The position numbers and the translations under genes were made by a program. DNA of 64,000 nucleotides from Prochlorococcus sp. AG-355-I04 (lineage in GTDB: Bacteria; Cyanobacteriota; Cyanobacteriia; PCC-6307; Cyanobiaceae): positions 1 through 64,000 of the forward strand of contig QCDL01000005.1 in NCBI GenBank assembly GCA_003280915.1. Direction: 5' to 3'. Under the pieces are notes generated by a model that saw only the letters and a program-made list of their open reading frames with translations, did not search any database and was not told the DNA's origin. Below are positions 1-64,000 of this stretch, in pieces; positions within the stretch are counted from its first letter, which is position 1, and every line of letters begins with the position of its first letter.

Positions 1-76
1 CGCCCTCAAAAAAATTGCAGCAAAATTATTTAACTTGTAATTTTGAATTAAAGAATCATAAAAAATTTCTAGCAAA

Positions 77-1471
77 GTGCTAACAAAAACAAAATCAGAC
101 GAAAAAAAAATTCAAAAGAATTCAACTACTAGCAGTTATTGGATAACCACATTTGGATGCCAAATGAACAAGGCTGATTCTGAGAGAATGGCTGGGACAT
201 TAGAGAAAATGGGATACACCAGAGCAGATAATGAATTAAATGCCGATTTGGTCTTATACAATACATGCACTATTAGAGATAATGCAGAGCAAAAAGTTTA
301 TAGCTTTCTAGGAAGACAAGCAAAAAGAAAGCACAAGACACCTAGCTTAAAACTTGTTGTTGCAGGTTGTCTTGCTCAGCAAGAGGGAGAGTCCTTACTG
401 AGAAGAGTCCCAGAACTTGATTTGGTTATGGGGCCTCAACACGTAAATAATCTTGAGAATCTTCTGGGAAAAGTTGATTTAGGAAATCAAGTCGCTGCAA
501 CAGAAGAAACCTTCATTTCTGAAGATATAACAAGTGCTAGAAGAGAAAGCTCTATTTGTGGCTGGGTTAATATTATTTATGGATGTAATGAAAGATGTTC
601 ATATTGTGTAGTCCCCTCTGTCAGAGGGAAAGAGCAATCAAGATATCCAAATGCGATAAAAAGTGAGATTCAAAAATTGGCTGATGATAATTTTAAAGAA
701 ATTACTCTTTTGGGTCAGAACATTGATGCTTATGGTAGAGACCTTCCGGGGACCACAAAAGAAGGGAGAAAAGAAAATACTCTAACTGATCTTTTATATT
801 ATATTCATGATGTTAAAGGAATTCGCAGAATAAGATTTGCTACTAGTCATCCGAGATATTTTTCAAAAAGGTTGATTCAAGCTTGTTATGAACTTGATAA
901 AGTCTGTGAACATTTCCATATTCCCTTCCAAAGTGGAAATGATGAAATTTTAAAGCAAATGTCCAGAGGATACACTATCAAAAAGTATAAAAATATTATC
1001 GAGAATATTAGATCATTAATGCCAGATGCATCAATCACAGCTGACGCAATAGTTGCTTTCCCAGGAGAAACCCAACAACAATATCAAGATACATTAAAGC
1101 TAATATCAGAAATTGGCTTTGATCAGGTCAATACAGCAGCATACTCTCCAAGACCAAACACGCCTGCATCAGTTTGGGCGAATCAACTTTCGGAAGAGGT
1201 GAAAAAAGCTAGATTGCAGGAAATTAATGATTTGGTTGAGAAAACTGCTAGGAGTAGGAACCAAAGATATATCAACAATATCGAAAGCGTTTTGATTGAG
1301 GGTTTAAATCCAAAAAATTCCGCGCAAATTATGGGAAGAACTAGAACAAATAGATTAACTTTCGTCGAGATTCCCAACAATATTAACTTTAATTTTTCAT
1401 TGGGAGATGAGATTAATGTCAGAATTATTCAAGCAAGACCTTTTTCTTTAACAGGTGAACTTTATTTATAA
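77..1471 (+). CDS. miaB: tRNA-2-methylthio-N6-dimethylallyladenosine synthase (radical SAM methylthiotransferase)
   Basis: 464 aa; N-terminal [12 protein letters not shown], radical [21 protein letters not shown]-terminal TRAM-like region. Confidence 0.95.
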
Positions 1472-1480
1472 TATATCTAA

Positions 1481-2548
1481 ATGATCGGAGGTAAGAAAAA
1501 ATGTATTGGGTTAATATTTGGTGGGGAATCCAATGAACATGAAATATCAATATCCTCTGCAAAAACTGTTTTTCAAGCCTTTAATTCGGAAACAAACAAA
1601 CAACGCTTTATTGTTAAAGCCTTTTACATAAGTAAATTTGGAAATTGGCTTGATAGTGATCTTTCAGAAAAAATTCTAGTTACTGAAATTGAAAACAATA
1701 CAACAAAAAAACAAGAGACTTTTAATCAAAAAAAAATAAACTTCCTTGATGGAATTAAATTTCAAGATGTTGATGTTTGGTTTCCATTATTACATGGTTT
1801 TAATGGTGAAGACGGATCAATTCATGGCCTACTTAGATTTACAAAGAAACCTTTAGTCGGATCTGAAATTATAGGCTCTTCAATTGGAATGGATAAAATA
1901 TCGATGAAAACAATTTTCTCAAATCTTAAACTCCCACAAGTTAATTATCTAGTTTTTCAAAATGAAGATCTAAACGATGAAGAAGTAAAAAATAAGTTAA
2001 TTAATGAAATTGAAGAAAAATTAAATTTTCCTATTTTTGTTAAACCATCGAACTCAGGATCATCTCTTGGTATCTCCAAAGTCATTAATGAATCAGAAAT
2101 ATTACAAGCATTAGAAAAGGCTCGGGGAATAGATCCAAGAATTCTAGTTGAGGAAGGTTTAGAGGTAAGGGAGATTGAATGCGGAATAATTGGGAAGTCA
2201 AAACTCATAACCTCTGAGATTGGCGAAGTAAAGTACGAAAGTGATTGGTATGATTACAATTCAAAATATCACTCGAATAATAAAATAATCATCCCAGCCG
2301 AAATAGATTCTAAAATCACAAAAGAAATTAAAGAAATTGCTATTAAAAGTTGTAGAGCACTAAATATTTTTGGTTTTGCAAGAGTAGATTTCTTTATAGA
2401 AAAATCCTCAAATAAAATTTTTATTAATGAAATAAATACAATTCCTGGTTTTACAAAAAACAGTATGTTTCCAATGCTTTGGGAAGCTTCAGGTTTAAAA
2501 ATTGAACAACTTGTGGCTAAACTGGTAGATATATCTTTAGATTTGTAA
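1481..2548 (+). CDS. ddl: D-alanine--D-alanine ligase
   Basis: 355 aa ATP-grasp; GGESNEHEISISSA, VKPSNSGSSLGISKV, FINEINTIPGFT. Confidence 0.95.
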   Translation: MIGGKKKCIGLIFGGESNEHEISISSAKTVFQAFNSETNKQRFIVKAFYISKFGNWLDSDLSEKILVTEIENNTTKKQETFNQKKINFLDGIKFQDVDVWFPLLHGFNGEDGSIHGLLRFTKKPLVGSEIIGSSIGMDKISMKTIFSNLKLPQVNYLVFQNEDLNDEEVKNKLINEIEEKLNFPIFVKPSNSGSSLGISKVINESEILQALEKARGIDPRILVEEGLEVREIECGIIGKSKLITSEIGEVKYESDWYDYNSKYHSNNKIIIPAEIDSKITKEIKEIAIKSCRALNIFGFARVDFFIEKSSNKIFINEINTIPGFTKNSMFPMLWEASGLKIEQLVAKLVDISLDL

Positions 2549-2558
2549 TTTAAATCAA

Positions 2559-2969
2559 ATGTTGCATGGACTACTTTGGTTACCATTACTTTTAATCTTC
2601 ATTTTATTAACTGCACTTGGATGGTTAGAAAGAAGGAGGCAAAATCTCTTTAGAAGTTGGGCAAGTGATTCTGAACTGTGCAAGTTAGATAGTTCAGGTG
2701 CAGCGTCCTTAAAAGATGGGGAGTTAAAGTGGAGCGCATTTGAAGCTGGTAAATTTGAAGAAAAAGATTGTTTTATAATCAAGAAACTGGAATTAGTTGA
2801 ACTAATGGCACTAACTTCAGGAGAAGCTCCTCTAACAAGTGAATCTCAAGGTAAGTGCAGGTTGAGATTAGTAGGAGATGGGAAAGAGATGGATGTACCA
2901 TTTTCAGATGCAGAGCAAGCGAGAGAATGGATGGACCAACTGATGGAAAAAGCGCGATGTGATTTGTGA
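2559..2969 (+). CDS. conserved hypothetical membrane-anchored protein between ddl and ftsQ
   Basis: 136 aa, N-terminal TM helix; overlaps ftsQ start by 4 bp. Confidence 0.75.
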   Translation: MLHGLLWLPLLLIFILLTALGWLERRRQNLFRSWASDSELCKLDSSGAASLKDGELKWSAFEAGKFEEKDCFIIKKLELVELMALTSGEAPLTSESQGKCRLRLVGDGKEMDVPFSDAEQAREWMDQLMEKARCDL

Positions 2970-3691
2970 AAAACCAAAAAGGAATCAAAAATAGAAGCTT
3001 TTTTTTTCTAATTTCATTTTTATTTTTAACAAGCTTATTAAGCATAAAAACTCTGAAAAAAGTTGAGATTCAGGATATTAGGATTTCTGGTAGTAAATTA
3101 TTTTCGCAGAATGATTTGGTAAAAAATTCATCTTTAAATTTGCCGATTCGATTAATTTTTGTTGAAACTAATTTATTAGAAAAGGAGTTGAAACAAAATT
3201 TATCTCTTAAATATGTTTCTGTAAACAGAGAATTATTTCCTTTTGGTTTGAAAGTTCATGTTAATTTAAGAATTCCAATAGCTTACGGTGAGAGAATATT
3301 AAACGACGAAAAAATAAGAGGCTTCATTGATAAAGATGGAGTTTTTATAAATAAACAAAATGTGGATGAAAGAAATTTGAATAAATTATCCATACAAGTT
3401 TTTGGATGGAAAGAAAAATTTAAAAAAATATTATCTGAAATTTTTATCGCCATAGAGAATTACGAATTAGAAATAGTTAAAATAACTTTTTCTTCCGATG
3501 GGTTTCTAACTGTTGAAGAAGAAGATTTAAAAACTATATTCTTAGGATTTAAGCCAAATTTAATCAACTATCAATTACAAATAATCAATAATCTTAAAAA
3601 TGAATTTAAGAAAAATAGCTTTTCAAAAAAAATAGATAATATTGATCTTACTAATCCAGATAAACCAAAAATAAAAGTGTTCAAACCCTAA
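2966..3691 (+). CDS. ftsQ: cell division protein FtsQ / POTRA-domain protein
   Basis: 241 aa; N-terminal TM then POTRA-like region (VEIQDIRISGSKLFSQNDL); directly upstream of ftsZ. Confidence 0.85.
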   Translation: MKNQKGIKNRSFFFLISFLFLTSLLSIKTLKKVEIQDIRISGSKLFSQNDLVKNSSLNLPIRLIFVETNLLEKELKQNLSLKYVSVNRELFPFGLKVHVNLRIPIAYGERILNDEKIRGFIDKDGVFINKQNVDERNLNKLSIQVFGWKEKFKKILSEIFIAIENYELEIVKITFSSDGFLTVEEEDLKTIFLGFKPNLINYQLQIINNLKNEFKKNSFSKKIDNIDLTNPDKPKIKVFKP

Positions 3692-3869
3692 TATTTGAAA
3701 AAGGATTCTGAGTAATTTTTTTTAATTATTGTAGTGTTGATATGGGTTTTGCATTCAAACAAAATATTTAATATATAAATATTTTTAGGATTTTCCTCAA
3801 CAAATTCCTACAGATGAGCTCAGTAAGTTCATAATGCACCCAATACTATTATTAGATTCCTATTAAGAG

Positions 3870-4985
3870 ATGAGCTTCGGTAACAATCCAAACTTTGATC
3901 AATCGAGAGAAATCCTTCCAAGCCAAAGCGCCAAAATAGAAGTTATTGGTGTAGGTGGTGGTGGCAGTAATGCAGTCAATAGAATGATAAATAGTGATTT
4001 AGAAGGTGTTTCATTTAGAGTCCTTAATACCGATGCACAAGCCCTACTACAATCTTCTGCAGAGAGTAGAGTTCAACTTGGACAAAACCTCACTAGAGGT
4101 TTAGGTGCAGGTGGAAATCCAAGTATTGGGCAAAAAGCAGCCGAAGAATCCAAAGAAGAGCTTCAACAAGCTTTAGAGGGATCTGATTTAGTTTTTATAG
4201 CCGCTGGAATGGGCGGAGGAACTGGTACAGGAGCGGCACCAGTTCTCGCAGAAGTAGCCAAACAAAGTGGGGCTCTAACAGTAGGTATAGTAACCAAACC
4301 ATTTTCTTTTGAAGGGAAAAGAAGAATGCGTCAAGCAGAGGAGGGGATCGCAAGACTAGCTGAAAACGTTGATACTCTGATAGTTATTCCAAATGACCGA
4401 TTAAAAGACGTTATAGCAGGAGCTCCCCTTCAAGAAGCATTTAGGAATGCTGATGATGTTCTAAGAATGGGTGTCAAGGGCATTAGTGACATAATTACTT
4501 GCCCAGGATTAGTTAACGTGGATTTTGCAGACGTAAGATCAGTTATGACTGAAGCCGGCACAGCTCTTCTCGGAATAGGTATAGGATCAGGAAGATCGAG
4601 AGCTATAGAGGCAGCACAGGCAGCAATGAATAGTCCTTTATTAGAAGCAGCTAGAATAGATGGAGCTAAAGGCTGCGTTATAAATATTACTGGTGGCAAA
4701 GACATGACTTTAGAAGATATGACTTCCGCATCTGAAATCATTTATGATGTTGTTGATCAAGAAGCAAATATTATTGTTGGTGCCGTGGTTGATGAGGCAA
4801 TGGAAGGGGAGATACAAGTTACTGTAATTGCTACAGGATTTGAAACAACCCAACCATTAAACCAGCAGAGAATAAAAAACAGATTATCTAATCAACCCTT
4901 ATATAAATATTCCGACAATAAAGAATTAGGAGCAAGTATTCCTGAGTTTTTAAGATTAAGGCAAAATAAAAAAGATATAGGTTAA
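3870..4985 (+). CDS. ftsZ: cell division protein FtsZ
   Basis: 371 aa; [13 protein letters not shown], tubulin signature [18 protein letters not shown]. Confidence 0.98.
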
Positions 4986-5000
4986 AAGGTAAAATAGAGT

Positions 5001-5094
5001 GACTCGGTTATCCCGCCTGCCTCAAGCATCCCTTGTGGCTGCTACCTTCCGGTCCTGACCAGATTTAGGCGTTAAAACCGCGAAAGGCCGAGTC
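5001..5094 (-). ncRNA. ffs: signal recognition particle RNA (4.5S type)
   Basis: reverse complement carries conserved GGTCAGGACCGGAAGGTAGCAGCC; ends pair (GACTCGG/CCGAGTC). Confidence 0.93.
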
Positions 5095-5141
5095 AGAAAC
5101 ATCTTAGCAATTCTTGATTAAAAAAGATACATAAATCTATT

Positions 5142-5915
5142 ATGTTACCTTCAGACCTAGTTAATTATAAAAAAAAATCTCGCAAAATCATTGCACTAAC
5201 TGCATGGGACTCCATATCAGGATCTATTGCAGAACAAGCAAATGTTGATCTCGTACTAGTAGGGGATTCATTAGCAATGGTCTGCTTGGGATACAAATCG
5301 ACATTACCATTAACTTTAGAAAACATAATTTATCATACTAATGCTGTTTCAAGAGGATTTAAGAAGGAAATGGAGGAACAGCCTTTAGTCGTTTCAGATA
5401 TGCCTTTTCTGACTTACCAATGTGGTGAAGATAAAGCTGTTGAGTATGCAGGAAAAATCATTCAGAGCACTTATGCAAAAGCTGTAAAAGTAGAGGGAGC
5501 TGAACCAGAAATACAAAAAGTTATTTCTAGATTAATAAGAATGGGAATCCCTGTTATGGGTCATATAGGTCTTACACCACAAAGCTATCTAAATATTGGA
5601 TTAAAAAAACAAGGAGAAAGTTTAGCCAGCCAAGAAAAAATCAAGAAAGAGGCTTTAATTCTTGAACAATTAGGATGTTTTTCAATAGTTCTTGAACATA
5701 TTCCTGATTTGCTTGCTAAAGAAATACAAAATTCTTTAACAATTCCTATAATCGGAATCGGTGCAGGCAATTATTGCGATGGGCAAGTCAGAGTTACTGC
5801 AGATTTGTTAGGCCTAAATGATGATCAACCTCCATTTTGCCAACCCATTATCCAAGGAAAGAAATTATTTAAAGATAAATTAAAAGAATGGGTAGACTCT
5901 GAAAGACTTAATTAA
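5142..5915 (+). CDS. panB: 3-methyl-2-oxobutanoate hydroxymethyltransferase
   Basis: 257 aa; ALTAWDSISGSIAEQANVDLVLVGDSLAMV, PVMGHIGLTPQS, IIGIGAGNYCDGQV. Confidence 0.95.
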   Translation: MLPSDLVNYKKKSRKIIALTAWDSISGSIAEQANVDLVLVGDSLAMVCLGYKSTLPLTLENIIYHTNAVSRGFKKEMEEQPLVVSDMPFLTYQCGEDKAVEYAGKIIQSTYAKAVKVEGAEPEIQKVISRLIRMGIPVMGHIGLTPQSYLNIGLKKQGESLASQEKIKKEALILEQLGCFSIVLEHIPDLLAKEIQNSLTIPIIGIGAGNYCDGQVRVTADLLGLNDDQPPFCQPIIQGKKLFKDKLKEWVDSERLN

Positions 5916-7131
5916 TCTCATCCCACCACTTAAACATAGAAACAAGAACTTGATTACTTAGTTCCATACCATTAGGCTCACTTAAAAAGAATCTATTTCC
6001 TTTTCTTAACAATAATCCACTTTCAATAAACCTTTCCCATTCTTCAAGCAATTTACTAAAGTTGCTTTCAAATTTTTTGTTTTCCCAGTTTTGTTCTTTA
6101 AACACTTCTTTGATATCCACACCCTCCTTGAGTCTTAATCCCAACATTATTTTCTCATCAAGTTCTTTATAGACAAACTCATTATCGGTTAGAGATGAAT
6201 CTAAATTTAATTCGCATTGCCTAGTTACCCATTCCTTGTATTCTTTACTAACTCTTGGTCTAGTTAACTTTTCCCCCCAAGGTGAACTGGTGGAACCTTG
6301 ACCAAAACTCCACCAGCCTAAACCACTCCAATAAACTCTATTATGTCTCGATTGATGTCTCGGAAGGCAATAGTTTGATATTTCATATCTTGAATACCCT
6401 GAGTTTTTTAAAATTAAATTTGTTGATTCACTATTTCTAAAAGCTTCTTCTTCACTTGGGAGTTTTAATTTTCCTAAATTAACTAATTTTTTAAAAACAG
6501 TGCCATTTTCAATATTTAAATCGTAAATAGATAGATGCGGTGGTGAAAATGTTAGTGCTTTTTTTAAGTCATCTTGCCATTCTTTAAATCCACTAAGTGG
6601 TAAGTTTTGAATTAAATCTAAACTCCAGCTTTTTATTAACCCAGAATCATATTCTCTCTTCAACCATAAACAAGACCTTTCTGCATCTTCTTTCAAATGA
6701 CGCCTTCCTGACTTTTGAAGTTTCTGATTATTAAAACTTTGTACTCCTAGACTAAATCTATTTATCCCAGCATTTATGAATCCAAAAAGATCATCTTGAG
6801 TAAAACTCGCTGGATCAATCTCCATAGTGATTTCAGCACCATAGTCAATTCCATAATTTTCTTTAAAAAGATCAATTAATTCTTTGATTTGGGTTGGATC
6901 TAAAATTGATGGTGTACCACCTCCTATATAGATTGTCGATAGAGGTGATTTATGCTTAATTGACAATATTTCTTTATATAAAAATTGCAAATACTCTCGA
7001 ACAGTTTTGCTTCCATAACCTTTTAAAATTTCAACTTTGTTTCCTAGTGGAATAACTGCAAAATCACAATAAAAACACCTTCTGTGGCAAAAAGGAATGT
7101 GCACATAAGCACTTCTTGGAAACTTATTCAT
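5908..7131 (-). CDS. hemW: HemW-like radical SAM protein (coproporphyrinogen III oxidase-like)
   Basis: 407 aa; YVHIPFCHRRCFYCDFAV (CxxxCxxC), TIYIGGGTPS, SLGVQSFN. Confidence 0.88.
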   Translation of the reverse strand: MNKFPRSAYVHIPFCHRRCFYCDFAVIPLGNKVEILKGYGSKTVREYLQFLYKEILSIKHKSPLSTIYIGGGTPSILDPTQIKELIDLFKENYGIDYGAEITMEIDPASFTQDDLFGFINAGINRFSLGVQSFNNQKLQKSGRRHLKEDAERSCLWLKREYDSGLIKSWSLDLIQNLPLSGFKEWQDDLKKALTFSPPHLSIYDLNIENGTVFKKLVNLGKLKLPSEEEAFRNSESTNLILKNSGYSRYEISNYCLPRHQSRHNRVYWSGLGWWSFGQGSTSSPWGEKLTRPRVSKEYKEWVTRQCELNLDSSLTDNEFVYKELDEKIMLGLRLKEGVDIKEVFKEQNWENKKFESNFSKLLEEWERFIESGLLLRKGNRFFLSEPNGMELSNQVLVSMFKWWDEIN

Positions 7132-7227
7132 AATCTAAATTCATTTTTAAGCCCAAAAATAGTATTAAGGATCGAAAAAAATAAAATCCTTATTTACTCA
7201 ATTAATAAATCCTAGTAGATTATAGAT

Positions 7228-8337
7228 ATGACAGATATCTTAGTATTAATTTTATTTGTATTGTCTGGGGCTGCTTCAGGATGGCTTGGTGTTGATTTAT
7301 TGCCAGTAGACATACTCAAACAGGTATCTAATGTAGAAGGTTTTAGAATTGTTTTAGCAATAATTGGTTTTTTTGTAGGATTAGCAGCTGGTTTTGTATT
7401 TCTTCAACTAAGAAAGACGTTTCTTGATCAAATAAGAACAATGCCAACGGACTTACTAATAAGTAGGTCCGTAGGATTAATTTTAGGATTACTCGTTGCG
7501 AATCTCCTACTTGCTCCAATACTATTAATTCCCTTCCCTAGAGAAGTTTTTTTCGCAAAACCCTTAGCAGCTATATTAAGCAACATTTTCTTTGGTGTGC
7601 TTGGTTATAAGTTGGCAGATACCCATGGAAGGACATTATTGAGATTATTTAATCCAAATAATACTGATGCATATCTAGTTAATGAAGGTATCCTCCCTGC
7701 TGCAAGTCCAAAAATTCTTGATACCAGCGTAATTATTGATGGAAGAATCAATGGCCTATTAAGTTGCGGATTATTGGAAGGGCAATTAATTGTTGCTCAA
7801 AGTGTAATTGACGAATTACAAACTTTAGCTGACTCAAGCAGTAATGAAAAAAGGTCGAAAGGCAGAAGAGGTCTAAAGTTATTAAAAGAATTAAGGGATT
7901 TATATGGGAGAAGACTTGTAATAAACCCAACAAAGTATGAAGGTAATGGGGTAGATGAAAAACTCTTGAAGATTACTGAGGATATGACAGGAACTTTAAT
8001 TACAGCTGATTATAATCTTTCTCAGATTGCTGAAGTTAAAGAATTAAAAGTTATGAATCTGAGTGATTTGGTTATTGCTTTAAGGCCAGAAGTACAACCA
8101 GGAGAATCACTTAATATAAAAATTGTCAGAGAAGGCAAAGAAAAAATGCAAGGTATTGGATATTTAGATGACGGAACAATGGTTGTTATTGATGAGGCAA
8201 AGAATTTTGTAGGAAGCAGATTAGATATTGTAATAACAGGAGCATTACAAACTCCCACTGGAAGAATGGTCTTTGGAAAACTAATAAATAATCCTGAGTC
8301 AAACAAATCTTTTAAATCACCAGCGACACAGGGCTAA
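7228..8337 (+). CDS. PIN/TRAM domain membrane protein (YacL-like)
   Basis: 369 aa; N-terminal TM helices, PIN domain ILDTSVIIDGRI, C-terminal TRAM-like region. Confidence 0.88.
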   Translation: MTDILVLILFVLSGAASGWLGVDLLPVDILKQVSNVEGFRIVLAIIGFFVGLAAGFVFLQLRKTFLDQIRTMPTDLLISRSVGLILGLLVANLLLAPILLIPFPREVFFAKPLAAILSNIFFGVLGYKLADTHGRTLLRLFNPNNTDAYLVNEGILPAASPKILDTSVIIDGRINGLLSCGLLEGQLIVAQSVIDELQTLADSSSNEKRSKGRRGLKLLKELRDLYGRRLVINPTKYEGNGVDEKLLKITEDMTGTLITADYNLSQIAEVKELKVMNLSDLVIALRPEVQPGESLNIKIVREGKEKMQGIGYLDDGTMVVIDEAKNFVGSRLDIVITGALQTPTGRMVFGKLINNPESNKSFKSPATQG

Positions 8338-8368
8338 ATCTAGCTAGAATCAGTTCAATATTAATTCC

Positions 8369-9040
8369 GTGATACAAATGACTGTATCTGCTCCTTATTA
8401 CGGCGAAAATACCGTTATGAGGACTCCGCCCCCTGATCTTCCCTCTCTTTTACTTAAAGAGCGAATTGTTTATCTTGGTTTACCATTATTTTCAGATGAT
8501 GATGCGAAAAGACAACTAGGAATGGATGTTACTGAGCTAATCATTGCTCAACTTCTTTATCTAGAGTTTGAGGATCCAGAAAAACCAATCTATTTTTACA
8601 TCAATTCAACAGGAACAAGTTGGTACACTGGTGACGCTGTTGGGTTTGAAACAGAAGCTTTCGCTATCTGCGATACAATAAGCTATATCAAGCCTCCAGT
8701 ACACACAATATGTATCGGACAAGCAATGGGGACTGCTGCAGTTATCCTTTCATCTGGCACTAAGGGACAAAGGGCGGCTCTGCCACATGCTTCTATTGTT
8801 TTACATCAACCTATAAGCGGTGCAAGAGGCCAAGCAACCGATATCCAAATAAGAGCTGAGGAAGTTTTGAAAAATAAAAAATCAATGCTGGAGATTCTAT
8901 CTCGTAATACTGGAAAGACTATCGAAGAACTTTCAAAAGACTCTGACAGGATGAGTTATCTCAACCCCCAAGAAGCACTAGATTATGGAGTTATCGATAG
9001 AATACTCACAAGTCAAAAAGATTTACCAAATAAAATTTAA
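8369..9040 (+). CDS. clpR: ClpP-like protease subunit lacking the catalytic Ser (ClpR type)
   Basis: 223 aa; ClpP fold, catalytic-Ser position is Gly (GQAMGTAAV vs GLAASMGAF in the next gene); upstream of clpP. Confidence 0.88.
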   Translation: MIQMTVSAPYYGENTVMRTPPPDLPSLLLKERIVYLGLPLFSDDDAKRQLGMDVTELIIAQLLYLEFEDPEKPIYFYINSTGTSWYTGDAVGFETEAFAICDTISYIKPPVHTICIGQAMGTAAVILSSGTKGQRAALPHASIVLHQPISGARGQATDIQIRAEEVLKNKKSMLEILSRNTGKTIEELSKDSDRMSYLNPQEALDYGVIDRILTSQKDLPNKI

Positions 9041-9064
9041 CCTTCACAAAACCATTTTAAAATC

Positions 9065-9676
9065 ATGCCAATAGGAACTCCAAGCGTCCCTTACAGACTT
9101 CCAGGAAGTCAATACGAAAGGTGGGTTGACATATATACAAGACTAGGTGTTGAAAGAATTCTTTTTCTTGGACAGGAGGTGAATGATGGAATTGCTAATA
9201 GCCTTGTTGCACAAATGCTTTATCTAGATTCTGATGATAATTCCAAACCTATCTATCTATATATAAACAGCCCAGGAGGATCAGTTACTGCTGGCTTGGC
9301 TATATATGACACTATCAAATACGTAAAAAGTGATGTAGTAACCATATGCGTAGGCCTCGCAGCCTCAATGGGAGCGTTCCTATTAGCCGCTGGTACAAAA
9401 GGTAAAAGAGTTGCTTTGCCTCATAGCAGAATAATGATTCATCAACCTCTAGGCGGAACTTCTCAACGTCAAGCAAGTGATATTGAAATTGAAGCTAAGG
9501 AAATTTTAAGAATTAAAGATATGTTAAATATGTCAATGGCAGATATGACAGGTCAATCATTTGAGAAAATTGAAAAGGATACTGACAGAGATTATTTTCT
9601 AAGTGCGGAAGAAGCAAAAAACTATGGCTTAATTGATAGAGTAATTACACATCCAAGTGAAGCAAATCAATCTTAA
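9065..9676 (+). CDS. clpP: ATP-dependent Clp protease proteolytic subunit
   Basis: 203 aa; [47 protein letters not shown]. Confidence 0.96.
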
Positions 9677-9798
9677 ATTTTCTAAATATATTTCTAAATA
9701 TATATTTTAATTTTAATTTTTAAATTAATAATTTTTTGGTTTATTTACACCTTTAATGTCTAAAATATTAATTATCAAATGCAAAGAAGCTACAACTA

Positions 9799-10788
9799 AT
9801 GACCCAACTCTTTTACGACACAGATGCAGATCTAAGTCTTTTAAATAATAAAACAATAGCGATTATTGGATATGGTTCACAAGGTCATGCCCATGCCCTA
9901 AACCTTAAAGATAGCGGTATGGATGTAATTGTTGGATTATATAAAGGAAGTAAGTCTGAAAGCAAAGCTATTAGCGATGGTCTACAAGTATTTAGCGTTT
10001 CTGAAGCTTGCGAAAAAGCAGACTGGATTATGATTCTCCTCCCAGATGAGTTTCAGAAAGATGTTTACCTTAAAGAAATAGAACCAAACTTAAAAGAAGG
10101 AAAGATATTAAGTTTTGCTCATGGCTTCAATATAAGATTCGGACTTATCAAACCTCCTAGTTTTGTGGATGTTGTAATGATTGCCCCAAAAGGACCTGGA
10201 CACACTGTTCGTTGGGAATATCAGAATGGTCAAGGAGTTCCAGCATTGTTTGCAGTAGAGCAGGATTCTTCTGGAAATGGAAGATCATTGGCGATGGCTT
10301 ACGCTAAAGGGATTGGCGGAACGAGAGCTGGGATTCTTGAAACAAACTTCAAAGAAGAAACAGAAACTGATTTATTTGGAGAACAAGCAGTTTTGTGCGG
10401 AGGATTATCAGAACTCGTCAAATCAGGCTTCGAAACTCTTGTAGAGGCAGGCTATCAGCCCGAACTTGCTTACTTCGAATGCTTACATGAAGTTAAACTT
10501 ATTGTTGATTTAATGGTGAAGGGAGGCTTATCTCAAATGAGAGATTCCATTTCAAATACTGCAGAATATGGAGATTATGTAAGTGGTAAAAGACTTATTA
10601 ATAGTGATACAAAAAAAGAAATGCAGAAAATTCTAAAGGATATTCAAGATGGTACTTTCGCTAAGAATTTCGTGGAAGAATGCGATAAAAACAAACCATT
10701 AATGACAAAATTAAGAGAAGAGAACTCAAAACATGAAATTGAGAAAGTGGGTAAAGGTCTGCGCTCGATGTTCAGTTGGCTGAAATAA
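9799..10788 (+). CDS. ilvC: ketol-acid reductoisomerase
   Basis: 329 aa; [50 protein letters not shown]. Confidence 0.98.
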
Positions 10789-11801
10789 ATTTATTTTTAC
10801 TATTTCTTGGATCGATTGGTTTGGATTTATTGATCGGCGATCCGAGATTCTTAATACACCCTGTTCAAGTAATTGGCTTTTACATAAAAAAAATATCTGA
10901 TTACCTAATAAATAATTTTGGAGAAAATAAAAATATATTGTTTTGGGGTGGTTTCTTCGTAGCTATATCCACTATTGGAATGAGTTATGGTATAGGAAAA
11001 CTTATAGAAATAAGTTATGTGCAAGCAAGAAATCATTTTTTTGTTGGATTGTTAATTTTTTTTGGGCTTTCAAGTTGTATTGCTACAAAGGGGCTTATTT
11101 CAAGTGTGAAAGAGATTGCAGAGCTAATAAAACGCAAGGAAATTATTAACCAAAATGAAAAAATAATCAAAGAGAAGGTACAAAGAATAGTAAGTAGGGA
11201 TGTAAGGTCATCTTCTATAAAACATCTCTTGAGATCAAGTACCGAGAGTCTTACTGAAAATTCTGTTGATGGAATATTTGGGCCGTTATTTTGGATTTTT
11301 ATTGGAATTATTTTTATGAAATTTTCAATTTTTCTACCAGGACCTTTATCACTTGGTTTTTCTTATAAAGCCATAAGTACTTTAGATTCAATGATAGGTT
11401 ACAAATATGACTATTTTAGATATTTGGGTTTTTTCAGTGCAAAAATCGAAGATATTTTTACGTTTGTTCCTTCAAGATTAGTTTTAATAACGTTACCTTT
11501 AGTTAGCTCCAAAGTTTATGAGTATGGATCAATCATAAAAAAAAGTTATCTTGATGGCAAAAAATATGATTCTCCTAATGCTGGGATTTCAGAAGCTATA
11601 TTTGCCTATATTTCCGGAATTAAATTGGGAGGTAAAAGTAAATATAAAAATGAAATTATTGAAAAGCCAATAATTAATGGGACTGGAGATAATTGCACTG
11701 AAGAAAAAATCAAATTAATTTGTCAATTAATTTTGAGATTACAATTTTTATGGATAATAATTTTTGCTTTAATTTTTTTTATAATCTCGATTTTAATTTA
11801 A
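10776..11801 (+). CDS. cbiB: adenosylcobinamide-phosphate synthase
   Basis: 341 aa; [35 protein letters not shown], multiple TMs; overlaps ilvC end. Confidence 0.93.
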
Positions 11802-11844
11802 TAATAAATTAGTTTAAAAATTATTAGAATAATTTTAAAAATCA

Positions 11845-12090
11845 ATGCAACAAAACGACTCTCCAATGAAAAATCAAAATGATGGTTTTACGAATACATC
11901 ATCAAGTGATAGTGAATACTCAAAATGGGTAGACAATCAGGGTGATGAAGTAAAGAGTGTTTTTGGATTTAATAGCAGCGCCGAGCTTGTGAATGGTAGG
12001 GCAGCTATGATTGGATTCTTGATGCTCATATTAACCGAGTTGGTTTTTAGTGGCAGGCCTGTGACTTCTTCAATTTTTGGTATTAATTAA
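11845..12090 (+). CDS. high light inducible (Hli) chlorophyll a/b-binding-like protein
   Basis: 81 aa; C-terminal AELVNGRAAMIGFLMLILTELVF. Confidence 0.9.
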   Translation: MQQNDSPMKNQNDGFTNTSSSDSEYSKWVDNQGDEVKSVFGFNSSAELVNGRAAMIGFLMLILTELVFSGRPVTSSIFGIN

Positions 12091-12092
12091 AA

Positions 12093-12305
12093 ATGGATGA
12101 AAAAAAATCTAACCCAGTAAAAGTAATCCTATTTGTATCTTTATGGGTAATAATTTGGGGAACATTAGGCTCTTTAATTGATTATCCTCTTTATAAAAAT
12201 AAAATTTACTTAGAAGGAAGCATATATCAATATCTTACTTTCACAATTACAGCGATAATATCAATAATAAGTGCAAAGTTTCTTTATAAAAAATTTGAGT
12301 TATAA
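12093..12305 (+). CDS. small membrane protein, unknown
   Basis: 70 aa, two predicted TMs; directly after the hli gene. Confidence 0.65.
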   Translation: MDEKKSNPVKVILFVSLWVIIWGTLGSLIDYPLYKNKIYLEGSIYQYLTFTITAIISIISAKFLYKKFEL

Positions 12306-12557
12306 AAATTTGTACCTAAATTTCTTAATAATTTTTGCTGGTTCTTTTTTGTCATTTGACTCGTAAAGTATCCACTGATGTGTCTCAGTATCATGATCAC
12401 AACCATACTTTCCAGATATGCTATCGTAACTTGAAAGATATGAATGACAATTCTGGTCTGCCTCAAAAGCAGAATCATAACCTGTAAGAAAATATATTAA
12501 AAACAGAAGTATTACTAACAAAAAAAATACTTGGAAAACTAAATTTACTACCTTCAT
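12300..12557 (-). CDS. hypothetical protein with N-terminal TM
   Basis: 85 aa ORF, hydrophobic N-terminus, two Cys in the soluble part. Confidence 0.55.
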   Translation of the reverse strand: MKVVNLVFQVFFLLVILLFLIYFLTGYDSAFEADQNCHSYLSSYDSISGKYGCDHDTETHQWILYESNDKKEPAKIIKKFRYKFL

Positions 12558-12613
12558 AAGATTTTCTAAAATTTAAATATATCATTTAAAAATTTTTTTC
12601 GATCTAAAAATAT

Positions 12614-12859
12614 TTAACGACCAACATTAAAAACAAAGTCATGGAATTCTTGATTCTTTAAATAGAGGATGACTAGCAATATTAAAATCAAATTCAAGCC
12701 TAATACTATTGATCCAAAAATATTAATTTGTTTTTTACCTGGCAAAGTGTAAGTAAATTTCTTGCCTTTAAGAAAAGCTGCTAAGCCTTTTTTTTCTTTT
12801 TTTGATTCTTTTATTTCATTATCATTTTTAACTTCATTATCAGAGAAACCTTTTACCAT
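12614..12859 (-). CDS. hypothetical protein, Lys-rich N-terminus and C-terminal TM
   Basis: 81 aa ORF. Confidence 0.55.
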   Translation of the reverse strand: MVKGFSDNEVKNDNEIKESKKEKKGLAAFLKGKKFTYTLPGKKQINIFGSIVLGLNLILILLVILYLKNQEFHDFVFNVGR

Positions 12860-12913
12860 TAATACTTAAAATCCAAATTTATAATATTCCAAAAAAATAA
12901 AATTTTTTAATAA

Positions 12914-13225
12914 TTAACAATTTTTAATCACATTTGGAATCGTAAATGAAATTCTTTCATTTGATAAATTTTTTAAAAAATAAGCCTCTATAATTGCCGA
13001 CTGCATACCCAATAAACTTGATTGACATTTGAATCTATTTTGGTCAAATACAAGTAATTGAAGCTTTTCTATTTCAGAAACTAACTCTTTACAAACTTGG
13101 TTTTGAGAATTTTTAATACAATAACTAGCTTCTTTTAAAATCTTGGATTTTGTTGGTATTATTTCTGCCATAACAAAATTAGATAACAACAAAAATTTTA
13201 GTAATAAAAAAGTTAAATATTTCAT
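12914..13225 (-). CDS. hypothetical protein with signal peptide
   Basis: 103 aa; MKYLTFLLLKFLLLSNFVMAE; three Cys in the mature part. Confidence 0.65.
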   Translation of the reverse strand: MKYLTFLLLKFLLLSNFVMAEIIPTKSKILKEASYCIKNSQNQVCKELVSEIEKLQLLVFDQNRFKCQSSLLGMQSAIIEAYFLKNLSNERISFTIPNVIKNC

Positions 13226-13362
13226 TACTTCTTAAGACTGCAAAATTTGAGATACCTTATTAATATTTTTGGTCATTTAGGTATTAACATTTTATTGAAA
13301 TTAAAAAAAAAGATGCTCTAAAAGAACACCTTGGTATTAAGGGCAGAAATAGATTAAAGAGA

Positions 13363-13638
13363 TTACCCCTGAACTTTATCCTTAAAAAGTTTACCCGCAG
13401 AAAATGTAGGAACTCTTTTAGCAGGTATTGCTATTTTTTCGCCTGTCTTAGGGTTTAATCCCTGTCTTGCAGAACGATCTCTTGGCTCGAAAGAACCAAA
13501 TCCTAGTAAGGAGACTTTTTTGCCTTCCACTACTGAATCAATTATGGTGTCAATAGTCTTATCTACAATTGAAGAAACAACAGTTTTTGTTTCTCCTGTT
13601 GCAGCGGAGACCATGTTTACTAAATCAGCTTTGTTCAT
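13363..13638 (-). CDS. hup: HU family DNA-binding protein
   Basis: 91 aa; MNKADLVNMVSAATGETK, LLGFGSFEPRDRSARQGLNPKTGEKI. Confidence 0.97.
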   Translation of the reverse strand: MNKADLVNMVSAATGETKTVVSSIVDKTIDTIIDSVVEGKKVSLLGFGSFEPRDRSARQGLNPKTGEKIAIPAKRVPTFSAGKLFKDKVQG

Positions 13639-13714
13639 TGAATTTTAAAGTAAAGCAGAGATTTTTAAGAAAAGTTTTTTAAGCAAGCCTTAAAAACCCG
13701 AACTTGCACATCAT

Positions 13715-14005
13715 ATGGAGCAAATACAAATACGGCAACCGAAAATGCCGGCGGCGCAAAGCTTTATACAAATCTTAGGGACATTTTTAGCTCCATTATT
13801 TATTTTTATAGCCTCACTTTTTTCTTATATAAAATTAGCCCCTTTAACTGCGAAACAGCCAAAACCATTGGTAGCACTTGATTTATCCTTAAAAAATCCA
13901 ACTTCATTTATCAGAAAAGAAATGTCAAAGATAAAAAAAGTAAAGAATTTAAGTCATTTATTATGTTTTATTAATTTTCTGATATATTTCCTTCTCATCA
14001 CATGA
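13715..14005 (+). CDS. uncertain small hydrophobic ORF
   Basis: 96 aa ORF divergent from hup; no recognised motif. Confidence 0.3.
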   Translation: MEQIQIRQPKMPAAQSFIQILGTFLAPLFIFIASLFSYIKLAPLTAKQPKPLVALDLSLKNPTSFIRKEMSKIKKVKNLSHLLCFINFLIYFLLIT

Positions 14006-14263
14006 AAAAACATAATTTGTATTTTGAAATCAAGAAAAATCTGTTTTTTTCACAATTAAGCTTTCTCTCTAAATCTTCTTATTCATAAAGAATATGGATA
14101 GACAATTTGTAATTAATTTGTAAATTAATAATCTCAAAATCTAATAAATTTGATTAGTGAAACCTTAAATTTTAGTTTTTTTCTTAATTTTGTATCTATT
14201 ATTCTAATATTAGTAATTCGAATAAATTATCTCAATATTTAATTAATCAATGATAAAGAGAAA

Positions 14264-16297
14264 GTGACTCATATCAATAAAGGTAAACCATTTCCCTTAG
14301 GAAGTTCTTTAACTACACAAGGGGTTAATTTTTCCCTAGTAGCCACAAATGCAGAATATGTAGAAATCTTATTGTTTGAGAAAGAGTGCTCTATTTCCCC
14401 AAAAAGTATATTGAAACTAGATCATAACCATAATACAGGTCCCTACTGGCATGCGGAGGTAAAAAATCTAAATGAAGGTTGTATTTATGCTTTCAGAGTA
14501 AAACAAAAAAATAATTCGATCAACAATAACTACGAAAAAAAAGTATTAATCGATCCATGTTCAAGGGGTATTACCGGATGGGAGAGTTATAAAAGAGAAA
14601 ATGCATTAAAAAAGCAAGAAAACACTAATTCTTGTCTTAAAAGCGTTGTTTGCGATAGAAAATTATTTAATTTTAAGGATTATCCAAGACCGAAACATTC
14701 TTGGGAAGAAACAATTATTTATGAACTCCATATCAAAGCTTTCACTGGATCAACTGATAAAGATGAAAGTTGTTTTAAGAAATTTTTTAAAAAAATTCCT
14801 TATCTCAAAGAACTGGGTATTACAACAATTGAATTACTTCCAATTTTTTGTTTTGATCCTACAGATGCCCCAAATGGTCTAAAAAATTTTTGGGGATATA
14901 GTCCAATTAATTGGTTTACTCCGCATTTTGAATATCTTTCGAATGAATCCGCCGAAAAGAATAGAGAGGAATTTAGAAGATTTGTAGAGGAATGTCATAA
15001 AGCAGACATTGAAGTCATCTTAGATGTTGTATACAATCACACTTGCGAAGGTGATTCAAAAGGCCCAGCAATATCTTGGAAAGGCATAGATGAAAATCTT
15101 TATTACTTTATTGGAAAAGATAAAAATTATCAGGACGTCTCCGGATGTGGTAATACTATTGCAGCAAACAGAGGATTAGTTAGAAAACTAATAATTGAAT
15201 CCTTAAAATGTTGGGCGAGTGAATTAGGAGTTGATGGTTTTAGATTTGATTTAGGAATTGCCCTATCAAGAGGAGAGAATCTATTACCGCTTGATAATCC
15301 TCCAATTTTTGAAGATATAGAATGTGAACCAGAACTTATCGATATCAAGTTCATAAGTGAGCCATGGGATTGTGGCGGTTTATATAAATTAGGTGATTTC
15401 CCATCTAAGAATACTTTCACTTGGAATGGTCATTTTAGAGATGACTTGAGGAGATTTTGGAAGGGGGATAAAGATACAGCTTGGAATATGAGCGATAAAA
15501 TAAAAGGGACGCCATCTATTTATAAAGAAAATAATATTTTTCCAAAGTCGATAAATTTTATTACTTCACATGATGGATTCACTTTAAAAGACTTAGTAAC
15601 TTTCAATAGAAAACATAATTTTGCCAATAGAGAACAAAATAGAGATGGAGATAACCATAACAATTCTTGGAATCATGGTACTGAGGGACCAACTACGAAC
15701 TTATTAATCAATGATTTAAGAAAAAGACAACAAAAAAATCTTATTCTTAGTTTACTTATCTCTAAAGGTGTTCCAATGATACTTATGGGTGATGAGATAG
15801 GAAGATCACAAGGCGGGAACAATAATTCTTGGTGCCAAAATAATTTATTGGGCCGGATGAATTGGGAACAAGGTCAACAAGATTTGGAATTATTAGAATA
15901 TTTTAAATACGTCATAAAAATCCGAAAAAAACTAATAAAAATTTTCAATCCATCATTCTTCCCTAATAATCAAACCAATGAAAATATTCCAACATATCAT
16001 TGGCATGGAACAAAGTTAGATAGCCCCGATTGGAGTAGTTGGTCTCACACAGTTGCCTTTAGCATTAACAATGACAATACTAATCCGCTGGTCTGGATAG
16101 GTTTAAATGCATATTCAAAAAGTATCGATTTCCCCTTGCCGAAATGTAAATATAATTGGCTAAAAGTCATCGACACTAACATGTCTGAGATTTTTGAACC
16201 CTTAACTATTAATGAAAAATCTGTTTCAATAAAGAGTAGAAGCTCTTTACTAATCATTTCAGAAGAAGTATTTGGGGTAAAAAATAATTTATTCTAA
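14264..16297 (+). CDS. glgX: glycogen debranching enzyme / isoamylase-type GH13 (GlgX)
   Basis: 677 aa; GVNFSLVATNAEYVEILLF, DVVYNHTCEG, GVDGFRFDLG, FISEPWDCGG, NFITSHDGFTLKDLVTF. Confidence 0.93.
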   Translation: MTHINKGKPFPLGSSLTTQGVNFSLVATNAEYVEILLFEKECSISPKSILKLDHNHNTGPYWHAEVKNLNEGCIYAFRVKQKNNSINNNYEKKVLIDPCSRGITGWESYKRENALKKQENTNSCLKSVVCDRKLFNFKDYPRPKHSWEETIIYELHIKAFTGSTDKDESCFKKFFKKIPYLKELGITTIELLPIFCFDPTDAPNGLKNFWGYSPINWFTPHFEYLSNESAEKNREEFRRFVEECHKADIEVILDVVYNHTCEGDSKGPAISWKGIDENLYYFIGKDKNYQDVSGCGNTIAANRGLVRKLIIESLKCWASELGVDGFRFDLGIALSRGENLLPLDNPPIFEDIECEPELIDIKFISEPWDCGGLYKLGDFPSKNTFTWNGHFRDDLRRFWKGDKDTAWNMSDKIKGTPSIYKENNIFPKSINFITSHDGFTLKDLVTFNRKHNFANREQNRDGDNHNNSWNHGTEGPTTNLLINDLRKRQQKNLILSLLISKGVPMILMGDEIGRSQGGNNNSWCQNNLLGRMNWEQGQQDLELLEYFKYVIKIRKKLIKIFNPSFFPNNQTNENIPTYHWHGTKLDSPDWSSWSHTVAFSINNDNTNPLVWIGLNAYSKSIDFPLPKCKYNWLKVIDTNMSEIFEPLTINEKSVSIKSRSSLLIISEEVFGVKNNLF

Positions 16298-16298
16298 A

Positions 16299-16369
16299 AG
16301 CGGGCGGCGGGAATCGAACCCGCATCTTCAGCTTGGAAGGCTGAGGTTTTACCACTAAACCACGCCCGC
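16299..16369 (-). tRNA. tRNA-Gly(TCC)
   Basis: reverse complement GCGGGCGTGGTTTAGTGGTAAAACCTCAGCCTTCCAAGCTGAAGATGCGGGTTCGATTCCCGCCGCCCGCT folds as a cloverleaf, anticodon TCC. Confidence 0.95.
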
Positions 16370-16430
16370 ATTAAGTAATAGAATTACCATTGCAATAATA
16401 CATTATCAAACAATAAACAAAGTAAAAAGA

Positions 16431-17828
16431 TTGGAAAATTCACACTCGAAAAAAAATATTTCTAGATCAACAACAAGATTAATGTTCTCTTATGGGCTAG
16501 GAGATGCAGGCACAGGTTTAGTCGCGACACAATTTGGTTTTTTTCTTTTCAAATTCTTTATTTCTGCTGGTTTACCAGTAATAATTGCAGGATCATTATT
16601 AATGTTAATAAAGATATGGGATGCAGTAAATGATCCGTTAATTGGATGGTTAAGTGATCGTACTAAATCAAGATGGGGGCCTAGAATCCCTTGGATGATA
16701 TCAGCATCTGTTCCTCTTGGTTTCTCTTTAGCTGCGATATGGTGGACACCCACTGGTTCAGTGCTAACCAAGACTATTTACTATGCCATAATTTCTATAA
16801 TCGTAATGACTGCTTATACAAGTATTAATCTTCCTTTTGCAGCTCTTTCCACTGAAATTTCTGAAAAAACAGCAATAAGAACAAGATTAAACGCATCTAG
16901 ATTTACTGGCTCCATAATCGCAGGACTAACTGGTTTAATAATTGCTGGATTTGTATTAGGTTCCGAAGGATCTGCAAATAATGAATATTTTTTAATGGGT
17001 AAAATAAGCGGATGTATTGCAGTTGCTGCAACATTAATTTCTTGTTGGGGATTAGCTCCATTCGCAAAAAAAGCAAGAAGGCCTTCAGGAAAAGTTGAAG
17101 CTGTAACACTTCAATTCAAAAGGATCTTCAGAAATAAAAAATTTCTAAAAGTTATTACGCTCTATATTCTTCTCTGGTGCGCCTTACAATTAATGCAAAC
17201 AGTAGCGTTAATCTATGTCGAGGATGTACTGAATGTGCCAACATATATTGCGAAGTGGATCCCGATACCTTTCCAAATTAGCGCTTTAGTAGGTTTACAA
17301 ATATGGACCAGAGTATCAAATAAATTGAACAGGATTTCAGCATTAAACTATGGAGCGATTATGTGGATTATTTCATGTACAGCAGCTTTATTTTTACCTT
17401 CATTATCAAAAATTTCAGGCGTTGGAGATAGTTTTTTCCTAAATGCCAGCAACATATTTCTGTTCATTCTTTTAATTTTCATAATTTGTCTTATTGGCAT
17501 TGGAGCTTCAACCGCTTTTCTTATCCCTTGGTCACTACTTCCTGATGCAATAGACGAAGACCCAGAAAAACCAGCAGGATTATATACTGCTTGGATGGTA
17601 CTTATTCAGAAGATAGGTATCGCGTTTAGTGTTCAATTATTAGGATTTTTATTGTATTTATCAGGTTATCAATCATGCTTTGTTGATAAAGAGAGTCTAA
17701 ATATTATTGAGCAATGTTACTCAGCACAATTAACTATTAGATTATGTATTGGTTTTATACCCTCAATATTGGTAATAATTGGTCTTTTAATAATGAGAAA
17801 ATGGGATCCAAAATTAATTACAAACTAA
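16431..17828 (+). CDS. MFS transporter, GPH (sugar:cation symporter) family
   Basis: 465 aa, about 12 TMs; DAVNDPLIGWLSDRTKSRWGPRIPWM. Confidence 0.9.
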   Translation: MENSHSKKNISRSTTRLMFSYGLGDAGTGLVATQFGFFLFKFFISAGLPVIIAGSLLMLIKIWDAVNDPLIGWLSDRTKSRWGPRIPWMISASVPLGFSLAAIWWTPTGSVLTKTIYYAIISIIVMTAYTSINLPFAALSTEISEKTAIRTRLNASRFTGSIIAGLTGLIIAGFVLGSEGSANNEYFLMGKISGCIAVAATLISCWGLAPFAKKARRPSGKVEAVTLQFKRIFRNKKFLKVITLYILLWCALQLMQTVALIYVEDVLNVPTYIAKWIPIPFQISALVGLQIWTRVSNKLNRISALNYGAIMWIISCTAALFLPSLSKISGVGDSFFLNASNIFLFILLIFIICLIGIGASTAFLIPWSLLPDAIDEDPEKPAGLYTAWMVLIQKIGIAFSVQLLGFLLYLSGYQSCFVDKESLNIIEQCYSAQLTIRLCIGFIPSILVIIGLLIMRKWDPKLITN

Positions 17829-17837
17829 TATAAAGAT

Positions 17838-18593
17838 ATGTATTACCTTAATTTTTTCAAAAGGCTTCTAAGCAGCCTAGTCATTGGCGGGCAAGCAATT
17901 AATTTTATCTTTAAGGGTAAAATTTCCAAAAATGATCTCTTTGACCAACTTATGGAGTCAGGTCCTGGCAGTTTATTAATTGTATTAATTACAGGAATTG
18001 CCGCAGGTACAGTTTTTAATATTCAAGTTGCATCACAACTTACAAGTATGGGTGTTTCAAGTGAAATTGGAGGTTTATTAGCAGTAGGCATGGCAAGAGA
18101 AATGGCTCCTCTTCTAACTGCTACTTTAATGACTGGAAAGGTTGCGACTGCCTATGCTGCTCAACTGGGCACTATGAAAGTCACAGAACAAATTGAGGCA
18201 ATAACCATGTTAAGGACCGAACCAGTCCAATATTTGGTAGTCCCAAGGTTACTATCGATGGTAATAATGTCTCCAATACAGTGTCTTTTGTTTTTATCTG
18301 TAGCTTTATGGAGTGGCCAAATTTGGAGCACAATTTTTTATAAAGTTCCTCCAATAGTTTTTTGGACATCTGTAAGATCAGGAAATGTGAGTTTAACCAG
18401 TGCAGACTTAACTTCAATGTTAATAAAATCTGTAGTGTTCGGATTACTTATTTCAATCATTGCTTGTGGATATGGACTTACAACCAAAGGAGGTCCAAAA
18501 GAAGTTGGAACAAGTACAACAGGTGCAGTTGTAATGACTCTCGTTACTGTATCTTTAATGGATGTATTACTAACGCAAATTTTATTTGGATGA
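17838..18593 (+). CDS. ABC transporter permease, MlaE family
   Basis: 251 aa; VGMAREMAPLLTATLMTGKVATAYAAQLGTMKVTEQIEAI. Confidence 0.92.
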   Translation: MYYLNFFKRLLSSLVIGGQAINFIFKGKISKNDLFDQLMESGPGSLLIVLITGIAAGTVFNIQVASQLTSMGVSSEIGGLLAVGMAREMAPLLTATLMTGKVATAYAAQLGTMKVTEQIEAITMLRTEPVQYLVVPRLLSMVIMSPIQCLLFLSVALWSGQIWSTIFYKVPPIVFWTSVRSGNVSLTSADLTSMLIKSVVFGLLISIIACGYGLTTKGGPKEVGTSTTGAVVMTLVTVSLMDVLLTQILFG

Positions 18594-19002
18594 TTCTATG
18601 TTTAATACTAAATCAAAAAAAGAGGAACCAGTAATAATATCTCCTTCATTTCAGTTGCCAATCATTCTAATAGTTTTAAGTTTTATGCTTTTGTTTTTGA
18701 ATATTGGTTCTTTGCCAACAATAGTTTTTGCTTCTTTTAGCTTTTTTTTATTACTTCAGTCATTCACTTTAAGAATAAAAATAACAAACGATGATTTTAT
18801 CGTTTTACAATTAGGTAAAGAGATTAGAACTTTTCCATTCAAGAACTGGATATCATGGAAATTCTTTTTCCCTATAATCCCAGGTATTTTTTATTTTAGA
18901 GAAAAGTCCAGTCCTCATTTATTACCAATTTTATTTAATCCAAAGCAATTAAAAGATGAGCTCATGAAAAAAGTTGACTCCCTGGAAATTAAAAACTCTT
19001 AA
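18586..19002 (+). CDS. DUF3119-like membrane protein
   Basis: 138 aa, two TMs; overlaps the mlaE-like gene; family name from recognition. Confidence 0.7.
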   Translation: MDDSMFNTKSKKEEPVIISPSFQLPIILIVLSFMLLFLNIGSLPTIVFASFSFFLLLQSFTLRIKITNDDFIVLQLGKEIRTFPFKNWISWKFFFPIIPGIFYFREKSSPHLLPILFNPKQLKDELMKKVDSLEIKNS

Positions 19003-19036
19003 ATTCAGACTTTGCCAAATCATCAAAATTATTTAA

Positions 19037-20047
19037 ATGACCAATACAAAAATTTTCGACAATAATCCTGAAAAGGAATTAAAAATAGATAAGTCAATTT
19101 CAGATGATAAAACCAAACAAATTAGTAAGAAAAATTCAACTCAAAATAAAAAAATTACACCGAAAAACAATAAATCAACTAAATCTTTTGATGAAATTTC
19201 TAATGAAATTTTTAGAGATCTCTTTTCAAAAAAAGAATCTTTAATTAAAGAAATAAAAGATTTAGAAACAAAAAAGAATGAAATAGAAAAAGATATTGAG
19301 TCTAATTTTAAAGGTCAGTCAGATAATATTGCTAAAAGAGTTAAAGGCTTTCAAGAGTACTTAACTGGAGCTTTGCAGAATCTTTCACAAAACGTAGAGA
19401 GACTTGAATTAGTTTCTCAACCAATAATCGTAAAGCCTTCTCCACTTGATGAGAAAAAGCAAGACAATAGCACAAATAATGTAGTTAATGTTCCTGCTCT
19501 TTCAGAGACATTTAAGCCAGATGAAGAGATTATAAAAAGTTGCTTTACAAGTTTCACAGAACAACCCGACTTTTATGCAGAACCTTGGAAATTAAGACGA
19601 AGTCTTGATTCCTCAGATATAGAAATTATGGATGATTGGTTCTTTAACATGGGGGGAAGAGGTTCTCTTGAAAGTAGAGGATCTCGACAAAAAAATGCCT
19701 TGTTATCAGCTGGCTTAATATCTATTCTTGGCGAATTATATGGAGATCAATTTCAGACTCTTATTTTAGCTTCGCAGCCTGAACGATTAGGTGAATGGAG
19801 AAGAATTCTTCAAGATTCACTTGGTCTGACAAGGGATGACTTTGGACCTAATAGTGGGATTGTTCTGTTTGAAAGGCCTGAAGGTGTCATCGAAAGAGCA
19901 GATAGATTAGAAGCCAATGAAGAATTGCCATTTATTATCATTGATGCAGCAGAAACTTCTGTTGAGATTCCAATACTTCAATTCCCATTATGGGTTGCAT
20001 TTGCTGGTTCAGATAATGAAATTTACGATGATCTTGAATTAAACTAA
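19037..20047 (+). CDS. DUF3086-like protein
   Basis: 336 aa; coiled-coil N-terminal half, conserved [19 protein letters not shown] region. Confidence 0.75.
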
Positions 20048-20052
20048 GGTTT

Positions 20053-20646
20053 ATGAATATCTTAATAATTTTTACAAGTTATCTTTTAGGATCACTTCCG
20101 ACAGGTTTTTTAATTGGGAAATATCTCAAAAATATAGATCTAAGAACTTTGGGTTCCGGATCAACAGGTGCCACAAATGTCTTGAGAAATGTTGGGAAAT
20201 GGCCAGCACTTTTTGTGTTTATCATTGACGTTGGGAAAGGCCTTATAGCAGTAAAAATTTCTCAAATTTATACAGATCAAGGATTAATAGAGGTAATAGC
20301 AGGGATATCCGCTATCTCAGGACATATTTGGCCAATATGGCTTAGAGGTAAAGGAGGGAAAGCTGTTGCTACTGGATTAGGAATGTTTTTAGCTCTTTCT
20401 TGGAAAGTTGGACTCGCATCTCTTGGCATTTTTTTAATAGTCCTAACAAAAACTAAATTTGTTTCTTTATCCAGTATTTCAGCTGCAATCTTACTTCCTA
20501 TTTTTATGTTTTTTTACCTAGGTAAATTTTTGCACTCATACTTTTTTATAAGTTTAATCGTGGCATTCTTAGTAATCTGGAAACATAGAACAAACATATC
20601 AAGGCTGCTTAAAGGAGAAGAATCCAAAATTAATCAGAATCAATAG
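20053..20646 (+). CDS. plsY: glycerol-3-phosphate acyltransferase PlsY
   Basis: 197 aa; [45 protein letters not shown]. Confidence 0.96.
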
Positions 20647-21361
20647 ATTTAAATATCTCTACTAGAGCTTTATTAGGATCTATAGCTGTTGAAATTGATC
20701 TACCAATGACTAACTTAGAAGCGCCATTATCTATAGCTTCATGGGGAGTCATAATTCTATTTTGATCATCTTTATTGTCAATATTTAATCTGATACCTGG
20801 TGTAATAAGTTCAAAATTATGTTTATAAATAGATCTCAAAATATTTACCTCCCAAGGGGAACAAACACATCCATCTAATCCGGCATCAAAAGACAACTTT
20901 GCAAGTCTCAAGACATTTTCTTCAATTGAATTATTTCTATCAAGATCAGTTTGAAAGTCTTTAAGAGAAAAGCTTGTTAAAACAGTTATTCCTACAACCA
21001 ATGGAGGCTTCAAACTGACTGAGGTGGCTCCTTCTAAACATGCTTTTTTCGAATCCTTAAGAGCTTTTAAACCTGCTGAAGCATGAATAGAAATTATATC
21101 AACCCCTAATTTTGAAACTTGGAAACATGCTGCACGCATTGTATTAGGAATATCATGAAATTTTAAGTCTAAAAAAATTTTTTTATTTAAACCTTTTAAT
21201 ATTTCAATAACTCTTGGACCTTCCCTAACAAACAGCTCTAAACCAACTTTCACCCACTTAATATTAGGACATTTTTCCAAAAGTAATTTTGCTTGACTTA
21301 CATCTAATCCATCAATAGCCAATATTATTTTATCTTCTGAATTAAATCTTTTATTCATCAA
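20630..21361 (-). CDS. pyrF: orotidine 5'-phosphate decarboxylase
   Basis: 243 aa; [21 protein letters not shown]. Confidence 0.96.
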
Positions 21362-21364
21362 TTT

Positions 21365-22603
21365 TCAGTTTTCAAACCTCTTAATTATTTTTTTTCCAAT
21401 TTGCAAAATTTTCCCTTCCAAATCTTTTTTTGACTCAAAAACTAAATCAGGGTTCATTACCTTCTGACTATCAATTTTTACACCCCCACCTTTAATAGAT
21501 CTTTTGGATTCGCTGCTAGATTTGAAAAGTTTTAGAGCACTTAACAAATAAAAAAACTTTACTGGAAAAACTACTTCTTTTAGAGAAATCTCTGGAATTT
21601 CTCCAACTTTTTCTTTGTGTCCAAGGAATAATTTTTCGCAGTTTGATTGCGCCTTTAATGCTTCTTCGTCCCCATGGAATAAAGTAGTAACTTCTAAAGC
21701 CATTCTCCTCTGTAATTCACGAGGATTTGAGTTTTCCAGTAAACCTAAATCTAATTCAGTAAGTAATTCAAAATAGGTGGGTATTATATTATCGGGTACT
21801 TTTTCTAATTTTGAATACATTGAAAGAGGATCTTCAGTCAAACCGACTGTGTTAAATTCAGATTTACTCATCTTCTTAATTCCATCTAAACCTGTCAAAA
21901 TTGGCAGCAGAACACCAAATTGAGGGTCTTGTTTAAAATGCCTTTGAAGGTCCCTTCCTATTGCAATATTAAATTTCTGATCTGTGCCTCCAAGCTCGAT
22001 ATCTGATTGAACAACTACCGAATCGTAACCTTGTAATAGTGGATATAAGAATTCATGCAAAGCAATTGGGACTTGCGAATTGTATCTTTTATTAAATTCC
22101 TCCTTAGCTAGCATTTGACTAACTGTTGCACTCCCCATTAATTCAATTATCGAATTAAGATTCAATCCTTTTAACCATTCACTGTTATATCTAATTTCTA
22201 TTCTATCTTTTGAATCAAAATCTAAAATAGATTCATTGGCTGGCTTTCCCATCCCTAGTTGGGTTAAGTATGTTTTTGCATTATCCTTAACTTCTTTTTC
22301 CGATAACTGAACTCTTGTTTTGTTTTTTCCGGTTGGATCTCCAATTTGAGCAGTAAAATCCCCAATAATTAAAACTGCAATATGTCCATTATCTTGGAAT
22401 GCCCTAAGTTTTTTAAACAATATGCTGTGCCCAAGATGAATATCGGTTCCAGTTGGATCGATGCCGAGTTTAACCCTTAATTTTTTATTATTTTTTTTCG
22501 CATGATTAATTATCTCCGAAAAAGCTTGATCTGTTCCTTTAATTGGAAAAAATTCTTCTATTCCTCTTGACAGCCATGATGGCAATTTTAAATTATCTGT
22601 CAT
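21365..22603 (-). CDS. tyrS: tyrosyl-tRNA synthetase
   Basis: 412 aa; [24 protein letters not shown]-terminal S4-like domain. Confidence 0.97.
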
Positions 22604-22622
22604 GAAGCTTTAACCGTTAACT

Positions 22623-22946
22623 TTAAGAAGTTTTATCAAGTTCATCCTTCATTCTTATTAAGGTTTTATTCATTTGATCGAACATTTGATCAGGAGTAAT
22701 CCCAAATTGACCTAACTGCGTCTTTAATTGCTCTACTGTCATTTTTGCTTGAAAATCTTCAGACAATTCAAATCTCTTCATAAAAACCTTATAACGATCC
22801 ATAAGAGTTTCCATTTTTTTTATAAACATTTTTTTACCTTCTCTATCAAATTTTCCATAATCAGAGCCAAGTTTCATAAGTTCTTGGTAATCTGTAAAAA
22901 GCTTTTTAGCTTCTTCTTGAACGATGTCTGACTCAAAGAATCCCAT
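22623..22946 (-). CDS. DUF1825 family protein
   Basis: MGFFESDIVQEEAKKLFTDYQELMKLGSDYGKFDREGKK; start moved from the track's 22979 to the internal Met. Confidence 0.85.
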   Translation of the reverse strand: MGFFESDIVQEEAKKLFTDYQELMKLGSDYGKFDREGKKMFIKKMETLMDRYKVFMKRFELSEDFQAKMTVEQLKTQLGQFGITPDQMFDQMNKTLIRMKDELDKTS

Positions 22947-23093
22947 TTCTATTTTTTTACTTCGCAGATTAAGGCTCAATTACAAGATAACAAGAATCTT
23001 TTAAATTGATTAGAAGATTAATAAATTTTAGTTTATAAATAATTCTTTGATTTATATTTTTTCAGAATTAAATTTAGTAGACATGTTTCATTA

Positions 23094-23708
23094 ATGTTGG
23101 AAAAATTTAACGTAAATAATATTTTAAACCAAAATAGACAATTTGAATTATTTAGTTCAAATGTAAATACATCAATTAATTTTCAACACTCAAATAATCT
23201 AAAAATCAATGGCGAAATCCTAACTGAATGGAGGGATAGAATATATAATCACCAATTCAAAATTTCAAAAGATACTCACAACAAAACTTTGCACCAAACA
23301 AGTCTTCCTATAAATACAATTTCCGATGAAAGAAAAATTGATCCGTTTTCCTTGCAGCCATTATCATTGAACTTTTGGAGAACCAATCAATATATACACA
23401 ATGGGCCAGCAATGTATTTTGTAATTGATTCGATGGAGAGTTCTAAAATAATCCTTTATATAGGAGAAACAAATTCAGCAAATAAAAGATGGAAGGGGGA
23501 ACATGACTGTAAAAATTACCTCATGAACTATAAAGAAGCCCTTGCTCATAACAAACTCTCAAGTCACCAAGATATTCGTTTCTTCTTAGATGTACCTAAA
23601 GAAGTAAAATTAAGACGTAAATTAGAACAGCAACTGATATATTTATGGTTACCACCTTTTAATAAAGAAACTCGAGATAGGTGGGCAACTACTTTCACAA
23701 ACAACTAA
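23094..23708 (+). CDS. GIY-YIG nuclease-like domain protein
   Basis: 204 aa; MYFVIDS...ILYIGETNSANKRWKGEH. Confidence 0.65.
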   Translation: MLEKFNVNNILNQNRQFELFSSNVNTSINFQHSNNLKINGEILTEWRDRIYNHQFKISKDTHNKTLHQTSLPINTISDERKIDPFSLQPLSLNFWRTNQYIHNGPAMYFVIDSMESSKIILYIGETNSANKRWKGEHDCKNYLMNYKEALAHNKLSSHQDIRFFLDVPKEVKLRRKLEQQLIYLWLPPFNKETRDRWATTFTNN

Positions 23709-23732
23709 AAGTTAATTAAATCCATTTAACAA

Positions 23733-25205
23733 ATGCAATTTTCCACATTCCAAAAAAATCTAGATAACTGGCAAGGTGCTTCATTAATTTTTGGAGTTTT
23801 AGAGGAAGAAATTTCAAGCCAACTTGAAAAAATAAAATTTGTTATTGACCCAAAATTATTACTAAAAAAAGTTACTCAAAAAAAATTTAAAGGAGAAAAA
23901 GGAAAAACTTTAAGCTTTGAATTTTTAGATCAAAAATTAGAAACTTTAATCATAGTTGGTCTTGGCAAATCGAAGGACCTAAATAAAAGTGATATAGAAA
24001 ACTCTATAGGAAATCTAATTATGAAAACTGTTGATAAAAATGAAAAAATCAGCATCTTGCTACCTTGGGAATTTATAAATTCACAACTAGAAATAAATCA
24101 ATTAGCAGAGTCAGCCAGATTATCTGCCTTCAAAGACAATAGATTCAATAAGAAAAGAGATGACAAGAAAGTTCTTAAAGAAATAGAGTTTTTAAATTTA
24201 AAAGAATTTGAGAATATTAGCTTTGAAGAGGCAGCACAAATATGTGAAGGTGTAGAACTAGCTAGAAGACTTGTAGCCGCCCCTCCAAATAGTCTTACGC
24301 CTCAGGAAATGTCTATACAAGCTTCTCAAATAGCTAAAGATCATGGTTTGGAAGTAAAAATTTTAGAGGCAAAAGATTGTGAAGATTTAGGAATGGGTGC
24401 ATATTTAGCTGTAGCAAAAGGTTCTGATCTAGATCCTAAATTTATACATCTTACTTTAAAGTCAGAGGGGCCTATTAAAGAAAAGATTGCACTTGTTGGG
24501 AAGGGTTTAACCTTTGATTCGGGAGGATACAATCTGAAAGTAGGAGCCTCTCAAATTGAAATGATGAAATATGATATGGGCGGAAGCGCTGCAGTTTTAG
24601 GAGCAGCAAAAGCACTTGGAGCAATAAAACCAAAGGGATTAGAAATTCATTTTATTGTGGCATCTTGCGAAAACATGATAAATGGATCTGCAGTACATCC
24701 TGGAGATGTAGTTAAGGCATCTAATGGTAAGACAATTGAAATAAATAACACTGATGCTGAGGGCAGACTCACATTAGCTGATGCTCTAACTTACGCATCA
24801 AATTTAAAACCAGATTCAATAATAGATCTCGCAACTTTAACAGGAGCTATTGTAGTTGCATTAGGGAATGATGTAGCTGGATTCTGGAGCAATAATGATG
24901 ATTTAGCAAATGACCTAAAAGCCGCATCATCCCAGTCTGGAGAAGAATTATGGCAAATGCCTTTACAAAAATCTTATAAAGAAGGTTTAAAGTCTCATAT
25001 AGCTGACATGAAAAATACAGGTCCTAGAGCAGGTGGCTCAATAACTGCTGCTTTGTTTTTAGAGGAATTCTTTGATAAGGAGATTAAATGGGCTCATATT
25101 GATATTGCTGGGACTTGTTGGACTGACAAGAATAAGGGGATTAACCCATCAGGTGCAACGGGTTTTGGAGTTAAAACTCTTGTTCAATGGATTAAAAATA
25201 AATAA
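23733..25205 (+). CDS. pepA: leucyl aminopeptidase
   Basis: 490 aa; [32 protein letters not shown]. Confidence 0.97.
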
Positions 25206-25216
25206 CTATATTTAAG

Positions 25217-25819
25217 TCATTCATTCCAAAGATTTGTTGATCTAGCGTTATCTCCCCATAATTTATCCAACCTCTGATCTCTCCCACATGAGAATCTATA
25301 AAACTTATATTTTAATTCATTTCTCTCAGCAAAATCCTGATGATATTCCTCAGCTAACCAAAATTCACCTTTAGATTTAAGTTCTACAGATATTTTTTCT
25401 AATGGCACACGCAATTCATTAGAGGCGGAAACAACTGCATTTATTGCATCACTTTCCTCAGTTGCATCTTTGAAAAAGATCACTGGCCTATAAGAATCTC
25501 CACGATCACAAAATTGACCCTTACCGTCCAGAGGATCAATATTTCTGAAATACAACCTAAGTATCTCGGGTAAAGTTACCAATTTGGAATCATAGTTTAC
25601 CAAAACCACTTCCTGATGTCCTTCATGATTTTCGTAAGTAGGATTTTGCAAATCTCCACCTGAATAGCCACTTTGTACAAAATTTATCCCAGTTAATGAC
25701 TCTAAATCATGTTCTAAACACCAAAAACAACCTCCTGCAAGAATCAATTCCTCTGCAAAAGCGTTTACAGGATTAACAACTATTGACAGAGCAACTATTA
25801 GAGACAAGAGGTATTTCAT
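25217..25819 (-). CDS. msrA: peptide methionine sulfoxide reductase MsrA with N-terminal signal sequence
   Basis: 200 aa; LAGGCFWCLEHDLE, GYSGG; leader MKYLLSLIVALSIVVNPVNAFA. Confidence 0.94.
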   Translation of the reverse strand: MKYLLSLIVALSIVVNPVNAFAEELILAGGCFWCLEHDLESLTGINFVQSGYSGGDLQNPTYENHEGHQEVVLVNYDSKLVTLPEILRLYFRNIDPLDGKGQFCDRGDSYRPVIFFKDATEESDAINAVVSASNELRVPLEKISVELKSKGEFWLAEEYHQDFAERNELKYKFYRFSCGRDQRLDKLWGDNARSTNLWNE

Positions 25820-25835
25820 TTTTTTATTATAAAGT

Positions 25836-27014
25836 TCAAATAATAGAATTAATAATTTCTTTAGCAGCTCTCTGGACTACGCCCTCTTCTCCTAATTCTT
25901 TTTTTAAAAAAGCATAACCTTTTTTAATTTTTATTTTTTCTGACTTTCCCTCAAGAATCCTACAAGATTTGTAAAAAATTTTCTTTTCGTCAAAATCTCT
26001 TTGCACAAACTCTGGGATTATTAATTTATTAACTAACAAATTTACAGGTGAAATAAATCTTACTTTGAAATTGAGAATTTTTTTAGCGATAAAAGCAGTT
26101 ACCCTACTGACTCTATAACCAACAATCTGCGGTATGCCATATAAAGCTAATTCCATATTAACTGTCCCAGATTTGCAAAAAGCAATTTTAGTGAGCGAAT
26201 AAATATAAGGCTTTAATTTTGCACTATTTTTTTGAGAAATCACATGTCCTTTAACTTGATATTTCCTAAAGGCTTTTTTAAATATTTCATCAAAAGAACT
26301 CCTGCAGGAGGGAATATAGACAACCAAGCTTGGATATTTTTGTTGTAATTTTTTAGCCGCTTTCATAAATGTAGGTAATACATATCGTAATTCTTGAGGT
26401 CTTGATGCTGGCATCAAAAGCAGGATATTTTGATTAGAGCGAAGGTTAAGAATAGTTCTGGCATCCTTCTTTAGAGGAAGTTTCTTTGTCAAATCAATCA
26501 TTGGATGTCCCACCCACGTAACATTTCCGCCTCTCTTTTTATAGAAAGCTGCTTCTTTCTTGAAAATCGCGAAAATTTTATCAGAAAATTTTATTAGATT
26601 TGTTGTAGTGTTATTACCAACCCTCCAAGCCCACTCTTGAGGAGCAATATAGTAAAAAATTGGGATTTTAATTTTCGATCTTTTTAATTTTGTTCCAATT
26701 TTTATATTGGGGCCCATATAGTCAATAAGAATTAAGCAATCTGGGGGATATTTTTTTAGTAATTTATAAAATCTTTTTTGAATTCTTATTGTTGGAAGAA
26801 TAAGAGGTAAAGCCTCCCAAATTCCTATTGCACTAATTGATGTAGTATCTTGAAGAATTTTTACACCTTCTTTCTTCATCCTTTCCCCACCTAATCCGCA
26901 AATTTCTAAATCTATCGATTTTTTTTTAGATTCCTCTAATAATGCTTTTGATAACAAACTTCCGTGCAAATCTCCAGAGACTTCTCCAGTACTTATAAAT
27001 ATCTTTTTATTCAT
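25836..27014 (-). CDS. lpxB: lipid-A-disaccharide synthase
   Basis: 392 aa; STGEVSGDLHGS, YYIAPQEWAWR, CKSGTVNMELAL. Confidence 0.95.
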   Translation of the reverse strand: MNKKIFISTGEVSGDLHGSLLSKALLEESKKKSIDLEICGLGGERMKKEGVKILQDTTSISAIGIWEALPLILPTIRIQKRFYKLLKKYPPDCLILIDYMGPNIKIGTKLKRSKIKIPIFYYIAPQEWAWRVGNNTTTNLIKFSDKIFAIFKKEAAFYKKRGGNVTWVGHPMIDLTKKLPLKKDARTILNLRSNQNILLLMPASRPQELRYVLPTFMKAAKKLQQKYPSLVVYIPSCRSSFDEIFKKAFRKYQVKGHVISQKNSAKLKPYIYSLTKIAFCKSGTVNMELALYGIPQIVGYRVSRVTAFIAKKILNFKVRFISPVNLLVNKLIIPEFVQRDFDEKKIFYKSCRILEGKSEKIKIKKGYAFLKKELGEEGVVQRAAKEIINSII

Positions 27015-27865
27015 AAATTCACTATAGGCATTGGTCCTCGTCTTTCTTTAGATATTGACTCTTTTAAGAAATTACATAATTTTGAAGATGAAATATCTAA
27101 TTCTCCTTTCATCACTTTTTCTAATGAATTTGAAATCGCATCATTAGATTTAAAAAGGAAATTCCAAGTAGTTTGCAAAAGTTTTAAATCAAAATCTTTA
27201 TTTTCCATTAAACCACTTCTCTTAATCCCAATCCTATTTAAACCTCTCAATCTTCCTGGATGCCCTTCGGCCAAGCAGAAAGGAGGTACATCTCTATCTA
27301 CTCTAGTCATCCCTCCAATCATTGCTAAATATCCAATATGTACAAACTGATGAATACCTAAACAACCGCCAATAATAGCTTTATCTTCAATCTTTACATG
27401 GCCTGCAACTTGAACACTATTTGATAAAACTATCCTATTACCAAGTTCACAATTATGGCCGATATGAGTGTAAGCCATTAACAAATTATTATTTCCAATA
27501 ATTGTTTTTTCGCCTTCATCTGTTGCCTTATTAATAGTTACACATTCTCTGAAAGTATTATTATCTCCAATAACTACTTCAGTATGGGCACCTTTATATT
27601 TAAGGTCCTGGGGATCAAGACCTATAAAAACACTTGGGTAAACTTTATTGTTAATACCAATTTGAGTTCTTCCTGAAATAACAGCATTCGGGCCTATTTC
27701 GGTTCCTTTCCCAATAGTCACATCAGGACCGATAATAGCACCTTGAGAGACAACAACCCCATCATGTAATTCGGCACTTGGATCAACAAAAGCATTTGGG
27801 TGCACTTTTACGCCATTAAATTTTGAGTTAAATTCATTATTTTTATGATCCATATCCCTAATCAA
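27011..27865 (-). CDS. lpxA: UDP-N-acetylglucosamine acyltransferase
   Basis: 284 aa; left-handed beta-helix hexapeptides, [26 protein letters not shown]. Confidence 0.95.
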
Positions 27866-28316
27866 CTAATGAAAACATTAATTCTCCAGTACAAACCAAC
27901 TTCCCATCAACATGCGCCTCACCTTTAACCTTCCCAAATCTTTGTCTTTTTATAGACAATAACTCACAAGAAATTATCAATTGATCTCCTGGCACAACTG
28001 GTTTTCTGAATTTAACATTATTGATTCCAGCAAAGACGAAAAGTCCTTTAGGAAGATCAGGCATTTGCGTTACAATTATTCCACCTACTTGAGCCATTGA
28101 TTCAACAATAAGCACCCCAGGCATCAAGGGTCTCTCAGGAAAATGCCCCTGAAATTGAGGCTCATTTATAGTTACATTTTTTACGGCAACTGCTTTCTCC
28201 CCAGGAATATGCTCTATGACTTTGTCCACAAGTGCGAAAGGATATCTGTGAGGTAACAAACCTAGTATGTGCTCAGAGGAAAGTTGATTATTTTCACTGG
28301 ATAATTTCTTTTCCAA
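27858..28316 (-). CDS. fabZ: 3-hydroxyacyl-[ACP] dehydratase
   Basis: 152 aa; [32 protein letters not shown]. Confidence 0.96.
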
Positions 28317-28333
28317 AACAATTAAAGATAAAG

Positions 28334-29170
28334 TTAGTTTTTTAGCGATGAGGCCAATAAAGCATTTAAAGAATGTGATCCTTTATAAACTAAAATTTGA
28401 GCCTTAGGTAACCCTACCAAAGCCAAGTCCCCAATAAGGTCTAAAATTTTATGTCTTATTGGTTCATTATCAAATCTTAATGGTGGATTAACCCATTGAT
28501 CACCGTCACAAACAAGGGCATTTTCCAAACTTCCACCTTTTATTAATCCAAGTTCACTTAACTCTTGAAATTGATCCTTAAACCCAAAAGTCCTTGCTGG
28601 GGCAATCATTTCAACGAAGCTTTTTGGATTTAAATCAATTACAAAAGTTTGATTTCCAATTGCTTTATAGGGAAAACTTATAGTGGAAATAATTGTAGTT
28701 TTTTCAGATGGAGTTGCTGCTATTACTGAACCTTCTTTATTTAAAATTATGGATTTATTAATCTCTTGAAAAAAATTATCTGGTTTAGGTGCCTTTTTTA
28801 TTCCGACTTCTTCGAAATCTTTAACCCACTGAATTGCTGATCCATCTAAAAGTGGAATCTCTTTCCCATCAACCTCAATATGAACATAACTTAACCCACA
28901 CCCAGCCATTGATGATAATAAATGCTCAATAGTATATAAATTTCGCTCTCCCAATTTAACTGCTGTACAGAGCATGGAACTTCCAATTAAATCTTGAGTA
29001 AGCTTAAAAATCTCGCCAGGTTTATCAGTGAAAGAAACATAATATCCTTCTTTTTCATAAGGTGAAATTGTAACTCTTGTTTTTTCTCCACTATGAAGAC
29101 CTATACCTTCTCTGGATATAACACCAGCCAAGGTATAGCAGAAATCATAATTAGCAGGCCAAGAAAACAC
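28334..29170 (-). CDS. lpxC: UDP-3-O-acyl-N-acetylglucosamine deacetylase
   Basis: 278 aa; [42 protein letters not shown]. Confidence 0.96.
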
Positions 29171-31315
29171 TTAAAACTTCCATCCAACTCCAAGTGTATA
29201 TCTCCAATCTCCACTAAGGTCCTTACTAGCAACATCTAATCTTAGTGGCCCAATTGGCGTTTTTACTCCAACTCCTCCTCCAAGCGAATATCCTGAACCT
29301 GATTTCTTTAATAATTTACCAGGTTTTCCTGGAACATCATTTTGGGATCCTAAATCACTCCCTACATCAACAAATAAAGCTCCTGATATCATTCTCCAAA
29401 TAGGGAATCTGTATTCTGCAGTACCTTCAACAAAACTTTTACTTACAGCTAAATCACAAGATCCCCACCCTCTGACTGATGATGTTCCTCCCAAACAAAA
29501 TGATTCATAAGGAGGCAATTCTCCAATAATAGTTCCAGCCTTTAATTGAAAACCAATAGCTTGAGGACAATCTTCACTAGTAGCTTTACTAGATTTACAT
29601 GCTTTGGTTAAATTGATCAGTTTTGTTGGAATAAAATAAGAATAAGAAGCCCTCATTCTATTAAAAGTTGGAGAATTTTTTCCCATTGAAACAAACTGTT
29701 CAGTACCAAAGGTAAATTTATTTCCTGCAGTTGGGTTGATAGAGTTGTTCAAATTATTTCTAGAAGTACTCGCAATAACACTCACTAATGTATTTTCTTC
29801 AGGGCATGAACCATCATTTGGAGTAAATCCAATACAAATAATATCATTTATGTTTCCTGTTGTTGGAGTCACATCACCATACGGTTTTTTGTTTCCATCA
29901 CCATCAATCATCTTTACATTCTTAAAATTCATCCCTGCTAGAATTCTCCATTTAGCTACCTTAAATGGATCTCCACCGTTTAATGGCCTTGAGAAAGAAA
30001 ATCCACCTCCTGTTTTTTCTAAAACTATTGATGAAAAAGTATCAGCGGTTGAAGTAGTAGTATCATCTACTGCATATATTCGCCCATTTTTAGTACTTTT
30101 AAATTCTTGTGGATAATCTCTACTTAAAAAAACATTTGTTCTGAAAGATGTTTTATGTTTATCTCCTTTAATCCATGGATCAGATAATGAAAAATTATAG
30201 GTGGTGGAATATTCTCCGAAATTTAGATTTAAACTTGTAGACCATGCTCTTCCTAATGTATTTGTTTCTTGCAAACCAATTGAGGCAAAGATGCCTGAAC
30301 CATTGCTATAACCAAGTCCACCTGTTAGTGATCCTGTTCTTTGTTCGCTCACGTCTAAAAAAATTATGACTTGACCAGGATTTAAATTATCAGGACCAAG
30401 AGAAACCTTTACATCATCAAATAATGATGTTGAATAGAGTCTACCGATATCAGCTTCTAAAATTTTTCTATTAAATACTGAACCAGGTTGTGTTTTTAAT
30501 TCTCTTTTTATCACCCAATCTTTTGTTTTTCCTCTTCTAGGTTTTCCATCAATAATAAATTCACCGTCAGAATCTGGGAATCTTATTTTTACGTCGGATA
30601 TAATACCCTCAAAAACTTCTAATATTACTACTCCGTTATCAGAGATTCTATCGGGACCATTAATTCTAGCTAAAGAATAACCCTCTTTTTCAAAACGTTT
30701 TTTTATTATTTCTATCTTATTTTTCAATTCATTTAAGTTAAGAGTCGTCCCATAAAAATTCTTAAAAATATAATCTACGTATTCATTGGAAATTATAGAG
30801 TTAGTTGGTTTAAGTTCAACTTTCTTCAAAATTGGATTAGGCACTACATTTACTATTAACCTCACGCCTAGAGGCCCTTCTTGAGACTTTATTTTAACTC
30901 CAGAAAACCAACCACTAGCATAAATTGCATTGAGGTCTTGCTTTAAAATTTGATTATCAACAATACTTCCGGGCTTTATGCTCATGGAGTCATATGCAGC
31001 CAATTCAAGTTTTCTACCCTCAGGATGATTTTCCCAACCTTCGATAATTATTTCTGAGATAAGAACACTTTCTTCATTAACATCATTATTTTCTGCAAGA
31101 AGAAAATTTTTCTCTTGTTTGATATCAATTCCTTCAAATAAAAAATTATTAATATTTTGTATTTCAAAGGTTGTTAGTGATTGTTCAACATCATTTGGCA
31201 AATACTTAGCAGCCAGTTCTGAATTATTTGATATAAAAATCAAGGGAGAACAGGCAGCATTTATAAAAAATTTTCCAAATTTTAAAGAATGTTTTTGCAT
31301 AGTACTTTCTATCAA
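29171..31315 (-). CDS. bamA: BamA/Omp85 outer membrane assembly protein
   Basis: 714 aa; POTRA repeats and C-terminal barrel with GGTSSVRGW and FVDVGSDLG. Confidence 0.92.
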   Translation of the reverse strand: MIESTMQKHSLKFGKFFINAACSPLIFISNNSELAAKYLPNDVEQSLTTFEIQNINNFLFEGIDIKQEKNFLLAENNDVNEESVLISEIIIEGWENHPEGRKLELAAYDSMSIKPGSIVDNQILKQDLNAIYASGWFSGVKIKSQEGPLGVRLIVNVVPNPILKKVELKPTNSIISNEYVDYIFKNFYGTTLNLNELKNKIEIIKKRFEKEGYSLARINGPDRISDNGVVILEVFEGIISDVKIRFPDSDGEFIIDGKPRRGKTKDWVIKRELKTQPGSVFNRKILEADIGRLYSTSLFDDVKVSLGPDNLNPGQVIIFLDVSEQRTGSLTGGLGYSNGSGIFASIGLQETNTLGRAWSTSLNLNFGEYSTTYNFSLSDPWIKGDKHKTSFRTNVFLSRDYPQEFKSTKNGRIYAVDDTTTSTADTFSSIVLEKTGGGFSFSRPLNGGDPFKVAKWRILAGMNFKNVKMIDGDGNKKPYGDVTPTTGNINDIICIGFTPNDGSCPEENTLVSVIASTSRNNLNNSINPTAGNKFTFGTEQFVSMGKNSPTFNRMRASYSYFIPTKLINLTKACKSSKATSEDCPQAIGFQLKAGTIIGELPPYESFCLGGTSSVRGWGSCDLAVSKSFVEGTAEYRFPIWRMISGALFVDVGSDLGSQNDVPGKPGKLLKKSGSGYSLGGGVGVKTPIGPLRLDVASKDLSGDWRYTLGVGWKF

Positions 31316-31345
31316 GATAAATAAGTCATTATTTATTTAATTAGG

Positions 31346-32074
31346 TCAAAGATAATCCTTTATTCTTCGGAGAATTTCAGTGTAAGCTTCAATTAGACCT
31401 CCTAAATCATTCCTAAATCTATCCTTATCTAGACTTACGATCATATCATTTTTTTGATTTAGATCCCACAATCTACAATTATCAGGACTTATTTCATCCC
31501 CGAGAAGAATGTTATTTCTGGAATCATAACCAAATTCCAACTTGAAATCCACAAGTTGAAGTTGAATATTTTCAAAAAAACTTTTCAGGATTAAATTAAT
31601 TTTTAAAGTTAAATTTATTATCAACTCTAAATCATGAGAACTTAATATGTTCATTAATTCAATTCTATCTTTTGTGATAAGCGGATCATTAAGTTCATCA
31701 TTTTTAAGATAGATATCAATTAATGGTTTTGATAGGAAAGTTCCGGGTTTAATAGTCGTTTGTTTACATAAAGAACCATAAGCAGTGTTTCTTAGAACAA
31801 TTTCTAATGGAATTACTTTTATTTTTTTTGCAATCATTGTAATTTCATTTTCAAGTTCAATAAAGTGAGTCGGAATATTATTCTTAATGAGAATCTCAAA
31901 AATTCTTGCACTTATTAAGCAATTAAGTTTGCCTTTACCTTCAAATTTTTCTTTTTTCAACGCATTAAAAGCTGTAGCGTCATCTTTAAATTCAATTTTT
32001 ACTTTATCTACATCATCATGAGTAAATACTTTTTTTGCTTTGCCTTCATAAATCAACTCATATTTATTATTCAT
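31346..32074 (-). CDS. purC: phosphoribosylaminoimidazole-succinocarboxamide synthase
   Basis: 242 aa; YEGKAKKVF, LVDFKLEFG, LGDEISPDNCRLWD. Confidence 0.97.
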   Translation of the reverse strand: MNNKYELIYEGKAKKVFTHDDVDKVKIEFKDDATAFNALKKEKFEGKGKLNCLISARIFEILIKNNIPTHFIELENEITMIAKKIKVIPLEIVLRNTAYGSLCKQTTIKPGTFLSKPLIDIYLKNDELNDPLITKDRIELMNILSSHDLELIINLTLKINLILKSFFENIQLQLVDFKLEFGYDSRNNILLGDEISPDNCRLWDLNQKNDMIVSLDKDRFRNDLGGLIEAYTEILRRIKDYL

Positions 32075-32206
32075 TAAATTAAAACCCCATTATGATTACT
32101 AAAGTACTTTTTTGTAATTAACATAATTATTAGAGATTAACTTCAATAGATTTAATTTCATTTTAACTGATTATTCATCGAAACCTCATAACCTTAAAAA
32201 ACTAAT

Positions 32207-33538
32207 ATGGGAATTAATTCACCAAGTTCTAGAAGATTTAATAGATTAGAAAATATCTTAATAATTGGGAATGGCGGGAGAGAAAACTCTTTAGCTTGGG
32301 CTATTCAAAAAAATGAATTAGTCAAAAAAGTTTATTTAATACCCGGCAACGCTGGTTCAGAAAGAATAAATAAATGTGAAAGAATAAAAATTGATATAAA
32401 TAATAAAAATGAACTTGTCGAAAAGCTTGATTTTCTCAAGATAGATTTAGTAGTAATCGGGCCAGAAATACCTCTAGCAAATGGATTAGCCGATTTTCTT
32501 CGCGAAAAAGATTTTAAAGTATTTGGTCCTAATAAAGATGGAGCAAAATTAGAATTTAGCAAATCTTGGGCAAAGGAATTTATGCAAAAAGCAAATATTC
32601 CAACTGCAAATTTTTGGAAAGTCAATTCTTTAAAAGAAGCCAAAAAAATTATCAATTCTTCATCAATCCCACTAGTAGTAAAAGCTGATGGTCTAGCTTC
32701 AGGTAAAGGTGTTTTTATTCCTAATTCAATAGATGAATGCTTAAAAGCAGCAGAATCAATTTTTAATGGTAAATTTGGAAAATCTGGGAATATAGTTGTT
32801 TTAGAACAAAAAATTCAAGGACCAGAAGTTTCAGTTTTTGCTTTATGCGATGGAGAGAGATATACATTACTTCCAACCGCCCAAGATCACAAACGACTTA
32901 ACGAGAAAGATACAGGCCCAAATACAGGAGGCATGGGAGCTTATTCCCCTGCCCCATTATTAACAGAAGATTACCTTGATAAAATTATCAAAGAGATAAT
33001 TGAACCTACAATCAATGAACTAAATAAAAGAAAAATTGACTATAGAGGCGTAATTTACTTTGGGTTAATGATCACGAAATCTGGGCCCAAAGTTATAGAA
33101 TATAATTGTAGGTTTGGTGATCCAGAATGCCAAACAATCATGCCCTTGATGGATCAAAATTTTTTATTTCTTTTAGAAAAATGCTCAATGGGTAATTTAA
33201 CAGGTGATGAAAAAATTAGTACTTCAGATAAAGTAAGTGGTTGTGTAATAGCGACCTCCAAAGGTTATCCTCACGAATATAAAACTGGCTTTCAAATAAA
33301 TATAGGTAAGGTTGATTCAAATGATTGTCAAATCTTCGACTCAGGGACTTCCTTAAGTGAAAATGGCAAGTTATTAACTAATGGAGGAAGAGTTTTAAGT
33401 ATTGTCTGCCAAGATAAAGATTTTGATATGGTTTTTGAAAAAGCATACAAAAATTTAAAAGAAATTCATTTCGAGGGTATTTATTTTCGGAATGACATAG
33501 GTCATCAAGTCAGAAAAAACTTTTCTAGGGAGCACTAA
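32207..33538 (+). CDS. purD: phosphoribosylamine--glycine ligase
   Basis: 443 aa; LIIGNGGRENSLAWA, VKADGLASGKGV, DHKRLNEKDTGPNTGGMGAYSP. Confidence 0.97.
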   Translation: MGINSPSSRRFNRLENILIIGNGGRENSLAWAIQKNELVKKVYLIPGNAGSERINKCERIKIDINNKNELVEKLDFLKIDLVVIGPEIPLANGLADFLREKDFKVFGPNKDGAKLEFSKSWAKEFMQKANIPTANFWKVNSLKEAKKIINSSSIPLVVKADGLASGKGVFIPNSIDECLKAAESIFNGKFGKSGNIVVLEQKIQGPEVSVFALCDGERYTLLPTAQDHKRLNEKDTGPNTGGMGAYSPAPLLTEDYLDKIIKEIIEPTINELNKRKIDYRGVIYFGLMITKSGPKVIEYNCRFGDPECQTIMPLMDQNFLFLLEKCSMGNLTGDEKISTSDKVSGCVIATSKGYPHEYKTGFQINIGKVDSNDCQIFDSGTSLSENGKLLTNGGRVLSIVCQDKDFDMVFEKAYKNLKEIHFEGIYFRNDIGHQVRKNFSREH

Positions 33539-33542
33539 GTTT

Positions 33543-35609
33543 ATGGTGGATACCAATAATCAAGAAAGTAGAGAATACGATATCACTGATAATGAAGATT
33601 TGAATAATAACTACTGGATAAATGGAATCCTTGCTTGGTGGAGTGGGTTCAGTTTAAGAACAAAGTTGTTAGCTATAGCAACTCTTGTCGTAAGCCTCCT
33701 AATGACAGGAATAACTTTTTTTGCATTAAATAGTATCCAAAGAGATGCAGGAATGAATGATACTAGATATGCTCGAGATCTTGGCTTATTGTTATCTGGG
33801 AATGTTACTGAATTAGTCGCTAATAACCAAAAAAAAGAAATTTCAAATGTCGCTGAAAAGTTTTGGAGATCAAGTCGAAATCTGCGTTATATATTTTTTA
33901 CTGATGCTGAAGATATTGTCCAACTTGGGATACCGATCAGTGCAACACCGACAAGCTCTGACAGTCAGTTTCAGCTCACTCGAAGATTAAAACTACCCTC
34001 AGAGTTAAAGAAGAGACCACAATTCCCATTAGTTAGGCAGCATTCGACACCACAGGGTCAAGTAACAGATGTATTTGTCCCAATGTTATGGAAAGGCAAA
34101 TATCTTGGAACTTTAGCTTTGGGAGTCACCCCTAATAAAAAAGCACTAGCTAGTGCTGCCTTAACTAGAGAAGTAACAATTGCAGTTTTTATCTCTATTT
34201 GGGTTTTAGTAATACTTGGAGCTGTATTTAATGCACTAACTATTACTAGGCCCGTCAGAGAATTAGTAAGAGGTGTTAGAGAAATTTCAAGAGGTAATTT
34301 TAAATCCAGAATTTCTTTACCTATGACAGGTGATCTAGGAGAACTTTTAAATGGATTTAACCGAATGGCCACACAGTTAGAAAATTATGATGAGGCTAAT
34401 ATAGAAGAATTAAAAGCGGCACAAATCAAGCAGCAATCCCTAATAGCTACGATGGCTGATGGCGCCATATTATTAGACTCTGAAGGTAAAATAGTGCTTA
34501 CTAATCCAACAGCAAAGAGACTATTTCGTTGGGAAGGAAGATTCTTAGAAGGCAAACATTTTTTAAATGAAATCCCAGAAATTTTATCTAACGACTTACA
34601 TACAAATATTGAATCTATCTTAAACAGGGAAAAGGAGAAGGACGACTTAAGGTTCAGTTTAGGAGAGCCAGCAAGAACTTTAAGAATTGTCCTGCAATCA
34701 GTTTTAGATACAAATAAAGTTGAATTAAAAGGAATTGCAGTAACAATCCAAGACTTAACAAGAGAAGTTGAACTTAACGCAGCACAAAATAGATTTATTA
34801 GTAATGTTTCTCACGAATTAAGGACACCACTTTTTAATATCAAAAGTTATGTAGAGACCTTACACGATTTAAAAGATCAGCTTTCTGATGAAGAACAAAT
34901 AGAATTTCTGGGCATTGCAAATTCAGAGACTGATAGATTAACAAGACTTGTAAATGATGTATTAGATTTATCAAGATTGGAGTCTGGGAAAATTATTCAG
35001 CTTGAGCAAATGGATATAAAGCCAGCAATAGAACAGACTCTTAGAAATTATAGACTTAATGCTACGGAAAAAGATGTTTCATTAGCTCATGATATAGAAG
35101 AAACTATTCCTCCAATTCTTGGAAATTTTGATTTGCTTTTACAGGTTTTTGATAATTTACTTGGCAATGGATTGAAATTTAGTCCAAAAAACAGCTCATT
35201 AATCATAAGAGCTTATACTTGGCCAGATTCCTGTCCAGCTTTCCCTCCAAGTATTAAAAATGATGGTGCCCCTCAATGTGAATTAGTTTCACCACTCCCA
35301 AAAGTAAGAATTGAGATTGCTGATACTGGCTCAGGAATATCTCAGGCTGATCAAGAAAAGATATTCGATCGTTTTTATAGAGTAGAGAATGCTGTTCATA
35401 CTGAGCAAGGTACCGGTTTAGGTTTATCTATAGTACGAGGAATAATTGAAAAACACGGTGGGGAAATTCGTATGGCTAGTGAATTAGGAGTAGGGACGAC
35501 TTTCTGGTTTGATTTAGCCTTAGCACAATCTGATAAGGATGAATTATTGACAAAAGCTATTAATAATTCAGATTCTTTTTCAGATTCTGAAATTAAAGAA
35601 ATTATCTAA
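33543..35609 (+). CDS. nblS: sensor histidine kinase, NblS/DspA type (HAMP, PAS, HisKA, HATPase)
   Basis: 688 aa; FISNVSHELRTPLFNIKSYVETL, DNLLGNGLKFSP, GTGLGLSIVRGIIEKHGG. Confidence 0.9.
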   Translation: MVDTNNQESREYDITDNEDLNNNYWINGILAWWSGFSLRTKLLAIATLVVSLLMTGITFFALNSIQRDAGMNDTRYARDLGLLLSGNVTELVANNQKKEISNVAEKFWRSSRNLRYIFFTDAEDIVQLGIPISATPTSSDSQFQLTRRLKLPSELKKRPQFPLVRQHSTPQGQVTDVFVPMLWKGKYLGTLALGVTPNKKALASAALTREVTIAVFISIWVLVILGAVFNALTITRPVRELVRGVREISRGNFKSRISLPMTGDLGELLNGFNRMATQLENYDEANIEELKAAQIKQQSLIATMADGAILLDSEGKIVLTNPTAKRLFRWEGRFLEGKHFLNEIPEILSNDLHTNIESILNREKEKDDLRFSLGEPARTLRIVLQSVLDTNKVELKGIAVTIQDLTREVELNAAQNRFISNVSHELRTPLFNIKSYVETLHDLKDQLSDEEQIEFLGIANSETDRLTRLVNDVLDLSRLESGKIIQLEQMDIKPAIEQTLRNYRLNATEKDVSLAHDIEETIPPILGNFDLLLQVFDNLLGNGLKFSPKNSSLIIRAYTWPDSCPAFPPSIKNDGAPQCELVSPLPKVRIEIADTGSGISQADQEKIFDRFYRVENAVHTEQGTGLGLSIVRGIIEKHGGEIRMASELGVGTTFWFDLALAQSDKDELLTKAINNSDSFSDSEIKEII

Positions 35610-37135
35610 TTTTTGTCTAATCCTTTAAAAACATTTGGAACATTTTGATCGGGTACAACTCTGTGAGGGGCACCACTAAATATTTGTTCAAAATTTGAAA
35701 AAGAATCTTTTATTTCTGGGCCACTATTTGTAATGATAAATTCTCTTATTCGTTTATCATGCCATGATCCCCGCATTTTAAAAACATTTAAAGCTCGTGC
35801 CATCTCACCCTTTATTTCTACATATTGAAGCAACAGTATCGTGTCTGTAATTGTTGAGATATGAGAATCAGTTATAGAATGACTTCCCATAAATTCTTCT
35901 GCAGTATTAGTAAAAAAGCCTGCTATTTCTTCTTGTTTTGTATAACCCGTAACAGCTATTACAAACTGTCTAAATGCATTCAAACTTACACCTCTGGCTA
36001 ATGCAGAGAGAGAATCAATTGCCATTCTTTTTGGTTTAAATTGATTAATTTGCGTTTTTATAATTTGCAAATGATCTTCTAAACCAGTTGATTCAGGATA
36101 TGCACAAATAATTTTTAACAACCCCTCACTTTCCATTTTTTCAAAATCTATTCCCCAACTAGTCGCATTCCTAAGCAATTGAGCCCTTGATTCTTCATAT
36201 GCAAAAAGTATTGCTCTTTCATTATTGTTATAGGCGTCTTCAACAAATTTTGATACAAGCATTGTTTTCCCTGTACCAGTAGCTCCAGTGGCGAGAATGA
36301 TGGAATCTTGAAAGTATCCTCCACCACACATATCATCAAGATCTTTAACTCCAGAGCTAATCCTAATATTTGAGGATCTTTGCGTTAACCTCATAGCTCC
36401 TAGGGCAAACACACTTATTCCATCCATTCCCATAGTGAATGGGTATTCACCTTTCATATGTACAGTACCTCTTAACTTCAAAACTTCTAAAGTTCTTCTC
36501 CTCTTCTCTGACTCAAGAACATTTCTTAGTAAGACAACATTATCGGATACAAATTCTTCTACTCCATATCTAGCAATTGGTCCATAATCATCAACCCTTT
36601 CTGTTGTCATAACTGTCGTCACACCTATTTCTTTTAATCTTGCAATGAGTCTAAATATTTCTCGTCTAACAACGTAAATAGCATCATACTGTTGAAAGAC
36701 TGCAGTGATTGAATCTATTGCAACTCTTTTAGCTTTATATTTTCTAATTGCATAACTAATTCTCTCAATAAGACCAGACAAGTCAAAGTTACCCGCAACA
36801 TCCTGACCATCAGGATCAGGAGATGCGTCTAAAATAAAAAGTTTATTTTGATCAATTAATTCTTGTAAATCCCAACCAAAACTTGCGGCATTTCTAATAA
36901 TATCTAGAGGTGATTCCTCAAATGTTACAAAGATTCCAGGCTCATCAAAATTACAAATTCCATGGTGTAAGTATTGAAGAGAAAAAACAGTTTTACCAGT
37001 TCCTGAGGTACCACTAACGAGTGTACTTCGAGATACAGGCAACCCACCCCTACAAACATCATCAAAACCTTCTATTCCAGTTGGTAATTTTTGTACTTGC
37101 ATTTTATTTGATTTGCCAAATTTCTTATCATTCAT
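35606..37135 (-). CDS. kaiC: circadian clock ATPase/kinase KaiC
   Basis: 509 aa; duplicated RecA-like domains (SGTSGTGKT, GATGTGKT), CII SHSITDSHISTITDTI. Confidence 0.98.
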   Translation of the reverse strand: MNDKKFGKSNKMQVQKLPTGIEGFDDVCRGGLPVSRSTLVSGTSGTGKTVFSLQYLHHGICNFDEPGIFVTFEESPLDIIRNAASFGWDLQELIDQNKLFILDASPDPDGQDVAGNFDLSGLIERISYAIRKYKAKRVAIDSITAVFQQYDAIYVVRREIFRLIARLKEIGVTTVMTTERVDDYGPIARYGVEEFVSDNVVLLRNVLESEKRRRTLEVLKLRGTVHMKGEYPFTMGMDGISVFALGAMRLTQRSSNIRISSGVKDLDDMCGGGYFQDSIILATGATGTGKTMLVSKFVEDAYNNNERAILFAYEESRAQLLRNATSWGIDFEKMESEGLLKIICAYPESTGLEDHLQIIKTQINQFKPKRMAIDSLSALARGVSLNAFRQFVIAVTGYTKQEEIAGFFTNTAEEFMGSHSITDSHISTITDTILLLQYVEIKGEMARALNVFKMRGSWHDKRIREFIITNSGPEIKDSFSNFEQIFSGAPHRVVPDQNVPNVFKGLDKN

Positions 37136-37204
37136 AGTTTTCTGCTAGTTAAAAGAAAGTAAAATAAATTTTGAATTTATTTTTAATTTTAAAAGTTTTA
37201 TATC

Positions 37205-37525
37205 TTATTTATCTCCACTATATTCAGTTTCAGTTAATTCATCAAAAAGTAGATCTAAACCAATTAAAACTTTCTCTCTATCTGAAAGATCACCTATTAT
37301 TTTTCTAACTGGTGGCGGCAAAATTTTAGCTAAGGTTGGAGTGGCTAAAATTTTATCTTCTTCTGCAAGTTGTGGTTGCTTAAGTACATCGATAACCTTC
37401 AAAGCATAAACTCCTTTGAATTCATTATTTAAAATTTCTCTTAAGGTATTTAAAGCTCTCATCGAATTAGGAGTATTTCCAGCAACATAGAGTTTTAAAA
37501 TATATGTTTTCCTTGCTGCCATCAT
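37205..37525 (-). CDS. kaiB: circadian clock protein KaiB
   Basis: 106 aa; [44 protein letters not shown]. Confidence 0.98.
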
Positions 37526-37665
37526 TATAGTTCCTGAATTGATATAAAAGATTTAAAACAACCCTTGACTTATTACACTACAAAATAAGAAAATATACAA
37601 ACAATTATGATTGCTTATTGGGCTTAATCAAATTATTAATTTGAGCCTTTTAGCGTCTTTAAGAT

Positions 37666-38106
37666 ATGACTAATTCTAAAAACTCCTCTAACAATTCTTC
37701 TGAAGGTAATGAATTGTATGCAATAGCAGAAACTTCAGGTCAACAATTTTGGTTCGAAGTTGATAAATACTATGACATAGACAGGTTAAATGCAAAAGAG
37801 AAAGATAAGATAACACTTGAAAAAGTTTTACTTTTGAAGGATAAGGACTCAATAAGTGTTGGTAAACCTTACGTTAAAGATGCAAAAATTGAATTAGAAG
37901 TAGTCTCTCATAGAAGAGATAAGAAAATTCTTGTATACAAGATGCGTCCGAAAAAAAAGACAAGAAGAAAGATGGGTCACAGACAAGAACTTACAAGAGT
38001 TATGGTAAAATCTATAACAACTGGTAAAAGCGCTCCCAAGTCTTCTGTAAAAAAGGAAACTGTCAAAAAAGAGACTAAACCAAAATCAGAAAAATCTAAA
38101 AATTAA
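37666..38106 (+). CDS. rplU: 50S ribosomal protein L21
   Basis: 146 aa; YAIAETSGQQFWFEVDKYYDIDRL, KKKTRRKMGHRQ; upstream of rpmA. Confidence 0.95.
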   Translation: MTNSKNSSNNSSEGNELYAIAETSGQQFWFEVDKYYDIDRLNAKEKDKITLEKVLLLKDKDSISVGKPYVKDAKIELEVVSHRRDKKILVYKMRPKKKTRRKMGHRQELTRVMVKSITTGKSAPKSSVKKETVKKETKPKSEKSKN

Positions 38107-38115
38107 ACACTTCTA

Positions 38116-38376
38116 ATGGCACATAAAAAAGGAACAGGTTCTACTAGAAACGGAAGAGATTCAAATTCCAAAAGATTGGGTGTTAAAGCTTATGGAGGAG
38201 AAAAAGTAACTGCTGGATCAATTTTAATTCGTCAAAGAGGTACCTCTTTCCTTCCTGGAAATAATGTTGGTAAAGGTAAAGATGACACACTTTTTGCGCT
38301 CAAAGAAGGAACAGTAAGTTTCGAAAGCATTAAAAGAAATTTAAGAAATAGAAAAAGAGTTAATATAGTTATCTAA
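38116..38376 (+). CDS. rpmA: 50S ribosomal protein L27
   Basis: 86 aa; [29 protein letters not shown]. Confidence 0.98.
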
Positions 38377-39109
38377 TTTTCTTATAAGCTCTTGTAGTTA
38401 TAAGAATAGGATGAAATACTTCTAAAAATTTTGATTGAAGAGTCTCAAAAAATTTTTCAACAATTTGAATGTCGTCGATATGAAACGGATATTCATTTTT
38501 TTCTCCTTTGAAAAAATACCAATTAAATAAAGCAATAGAATTAGGATCCATAAACTCATTAAAAACCTCAATTTGAGAAGCTGGATCAGCAAGATGTTCC
38601 AAAACATCAAGGCAAACTATTGTATCAAATTTAGATATTTGTGTATCTTGAATTGTCTTGCAAAAAGTAAGTTTTTTTTCGACTCCTAATTTCTTTGCCC
38701 TATATTCAACAAAGTTCCTATTTGTCTCATTAATATCTACAAAAAAAACATGCTCAACTTTTGAAGACATAGCGTTAGCTAAGGCATGCGTTCCAATTCC
38801 TCCTCCAAAATCTAAAACCAAATCTCTAGAAAATCTCTGCTGAAGTTTTAAAGTATCAGCGATATAGTCCTTGCTTGTGATATGCCAAGCAGCTAAATCA
38901 GCTACATGCCGATCTCCAACTATTTCAGTATAAAAATCCGAAACATCATTCAAAGCATCTCCAGGATGTGAATTTGCCAAATTCATCTTTGCATTTGCAA
39001 GGAATCCATCTAAATCACATTCTCTAATAGATAAGTATTCCATTAAATGTGATTTCAAATTAAAAGCATTGTCTAAAAACTCTTTTAAAATAAAATTATT
39101 GTTTTTCAA
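38369..39109 (-). CDS. class I SAM-dependent methyltransferase
   Basis: 246 aa; [30 protein letters not shown]. Confidence 0.82.
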
Positions 39110-39186
39110 TTTCTTTTTTCTAAATTTCCAATATCAAAATCATAGAATGGTTATAAATCTTTCTCAAAGTATTCTTAATATTAAAA

Positions 39187-40104
39187 ATGGAAACTAAAGA
39201 TGGATTCTTAGTAATTAATAAAGATAAAGGATGTACTTCACATGATTGTGTTAAACAAATAAGGAAGTTACTTAATACGAAAAAGGTCGGTCACGCAGGA
39301 ACTCTTGACCCAGAAGTTATAGGAATATTACCAATCGCTATAGGCAGTGCAACAAGATTTATTCAATATCTCCCTCAGGGTAAAACTTACATAGGACAAA
39401 TTAAATTAGGGATAAGAACTAACACTGATGATATTCACGGAGAAATAATTAATCAAAAAAGTTGGCCTAAAATCAGTGCTGAAAAATTAGATCAATACTT
39501 AAATAGATTTAGAGGAACTATTAAACAAATTCCGCCAAAAGTATCTAGTGTGCACGTTAATGGTGAGAGAGCTTATAAGAAATCTTTCAGGAATGAAGTT
39601 TTTGAATTAGCACCAAGAGAAGTAAAAATAGACGAACTTACTTTAATGAAATGGGACCAAATAAATGGAATCATAGAAATAAAAATCAAATGTTCAGCTG
39701 GCACATACATAAGAGCAATTGCAAGAGATTTAGGAGAAATTCTTAATTCCGAGGGTTGCCTTCTACAACTAAAAAGAATTTCAGCTTGTGGCTTTGATGA
39801 ACAAAACTCGATAAAAATATCTGATATCGAAAAAGATAAAAAAAACTCGAAAAATTTCATTGTTCCAACAATTTCTGCTCTTAATCACATTTCATCATTT
39901 GTCTTAAGTAACGAAGAACAAATCAATTTTTGGCAAACAGGAAGAGCAATTAGAGTTGATATTAATTACTTCCAGGGAAACAAATCTTTTGACTACAAAA
40001 AACCCATAAAAGTAATAGATAAAAAACAAATACTACTTGGGATAGGTTTCTTAAATGAAGAGCAATCTAATATAAATCCAAAATTAGTCCTTAATGCTAA
40101 ATAA
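39187..40104 (+). CDS. truB: tRNA pseudouridine55 synthase
   Basis: 305 aa; [49 protein letters not shown]. Confidence 0.96.
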
Positions 40105-40107
40105 CTT

Positions 40108-41364
40108 CTAAAGGTAATCTTTTCTAAAAGGTTTAATCTGCACACCCTTATAAAAATGCTTTAATATTCTTTCAGCTTTTTGGCCTCTAGACGCCAGATA
40201 TTTAGCCCCCCACTGACTCATTCCTACTCCATGACCTGATCCTTGTCCAAAAACTATCAAACCTTTATTTATAGGAAAATCATTGTTTAATTCTTCCTCA
40301 TAAAATTTAAATCTCACAAAATTACTGTTCAGGCCTAATCTTTTTCTGAAAGCTACCCCAGACATTTGATCAGAACCATAAGCCCCAATAAGTTTTAAAT
40401 TTTTTACCCTCCCTGTATTAGTAATATCTATAATCTCTATATTTTTTAAACCTCCAATCTTTGGAAATAGATTTATTAATTCATTACTCGAAATTTTTTT
40501 TTGCCATCTAAATTTTGGATTATTTTTATCAAAATCTTTCACACTTGATAAATATGGATATTTATTCTTCCATACATCTTCACTATTTTCTGTCATTCCT
40601 CCTGAGCTGCTATGAAACAAAGCATTAATTAATTTGTTTTTATAAGTTAAAACCAAAGATCTTGTACTTTTAACGGCTCTGATAGTTTTATAAGTTCTTG
40701 ACTCCAAGCCATTGTAGACTTGATTTTTCTGGGTTGAATCTATATCAAATAAATTATTTCCCTTTTGCTTTAAGGCATAAGTTCTAGAGGCAATTGCTTG
40801 TGCCTTTAACGCTTCAATAGGCCATTTTGTTGGCATCTCTGAACCCACTACACTACTTAGGTATTTTTCTATTCCTAAAACATTCACTACCAAGACTTCA
40901 GATTCAAGTACAAAGAGATTAAGCTTACCAGAGAACCTCTTCTGACCTACCCATATACCTCTGCCATCAGAAGATCTAACTTGAAATTGTTGATTACTTT
41001 TTAAATCATATTTTTTTTGTTTATTTTTATCAAAATATAAAATTTTTTTATTTTTATCATTTTTCAAAGTTAAGCCTTTTATTTTTTTACCTGAAAATAG
41101 TTTCCCGTCTATGGTTAAAGGAATTGATCTATCTGATCTAATCCTTAAATAATCATTTTTTGATATTAAAACTCTGATTATTGGCTCTCTAGATGCAAAA
41201 ACACTTTCACTCTGAAAAACACTAATAAATAAAATACTAATCAGGCAACATTTACTATAATTATTTTTAAATTTAAGTATCACTTTGTTTAAAAACAAAT
41301 GCTTAATTTGCCTAAGTTTGACTAAAAGTCTAGATTTAAGCCAGATATAAAAAAAAAATATCAT
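40108..41364 (-). CDS. SpoIID/LytB domain protein
   Basis: 418 aa; VVGSEMPTKWPIEALKAQAIASRTYAL, HSSSGGMTE, GQGSGHGVGMSQWGAKYLA. Confidence 0.9.
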   Translation of the reverse strand: MIFFFYIWLKSRLLVKLRQIKHLFLNKVILKFKNNYSKCCLISILFISVFQSESVFASREPIIRVLISKNDYLRIRSDRSIPLTIDGKLFSGKKIKGLTLKNDKNKKILYFDKNKQKKYDLKSNQQFQVRSSDGRGIWVGQKRFSGKLNLFVLESEVLVVNVLGIEKYLSSVVGSEMPTKWPIEALKAQAIASRTYALKQKGNNLFDIDSTQKNQVYNGLESRTYKTIRAVKSTRSLVLTYKNKLINALFHSSSGGMTENSEDVWKNKYPYLSSVKDFDKNNPKFRWQKKISSNELINLFPKIGGLKNIEIIDITNTGRVKNLKLIGAYGSDQMSGVAFRKRLGLNSNFVRFKFYEEELNNDFPINKGLIVFGQGSGHGVGMSQWGAKYLASRGQKAERILKHFYKGVQIKPFRKDYL

Positions 41365-41370
41365 AAATAA

Positions 41371-42309
41371 GTGAATATCACCTTCTTAGGAACAAGCTCA
41401 GGAGTACCATCCTTGTCGAGGAATGTTTCTTCCCTAGCACTTAAATTATCACAATCATCAGAAGTTTGGCTTTTTGATTGTGGAGAGGGAACTCAACATC
41501 AAATAATGAAAAGCAATATTAAATCTTCGCAAATCAAGAAAATATTTATTACACATATGCATGGAGATCATATTTATGGCTTGCCTGGACTTTTGGCTTC
41601 CTTAGGTTTATCAGGAAATAGTGAGGGTATTGAAATTTACGGTCCTTCAGAATTGCGAAGTTTTATTAATTCTGCACTTAAAAGTAGTTTTTGCAAATTA
41701 TCGTTCCCATTGCATTTTGTGGAAGTTGAAAATTTTGCATCAAAAAATAAAATTCTATTTGAAAACAATAAAATAAAAGTAAATTGCGCCTCCCTTAAAC
41801 ATAAAATACCTGCTTTTGGTTATCGAGTGAGTGAAAAAGATAAGCCAGGTATATTTGATATCAAAAAGGCAGAGTCTCTAAACATTAAGCCTGGACCAAT
41901 TTATTCAGAACTGCAACAAGGTAAAAAAGTCGTATTAGCGGATGGTAGGAAATTTGATGGGAAAGAATTCTGTGGACCTCCTAGAAAGGGTGAAAGTTTT
42001 GTTTATTGCACTGATACAGTCTTTAGCGAATCAGCTGTTTCACTATCGGAAAATGCCGATTTACTCGTACATGAATCTACTTTTTCAGAGGAGGATGAAA
42101 GCATGGCCTACGAAAAATTACATTCCACAACAACTATGGCTGCCAAAACAGCGTTATTATCTAACACAAAAAAATTAATTATTACGCATTTGAGTCCTAG
42201 ATACACCAAAAAAAATACAATTACGCCAAGTGATTTGCTTAAAGAAGCTCAAAAAGTTTTTCCAAATACTCAACTAGCGAAAGATTTTCTAACGGCAGAA
42301 ATAAAATAA
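41371..42309 (+). CDS. rnz: ribonuclease Z
   Basis: 312 aa; [36 protein letters not shown]. Confidence 0.95.
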
Positions 42310-42341
42310 ACTGCAACAGTTCGTGAGAAGAAGGGTCGTAA

Positions 42342-42944
42342 TTGACCAACCCATGGAATAATAGTCTTAGGTTTTCTATATTGATGTTGATCGAAATGGT
42401 TTCTATTTTTTCATCACTACATAAGTCTTTTAAAAGACTATTTATTTTTCTTCCTCTAATTATTGGTTTACTTATTAATCCAATCTCTACAAACGCACTC
42501 TACCCTAGTGATCCTTCATCAGTTGAAGTACTAAAAGATGATCTTCACGGGGCCGACCTTCATAATACTGAATATGTTAAATATGATTTGTCTAATCAAG
42601 ATTTAGGAGAAGCTAATCTTCAAGGCGCATATATGAGCGTAACAACTGCAAAAAACTCTAGTTTTAAAGGAGCCAACATGACGGACCTCATTGCATATGC
42701 AACACGCTTTGATAATGCTGACTTTACTGATGCGAATCTTACCAATGGTGAGCTAATGAAAAGTGTTTTTGATGGAGCAATTATTGATGGAGCGGACTTT
42801 ACTGATGCGAATCTTGATCTTTCTCAGAGAAAATCCTTATGTGAAAGAGCTAGTGGAACTAACTCACAAACTGGAGTTAATACAATTGATAGTCTTGAAT
42901 GCACAGGCTTAAAAGGTTACATGCCTCCAAAGCCAAAAGCATAA
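42342..42944 (+). CDS. pentapeptide-repeat protein with N-terminal signal/TM segment
   Basis: A(D/N)LxG/xxF-type repeats (ADLHNTEYVKYDLSNQDLGEANLQGAYM); start codon uncertain. Confidence 0.85.
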   Translation: MTNPWNNSLRFSILMLIEMVSIFSSLHKSFKRLFIFLPLIIGLLINPISTNALYPSDPSSVEVLKDDLHGADLHNTEYVKYDLSNQDLGEANLQGAYMSVTTAKNSSFKGANMTDLIAYATRFDNADFTDANLTNGELMKSVFDGAIIDGADFTDANLDLSQRKSLCERASGTNSQTGVNTIDSLECTGLKGYMPPKPKA

Positions 42945-42962
42945 TATTTAAAGCTAACTAAC

Positions 42963-43322
42963 TTAATAAGGGTAAATATTACCAGGCTCTTTTGAGCCTG
43001 GTTTTTTGCTATACCACCATTCTTGTATATCAGAAGAAAATTTCTTTGAAAAAAGAGTTATCACTGTATCAACAGGTTTTGATCCAGGCTCCAAAATCTG
43101 TACTGAGTAGGATGGGCATTTTCTTGAAGCCATATCAGCAACAAACCTAGATCCTATTCTTCTCCAACTAGGCTCCTTACTTCTCCAAGCTAGCCTAGAA
43201 CAGGGCCAAGGCAACTCCTCCCTATCATAAAGTCTGCAACATGGTCCAATCACCTTATAACTGTACTGCCCTCCGTAACTTGATTGAACACTGCCTGTCT
43301 TGAAAAATTCAAATTTATTCAT
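42963..43322 (-). CDS. conserved hypothetical protein, Cys-containing
   Basis: 119 aa; upstream of petF on the other side of a terminator. Confidence 0.7.
   Translation of the reverse strand: MNKFEFFKTGSVQSSYGGQYSYKVIGPCCRLYDREELPWPCSRLAWRSKEPSWRRIGSRFVADMASRKCPSYSVQILEPGSKPVDTVITLFSKKFSSDIQEWWYSKKPGSKEPGNIYPY
42981..43007 (+). terminator. rho-independent terminator after the pentapeptide gene
   Basis: 9-bp stem ACCAGGCTC/GAGCCTGGT, loop TTTT, then TTTTTT. Confidence 0.88.
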
Positions 43323-43326
43323 TTAC

Positions 43327-43355
43327 AAAAAAAAGCCACCTTCATAGAGGGTGGC
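43327..43355 (-). terminator. rho-independent terminator after petF
   Basis: reverse complement GCCACCCTCTATGAAGGTGGC followed by TTTTTTTT. Confidence 0.85.
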
Positions 43356-43400
43356 AAAGAAATAATGAATAATCAACTTAGTAAAGTTAATTTTTTATAA

Positions 43401-43700
43401 TTAATACAATTCTTCCTCAGCATGAGTTGTAATTGTGACATCAGATGTTGGATAAGCAACACATGTAAGAACGAAACCTGCTTCTAGTTGGTCATCATCC
43501 AAGAAACTTTGATCTGATTGATCAACACTACCTGAAGTAACTTTTCCAGCACATGTTGAACATGCTCCAGCTCTGCAGGAATATGGAAGGTCGATACCTT
43601 GTTCTTCAGCAGCATCGAGGATGTACTGGTCATCAGGTACTTCAATGGTTGAATTGAGACCTTCACTTTCGCTGATGAGTGTAACTTTGTAAGAAGCCAT
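43401..43700 (-). CDS. petF: plant-type [2Fe-2S] ferredoxin
   Basis: 99 aa; [26 protein letters not shown]. Confidence 0.96.
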
Positions 43701-43834
43701 TTAAATAAAAAATTGTTGGTAATTAATACCTATCAAATACATTTTTAACATCGATTGAGTCGATATGTGAGATTTTGAAGTAAAAAATGACACAATAAAA
43801 TGTATTAAAGAGTATCTATAAGAAAAACTTATGC

Positions 43835-44746
43835 TTAAGTTAGGTCAATGATTTTTTGCGCAGAAATACATGCCCAATCTTTTCTAGTTGATACTTCCAA
43901 TAATTTCAAGTCATTCTCAATTAATATTTTTATAATCTCCTCTTTTTGTGAATTCAAAATTCCACTGAAAATAACTTCCCCATTGTTTCTTAAGCACTTA
44001 TAAATATTTGGAATCATTTCTTTTATTACTTCAGCAAGAATATTGCATAGAACAAAATCAAATTGTTTGAGTTGATTTTTGAAAATTACTTCATCAAAAG
44101 ATCCCAAATATGTATTTAAATTTTTTAAATTACCAAAATTTAGTTGAAAATTAGAGTTAGTTGAATTGATGGCTAAATAATCATTATCGACTGCACAAAC
44201 CTCTTTAGCGCCAAGCAACCTTGCGGCGACACTCAAAATCCCACTACCACTCCCAATATCTAATACCTTCTTATCAGAGAATAAAATATTCTCCATTTTT
44301 TCTAAGCAAAGATAAGTCGAAGGGTGACTTCCTGTACCAAAGGCTGCTCCAGGGTCAATTTTTATGATTTTTTTATCTTTAAATTTTTCATTTGGATTTA
44401 TCCAACAAGGCAATATTAAAAAATGATTTCCTACTAATTCAGGCGCCCAATATTTCTTCCAGCTTGTTAACCAATCCTCCTCTTTAATAATGCTCCAATG
44501 AAAAAATTGATTAGTAGGGACATTAATGTTCAGAAGTTTACTAATTATTTTTTCAAATCCGCTTTTAGAACTCTCGGCCCAATCATCAATTGGAAGCCAT
44601 ATATTAACCTCTTTTTTATTTTCATTTTTAATTAAATATTCAAATGAAAAACTAAATATTCCCAGCTCATTTAATTTCCAAATAATAATTTCTTCTGAAT
44701 CACTTTCTATCAAAAAAGTTAGTTTATACCAATCTCTTATTGCCAT
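43835..44746 (-). CDS. prmA: ribosomal protein L11 methyltransferase
   Basis: 303 aa; [39 protein letters not shown]. Confidence 0.92.
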
Positions 44747-44763
44747 TGATGAAGCAAGCCTTT

Positions 44764-46350
44764 TTATAAAGTAACTGGATTAGCATTGGTAATTCCCTCA
44801 ACTTCAACAATAGTATCAAGCAACTGATTCGGTATTGGATCATCAATACTTAGAACCATAACAGCTTCACCTCTAACAATTTTGCGCCCAACTTGCATTG
44901 AGGCAATATTTACATTGTTGCTACCTAATAAGGACCCCAGCTTGCCAATAATACCAGGCATATCTCTGTGCCTAGTAACCAACATATATCTGCTTGGCGA
45001 TACGTTAACTGGGTATTGATCAATACTAATAATTCTCAATTCTCCATCAGCGAAAATGCTTCCCGCTACGCTATGGTCGCCATTATCTCCATAAGTAGTT
45101 AACTGAAGCGACCCACTAGCAAATTCAGGTCTTGCCTCATCTTTACTCTCGACAACTGTAATTCCCCTCGAATCTGCTTCTATAGAGGCATTCACATAAT
45201 TTATCCTATCTCCCAGAGCTTTACTTAGAAGGCCTTTTAGACTAGCAATTATTAATGGTTGGGAAGGATGTTGCACAAATTCACCTTGAAGCTTCACCTC
45301 TAGTTTTTGAATCTGTCCACCTGAAAGCTGGCTTATAAGAAGACCCATTGTTTCAGCCAACTGCAAATGAGGTTTGAGACTATCCATAATATCAGGGCCT
45401 AAACCTGGTATGTTTACTGCAGTTCTAGCAGATAAGCCAAGCAAGACGTCTCTAATTTGTTCTGCGACATCAACAGCTACGTTTTCTTGAGCCTCCCGAG
45501 TAGATGCTCCCAAGTGAGGGGTAAGGATAAGATTCTTTTCAACCTTTAAAAGTGGCGAATTAGATTCCAAAGGTTCTTTAGAAAAGACATCTATTGCAGC
45601 GCCTCCAATCAATGATTTATTTAAAGCTTCTGATAATGCTTCTTCGTCAATCAAGCCTCCTCGAGCACAATTAATTAATTTTGCGCTACTTTTCATACTT
45701 TTAAGCACCTCCATGTTTACTAAATTTTCTGTCTCTGGTGTGCGAGGTAAATGCAAAGTTACATAATCGGATTGTTGGAATAAATCTTCTAGATCAGATA
45801 GTTTAACTTGGATTTGTTGAGCTCTTTCAGTTGAAACAAAGGGATCATATCCGCAAACTTCCATTCCTAATGCATTAGCAACTTTCGCTACATGTGCGCC
45901 AATTTTCCCTAAACCTACTACACCTAATTTTTTCTTATACAGCTCATTCCCAACGAATTTCTTTCTCTCCCATTTACCTAGCAAAGTACTACTATTAGCA
46001 ATTGGAATATGTCTAGATAAGGCCAACATCATAGCTATAGTATGTTCAGCCGCAGCTATTGTGTTACCCCCTGGAGAATTAACAACAAGGACTCCTTTTT
46101 GCGTAGCAGCCTCAACATCTACATTATCGACTCCAACTCCTGCTCTCCCAATGATTCTCAGTTTACTTGAAGAGTTAATAATCTCTTCAGTCACTTGAGT
46201 ACCAGAGCGAATCATTAAAGCATCATAATCTTTAATAATGGAAGCTAACTCAGATTCTGAGATTCCTATCTTCTGATCAACCTGAGCAACTTGTGAAAGA
46301 ATATCGATTCCTGTTTGATCAATTGGATCTGTAATGAGAACTTTTGTCAT
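44764..46350 (-). CDS. serA: D-3-phosphoglycerate dehydrogenase
   Basis: 528 aa; [30 protein letters not shown]-terminal ACT domain. Confidence 0.97.
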
Positions 46351-46449
46351 TTAAGATTGGTTCTTTAATCTTTTACTTTAACTTAATCTATAGTGTATGT
46401 ATCATATTTTATTAATTTGAATAACACACAAACATTTGAGGATTGAAAT

Positions 46450-47016
46450 TTGACTAAAAGTATTGTGATATTTGAAGACATTGATAAATGTATCCAGCTA
46501 TTTGATGTTTTCAAAGAAAAATCAATAATGCTCTCTGAAGCTATTTTGATCCCACCAATAAGTGAGAAAATATCATCAGAAGAAACAGAATTGCTCAATG
46601 CGAAAGCTAATATCTTATTCAAATCTCAAAATTTTGAAGATATAAGAATCTTAAATCCTAAACTTGATAGAAAGATCAGACAACAAGATATGAGTAGATG
46701 GCTAATGCCATTCGGGTTTATAGCTGGAATAGCTTTTTCTAATATGACAAATTTATCTACCTTCAGCTTTCTTGGTTTAAATAACATCGGGGAATCATTA
46801 ATTGGAGGTCTTTTAGGAATGGGTTCAGGATATTTAGGAAGCATTGTTTCTTCTGCAAGTATCAACATTAATAGAAATAAAGAGTTAAGAACGATAATTA
46901 ATTTTAATAAAGAGGGTAAATGGCTTGTTCTACTTGAAAATCAAATTGGAGCTGAATTACCATGGGCTTTGATAAAACAATCAGAAGCAAAAGATATAAT
47001 TTTTTTAGAAGGCTAA
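46450..47016 (+). CDS. conserved hypothetical protein with Gly-rich membrane segment
   Basis: 188 aa; ESLIGGLLGMGSGYLGSIVSSA. Confidence 0.7.
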   Translation: MTKSIVIFEDIDKCIQLFDVFKEKSIMLSEAILIPPISEKISSEETELLNAKANILFKSQNFEDIRILNPKLDRKIRQQDMSRWLMPFGFIAGIAFSNMTNLSTFSFLGLNNIGESLIGGLLGMGSGYLGSIVSSASININRNKELRTIINFNKEGKWLVLLENQIGAELPWALIKQSEAKDIIFLEG

Positions 47017-47808
47017 ATGATTGACTTAAAAGAGATCTTAATAAATTCAAACTACAAAAAAGAAACTGAGGAATTAATCAATATTGCTAACTTAGCCTAC
47101 AAACACTGGGAAACTTACTGGACTGGGTTTAATTCAACTTATGTTTGCGAGAATATTTTAAAAGATTTTGAAAATTTAAATGATTTCAAATTTTTTATTT
47201 ATGGAGGATTCTCCTCTTCTCAAAGATCTAGGATAGCTTGCTTTAGAGGAGATAATATTTTTGAAGAAGATGCGCTAAAAGGTAATTTTCCAGCTCAAGG
47301 AATAAAAATTAATGGAAATTTTTTATTTGATAATGCTACACAAGACGACTTTAGATCCCTCTTAATTGAAAATGGAGTAAATATAGCAAAAATAGGAGAT
47401 ATATGGACTATTGGCGATAGGGGAGCACAAGGGATAATTGATAATTCAAATATTAAGCATCTAAATGAAAAGATTTTTTATTTAAGAGACGTAAAAGTAA
47501 AAGTTAATTTAGTAGGTATAGATGAATTACAAATACCTTCTGGAAGATCAAAAAAACTTGTAAATACAGTAGAAGCTTCAACAAGATTAGATGCCATAGC
47601 TTCAGCAGGTTTTAGGATATCACGAACCAAAATCATTGAAAGGATAGAAAATGGAATGCTCAGATTAAATGGAAGCAAAGTTAATAAGCCAACAATTAAT
47701 CTAAAAATTGGCGACAAACTAGAACTTGAAAATAAAGGATTTATCGAAATTCTAAATTTAGAAATAACCAAAAGAGAGCGATGGAAAGTTAAATTACTTA
47801 GAAAATGA
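47017..47808 (+). CDS. photosystem II S4 domain protein (YlmH-like RNA-binding)
   Basis: 263 aa; C-terminal S4 domain STRLDAIASAGFRISRTKIIERIENGMLRLNGSKVNKP. Confidence 0.85.
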   Translation: MIDLKEILINSNYKKETEELINIANLAYKHWETYWTGFNSTYVCENILKDFENLNDFKFFIYGGFSSSQRSRIACFRGDNIFEEDALKGNFPAQGIKINGNFLFDNATQDDFRSLLIENGVNIAKIGDIWTIGDRGAQGIIDNSNIKHLNEKIFYLRDVKVKVNLVGIDELQIPSGRSKKLVNTVEASTRLDAIASAGFRISRTKIIERIENGMLRLNGSKVNKPTINLKIGDKLELENKGFIEILNLEITKRERWKVKLLRK

Positions 47809-47857
47809 AACGCAACCTGCTATTTTCTTATAAGGGGAATTAAAAATTCCTCAATTG

Positions 47858-47929
47858 GGGCGATTAGCTCAGTGGTAGAGCACTACCTCGACACGGTAGT
47901 GGCCACTGGTTCGAATCCAGTATCGCCCA
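47858..47929 (+). tRNA. tRNA-Val(GAC)
   Basis: GGGCGATTAGCTCAGTGGTAGAGCACTACCTCGACACGGTAGTGGCCACTGGTTCGAATCCAGTATCGCCCA, cloverleaf, anticodon GAC. Confidence 0.95.
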
Positions 47930-47996
47930 TTAAAACTTTAGACGAACTAGGTTATATCCACAGAAAATAATTTCATTTTTTAGATTATTAAAAAAG

Positions 47997-48614
47997 ATGA
48001 AACTTAATCAAATAATTAATCTACATAAGGGGCTCACTGCATTTGTAGTGATAGGTCTTATGATTTTTTTTGATAATTTTACGATTGCTCCTTACGTTTA
48101 TTTGGCTCTACATGGTACTTATGGATTACTTTGGCTTCTAAAAGAAAAGATATTCCCAGATCCTTATTTTAAAGAAAAAATCAATTTTTTAACTTCAGTT
48201 ACTGGTTTTATTTTCCTTGGAAGTTACTGGGTAGCTCCCTACATTCTTATCTCATCTCAGAAGTCTGTTCCAAATATCGTAATAGCTGCATCTGTATCTA
48301 TAAATATAATTGGTGTATTTCTACACTTTGCTAGTGATGCCCAAAAATATTTTTCTCTTAAATTAAAAAAAGATCTAATTAAAGAAGGATTTTTTAAAAA
48401 TATAAGGAATACAAATTATCTAGGAGAAATACTAATTTATCTATCATTCGCCATACTTTCAATGAGTTTCATACCATTAGTAATTCTTGCAATATTTTTC
48501 TCTATAGTTTTTCTTCCAAGAATGATAAAAAAAGATAAATCGCTCTCAAAATATGATTCATTCGAAGAATACAAAAAGAAAAGTGGTCTTATATTTCCTA
48601 AATTAAATGCCTGA
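47997..48614 (+). CDS. membrane protein, DUF1295/isoprenylcysteine methyltransferase-like
   Basis: 205 aa, multiple TMs; RNTNYLGEILIYLSFAILS and C-terminal KYDSFEEYKKKSGLIFP. Confidence 0.65.
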   Translation: MKLNQIINLHKGLTAFVVIGLMIFFDNFTIAPYVYLALHGTYGLLWLLKEKIFPDPYFKEKINFLTSVTGFIFLGSYWVAPYILISSQKSVPNIVIAASVSINIIGVFLHFASDAQKYFSLKLKKDLIKEGFFKNIRNTNYLGEILIYLSFAILSMSFIPLVILAIFFSIVFLPRMIKKDKSLSKYDSFEEYKKKSGLIFPKLNA

Positions 48615-49158
48615 TAACAACTTACCCAGTTGGAGGCAAGATTTAAAATCTTCTAGAAAAAAAGAAGGCAAATCACCCTCTAATAGATGGATACAGCTTG
48701 CAACAGTCAGCGAAGAAAATGAGCCAAGATTAAGAACAGTTGTTTTCAGAGGATGGCATAAAGATAGTTCAATGATTATTTTTACAGATAGAAGAAGTGA
48801 AAAAATTGGGCATTTACAATCCAACCCTAATGCAGAAATATTATGGTTCTTTTTGAAAACCAAATCACAATATAGATTCAAAGGAAAAATTCATGAATTA
48901 AGGGATAACAAAAATTATTGGGATTTATTATCAGAAAAATCAAAATCTTCTTGGTTTTGGGGATCTCCTGGAGAGAAAATAAACCCAAAATTCCAATCTG
49001 CTTACGAAATATTATCCAATCTTCCCAAGTCAGAAAATTTTGTAGTTCTAAATTTTGAAATCGATTCAGTAGATCTTCTTAAATTAGAACAGCCTGTTCA
49101 TAAAAGATATCTTTGGGAAAAGAGTAAGAAATGGGAAAAAGTTGAAATTAATCCTTAA
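48607..49158 (+). CDS. pyridoxamine 5'-phosphate oxidase-family FMN-binding protein
   Basis: 183 aa; PSNRWIQLATVSEENEPRLRTVVFRGW, IIFTDRRSEKIGHLQSNPNAEILWFF. Confidence 0.85.
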   Translation: MPDNNLPSWRQDLKSSRKKEGKSPSNRWIQLATVSEENEPRLRTVVFRGWHKDSSMIIFTDRRSEKIGHLQSNPNAEILWFFLKTKSQYRFKGKIHELRDNKNYWDLLSEKSKSSWFWGSPGEKINPKFQSAYEILSNLPKSENFVVLNFEIDSVDLLKLEQPVHKRYLWEKSKKWEKVEINP

Positions 49159-49232
49159 ATATTTCTAAATTGTATATTTAGGTTGAAAAACAAATAGTGA
49201 TCAGTCAGTTTTAAAAAAGAAGTATTATTCAT

Positions 49233-49406
49233 ATGGATTTTTCAGAAATTCCAGAAAACCCTTTAATCTTTTTATCTTGGGTGACTGCTATAGGGCTATT
49301 TATAAGTCTTTCAGAAGCAACAATTAAGATAAAACTTGAGAAGAGAAATTGTTATAGAAAAAGGTTAGAACTAATCAATAACCTTTATCCTAAAAAATTA
49401 GCTTGA
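49233..49406 (+). CDS. small one-TM protein, unknown
   Basis: 57 aa ORF below the track cutoff: MDFSEIPENPLIFLSWVTAIGLFISLSEATIKIKLEKRNCYRKRLELINNLYPKKLA. Confidence 0.6.
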   Translation: MDFSEIPENPLIFLSWVTAIGLFISLSEATIKIKLEKRNCYRKRLELINNLYPKKLA

Positions 49407-49949
49407 AGTATCTGAGAGTATGTTCGCTTGCAGAAATTGAAATAAGCCACCTTTACTTGTTTCTTCTTTAACTTCAACTTCCTTAGAATTTTTTGGTTTT
49501 GTTGAAGAAATGATTTCCTCTTCATCTTCTGATTTCAAAATTCTGATAATGACTTCATCTAAGGAGAAATTACCAGGCCCTGTTAATGCAATTGATGTTG
49601 CTGAAGCGAAATACAAAAGTAAAAGTTCTAGTAAGAAAATATTAAAACCTGAAGTAACTAGTGCATGATAAATGGCTACAGAAATTGTTCCCACAATTGC
49701 CAAAGCCCCGAATCTTGTCGCTAAGCCGATAATTAGTAGCCAACTACCACCTATTTCAGAGAATGCCGCTATGTATGATAAAAATATTGGAAATGGAAGA
49801 TGTAATGGTCTGACAAAAGCATCAGCGAAATTTTCTATATTTGCTAATTTCTCATATCCGTGATGAATAAGAACAGTTCCAGTTATAACTCTAAGAATTA
49901 ATAAAGCAGTATCTTTGCTAAACGACTTGGTAAGAATTGTTGAGAGCAC
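49398..49949 (-). CDS. DoxX family membrane protein
   Basis: 183 aa; RVITGTVLIHHGYEKLANIENFADAF, FSEIGGSWLLIIGLATRFGAL. Confidence 0.85.
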   Translation of the reverse strand: MLSTILTKSFSKDTALLILRVITGTVLIHHGYEKLANIENFADAFVRPLHLPFPIFLSYIAAFSEIGGSWLLIIGLATRFGALAIVGTISVAIYHALVTSGFNIFLLELLLLYFASATSIALTGPGNFSLDEVIIRILKSEDEEEIISSTKPKNSKEVEVKEETSKGGLFQFLQANILSDTSS

Positions 49950-50085
49950 TATAAAAAAATTATCCTTAAGTAAAAATAACTAGTCACAGTATCCATCGTG
50001 GATTAAAGAGCAAAAGTCGCGCCTAATTAAGTATTTATACTTAGTGCTCTAATGAATTCTTTTTCTGATTAGGAATTCAAGTAAG

Positions 50086-51240
50086 TTAAAAATTATTTTT
50101 TGAAAAATTTTCTAATATTCTCTGATTTATTTTTGGAATATTTTCTTTAAATTTAAAAAACCCTCTTTTAGCAAATTTCCAAGCAAATAAATCTTCATCC
50201 CTCACAAGATTAAAAATTTTTTTATGGTGTAAATTTTTAAACTCAGTTATGAAATCATAATTTTCTCCTACTCCAGGATAAATAATGTCTATTTCGTTAG
50301 TATTTTTAAAAGTACTTTCCAATGAATAAGGATCAATCTGTTCAACATTATCAAATTGCTCTACAAATTCAGAGACCAAATCTTGTTTAAATTTCAAAAC
50401 AGATTCAGACAATTTAATTTGTCTTTGTTCATTTTTTAAAAGGATAATAAATACTTTTTTATAGCTTGGAAGTAAATTTTTAAGGGTTGCTAGGTGCAGA
50501 TCATTTTCAAACATAATCAGATAATCTGATTTAGGATCCATATCATTTTTATAAATCTCATCTTCAAATGGTATTTGATTAGATTCTTCAAGAAAAATTT
50601 GTTGATTACTTATTTTTTCTACATTAAATCTATTATTTGAAAACTTTCTGAGGTTTGATGATGAAAAAAGATATTGTTTTCCCTTCGTTTGCAATCCTCC
50701 GACCCATCTCCAGCTAAGAAGATTAGATGAAGCATCTCCATCAAAAAGATATTTAAAGAAAAACTTTGCTCCCAATTGCCATGGGAGGCCTAAATTAAAT
50801 ATCCAAGTACTCGCAAACCACATTCTTGTATGGTTATGCAAATAGTTGTACTGCTTTAATTCATGGACCCAAGAATTAAAAAAATCTAATTCTGTATTGC
50901 CATTAATTGCACTTTCATATAGCTCATAATCAAAATCGAAATTGTTTTCTGAAATAAAATTTCTCCAAACTTTGGGTCTATTTTCCATCCAACCTTTCCA
51001 GTAAACTCTCCAAAATATTTCTTCAACAAATTTAGTTGAATTTTTGATTTTGTACTTACTTTTAATATCATTGATCAGATCATATTCCGATAATATTCTA
51101 TGAGTAATGAAAGGCGATAATTTTGAAACTGAACTTTCGTTATTTGGCCCAAAATCAAAATTTCTTAATTTTGCATAATCATTGATTTTGTATTTCGCAA
51201 AATTTTCCCAGGTATTTTGAGCTTTTAATAAAAATGACAT
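50086..51240 (-). CDS. photolyase/cryptochrome-related protein: N-terminal FAD-binding domain followed by a C-terminal alpha/beta domain
   Basis: 384 aa; residues ~1-220 FAD-domain motifs (SKLSPFITHRILS, FVEEIFWRVYW, NYLHNHTRMWFASTWIF, LFDGDASSNLLSWRWVGG); residues ~240-384 antenna-domain-like (YLIMFENDLHLATLKNLLPSYKKVFIILL ... RDEDLFAWKFAKRGFFKFKENIPKI). Confidence 0.82.
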   Translation of the reverse strand: MSFLLKAQNTWENFAKYKINDYAKLRNFDFGPNNESSVSKLSPFITHRILSEYDLINDIKSKYKIKNSTKFVEEIFWRVYWKGWMENRPKVWRNFISENNFDFDYELYESAINGNTELDFFNSWVHELKQYNYLHNHTRMWFASTWIFNLGLPWQLGAKFFFKYLFDGDASSNLLSWRWVGGLQTKGKQYLFSSSNLRKFSNNRFNVEKISNQQIFLEESNQIPFEDEIYKNDMDPKSDYLIMFENDLHLATLKNLLPSYKKVFIILLKNEQRQIKLSESVLKFKQDLVSEFVEQFDNVEQIDPYSLESTFKNTNEIDIIYPGVGENYDFITEFKNLHHKKIFNLVRDEDLFAWKFAKRGFFKFKENIPKINQRILENFSKNNF

Positions 51241-51518
51241 TTTCTCATAACTTTAAAAAATTTTTTTATGTATTGATAGAAATTTCAAAAATTTGCCTTC
51301 AAATTAATCCTTAAAATTTTCTATTTCACTTTTAAGTAAATATGTTTGATTGAAGTATTTAATTTAAACGCCTTATCAGTACATTTTATACTCTTAAATC
51401 GCTCTCTGCATAGGAGGATATTTAGTGGTCAATTACTTTTTAGATCTAATTTTAGTTTTCAAATCTTTATTTAAATGATTTTTTTCTAAAAGATTTTTAA
51501 ATATTTATCAGAATTATT

Positions 51519-52268
51519 ATGAATAATTTATTAGTGAGAGATGTTAAGTATCTAGATGAACAATACAGAATAGGTGAAGGCATAATTTCGGATGATGCAT
51601 TTAAGCAACTTGAGAAGCTCTTTATTCCTATTGATCCAAACCCTAACTACTTTAATCAAAAAAATAATAAACTTTTGCCAAAATTAGCTAAAGAAAACTA
51701 TAAAGAATTTTTGGAAAGTTTATTAACAAAAACAAGATTAAGCATTCAACCAAAAATTGATGGCTGTGCTATTGCAATTAGATATATAGATGGCAATTTT
51801 AATAAAGCTATTACAAAGAAAGGATTTGATGTCTCAAGCAAAATTAAACAAATTAAAAATGTCCCCGATTGTATTCCTATCAAACGAGATTTTCAAATTA
51901 GAGGTGAACTATACTCTACAAACCAAGTTGCCGGCATTTCCAAAAGAATTACAAGAAAATACCTCAATGATAAGAAAGGGATTGGAGAAAGTCTCCGCTT
52001 TTGCTGTTTCCAAATACTTAATGGAAGACTTAATCAATACGAAACCCTTAACTATCTTAAAAAATGTGGCTTCAGCACCCCTGAAAGTTACTTCACAAAT
52101 CATACAAGCGAAATCCAAATATATATAAAAAATTGGTTAGAGAAAAAAATATTTGCAAAATATCCAACTAATGGGATAGTTATAAAAATAAATAGTAGGA
52201 AATTACAGTTACTTAGAGAGAAAAGTTTATCTCAAAATAATGAATGGCAATATGCAATTGAAAAATAA
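51519..52268 (+). CDS. minimal NAD+-dependent DNA ligase-like protein (partial Ia + adenylation domain only)
   Basis: 249 aa; IQPKIDGCAIAIRYIDG (motif I KxDG), RGELYS (III), FCCFQI (IIIa), TNGIVIKINS (IV), WQYAIEK (V) then stop. Confidence 0.78.
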   Translation: MNNLLVRDVKYLDEQYRIGEGIISDDAFKQLEKLFIPIDPNPNYFNQKNNKLLPKLAKENYKEFLESLLTKTRLSIQPKIDGCAIAIRYIDGNFNKAITKKGFDVSSKIKQIKNVPDCIPIKRDFQIRGELYSTNQVAGISKRITRKYLNDKKGIGESLRFCCFQILNGRLNQYETLNYLKKCGFSTPESYFTNHTSEIQIYIKNWLEKKIFAKYPTNGIVIKINSRKLQLLREKSLSQNNEWQYAIEK

Positions 52269-52376
52269 TATTGAATAGTACCTTCAATAAGAGCTCACGA
52301 TACTGAATTCCAGTATTTACAGTGGAAAAGTAATTAAATTTTGGTTAAATTCCAAAGCAATTTGCAGGATTACTAA

Positions 52377-53306
52377 ATGACTGCCACTATTTCAAGGCCA
52401 AAAATCTCTAAATGGGAAACATCTAATATTCCAAACCTTACAGGCAAAACAGCGCTTATTACTGGTGCGAATAGTGGTCTTGGATATTACACTGCAAAGG
52501 CCTTAGCAGAAAAAAATGCTCATGTTGTTATAGCTTGTAGATCACTCGAAAAAGCTAATCAAACTATCAAAAAACTTAAAGGTCTTAATCCTGAAGGATT
52601 ATTTACACCATTAGAATTAGATTTGTCAGATTTAAAAAATATTGTAGAAGTTCAGTCCAAAATTTTTGATAATTTTGAAAATTTGGATTTACTAATCAAT
52701 AATGCAGGCATTATGCATCCGCCTAAAACTCTTAGTGCCCAAGGATATGAAATACAATTTGCAGTTAATCATCTAGCTCACATGCTTTTGACACTAAAGT
52801 TACTTCCAATTATTGAAAAAAAAGAAGAATCTAGAATAGTGACGGTGACTTCCGGAGCACAATTTTTTGGCAAAGTTGGTTGGAAAAATCTGAAAGCCGA
52901 GAACTATTACAACAAATGGGAATCTTACTCCAATAGCAAATTGGCAAATGTAATGTTTGCTTTGGAACTAAATGAGAACTTAAAGCACAAAAATATACTT
53001 TCTTTAGCTGCTCACCCAGGAATTGCAAAAACAAATCTCTTTACTGCTCAAAAACCTAACCCTGGTCCATTAGAAACACTCTCATTGGAATTATTTAGTC
53101 CTATTTTTCAAACTGCTGAGATGGGTGCTTTACCTCAGCTTTTTGCAGCTACTTCACCAGACGCAAGAGGCGGTGATCATTATGGTCCTAGATTTAATTT
53201 CAGAGGTCATCCAAAACTATCCCCTACTTCTCCTTTCGCAATGAATAAAAAAGAAAGAAAAATTTTATGGGGAAAAAGCCTCGAAATACTTAATAACTTC
53301 TTATAA
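52377..53306 (+). CDS. short-chain dehydrogenase/reductase (protochlorophyllide reductase-like)
   Basis: 309 aa; ALITGANSGLGYYTAKAL, LINNAGIM, YSNSKLANVMF. Confidence 0.92.
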   Translation: MTATISRPKISKWETSNIPNLTGKTALITGANSGLGYYTAKALAEKNAHVVIACRSLEKANQTIKKLKGLNPEGLFTPLELDLSDLKNIVEVQSKIFDNFENLDLLINNAGIMHPPKTLSAQGYEIQFAVNHLAHMLLTLKLLPIIEKKEESRIVTVTSGAQFFGKVGWKNLKAENYYNKWESYSNSKLANVMFALELNENLKHKNILSLAAHPGIAKTNLFTAQKPNPGPLETLSLELFSPIFQTAEMGALPQLFAATSPDARGGDHYGPRFNFRGHPKLSPTSPFAMNKKERKILWGKSLEILNNFL

Positions 53307-53567
53307 ATTTTTCATTTTTACTAACTTTAGAAAATACTTCAAGATATGTAATTCACTCTCTGAGAGTTTCATAAATTCTGTTAGGGCATCATAATTTTTT
53401 TCATCAATTTTTTTTGACAATTGAATAAAACTATCATGGTTTTCATTAACAAAGCGCTCAGCAATCTGAGACGGAGTTAAACCCTGTTCAATTAATTCAC
53501 CTGGAGCATTTTTCTCCCACTTTTCATAAAACCAAGAGAACCAATATTTTGCAGTATTATCTTCCAT
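53301..53567 (-). CDS. conserved hypothetical protein
   Basis: 88 aa; helical, charged; convergent overlap with the SDR gene. Confidence 0.65.
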   Translation of the reverse strand: MEDNTAKYWFSWFYEKWEKNAPGELIEQGLTPSQIAERFVNENHDSFIQLSKKIDEKNYDALTEFMKLSESELHILKYFLKLVKMKNL

Positions 53568-53667
53568 TAATTAAATTTTCTTGGGCGAATACTATAAATA
53601 CTGAAGAAAAATCTCATGATTGAATTACCCTTTAAACACAATTAATATAAATGCAATTATTAATTTA

Positions 53668-55098
53668 ATGATAGATAATCATTTAAGTAAAAGAGATATT
53701 AATCTTGTAATTGGATTAGGTAAATCTGGATTTTGGGCTGCCAAGTATTTGAAAAGCATCAATAAGAGAGTAATTGTTTGGGAAAGTAAAGATGGGATAG
53801 AATTCTTAGAAAGAAAAACAGCATTAGAAGAGCTTAATATCATAGTTTCTCTAAATAAAGAATTTGTATTTGAAGAAATTCAACCTTTTTTGAAAGAGAT
53901 CGAATCTGTTGTTGTAAGTCCATCAATACCTTATGACCATATAACTGTTATTGAATTAAAAAAAAAGGGAATTAAAGTAATTGGAGAAATTAATGTTGCA
54001 TGGGAAATTTTAAAAGACACAAATTGGATAGGTATTACTGGCACAAATGGCAAGACTACTGTTACTCATCTACTAAGCCATATACTCTGTGATACTGGAT
54101 TATATGCTCCTTTTGCTGGAAATATTGGTACACCTTTATGTAAGTATGCTCACTCCAAAAAACATGAAAAAATTGATTGGGTTGTAGCTGAATTAAGCAG
54201 TTATCAAATAGAAATATCTCCAGAAGTAAAACCTAATATTGGGATATGGACAACCTTCACAGAAGATCATCTTGAAAGACATAAAACACTTGAAAACTAT
54301 TTCAACATAAAAAAAAGCTTGTTAGAAAAATCTGATTTTAGAATTTATAATTATGACGATAAAAACCTGAGAAATCACTACAGTTCACTATCAAGAGGGG
54401 TTTGGATAACAACTAGTTTTGATAAATCAAATTTTATTCATTGCGATTATTGGATAGATGAACAATCGTACATTGTTGAGAGAGGGAAGAAATTATTCAA
54501 ACTTGAACATTTTTCTTTAAAAGGAATGCATAATCTTCAAAATCTTTTATTGGTAATTGCAGCAGCAAGAAAAGTTGGATTATCTGGTAAGAAGATTAAA
54601 GATTCTTTATCTAATTACAAACAATTACCCCATAGGATGGAAACAATTTATAAAAATAATGATATGGAAATCATTAATGATAGTAAAGCTACAAATTTTG
54701 ACTCATCTATTGCGGGAATAAGTTCAATTGAAGGTCAAATAATAATAATTGCTGGGGGTAGATTAAAAGGCAATGAATATAGTGAGTGGATAAAAGTTTT
54801 AAAGAAAAAAGTTAAATGTGTTTTCCTTTTTGGAGAGAGCTCAAAAGTCCTAAAAATGGCGCTTATTAATGAAGGGTTTAAAAAAAATATTTTTGAATTT
54901 TCAGAACTAAAAGAGCTTATAAATTTTGTTTTTAATTATATGCAAAATAATAGGGTTGGAACATTATTATTCTCACCTTCTTGCTCTAGTTTTGATCAAT
55001 TTAAAAATTATGAAGAGCGTGGAGATTATTTCAAGAAATTAATAAGTGAAAAATTATTGGATAATAAATCCATTTTTTGTTCAAGTATCATTTCGTAA
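53668..55098 (+). CDS. murD: UDP-N-acetylmuramoylalanine--D-glutamate ligase
   Basis: [45 protein letters not shown]; likely ATG at 53668 rather than TTG 53620. Confidence 0.95.
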
Positions 55099-55184
55099 TT
55101 TTCAGGTCGGTCATCACAACCGTTTACCCTCTAGCAAATATTCACTTAATTAGTTAGATTTTGACTATAAATTAACCACTAGCA

Positions 55185-55499
55185 ATGAGTGAATCTAACA
55201 ATTTACCTCAAGCAATAAGTCATAAAAAATTAAGTTACTTGATGCTTAAGGCACAAAAGGATTCTCATTTTTCTGATGAATTAGCAGAAATAGAAAGCCC
55301 TGAAAAAAGAGAATTTGAAGAGTTAATCAACAATTGGGAAGCTTCAACTAAGAAGGTAGTTAATGAGTTATCAAAAAGAAAAGAGAATTTACTAAAAGAT
55401 AAATCACCAAATTCCTTAATTGCACTTGGTGCTATGGAAGTTCACCTTAATATGGCTTTGCAAGCCTTAAATGCATTTAATAAAGGAGTTGATGGGTAA
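55185..55499 (+). CDS. conserved hypothetical protein
   Basis: 104 aa; no domain recognised. Confidence 0.7.
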   Translation: MSESNNLPQAISHKKLSYLMLKAQKDSHFSDELAEIESPEKREFEELINNWEASTKKVVNELSKRKENLLKDKSPNSLIALGAMEVHLNMALQALNAFNKGVDG

Positions 55500-55512
55500 A
55501 ATAACAGATAAG

Positions 55513-56247
55513 TTATAAGGAAGGCATCGAAAATAAGAGAAAATCTAAGTTTTTCTCAGTATCTATAGAAACATCATCATAATAATTAACTTCAAAACCC
55601 AAGCCATCGCCAGATTCGAGAAATATATTTGAATTAGAGTCTTTACTTTTTAATAAAAGATTACCTTCTATTATTTGGATCCAATTATATTTATCGATTT
55701 TTAATGGCAATTTTTTTTCTTTAATTGGCTTATATTTACAACGCCATAAAGAAATACTTTGATTTAAAGAAAGCTTATTATTTTTAGAATCTTTGTAATT
55801 AAAAATAAGATTGTCCCACAACTTTTCATTTAATGAAATTTGATCATATCGAGGTTTGATATTTTCTTTTTGAGGGTATATCCAAATCTGGAACAACTTA
55901 CAGGTCTCATTTTCTTCATTCTTCTCGCTATGAGAGATTCCAGTACCTGCAGACATAACTTGTACTTCATCTTTGTGAATTTTTCCAAGATTGTTTAACG
56001 AGTCTCTATGAGTTATTGCTCCTTTTGTTACGACAGTAATAATTTCCATATTTGCATGAGAATGTGTATTAAACCCTGCATTAGGAGAAATAATATCTTC
56101 GTTTATAACTCTAATTTTCCCAAAATTATCCCATTTTGGATCTCTATGCTCTGCGAAAGAAAATGAATGCATTGAATGCAGCCAATCTCTTCTTGATAAA
56201 AATCTATCATCGGATTTTCTTATTTTAATAATATTAAAAACCATCAA
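55513..56247 (-). CDS. pirin family protein
   Basis: 244 aa; HSFSFAEHRDPKWDNFGKIRVINEDII, GFNTHSHANMEIITVV, GTGISHSEKNE. Confidence 0.92.
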   Translation of the reverse strand: MMVFNIIKIRKSDDRFLSRRDWLHSMHSFSFAEHRDPKWDNFGKIRVINEDIISPNAGFNTHSHANMEIITVVTKGAITHRDSLNNLGKIHKDEVQVMSAGTGISHSEKNEENETCKLFQIWIYPQKENIKPRYDQISLNEKLWDNLIFNYKDSKNNKLSLNQSISLWRCKYKPIKEKKLPLKIDKYNWIQIIEGNLLLKSKDSNSNIFLESGDGLGFEVNYYDDVSIDTEKNLDFLLFSMPSL

Positions 56248-56338
56248 AATTAAATAGAATGAAAAAATTCTAAATAATTAGAAAAATATTTGTAAAATTT
56301 TTTGATAAATTATTCCTAAAAAAAAACAAATATTAAAT

Positions 56339-56467
56339 TTAAAAATTTATTTTACTCTGAGCCTTATTAGCCTTTATCAATATTTTTTGTGCTTCGTCTC
56401 TTGTAAGGCATTTTTCTGCTTTTACGTTTAAGTTTTTAAGTTTTTGCAGTTGCTTTGTGTTACTCAT
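56339..56467 (-). CDS. small basic protein, unknown
   Basis: 42 aa ORF: MSNTKQLQKLKNLNVKAEKCLTRDEAQKILIKANKAQSKINF. Confidence 0.5.
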   Translation of the reverse strand: MSNTKQLQKLKNLNVKAEKCLTRDEAQKILIKANKAQSKINF

Positions 56468-56532
56468 AATTTAACCTGTTCTTAACTCTATTTTAACATA
56501 AGTTTAAATTAATCGCCTCTTAAACCTTGGTA

Positions 56533-57075
56533 TCAAATCGTTTTTACTGCTTTGAGAATGGAATTATCAGAACAGTATAGAGGATGTATTGGATTATCTT
56601 TGATTGTTTTCTTAATTAAAAGCGGTCCCAAAGGATTATCAAAATTATTTTTTCTGATTGAGTTATATTGCATTATTTTTTTTGATATTCTTTTATTTCT
56701 ATTTAGAAATTTTCCTTTGTTACCCCAACCTAACCATAAATCACAATTTTTATTTTCAGACCAGTGTTTTAAGTTTTTATAAATATGATTATTGTTTCGA
56801 TAACCCACAGGGTTTTTATGTTTAAAAAGTTTTTCTGGTTTGCTTGAAATAAGAGCAAATAGATTTATTAATTTTACTTTGCCGTAATTATTATTTTTCG
56901 AAATTTTGATTATCTTTTTTGTTGTATTGTCTAAGAAAACTTCATCCGACAATGAGGGATTTAAACCAATAAAAATAATTTCCTTTGAAGATTTAGAAAC
57001 CTTATAACTTAAACTCCATCTATATAGTTTGTTGGCACTTATTAAACAATTTCTTTCTAGAAATAAATTATTCAA
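56533..57075 (-). CDS. DUF1643 family protein
   Basis: 180 aa; RNCLISANKLYRWSLSY, FIGLNPSLSDEVFLDNTTKKII. Confidence 0.82.
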   Translation of the reverse strand: MNNLFLERNCLISANKLYRWSLSYKVSKSSKEIIFIGLNPSLSDEVFLDNTTKKIIKISKNNNYGKVKLINLFALISSKPEKLFKHKNPVGYRNNNHIYKNLKHWSENKNCDLWLGWGNKGKFLNRNKRISKKIMQYNSIRKNNFDNPLGPLLIKKTIKDNPIHPLYCSDNSILKAVKTI

Positions 57076-57557
57076 CCTAAACCCACACCTCTAGCCATGA
57101 GAGTGGCAAACAAAGGTATTGTTGCAAAGCCCACTAATTCGGTAGTAATGATTAGTCTGAACCTCTTGACTAGATTTTCAGATATTTCAGGTAATTTATT
57201 CTTACTTAATGGAATGGCCCATAAGATATAGGTTGTTGTTGGGTATAAAGAAAGTAATCCGACAATAATATAAAGAGAAACCTTTATCCAAAACACAGGA
57301 TTACCTGTATAGAAATCACCTCCTTGACCAAAATACTTAACACGCAAAATCCCAGTAACTAATATCGCAACTCCTGCTAAACCATAAACAACATCTGCAA
57401 TTATCATTGAGATCGTCTCATTTCTATTAAGACCTACTTTGAGAGTCAATCTTTCAAACAAAAGAGAACCGAAACACAATATTATTCCTAAATAATGAAT
57501 ATATGCTACTAATGCACTTTTAGCAATTTCACCTGTCAATAAAGTTCCTAATAACAT
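57072..57557 (-). CDS. DUF2214 family membrane protein
   Basis: 161 aa, four TMs; FGSLLFERLTLK; overlaps the DUF1643 gene by 4 bp. Confidence 0.78.
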   Translation of the reverse strand: MLLGTLLTGEIAKSALVAYIHYLGIILCFGSLLFERLTLKVGLNRNETISMIIADVVYGLAGVAILVTGILRVKYFGQGGDFYTGNPVFWIKVSLYIIVGLLSLYPTTTYILWAIPLSKNKLPEISENLVKRFRLIITTELVGFATIPLFATLMARGVGLG

Positions 57558-57645
57558 TTTCTAGTCAAAATTTATACAATACTAACTACCAAATAAAGAA
57601 TTTGTTTAGAAAATAAATTAAACAATAAAAAGTCAAATATTGAAT

Positions 57646-58395
57646 CTAGGACTCTAAAAACCTTTTTTGACCATCTTCAAAGAAATCCTTTTTATTCCAT
57701 ACTTCGATTACGTCTGGGAAATGTTTTTCCATACAATTATCACAAACCCCATGACTGAATCTAATATCACTAATTTTCGAAAGATATTTTTCTAAATGCA
57801 TCCAATCGCCCTCCTTATTTTTCACTTCTCTGCAATATGAACAGACAGATAAAATACCTTCCTGTTTGTGCAAGTTAGACAAAGCATCTAGCAAGTTCAA
57901 TGACTTTTTTCTAAGCTCTAAAAATGAAACTATTTGCTTGGATAATAATTCCATAATATTGAATTGTTGTGTAGTTAGATTTCCTGGCTTTCTGTCTATT
58001 ACACAAAGAGTTCCAAGTTTATTACCATCACTATTTCTAAGGGGAAAACCTGCATAAAAACGAATCTTGGGGTCTCCTGTTACCAATGGATTATTTATAA
58101 ACCTCTCATCTTGGAAAGCATCATGAATAATTAATGGACTATTTTCTTTTATTGCATGGGTACAAAAAGACCAATCTCTTCTAGTTTCTGATATTTGAAG
58201 TCCTATTTTGGATTTAAACCATTGTTTATCTTTGTCTACCAATGTCATTAAAGAAATAGGCACATTACAGGTTGTAGCAGCAATTTTTGTAATATCGTCA
58301 TAACATGATTCTGGCTTGGTTCCCAAAATCCTATATTCTGCTAAAGCTTTTAATCTTCTTTCCTCTTCTTCTTTTTTTGATACAAGATTCTGCAT
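57646..58395 (-). CDS. GAF domain protein with C-terminal Cys4 (CxxC...CxxC) motif
   Basis: 249 aa; GAF (ISLMTLVDKDKQWFKSKIGL, FCTHAI) and CSYCREVKNKEGDWMHLEKYLSK...HGVCDNC. Confidence 0.85.
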   Translation of the reverse strand: MQNLVSKKEEEERRLKALAEYRILGTKPESCYDDITKIAATTCNVPISLMTLVDKDKQWFKSKIGLQISETRRDWSFCTHAIKENSPLIIHDAFQDERFINNPLVTGDPKIRFYAGFPLRNSDGNKLGTLCVIDRKPGNLTTQQFNIMELLSKQIVSFLELRKKSLNLLDALSNLHKQEGILSVCSYCREVKNKEGDWMHLEKYLSKISDIRFSHGVCDNCMEKHFPDVIEVWNKKDFFEDGQKRFLES

Positions 58396-58526
58396 TAATC
58401 TTCACCAATAATTAAAACTTTAAAATTAAATTTTCTCCAAAAAACTTTTTCTGTCTAATACTTAATAAAAAAAAGATAAACTTATTGAATTGTTACTTAC
58501 TGATTTATTACGTATTAATTTATTAT

Positions 58527-59759
58527 TTATTGATTTAACTTTGAGACTGCCATCCCAGCGATCCATCCACTTGTCCAACAATGTTGAAAATTAAATCCAC
58601 CAGTTATCCCATCAACATCCAAAACTTCTCCAGAAAAAAATAATCCTGGACATATTAAGCTCTCCATACTTTTAAAATTAACCTCATTAATTTTTACGCC
58701 TCCGGAAGTAACAAATTCCTCTCCAAATGGACCTTTGCCCGAAATTATATATTTATCCCTCATTAGGGTATTTATCATTTTCTCTCTTTCATCCGCAAGT
58801 AAATCAGCCCACTTTTTCTCTTTATCAATACCTATTTTCTTTAATAAAAAAATCCATAATCTTTTTGTCAATAGTGGAACAGGTCTACTATTAATAAGAT
58901 TCACCTTGCCTTTATTTAATCTTAAATAATTAATTTTTTCTTTTAAATCCTCATAACTTAAAGAAGACCATTTAATGATTAAATTAAATTTATATTTTTG
59001 GCTATAAAGTTCCCTTGCTGCAATTGATGAAAGTTTTAATACTGCTGGCCCACTAAACCCCCAATGCGTTATTAGTAAATCGCCTCTATTTTGAAAATTC
59101 TTATTGTTTAAATTAATTTCTATATCTATGCCCCTTATCGATACCCCACTACATTCATCCAAATTTGGTTCTTTTGTGGAAAAAGTAAAAAGCGATGGTA
59201 CAGGTTTAACAATGGTGTGTCCAAGATTTTGAGCTAATTTATATCCGCTTGGATTACCTCCAGTTGAAAGAATAATATTTTTTGCAGTTACCTTTGCTTT
59301 TTTAAGACTAAAAATATTGAATATATTATCTGGAGTTTTTGCAATTTCTTTTACAAAAAATTTTGTTAGTATTTCTACGTTTTTTGATAAAGCACTTTTT
59401 CTCAAACAATCAATAACATCTGAAGAAGAATTAGACACTGGGAATACTCTTAGATCTTCCTCAATTTTTAATTTTAAACCTTTTTTCTCAAACCAATCGT
59501 ATACATCTCCAGCAGCAAAACGATTAAATGATTCCAAGAGCTGAATTCCACCTCTGGGGTAATTCTCAATTAGTTCATTCGGTATCCATGTCGCATTAGT
59601 GACGTTACATCTTCCCCCTCCACTAATCCTTACTTTCTCCATAAGTTTTGAAGTTCCTTCAAGAATTATTATTCTTTTTATTCCATTTTCAGCAGCGGTT
59701 ATTGCTGTCATAAAACCGGCTGCACCGCCTCCAACAACTGCTAAATCAAAAGTTTCCAA
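58527..59759 (-). CDS. HI0933/YhiN-family FAD-dependent oxidoreductase
   Basis: 410 aa; LAVVGGGAAGFMTAITAAENG, RISGGGRCNVTNA, GEVLDVDGITGGFNFQHCWTSGWIAG. Confidence 0.92.
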   Translation of the reverse strand: METFDLAVVGGGAAGFMTAITAAENGIKRIIILEGTSKLMEKVRISGGGRCNVTNATWIPNELIENYPRGGIQLLESFNRFAAGDVYDWFEKKGLKLKIEEDLRVFPVSNSSSDVIDCLRKSALSKNVEILTKFFVKEIAKTPDNIFNIFSLKKAKVTAKNIILSTGGNPSGYKLAQNLGHTIVKPVPSLFTFSTKEPNLDECSGVSIRGIDIEINLNNKNFQNRGDLLITHWGFSGPAVLKLSSIAARELYSQKYKFNLIIKWSSLSYEDLKEKINYLRLNKGKVNLINSRPVPLLTKRLWIFLLKKIGIDKEKKWADLLADEREKMINTLMRDKYIISGKGPFGEEFVTSGGVKINEVNFKSMESLICPGLFFSGEVLDVDGITGGFNFQHCWTSGWIAGMAVSKLNQ

Positions 59760-59992
59760 AAACTTATTATTTAATATGCTTCAATACGATAATAGCAAGT
59801 AGTTATAAAGAAAAATTAGTCCAAAAACCATTAAAAAATAAATATAAAACTTTAAAAGTACATAATAAATAGCTACGATTTGCTAATTTTTAAATTTCTA
59901 GAAAAATCAACACAGTCGTTATTTTTATGCTGTAACTTAATTAAATGATTTTGTTATTTTCTTACGTTAAATATTCTGAGGCCAGTTTTCCA

Positions 59993-60181
59993 ATGACTGG
60001 TCAATATACTGCTCTTCTTTTAATAACTTCTGTTATTTGGGTTCTACTTTGGGTTGGATATAGACAAAATAAGATAAATGATGAGATCAAGAAAAAAGAA
60101 AAAGAAGAAAGAATTAATGCGAAAGTTCAAAGAAGAAAGAAGCTAGAGAGTTTGTACCCTACTAATAAAAAAACTGTTTAG
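59993..60181 (+). CDS. small membrane protein with Lys/Glu-rich tail
   Basis: MTGQYTALLLITSVIWVLLWVGYRQNKINDEIKKKEKEER...; likely start is the internal Met of the track ORF 59945..60181. Confidence 0.65.
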   Translation: MTGQYTALLLITSVIWVLLWVGYRQNKINDEIKKKEKEERINAKVQRRKKLESLYPTNKKTV

Positions 60182-60206
60182 AATTAATAAATTATTTTCA
60201 GTAAAT

Positions 60207-60305
60207 ATGAAAAAAAATAATTTCAAATCACTAATTCAGTACTTACCGGGGGTTTTGATTCTTATTTATGTATTCTTTTTAGCATTTACTCAATTTATAA
60301 AATAA
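60207..60305 (+). CDS. 32-aa one-TM microprotein
   Basis: MKKNNFKSLIQYLPGVLILIYVFFLAFTQFIK. Confidence 0.45.
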   Translation: MKKNNFKSLIQYLPGVLILIYVFFLAFTQFIK

Positions 60306-60326
60306 AATTTTTAAATATTATTCGTT

Positions 60327-61199
60327 TTGATTGGAATCCTTTCTGCTTTTGGAGCTGCTACATCATGGACATATGCGTGCTTTATTTGGCGCTCGCAAAC
60401 TCAAAAATATAAATCAATAGATATTAATTTAATAAAAAATATAATAGCTTTTATAGTTTTTATACCTGCTTTTATCAATCTAAGTTCTACAACTGAATTA
60501 AAAAACATATTTATCCTATTAATTAGTGGAATAATAGGTATTGGTTTAGGTGATACTTTCTATTTAAAGTCACTACAAATAATTGGCACAAGGAAAACTT
60601 TATCTATAGAAACTCTTTCTCCGATAATGGCAGCTTTATCAGGGGAATTTTTTATTAATGAAAATTTAACAACTAAATCATGGGTTGGAATAATTATAGT
60701 AACGATTTCGCTATTCATAATTCTCAGAAATGGTAACGATTTTAAAGAGGAAAACTCCTCTTTCTCAGAAAAAAATAACTTTAAGATTTTTGCTTTTCCT
60801 TTTTTATCAGTTTTATGTGCTGTTTTTGGAGGTCTTTTATCAAGGATGGTTTTCCTTCAAAGCAATTTATCTCCTTTCCTTACCACTGAAATAAGATTAT
60901 TAGGTGCAATAATTTTTTTAATTAGTCTAAAAGGATTTAAGATTAATTTTTTCTTAAAATACATAGACAAAAAACAACAAAAAAGATTTTTTATTTCAAT
61001 ACTTCTTGGAACAAATGTAGGAATATTTCTGCAACAAGTTGTCTTTAAAACCCTTCCCATAGGAGTAGGATGGGCTTTATTAAGCGTATCTCCAGTAATT
61101 TCCTTATTTTTTGCTAAGACTGAGGAAAGAGAAATTACCAAAAAAATAATATTTTTTACTTGTTTTTTATTTTTTGGGTTGACATTAATAATTCTTTAA
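60327..61199 (+). CDS. EamA/DMT superfamily transporter
   Basis: 290 aa, about 10 TMs; two EamA-like halves. Confidence 0.87.
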   Translation: MIGILSAFGAATSWTYACFIWRSQTQKYKSIDINLIKNIIAFIVFIPAFINLSSTTELKNIFILLISGIIGIGLGDTFYLKSLQIIGTRKTLSIETLSPIMAALSGEFFINENLTTKSWVGIIIVTISLFIILRNGNDFKEENSSFSEKNNFKIFAFPFLSVLCAVFGGLLSRMVFLQSNLSPFLTTEIRLLGAIIFLISLKGFKINFFLKYIDKKQQKRFFISILLGTNVGIFLQQVVFKTLPIGVGWALLSVSPVISLFFAKTEEREITKKIIFFTCFLFFGLTLIIL

Positions 61200-61275
61200 T
61201 CTCTGAGTTAATGTAAAAAATACTCATGTTAATAAAAATTAAATGAAATAAAATTACCCTATAAACACTAAAAAA

Positions 61276-61398
61276 ATGAAAACATTAAAGAAAAAAAGAC
61301 TCGGAACATTGGAAGTTTATGTTATTTTTTTAAGCTGCATTTATGCAGGCTTTATAGGTTATAAATCTCTATTAAATGTTTTATTTACTTGGAATTAA
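61276..61398 (+). CDS. 40-aa one-TM microprotein
   Basis: MKTLKKKRLGTLEVYVIFLSCIYAGFIGYKSLLNVLFTWN. Confidence 0.5.
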   Translation: MKTLKKKRLGTLEVYVIFLSCIYAGFIGYKSLLNVLFTWN

Positions 61399-61529
61399 TT
61401 AATTCTTTCTAATGATTTAATCAACTTACCTCCATCTTGGTCATCATCATCATTTGAAGCGAAAAATAAAAAAAATATTCCTAAAGAAGCTATAGATAGC
61501 GAAATTGACAATACAGAAAGCTCATCCAT
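61395..61529 (-). CDS. 44-aa one-TM microprotein with DDDDQDGGKLI motif
   Basis: MDELSVLSISLSIASLGIFFLFFASNDDDDQDGGKLIKSLERIN. Confidence 0.6.
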   Translation of the reverse strand: MDELSVLSISLSIASLGIFFLFFASNDDDDQDGGKLIKSLERIN

Positions 61530-61648
61530 AAATTAGAAATTTTTTTTATGATAATCGAAAAAGAATAAAAGACAGTAAAGAAATACACATTCTCGACAAT
61601 AAATATTTCTTTTATTTATAAAATTAAAAAACACATCCGAACTGTTTC

Positions 61649-61924
61649 GTGAAAGTTCTAATAACTTCCCCCTGTAGTGCAAGCGTAATAATTCAGTATG
61701 GAATAAAAAGTTGGCCTATTTGGGAATGTGAGCCAAGCAAATTTCAATGGAATTACGATGATAAGGAGATTTGCTTAATTATTGAAGGTCAAGCAAAAAT
61801 AATTACCCAAAACGGTGACATTTACGTGATTAAAGCTGGAGATCTAATTGAGTTTCCTGCTGGACTTAACTGCGAATGGGAAGTAACCAAAAGTATTAAA
61901 AAACATTATCGATTGGGTAGCTAA
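61649..61924 (+). CDS. small cupin-fold protein (DUF861-like)
   Basis: 91 aa; WPIWECEPSKFQWNYDDKEICLIIEGQAKI, AGDLIEFPAGLNCEWEV. Confidence 0.82.
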   Translation: MKVLITSPCSASVIIQYGIKSWPIWECEPSKFQWNYDDKEICLIIEGQAKIITQNGDIYVIKAGDLIEFPAGLNCEWEVTKSIKKHYRLGS

Positions 61925-62015
61925 ATTTAAGAAAAAATATTTTTTCTTCTTTACTGTTAATTCAATGTAGATAAAATATGATTAATAAGTAATTTTCAAG
62001 AAGGAAAATCATATC

Positions 62016-62171
62016 ATGCCTTTTACTGATCAAGAATACTTTGAGGTTATTGAAAAAAACGAAATAGTAAAAAAGGCCTTTGAAAATATTAAGCAAATTT
62101 GCATTGATTTACAAAAACAAACAAATTGTCCTGAAGAGGACCTAAAAGATTTTCTTGAGTTTATTTCTAAA
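62016..62171 (+). CDS. small soluble hypothetical protein
   Basis: 51 aa ORF: MPFTDQEYFEVIEKNEIVKKAFENIKQICIDLQKQTNCPEEDLKDFLEFYF. Confidence 0.45.
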
Positions 62172-62252
62172 CAATGGAATAAGTAATAATTAAAAAGCCT
62201 TTTAAGAATAATAGATTTAAAATCACAATTCAGTTCTCTCACAGAATTAGCT

Positions 62253-62384
62253 CTAATCTAATTCCTTTTTTGGTTTTGTATTGATACTAGAAGTTCCCTT
62301 AGCAGCAGAAACAAAGAAAAAGAAGCCTACAATTCCTGATATACCAAATATCGCAGCCAAAGGATCAAAAGTGAAAGAAAACAT
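62253..62384 (-). CDS. small one-TM protein
   Basis: MFSFTFDPLAAIFGISGIVGFFFFVSAAKGTSSINTKPKKELD (internal start of the track ORF 62253..62435). Confidence 0.5.
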   Translation of the reverse strand: MFSFTFDPLAAIFGISGIVGFFFFVSAAKGTSSINTKPKKELD

Positions 62385-62665
62385 AGAATTTATAAAATCA
62401 AGATAAATAATAGTTTTTGAATCAAAATTGTACAATTATTGTTAAGTATAAAAAATAACAATAACGCGATTCATTATGTCATTATTAGTTTCTCATAAGG
62501 ATCAACAAAATTATTATTCACATTCATATTGAAGAATAAAAATATCAATAAATACTAAAGATTTATTCGTGCGACATAGCAAAGTTTAAAAAATATTTAT
62601 AGAAATATTGAATAACACTTCCCGAAGCATCCACAATTGTTGTTTCTTTAGATTAATATCAATCC

Positions 62666-62845
62666 ATGACAGAATTTTACTCAGCCTCTTCAGCAGTAAG
62701 TCCTTTTACGGTAATATTATGGTGTCTTTATCCAATAGCTGTACTTGTAATCATTGAGTTACTACTAGGGGGTGGATTTGATGATGATAACGATGACCAA
62801 GATGGAGGAATGCTTATACCTGCTTACTCTAGATCTGACGTTTGA
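62666..62845 (+). CDS. 59-aa one-TM microprotein with DDNDDQDGGMLIP motif
   Basis: MTEFYSASSAVSPFTVILWCLYPIAVLVIIELLLGGGFDDDNDDQDGGMLIPAYSRSDV. Confidence 0.65.
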   Translation: MTEFYSASSAVSPFTVILWCLYPIAVLVIIELLLGGGFDDDNDDQDGGMLIPAYSRSDV

Positions 62846-62891
62846 AATTTTTAAGATTTTAAATTACAATCTTTGAAAAAATTTCAGAAAA

Positions 62892-63032
62892 TTGATTAGC
62901 AATATTGATACAACTCATATATCCTTAATTACACTCACCATTCTTATCATTTCCTCTCTGTCTTGGCTTGTCTTGAGAACTCTTAAAGAAGGTAGAAAAG
63001 CTTTAAAAGATATAAATAAGCATAAATCGTAA
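62892..63032 (+). CDS. possible 46-aa one-TM protein (TTG start)
   Basis: MISNIDTTHISLITLTILIISSLSWLVLRTLKEGRKALKDINKHKS. Confidence 0.35.
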   Translation: MISNIDTTHISLITLTILIISSLSWLVLRTLKEGRKALKDINKHKS

Positions 63033-63144
63033 AAAACTTAAATAAATACTAGAATTTGAAGGATTACTAAGTTAAACAACTACAAATTCATAGTTGTTCT
63101 TTTTTGTGACGGGGCTCTCCTTCTAATTACTTTAATAAATAAAA

Positions 63145-63240
63145 ATGCATCTAAATTCTTTACTTTATATTTGTTCTATATCTTTATTCATTTATATAAT
63201 GGCGCTATTTTGGAGAGACTTGCCAAATCAAAAAAAGTAA
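63145..63240 (+). CDS. 31-aa one-TM microprotein
   Basis: MHLNSLLYICSISLFIYIMALFWRDLPNQKK. Confidence 0.4.
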   Translation: MHLNSLLYICSISLFIYIMALFWRDLPNQKK

Positions 63241-63318
63241 ATACTTAATATTAAATTTATTGCTTATTGAAATCAATTGAGTTATTAATTAAATATTGGA
63301 TTTAATTTTTTTATATAA

Positions 63319-63483
63319 ATGCTGAAAGAATCTTCAAATAACAATAACAAAAATATATTCTCAGAGAATACAAGTATTGCAAAAGAAAAGATGATTTGCA
63401 AAGACGGATTCTGTTCATTACCAAATATAGATGAGATCCCAAAACAAGATTCAAATGATATGAATTTATTTGATCCTATTTAG
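63319..63483 (+). CDS. 54-aa soluble peptide with CKDGFCSLP motif
   Basis: MLKESSNNNNKNIFSENTSIAKEKMICKDGFCSLPNIDEIPKQDSNDMNLFDPI. Confidence 0.6.
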   Translation: MLKESSNNNNKNIFSENTSIAKEKMICKDGFCSLPNIDEIPKQDSNDMNLFDPI

Positions 63484-63551
63484 TAAATAAATAATTTTTT
63501 GATAAATTAAAGATTAAATTGATAATGTTAAATTCTTTGAATTTTTAATTT

Positions 63552-63887
63552 ATGCTTAATGACTTTTTAAACGCATATAAAGAGTTTTGGATTAAAGCTA
63601 CAGAGTTCAAAGGATTCACATCTCGATCGGACTGGTGGTTGGTTCAACTAGCGAATCTTATAATTTCTATCCTAACTATCCCAATATTTTTAAAAACGTT
63701 TGGTTTTAATGCATATGGATTAGTTTGTATTATTCCTCAAATAGCTATTGATATAAGAAGAATCAGAGATTTTGGAAAAGATTGGAAATGGATTTTTATT
63801 AATTTAGTACCTATCTTCGGATGGATATTGTGGTTCATTTGGTTAGGTTTTGGTAAGACAGGTAATGGAAAAAATAAACTTATATAG
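63552..63887 (+). CDS. DUF805 family membrane protein
   Basis: 111 aa; FKGFTSRSDWWLVQLANLIISIL, RRIRDFGKDWKWIFINLVPIFGWI. Confidence 0.85.
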   Translation: MLNDFLNAYKEFWIKATEFKGFTSRSDWWLVQLANLIISILTIPIFLKTFGFNAYGLVCIIPQIAIDIRRIRDFGKDWKWIFINLVPIFGWILWFIWLGFGKTGNGKNKLI

Positions 63888-64000
63888 AAATTAACCCTTT
63901 ATTTTTTTTCTTTTTTTAAAATCTACAAATCTTATCTTATTTCTTAATTCTATTTGTTTTTCAAGAATTCTAAACACATGCATCTCGCATTCGGTTAATT

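Follow-up and report, generated by a model that had tools for sequence, protein, structure and literature searches.

The window analysed here is a stretch of 64,000 nucleotides from the genome of Prochlorococcus sp. AG-355-I04 (contig QCDL01000005.1). A 384-aa ORF runs on its minus strand from position 51240 to 50086 and contains all the peptides quoted in a preliminary description of this DNA. We refer to the gene as phr7, the assignment for which we argue below; its parts are listed in Table 1. Upstream of phr7 lies a divergently oriented ORF corresponding to the adenylation domain of a NAD-dependent DNA ligase, and downstream a DoxX gene. With these two neighbours, an antenna gene is absent nearby, in agreement with the earlier statement that no antenna ORF lies upstream. 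The ligase adenylation ORF stands alone and is much shorter than LigA.

Table 1. Features of phr7 and of its divergent neighbour (positions in the window).
Feature	Position	Strand	Details and basis of assignment
phr7 (NewPHL-type photolyase), complete CDS	50086..51240	-	384 aa + stop, ATG start
N-terminal catalytic FAD domain, residues 1-210	50611..51240	-	PF03441 1.1e-13; alignment with class I, DASH and Phr4/6 proteins
Linker, residues 211-238	50527..50610	-	low pLDDT to residue 229; FAD homology stops before the linker
C-terminal Z-domain, residues 239-384	50089..50526	-	AlphaFold2, Foldseek, motif common with alphaproteobacterial homologs
Ligase adenylation domain, stand-alone ORF	51519..52268	+	249 aa, PF01653 5.6e-19

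That the FAD domain comes first in this protein, as the preliminary description had proposed, was confirmed. Pfam FAD_binding_7 matched residues 71-193 (1.1e-13, above the curated cut-off), and in sequence searches against NCBIfam and the PDB, residues ~7-201 corresponded to canonical photolyase positions ~200-415. The protein therefore starts past the canonical antenna domain, inside the FAD domain. Tested as a canonical class I photolyase, the phr7 product lacks the N-terminal DNA_photolyase domain.

Upon aligning the FAD domain with canonical class I, DASH and FeS-type Phr4/6 proteins, conservation was found at L41/S42, E74, W77, R78, N136, M140, W154, D167, D169, N173, W177 and W179. L41/S42 belong to the phosphate-binding motif, and residues E74, W77, R78, N136, M140, D167, D169, N173, W177 and W179 occupy canonical FAD/CPD-contact positions; those that we take to be CPD contacts are assigned from class I enzymes. 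The canonical numbering of the FAD contacts is that of PMC9426592. Two FAD-contact positions are unlike those of class I enzymes, T240 being replaced by V38 and W280 by F71. W177 is the inner and W154 the middle tryptophan of the electron-transfer chain; the outer position is not a tryptophan, which leaves a dyad, and a 'mere Trp dyad' has been reported for the NewPHL protein of D. shibae (PMC8948257). The phr7 product has no CxxC cluster and is devoid of FeS cysteines, as is Phr7 (PMC9426592).

These features are best explained, with little doubt on our part, if the gene is Prochlorococcus phr7 and encodes a photolyase of the NewPHL class. Haney et al. 2022 (mBio, PMC9426592) described phr7 as encoding an "N-terminal FAD domain and C-terminal Z-domain"; all LLI strains of Prochlorococcus and most of the high-light (HL) ones carry it together with phr1, phr2 and phr3, out of eight photolyase-family members listed for picocyanobacteria. 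The same paper, following Emmerich et al. 2020 as cited there, assigned phr7 to the NewPHL class of ssDNA CPD photolyases, and considered it orthologous to Dinoroseobacter and Methylobacterium enzymes that repair CPDs in ssDNA. CPD repair in ssDNA and inverted topology are described for NewPHL/SPL (short photolyase-like) proteins (PMC13274461). The genome hosting the window encodes exactly four FAD_binding_7 proteins, the number given for HL strains (PMC9426592), and alignment and tree identify them as phr3 (L001), phr1 (L002), phr2 (L004) and phr7. A lone FAD-binding-domain gene of Prochlorococcus, PMM1360, has also been described, with diel expression like that of phrA (PMC3441193). The gene and its reversed domain order have already been published (2020-2022) as phr7/NewPHL, and the novelty assumed in the preliminary description does not hold; that the reversed topology bears on photolyase evolution was recognised in those same years.

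Outside the cyanobacteria, the nearest relatives found belong to alphaproteobacteria; they measure 388-410 aa and are annotated, where at all, as 'FAD-binding domain-containing protein'. The homologs of Ruegeria (410 aa) and Peteryoungia (406 aa) have both domains, and the phr7 product aligns end to end with the proteins of Ruegeria, Peteryoungia, Asticcacaulis and Novosphingobium. Our comparison with NewPHL was made through these relatives, in place of the D. shibae and M. mesophilicum sequences. In the FAD-domain tree, the proteins of Prochlorococcus and of alphaproteobacteria group together in a single clade with a support of 0.994. As to gene context, a DUF3429 gene adjoins the alphaproteobacterial NewPHL gene at four of the four loci considered, belonging to Asticcacaulis (L211, L216, L217) and Novosphingobium (L215); in Asticcacaulis, a NAD(P)/FAD-dependent oxidoreductase gene overlaps the NewPHL gene on its upstream side. 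The reversed photolyase of Prochlorococcus and of its sister genus is of this alphaproteobacterial type, and the relatives in Synechococcus and Cyanobium are of the FeS type, a distribution within the Cyanobiaceae which hints at gene replacement by horizontal transfer.

The FeS-type relatives, with reversed order as well, are Phr4 and Phr5, encoded by two genes, and the fused Phr6 (PMC9426592); they have been published for picocyanobacteria and Nostoc punctiforme. The phr7 product is not one of them, as it lacks both the four FeS cysteines and the C-terminal PF00875 match. Searching cyanobacteria with a Phr4/6-type protein, we found the FAD gene together with a ~140-aa antenna-like gene in 63 of the 64 genomes that carry the antenna gene. 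In 47 of these 63, the latter follows closely downstream in the same orientation; two abutting, unfused ORFs are found in L196, L197, L202, L203 and L206, among others. A Fisher p-value computed alongside combines two genome samples and was disregarded. In the remaining genomes (~16/63), the Phr5-like gene lies far from its Phr4-like partner or on another contig (e.g., L187/L188, L189/L190). That both genes are kept although apart suggests a two-protein complex there, and not frameshifting. Phr4/6-type proteins are also encoded on Deinococcus plasmids (L207, L208, L209), fused in two species (472 and 456 aa) and split in a third, with an overlap of 4 nt. That cyanobacteria at large and Deinococcus both have the Phr4/5 system, whether split or fused, could still be of use. 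The Phr5-type antenna-like domain matched PF00875 in 18 of 19 members (best E 2.7e-5), and its profile matched that of canonical antenna domains with P 6e-10; the score was 51.7, while shuffles reached 14.4 at most. By sequence, it is a genuine PF00875 relative.

The preliminary description considered the C-terminal half of the window protein to be antenna-like. This stands in part: a HUP-type fold is predicted and a weak chain of profile matches leads to antenna domains, but residues 235-384 gave no match to PF00875, the Pfam antenna family (DNA_photolyase), in the HMM search, and the literature names this part Z-domain. AlphaFold2 folded residues 227-384 into a five-stranded alpha/beta domain with fair confidence (pLDDT 74), but the full-length model was poor (pLDDT 51) and was, for that reason, not used for domain packing. 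In Foldseek searches with the Z-domain model, the antenna domain of PhrB was matched (best TM 0.53-0.55, probability 0.97-1.00), and a PPAT of HUP fold reached a TM of ~0.45; E-values were weak (0.003-0.1) and the top rank was taken by a non-photolyase HUP enzyme.

The Z-domain ends in the motif R..DL.AW.FA..GFFKFK..IP, of which R..D...W..A..GFF is common to the Prochlorococcus and alphaproteobacterial homologs. Compared as profiles, the C-terminal parts of both groups gave a score of 26.1, while 100 column shuffles reached 7.7 at most. The Prochlorococcus C-terminal profile showed no significant match to Phr5-like or canonical antenna profiles. The alphaproteobacterial Z-domain profile did match the Phr5 type, with scores of 28.8 untrimmed and 19.7 trimmed, and none of 150 shuffles exceeded 12.3. 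A mixed profile of Prochlorococcus and alphaproteobacteria scored 20.6 against Phr5 untrimmed but 2.0 trimmed; being alignment-dependent, it was discarded and only the alphaproteobacterial profile was used.

The predicted HUP-type fold and these successive profile matches, by way of the alphaproteobacterial Z-domains and Phr5, suggest that the Z-domain may be a degenerate relative of antenna domains. A distant common origin is plausible and does not imply chromophore binding. We regard as evenly balanced whether the Z-domain is a degenerate HUP-fold photolyase antenna, with Phr7 and the FeS-type Phr4/5/6 descending from one reversed-order, possibly two-subunit ancestor, or an unrelated C-terminal cap. 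The link between Z-domain and Phr5-type antenna drawn here could still be useful. A rival reading, which takes up the circular permutation suggested in the preliminary description, is that an ordinary photolyase was circularly permuted at the level of domains, its C-terminal half still being a light-harvesting antenna with bound chromophore. The recognisable PF00875 character of the C-terminal domain in Phr4+5/Phr6-type proteins and the resemblance of the predicted Z-domain fold to the PhrB antenna speak for it; the Prochlorococcus Z-domain, however, matches neither PF00875 nor, by direct profile comparison, antenna domains or Phr5, and the Foldseek E-values and ranking given above also argue against it. 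We consider this reading unlikely.

As a NewPHL-class photolyase, the phr7 product would work by analogy with its characterised relatives. Its N-terminal domain would bind FAD, and a cyclobutane pyrimidine dimer would be flipped into the active site. FAD would be photoreduced via the short tryptophan chain W177-W154, and an electron from excited FADH- would then split the dimer. The preferred substrate may be single-stranded DNA, the preference reported for the class. The Z-domain, in place of an N-terminal antenna, would most likely cap the FAD domain by packing onto it; Emmerich and colleagues are said to have found that the C-terminal domain shields the FAD site from solvent. The earlier view of a photolyase-family flavoprotein, probably acting in light-dependent repair, was correct. 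That the protein is instead a cryptochrome-like sensory flavoprotein with no role in repair is very unlikely: its fold is common to cryptochromes, but the CPD-contact residues E, W, N, M and W are all retained, and CPD repair is what the closest class with characterised members carries out (PMC9426592, PMC13274461).

We next consider conservation. Scanning 84,980 species genomes with the phr7 product, 80 loci were found. Most share 86-98% identity along all 384 residues and come from dozens of Prochlorococcus genomes assembled independently of each other; a few, in more distant genomes, are ~70% identical. Among 42 Prochlorococcus genomes of at least 90% completeness sampled from the genus, 37 have a full-length phr7 match when paralog-only matches are left out, and all 42 once paralogs are counted. 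Remoter Prochlorococcus copies (56% identity) and those of the sister genus (40-44%) keep the two-part layout. No relative was found in viral contigs, and the phage records searched gave only FAD-domain similarity to ordinary photolyases (22-26% identity). Against five relatives, dN/dS ranged from 0.08 to 0.13 in the FAD domain and from 0.10 to 0.31 in the Z-domain; both halves are thus under purifying selection. The intact ORF, selection on both halves and wide full-length presence indicate neither truncation nor assembly error, and the domain order surveyed across Prochlorococcus and alphaproteobacteria rules out the mis-assembly considered in the preliminary description. Nothing but the missing N-terminal domain would suggest a canonical photolyase that was cut short or mis-assembled, and this reading is refuted by the full-length architecture, which recurs in other phyla and through dozens of independent assemblies; separate canonical photolyases are also present in the host genome.

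Compared with known systems, the window protein has the FAD domain fold and active-site residues in common with the class I CPD photolyase of its own genome (L001), which, unlike it, has the antenna domain at the N-terminus and a full Trp triad. Some SPLs studied by Xu and colleagues reportedly bind an FeS cluster; the window protein, without FeS cysteines, is unlike those. Absence of an N-terminal alpha/beta domain is common to it and SPL, as the work of Xu et al. 2021 is presented in PMC9649867 and PMC9178010, and NewPHL and SPL have been treated as one group (PMC13274461). With Phr4+Phr5 and Phr6 of Synechococcus and Cyanobium (PMC9426592), it has the reversed order and a related FAD domain in common, whereas those systems have four FeS cysteines and a recognisable PF00875 C-terminal domain or Phr5, often in two genes. 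NewPHL, as Emmerich et al. 2020 is reported in PMC9426592, PMC13274461 and PMC8948257, coincides with it in the FAD domain coming first, the C-terminal Z-domain, the Trp dyad and the catalytic residues; on the same reports NewPHL is alphaproteobacterial, while the window protein is cyanobacterial and its activity is predicted. Phr7 of Prochlorococcus (PMC9426592) has the genus, domain order, lack of FeS cysteines and four-gene photolyase set in common with it, and the copy in MIT 9302 (L074), the strain used for Phr7 in that study, is 86% identical over the full length. No difference from Phr7 was found, and the window gene is another copy of it.

Follow-up and report, generated by a model that had tools for sequence, protein, structure and literature searches.

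A stand-alone LigA-type adenylation protein of Prochlorococcus with altered catalytic residues and recombinase-linked mobile relatives

The 64,000-nucleotide stretch of Prochlorococcus sp. AG-355-I04 analysed here (the window) encodes a 249-residue protein that sequence comparison supports as a stand-alone LigA-type adenylation protein and that, judged by its domain content, is not a DNA ligase. Our preferred reading, held with about even confidence, is that its gene (paralogue A) is a fixed and catalytically impaired member of a picocyanobacterial family of LigA-type adenylation proteins that act as partners of mobile-element recombinases. The family has been little studied. Annotation of its short members as DNA ligases obscures two things: the proteins are missing parts that a ligase needs, and high-light Prochlorococcus are without a complete NAD+-dependent ligase. 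The copies coupled to recombinases point to an accessory function in site-specific recombination. An abundant free-living bacterium in which LigA appears to have been swapped in place for an ATP-dependent enzyme would, in addition, make the indispensability of LigA directly testable.

Results and Discussion

The Window Protein Comprises the Adenylation Part of LigA

The protein is encoded by an open reading frame that begins with ATG and is unbroken, as an earlier reading made from the letters alone (the sequence-only reading) had reported. The gene and its motifs lie in the window as follows.

51519..52268, + strand: stand-alone LigA-type adenylation protein, paralogue A, 249 aa (open reading frame; PF01653, 69.1 bits; conservation across the genus)
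51549..51623, + strand: Ia-like region, residues 11-35 (YLDEQYRIGEGIISDDAFKQLEKLF), with D25 kept and Lys29 as the equivalent of D36 (alignment, residue counts)
51753..51764, + strand: motif I KIDG, residues 79-82, with the nucleophile Lys79 (Lys79 in 103/103 distinct orthologues)
51900..51908, + strand: motif III RGE, residues 128-130 (R128 and G129 in 103/103, E130 in 102/103)
52167..52193, + strand: motif IV TNGIVIKIN, residues 217-225, with Asn218 for the equivalent of LigA Asp285 and with Lys223 kept (N218 in 95/103, K223 in 103/103)
52245..52265, + strand: motif V end WQYAIEK, residues 243-249, with Glu248 at the motif V lysine position and the stop after Lys249 (E in 84, Q in 14 and K in 5 of 103)

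The score against PF01653, the NAD-dependent DNA ligase adenylation domain, lies above the cut-off of 27 (E 5.6e-19), and that against the LigA model TIGR00575 (62.8 bits) falls below the equivalog cut-off of 444.45. Residues 5-246 match phrog_3869, a group of phage NAD ligases, over almost the full length, and solved LigA adenylation domains also match the protein. The likeness to the Ia and nucleotidyltransferase (NTase) part of LigA was borne out with a profile of the family, which aligned with the solved domains (3jsl, E 8e-25) over a stretch that starts ahead of motif I and reaches motif V. This part of the NAD+-dependent DNA ligase is all that the homology covers, and the protein ends one residue past motif V. 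PF01653 was the sole domain found in it, with no OB, Zn-finger, HhH or BRCT domain, and the 108-nt gap between its stop codon and the next gene holds no OB coding sequence in any frame. The sequence-only reading was thus right that a LigA-like adenylation protein stands alone here, ends at motif V and lacks the remaining ligase domains. AlphaFold2, run on a shallow alignment, returned a mean pLDDT of 34.6, and the model was set aside; PADLOC gave nothing convincing. A match to the gene was found in 188/200 congeners and in 66/66 of those of good quality, which rules out a chance open reading frame; close loci among named genomes are those of P. marinus MIT 9401, MIT 9201 and MIT 9314.

The Gene Is Fixed in Place and Weakly Constrained

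Two genes flank the window gene in every complete named locus (65/65), and both names come from reading of the sequence.

50086..51240, - strand: photolyase-like protein, 384 aa, upstream and divergent
52377..53306, + strand: short-chain dehydrogenase-like (SDR) protein, 309 aa, downstream

Relatives with the same architecture occur in four picocyanobacterial genera, and most of them stop one residue past the motif V lysine position. Among the matches listed from a phylum-wide sample of 341 genomes, short members occurred in no genera but the window's own, g34 and g27, the remaining listed matches being full-length ligases of ~650-740 aa; a separate search found family members in g14 as well. 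The common end point across genera, the fixed neighbours and the lack of an OB remnant rule out a recent truncation of LigA, for which the sequence-only reading had named OB or HhH coding sequence downstream as the telltale sign. In a subfamily of g34 (LLI-type; L154-L160), the motif I Lys is kept and the Asp is replaced by Ile (KIIG), and these proteins have neither the Ia region nor the motif V Lys; all the same, they are intact in 7/7 genomes examined. The two genes annotated 'DNA ligase' in a clade-specific region of the LLI strain NATL2A, at 954713-955315 and 959226-959912 (PMC6102989, Table 2), belong by their coordinates to the same family. The copy at 959 kb has KIIG, without the motif I Asp, the Ia region or the motif V Lys. 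NATL2A (G331) differs from the window's genome in that a full-length LigA is also present.

Simple pairwise estimates gave a median dN/dS of 0.30 for paralogue A and 0.14 for paralogue B, a second copy described below. Five genes neighbouring A, measured alike, ranged from 0.07 to 0.25, which leaves A the highest of the six. The window gene is broken in G103, G099, G119 and G314 and is missing from some complete genomes. By these estimates the gene is under weak purifying selection; it is constrained but dispensable.

Paralogue A Has Lost Catalytic Residues That Paralogue B Keeps

The residue counts for paralogue A cover 103 distinct orthologues, with E. coli LigA numbering assigned by alignment. 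By sequence, the protein belongs to the same fold family as LigA (TIGR00575; PF01653; PDB 3jsl, 1tae, 2owo), with motifs I, III, IV and V in order behind an Ia-like N terminus. Apart from the missing C-terminal domains, the window protein differs from LigA in a shortened segment after motif I and in carrying Arg for H23 and Phe for Y35, replacements common to A and B. In A, K79, G82, R128, G129 and K223 of the window protein are invariant, and D81 and E130 show one variant each. The position of LigA D36 is occupied by Lys (96/103), that of E113 by Gln (101/103), that of R136 by Lys (96/103), that of D285 by Asn (95/103), and that of K314 by Glu or Gln (98/103). Mutagenesis of E. coli LigA has established the importance of these residues for NAD+ binding and catalysis. 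The window protein keeps the equivalents of K115, D117, E173 and K290, but its stretch aligned with R200-R208 ends in LN, not LR, and in WQYAIEK a Glu takes the motif V lysine position with the Lys one residue further. The full LigA catalytic set of Ia and motifs I, III, IV and V is therefore incomplete in this copy, which, having lost the D36, R136, D285 and K314 equivalents, is probably poor at NAD+ chemistry. Four of the 103 orthologues retain the D, R, D, K set, as the copies of G022 and G320 do, so the loss happened inside the A clade. The same genome has a second family member with the catalytic residues kept.

G000:C14:28110-28856: paralogue B, at another locus

Across B, the residues lost in A are kept in 35/35 distinct proteins, except that D36 is found in only 33. 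Isolated LigA adenylation domains form a lysine-AMP adduct from NAD+; from their residues, B and the copies in mobile elements can probably self-adenylylate with NAD+ too.

These losses bear on how far the gene may have drifted. That it is a captured mobile copy in slow decay, already functionless in many strains, is a possible reading, though a good deal less probable than an impaired but fixed family member. It would account for the active-site losses, for a dN/dS above that of the five neighbours, for the broken copies and for the complete genomes that lack the gene. On the other hand, a dN/dS of 0.30 is well below 1, most congeners have the gene intact, and Lys79, the RG of motif III and K223 are still invariant after the other residues were lost. 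The sequence-only reading had argued against simple decay from the intact frame and motifs; a fresh truncation is indeed contradicted by the constant neighbours and the dN/dS, but the loss of several catalytic residues and the broken copies in some congeners weaken the argument beyond that.

The same reading had held that all the motifs survive and that the protein may adenylate something other than a nicked duplex. As an active NAD+-dependent adenylyltransferase it would then have proteins, RNA or small molecules as candidate targets. The motifs do stand in order, with Lys79, RGE and the motif IV Lys conserved, and together with purifying selection and the whole catalytic set of paralogue B this might favour activity. 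At the level of single residues, however, the motifs have not all survived: about 95 of the 103 distinct orthologues have other residues in place of D36, R136, D285 and K314. Several congeners, moreover, carry the gene in broken form or not at all. We therefore regard activity of the window protein as unlikely, more so than slow decay, and the step from motifs to enzyme finds no support in this copy.

Mobile Copies Overlap Recombinase Genes

Seven elements carry an NTase gene of this family that overlaps the end of a recombinase gene by 4 nt. In G006 and G144, the overlapped gene encodes a 618-aa serine recombinase (PF00239, PF07508). In G095, G104, G129, G336 and G345, it is of the tyrosine-integrase type, a class to which some members with weak or absent Pfam support were assigned by mutual similarity. 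All five elements of the window's genus contain a prohead protease-capsid fusion, and 4/5 contain a similar small HTH protein. A gene for tRNA-Pro(tgg) or tRNA-Ser(tga) lies in several element loci, and in G015 a tRNA-Ser(tga) is 166 nt from the B copy. Integrase remnants adjoin the NTase copies of G213 and G333, and in G266 a divergent integrase lies 46 nt from the NTase copy. Within one tyrosine-integrase family the NTase gene accompanies only G336 and G345, 28/30 loci being without it, and these integrases therefore have no general requirement for it. The serine recombinase-NTase pair at L284:8266-11680, and likewise that at L279, lies between two copies of a glyoxalase-like gene, as if the element sat in or beside that gene; at L284 the copies are 84% identical over 377 nt and one has a shortened 3' end.

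The window copy overlaps no recombinase gene, being set between the photolyase-like and SDR genes, and neither a recombinase nor a remnant of one was seen beside it or beside B. In a tree of the family, A forms a separate supported clade and the B copies are intermixed with the element copies. As no recombinase adjoins either gene, a mobile origin of A and B rests on the tree and on the habit of the family, whose mobile copies suggest where it arose. The tight overlap shows co-expression and not physical partnership. The idea that the protein needs a partner, also raised by the sequence-only reading, finds an echo in the site-specific recombinase as the only consistent neighbour of the mobile copies; as for the nick-binding partner that was meant, no OB-fold or nick-binding subunit is present in the genome.

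Put together, our preferred reading would run as follows. Mobile members of the family appear to travel with integrative elements, directly downstream of and overlapping a site-specific recombinase gene, and the family may be an accessory module of certain recombinases from which A and B are captured copies. The element copies and B, with their full residue set, would form a Lys-AMP adduct from NAD+, would be unable to seal nicks alone for want of an OB domain, and may work together with the recombinase or its DNA. In the window copy, efficient NAD+ chemistry has most likely been lost, and the protein would persist as a nucleotide-binding pseudoenzyme whose role is minor and dispensable, or else be a slowly decaying captured copy.

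An ATP-Dependent Ligase Occupies the ligA Locus

The sequence-only reading had pointed to a full-length ligA elsewhere in the genome as informative. None exists in the window's genome, and nearly the whole genus is without LigA. The OB domain of LigA was found in 33/34 genera of a sample of the family; among the genomes drawn from the window's own genus, G320 and G313 were the only ones to have it, and a full-length LigA is present in G314 too. A query made of the LigA C-terminal half matched 2/80 genomes of the genus (G320 and G314), and two further matches were short pieces of the C-terminal BRCT end. The OB domain and the C-terminal half are accordingly absent from the window's genome and from 78/80 congeners, and no OB family match was obtained in the window's genome or in 18 congeners, which rules out an OB-only partner in the genomes searched.

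What these genomes do have is a 442-aa ATP-dependent ligase that matches the solved Pmar-Lig end to end (PDB 6RAU, 6RAS, 6RAR).

G000:C4:50998-52323 (L331): Pmar-Lig of the window's genome, at the ancestral ligA locus (comparison of L330, L333 and L335 with L186, L332 and L334)

Like the window protein, Pmar-Lig contains a ligase-type nucleotidyltransferase, but it is a complete enzyme of another family. It was present in 29/29 genomes of the window's genus and in 0/161 others; in a second count it was present in 58/60 genomes of the genus, the two without it being G320 and G314. Both ligases occur within one gene order (sprT-like, a 140-aa open reading frame, the ligase, TVP38-like, valS). 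The locus holds LigA in G320, G314 and G331; in the window's genome, as in G171, G015 and G022, it holds Pmar-Lig. Because the two share a chromosomal position, it looks like Pmar-Lig replaced LigA in place. Pmar-Lig has been presented as additional to the replicative NAD-dependent enzyme (PMC6698739), which is not the case in the genomes that we examined. Another paper names LigA as the ligase essential to bacteria for Okazaki fragments and lists a 'Lig W' of P. marinus as unclassified, without a stated role (PMC12133292). We found no report of the replacement in the open literature, most of the subscription literature lying beyond the search.

The absence of LigA parts also bears on a split NAD+ ligase with the OB, Zn-finger and HhH domains supplied in trans, in the manner of T5-like phages. 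Their ligase subunit A (phrog_3359 type) is likewise an adenylation part encoded apart, the ligase being divided between adjoining genes for subunits A and B, and it is a distant relative of the window protein (~28% identical). The 323-aa subunit A, however, runs on after motif V into OB-like sequence, so that T5 is split at another place. The window copy has no lysine at the motif V position and no partner here, and we consider a T5-type split very improbable. No stand-alone cyanophage copy was present among the annotated phage records listed; in those examined, the gene was either that of a T5-type subunit A or ~2 kb long, the size of a complete ligase (one of the latter in a Microcystis phage).

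It is tempting to speculate that the NAD+-reactive ligase-head protein of mobile elements serves certain serine and tyrosine recombinases as an accessory recombination factor, of a kind that we did not find described, and that its interference with host LigA helped to favour the ATP-dependent replacement in high-light Prochlorococcus. We saw no causal link between the two, and hold this combined proposal to be improbable. A second ATP-dependent ligase, of 546 aa (G000:C35; L192:1487-3127), occurs in most, not all, genomes of the genus.
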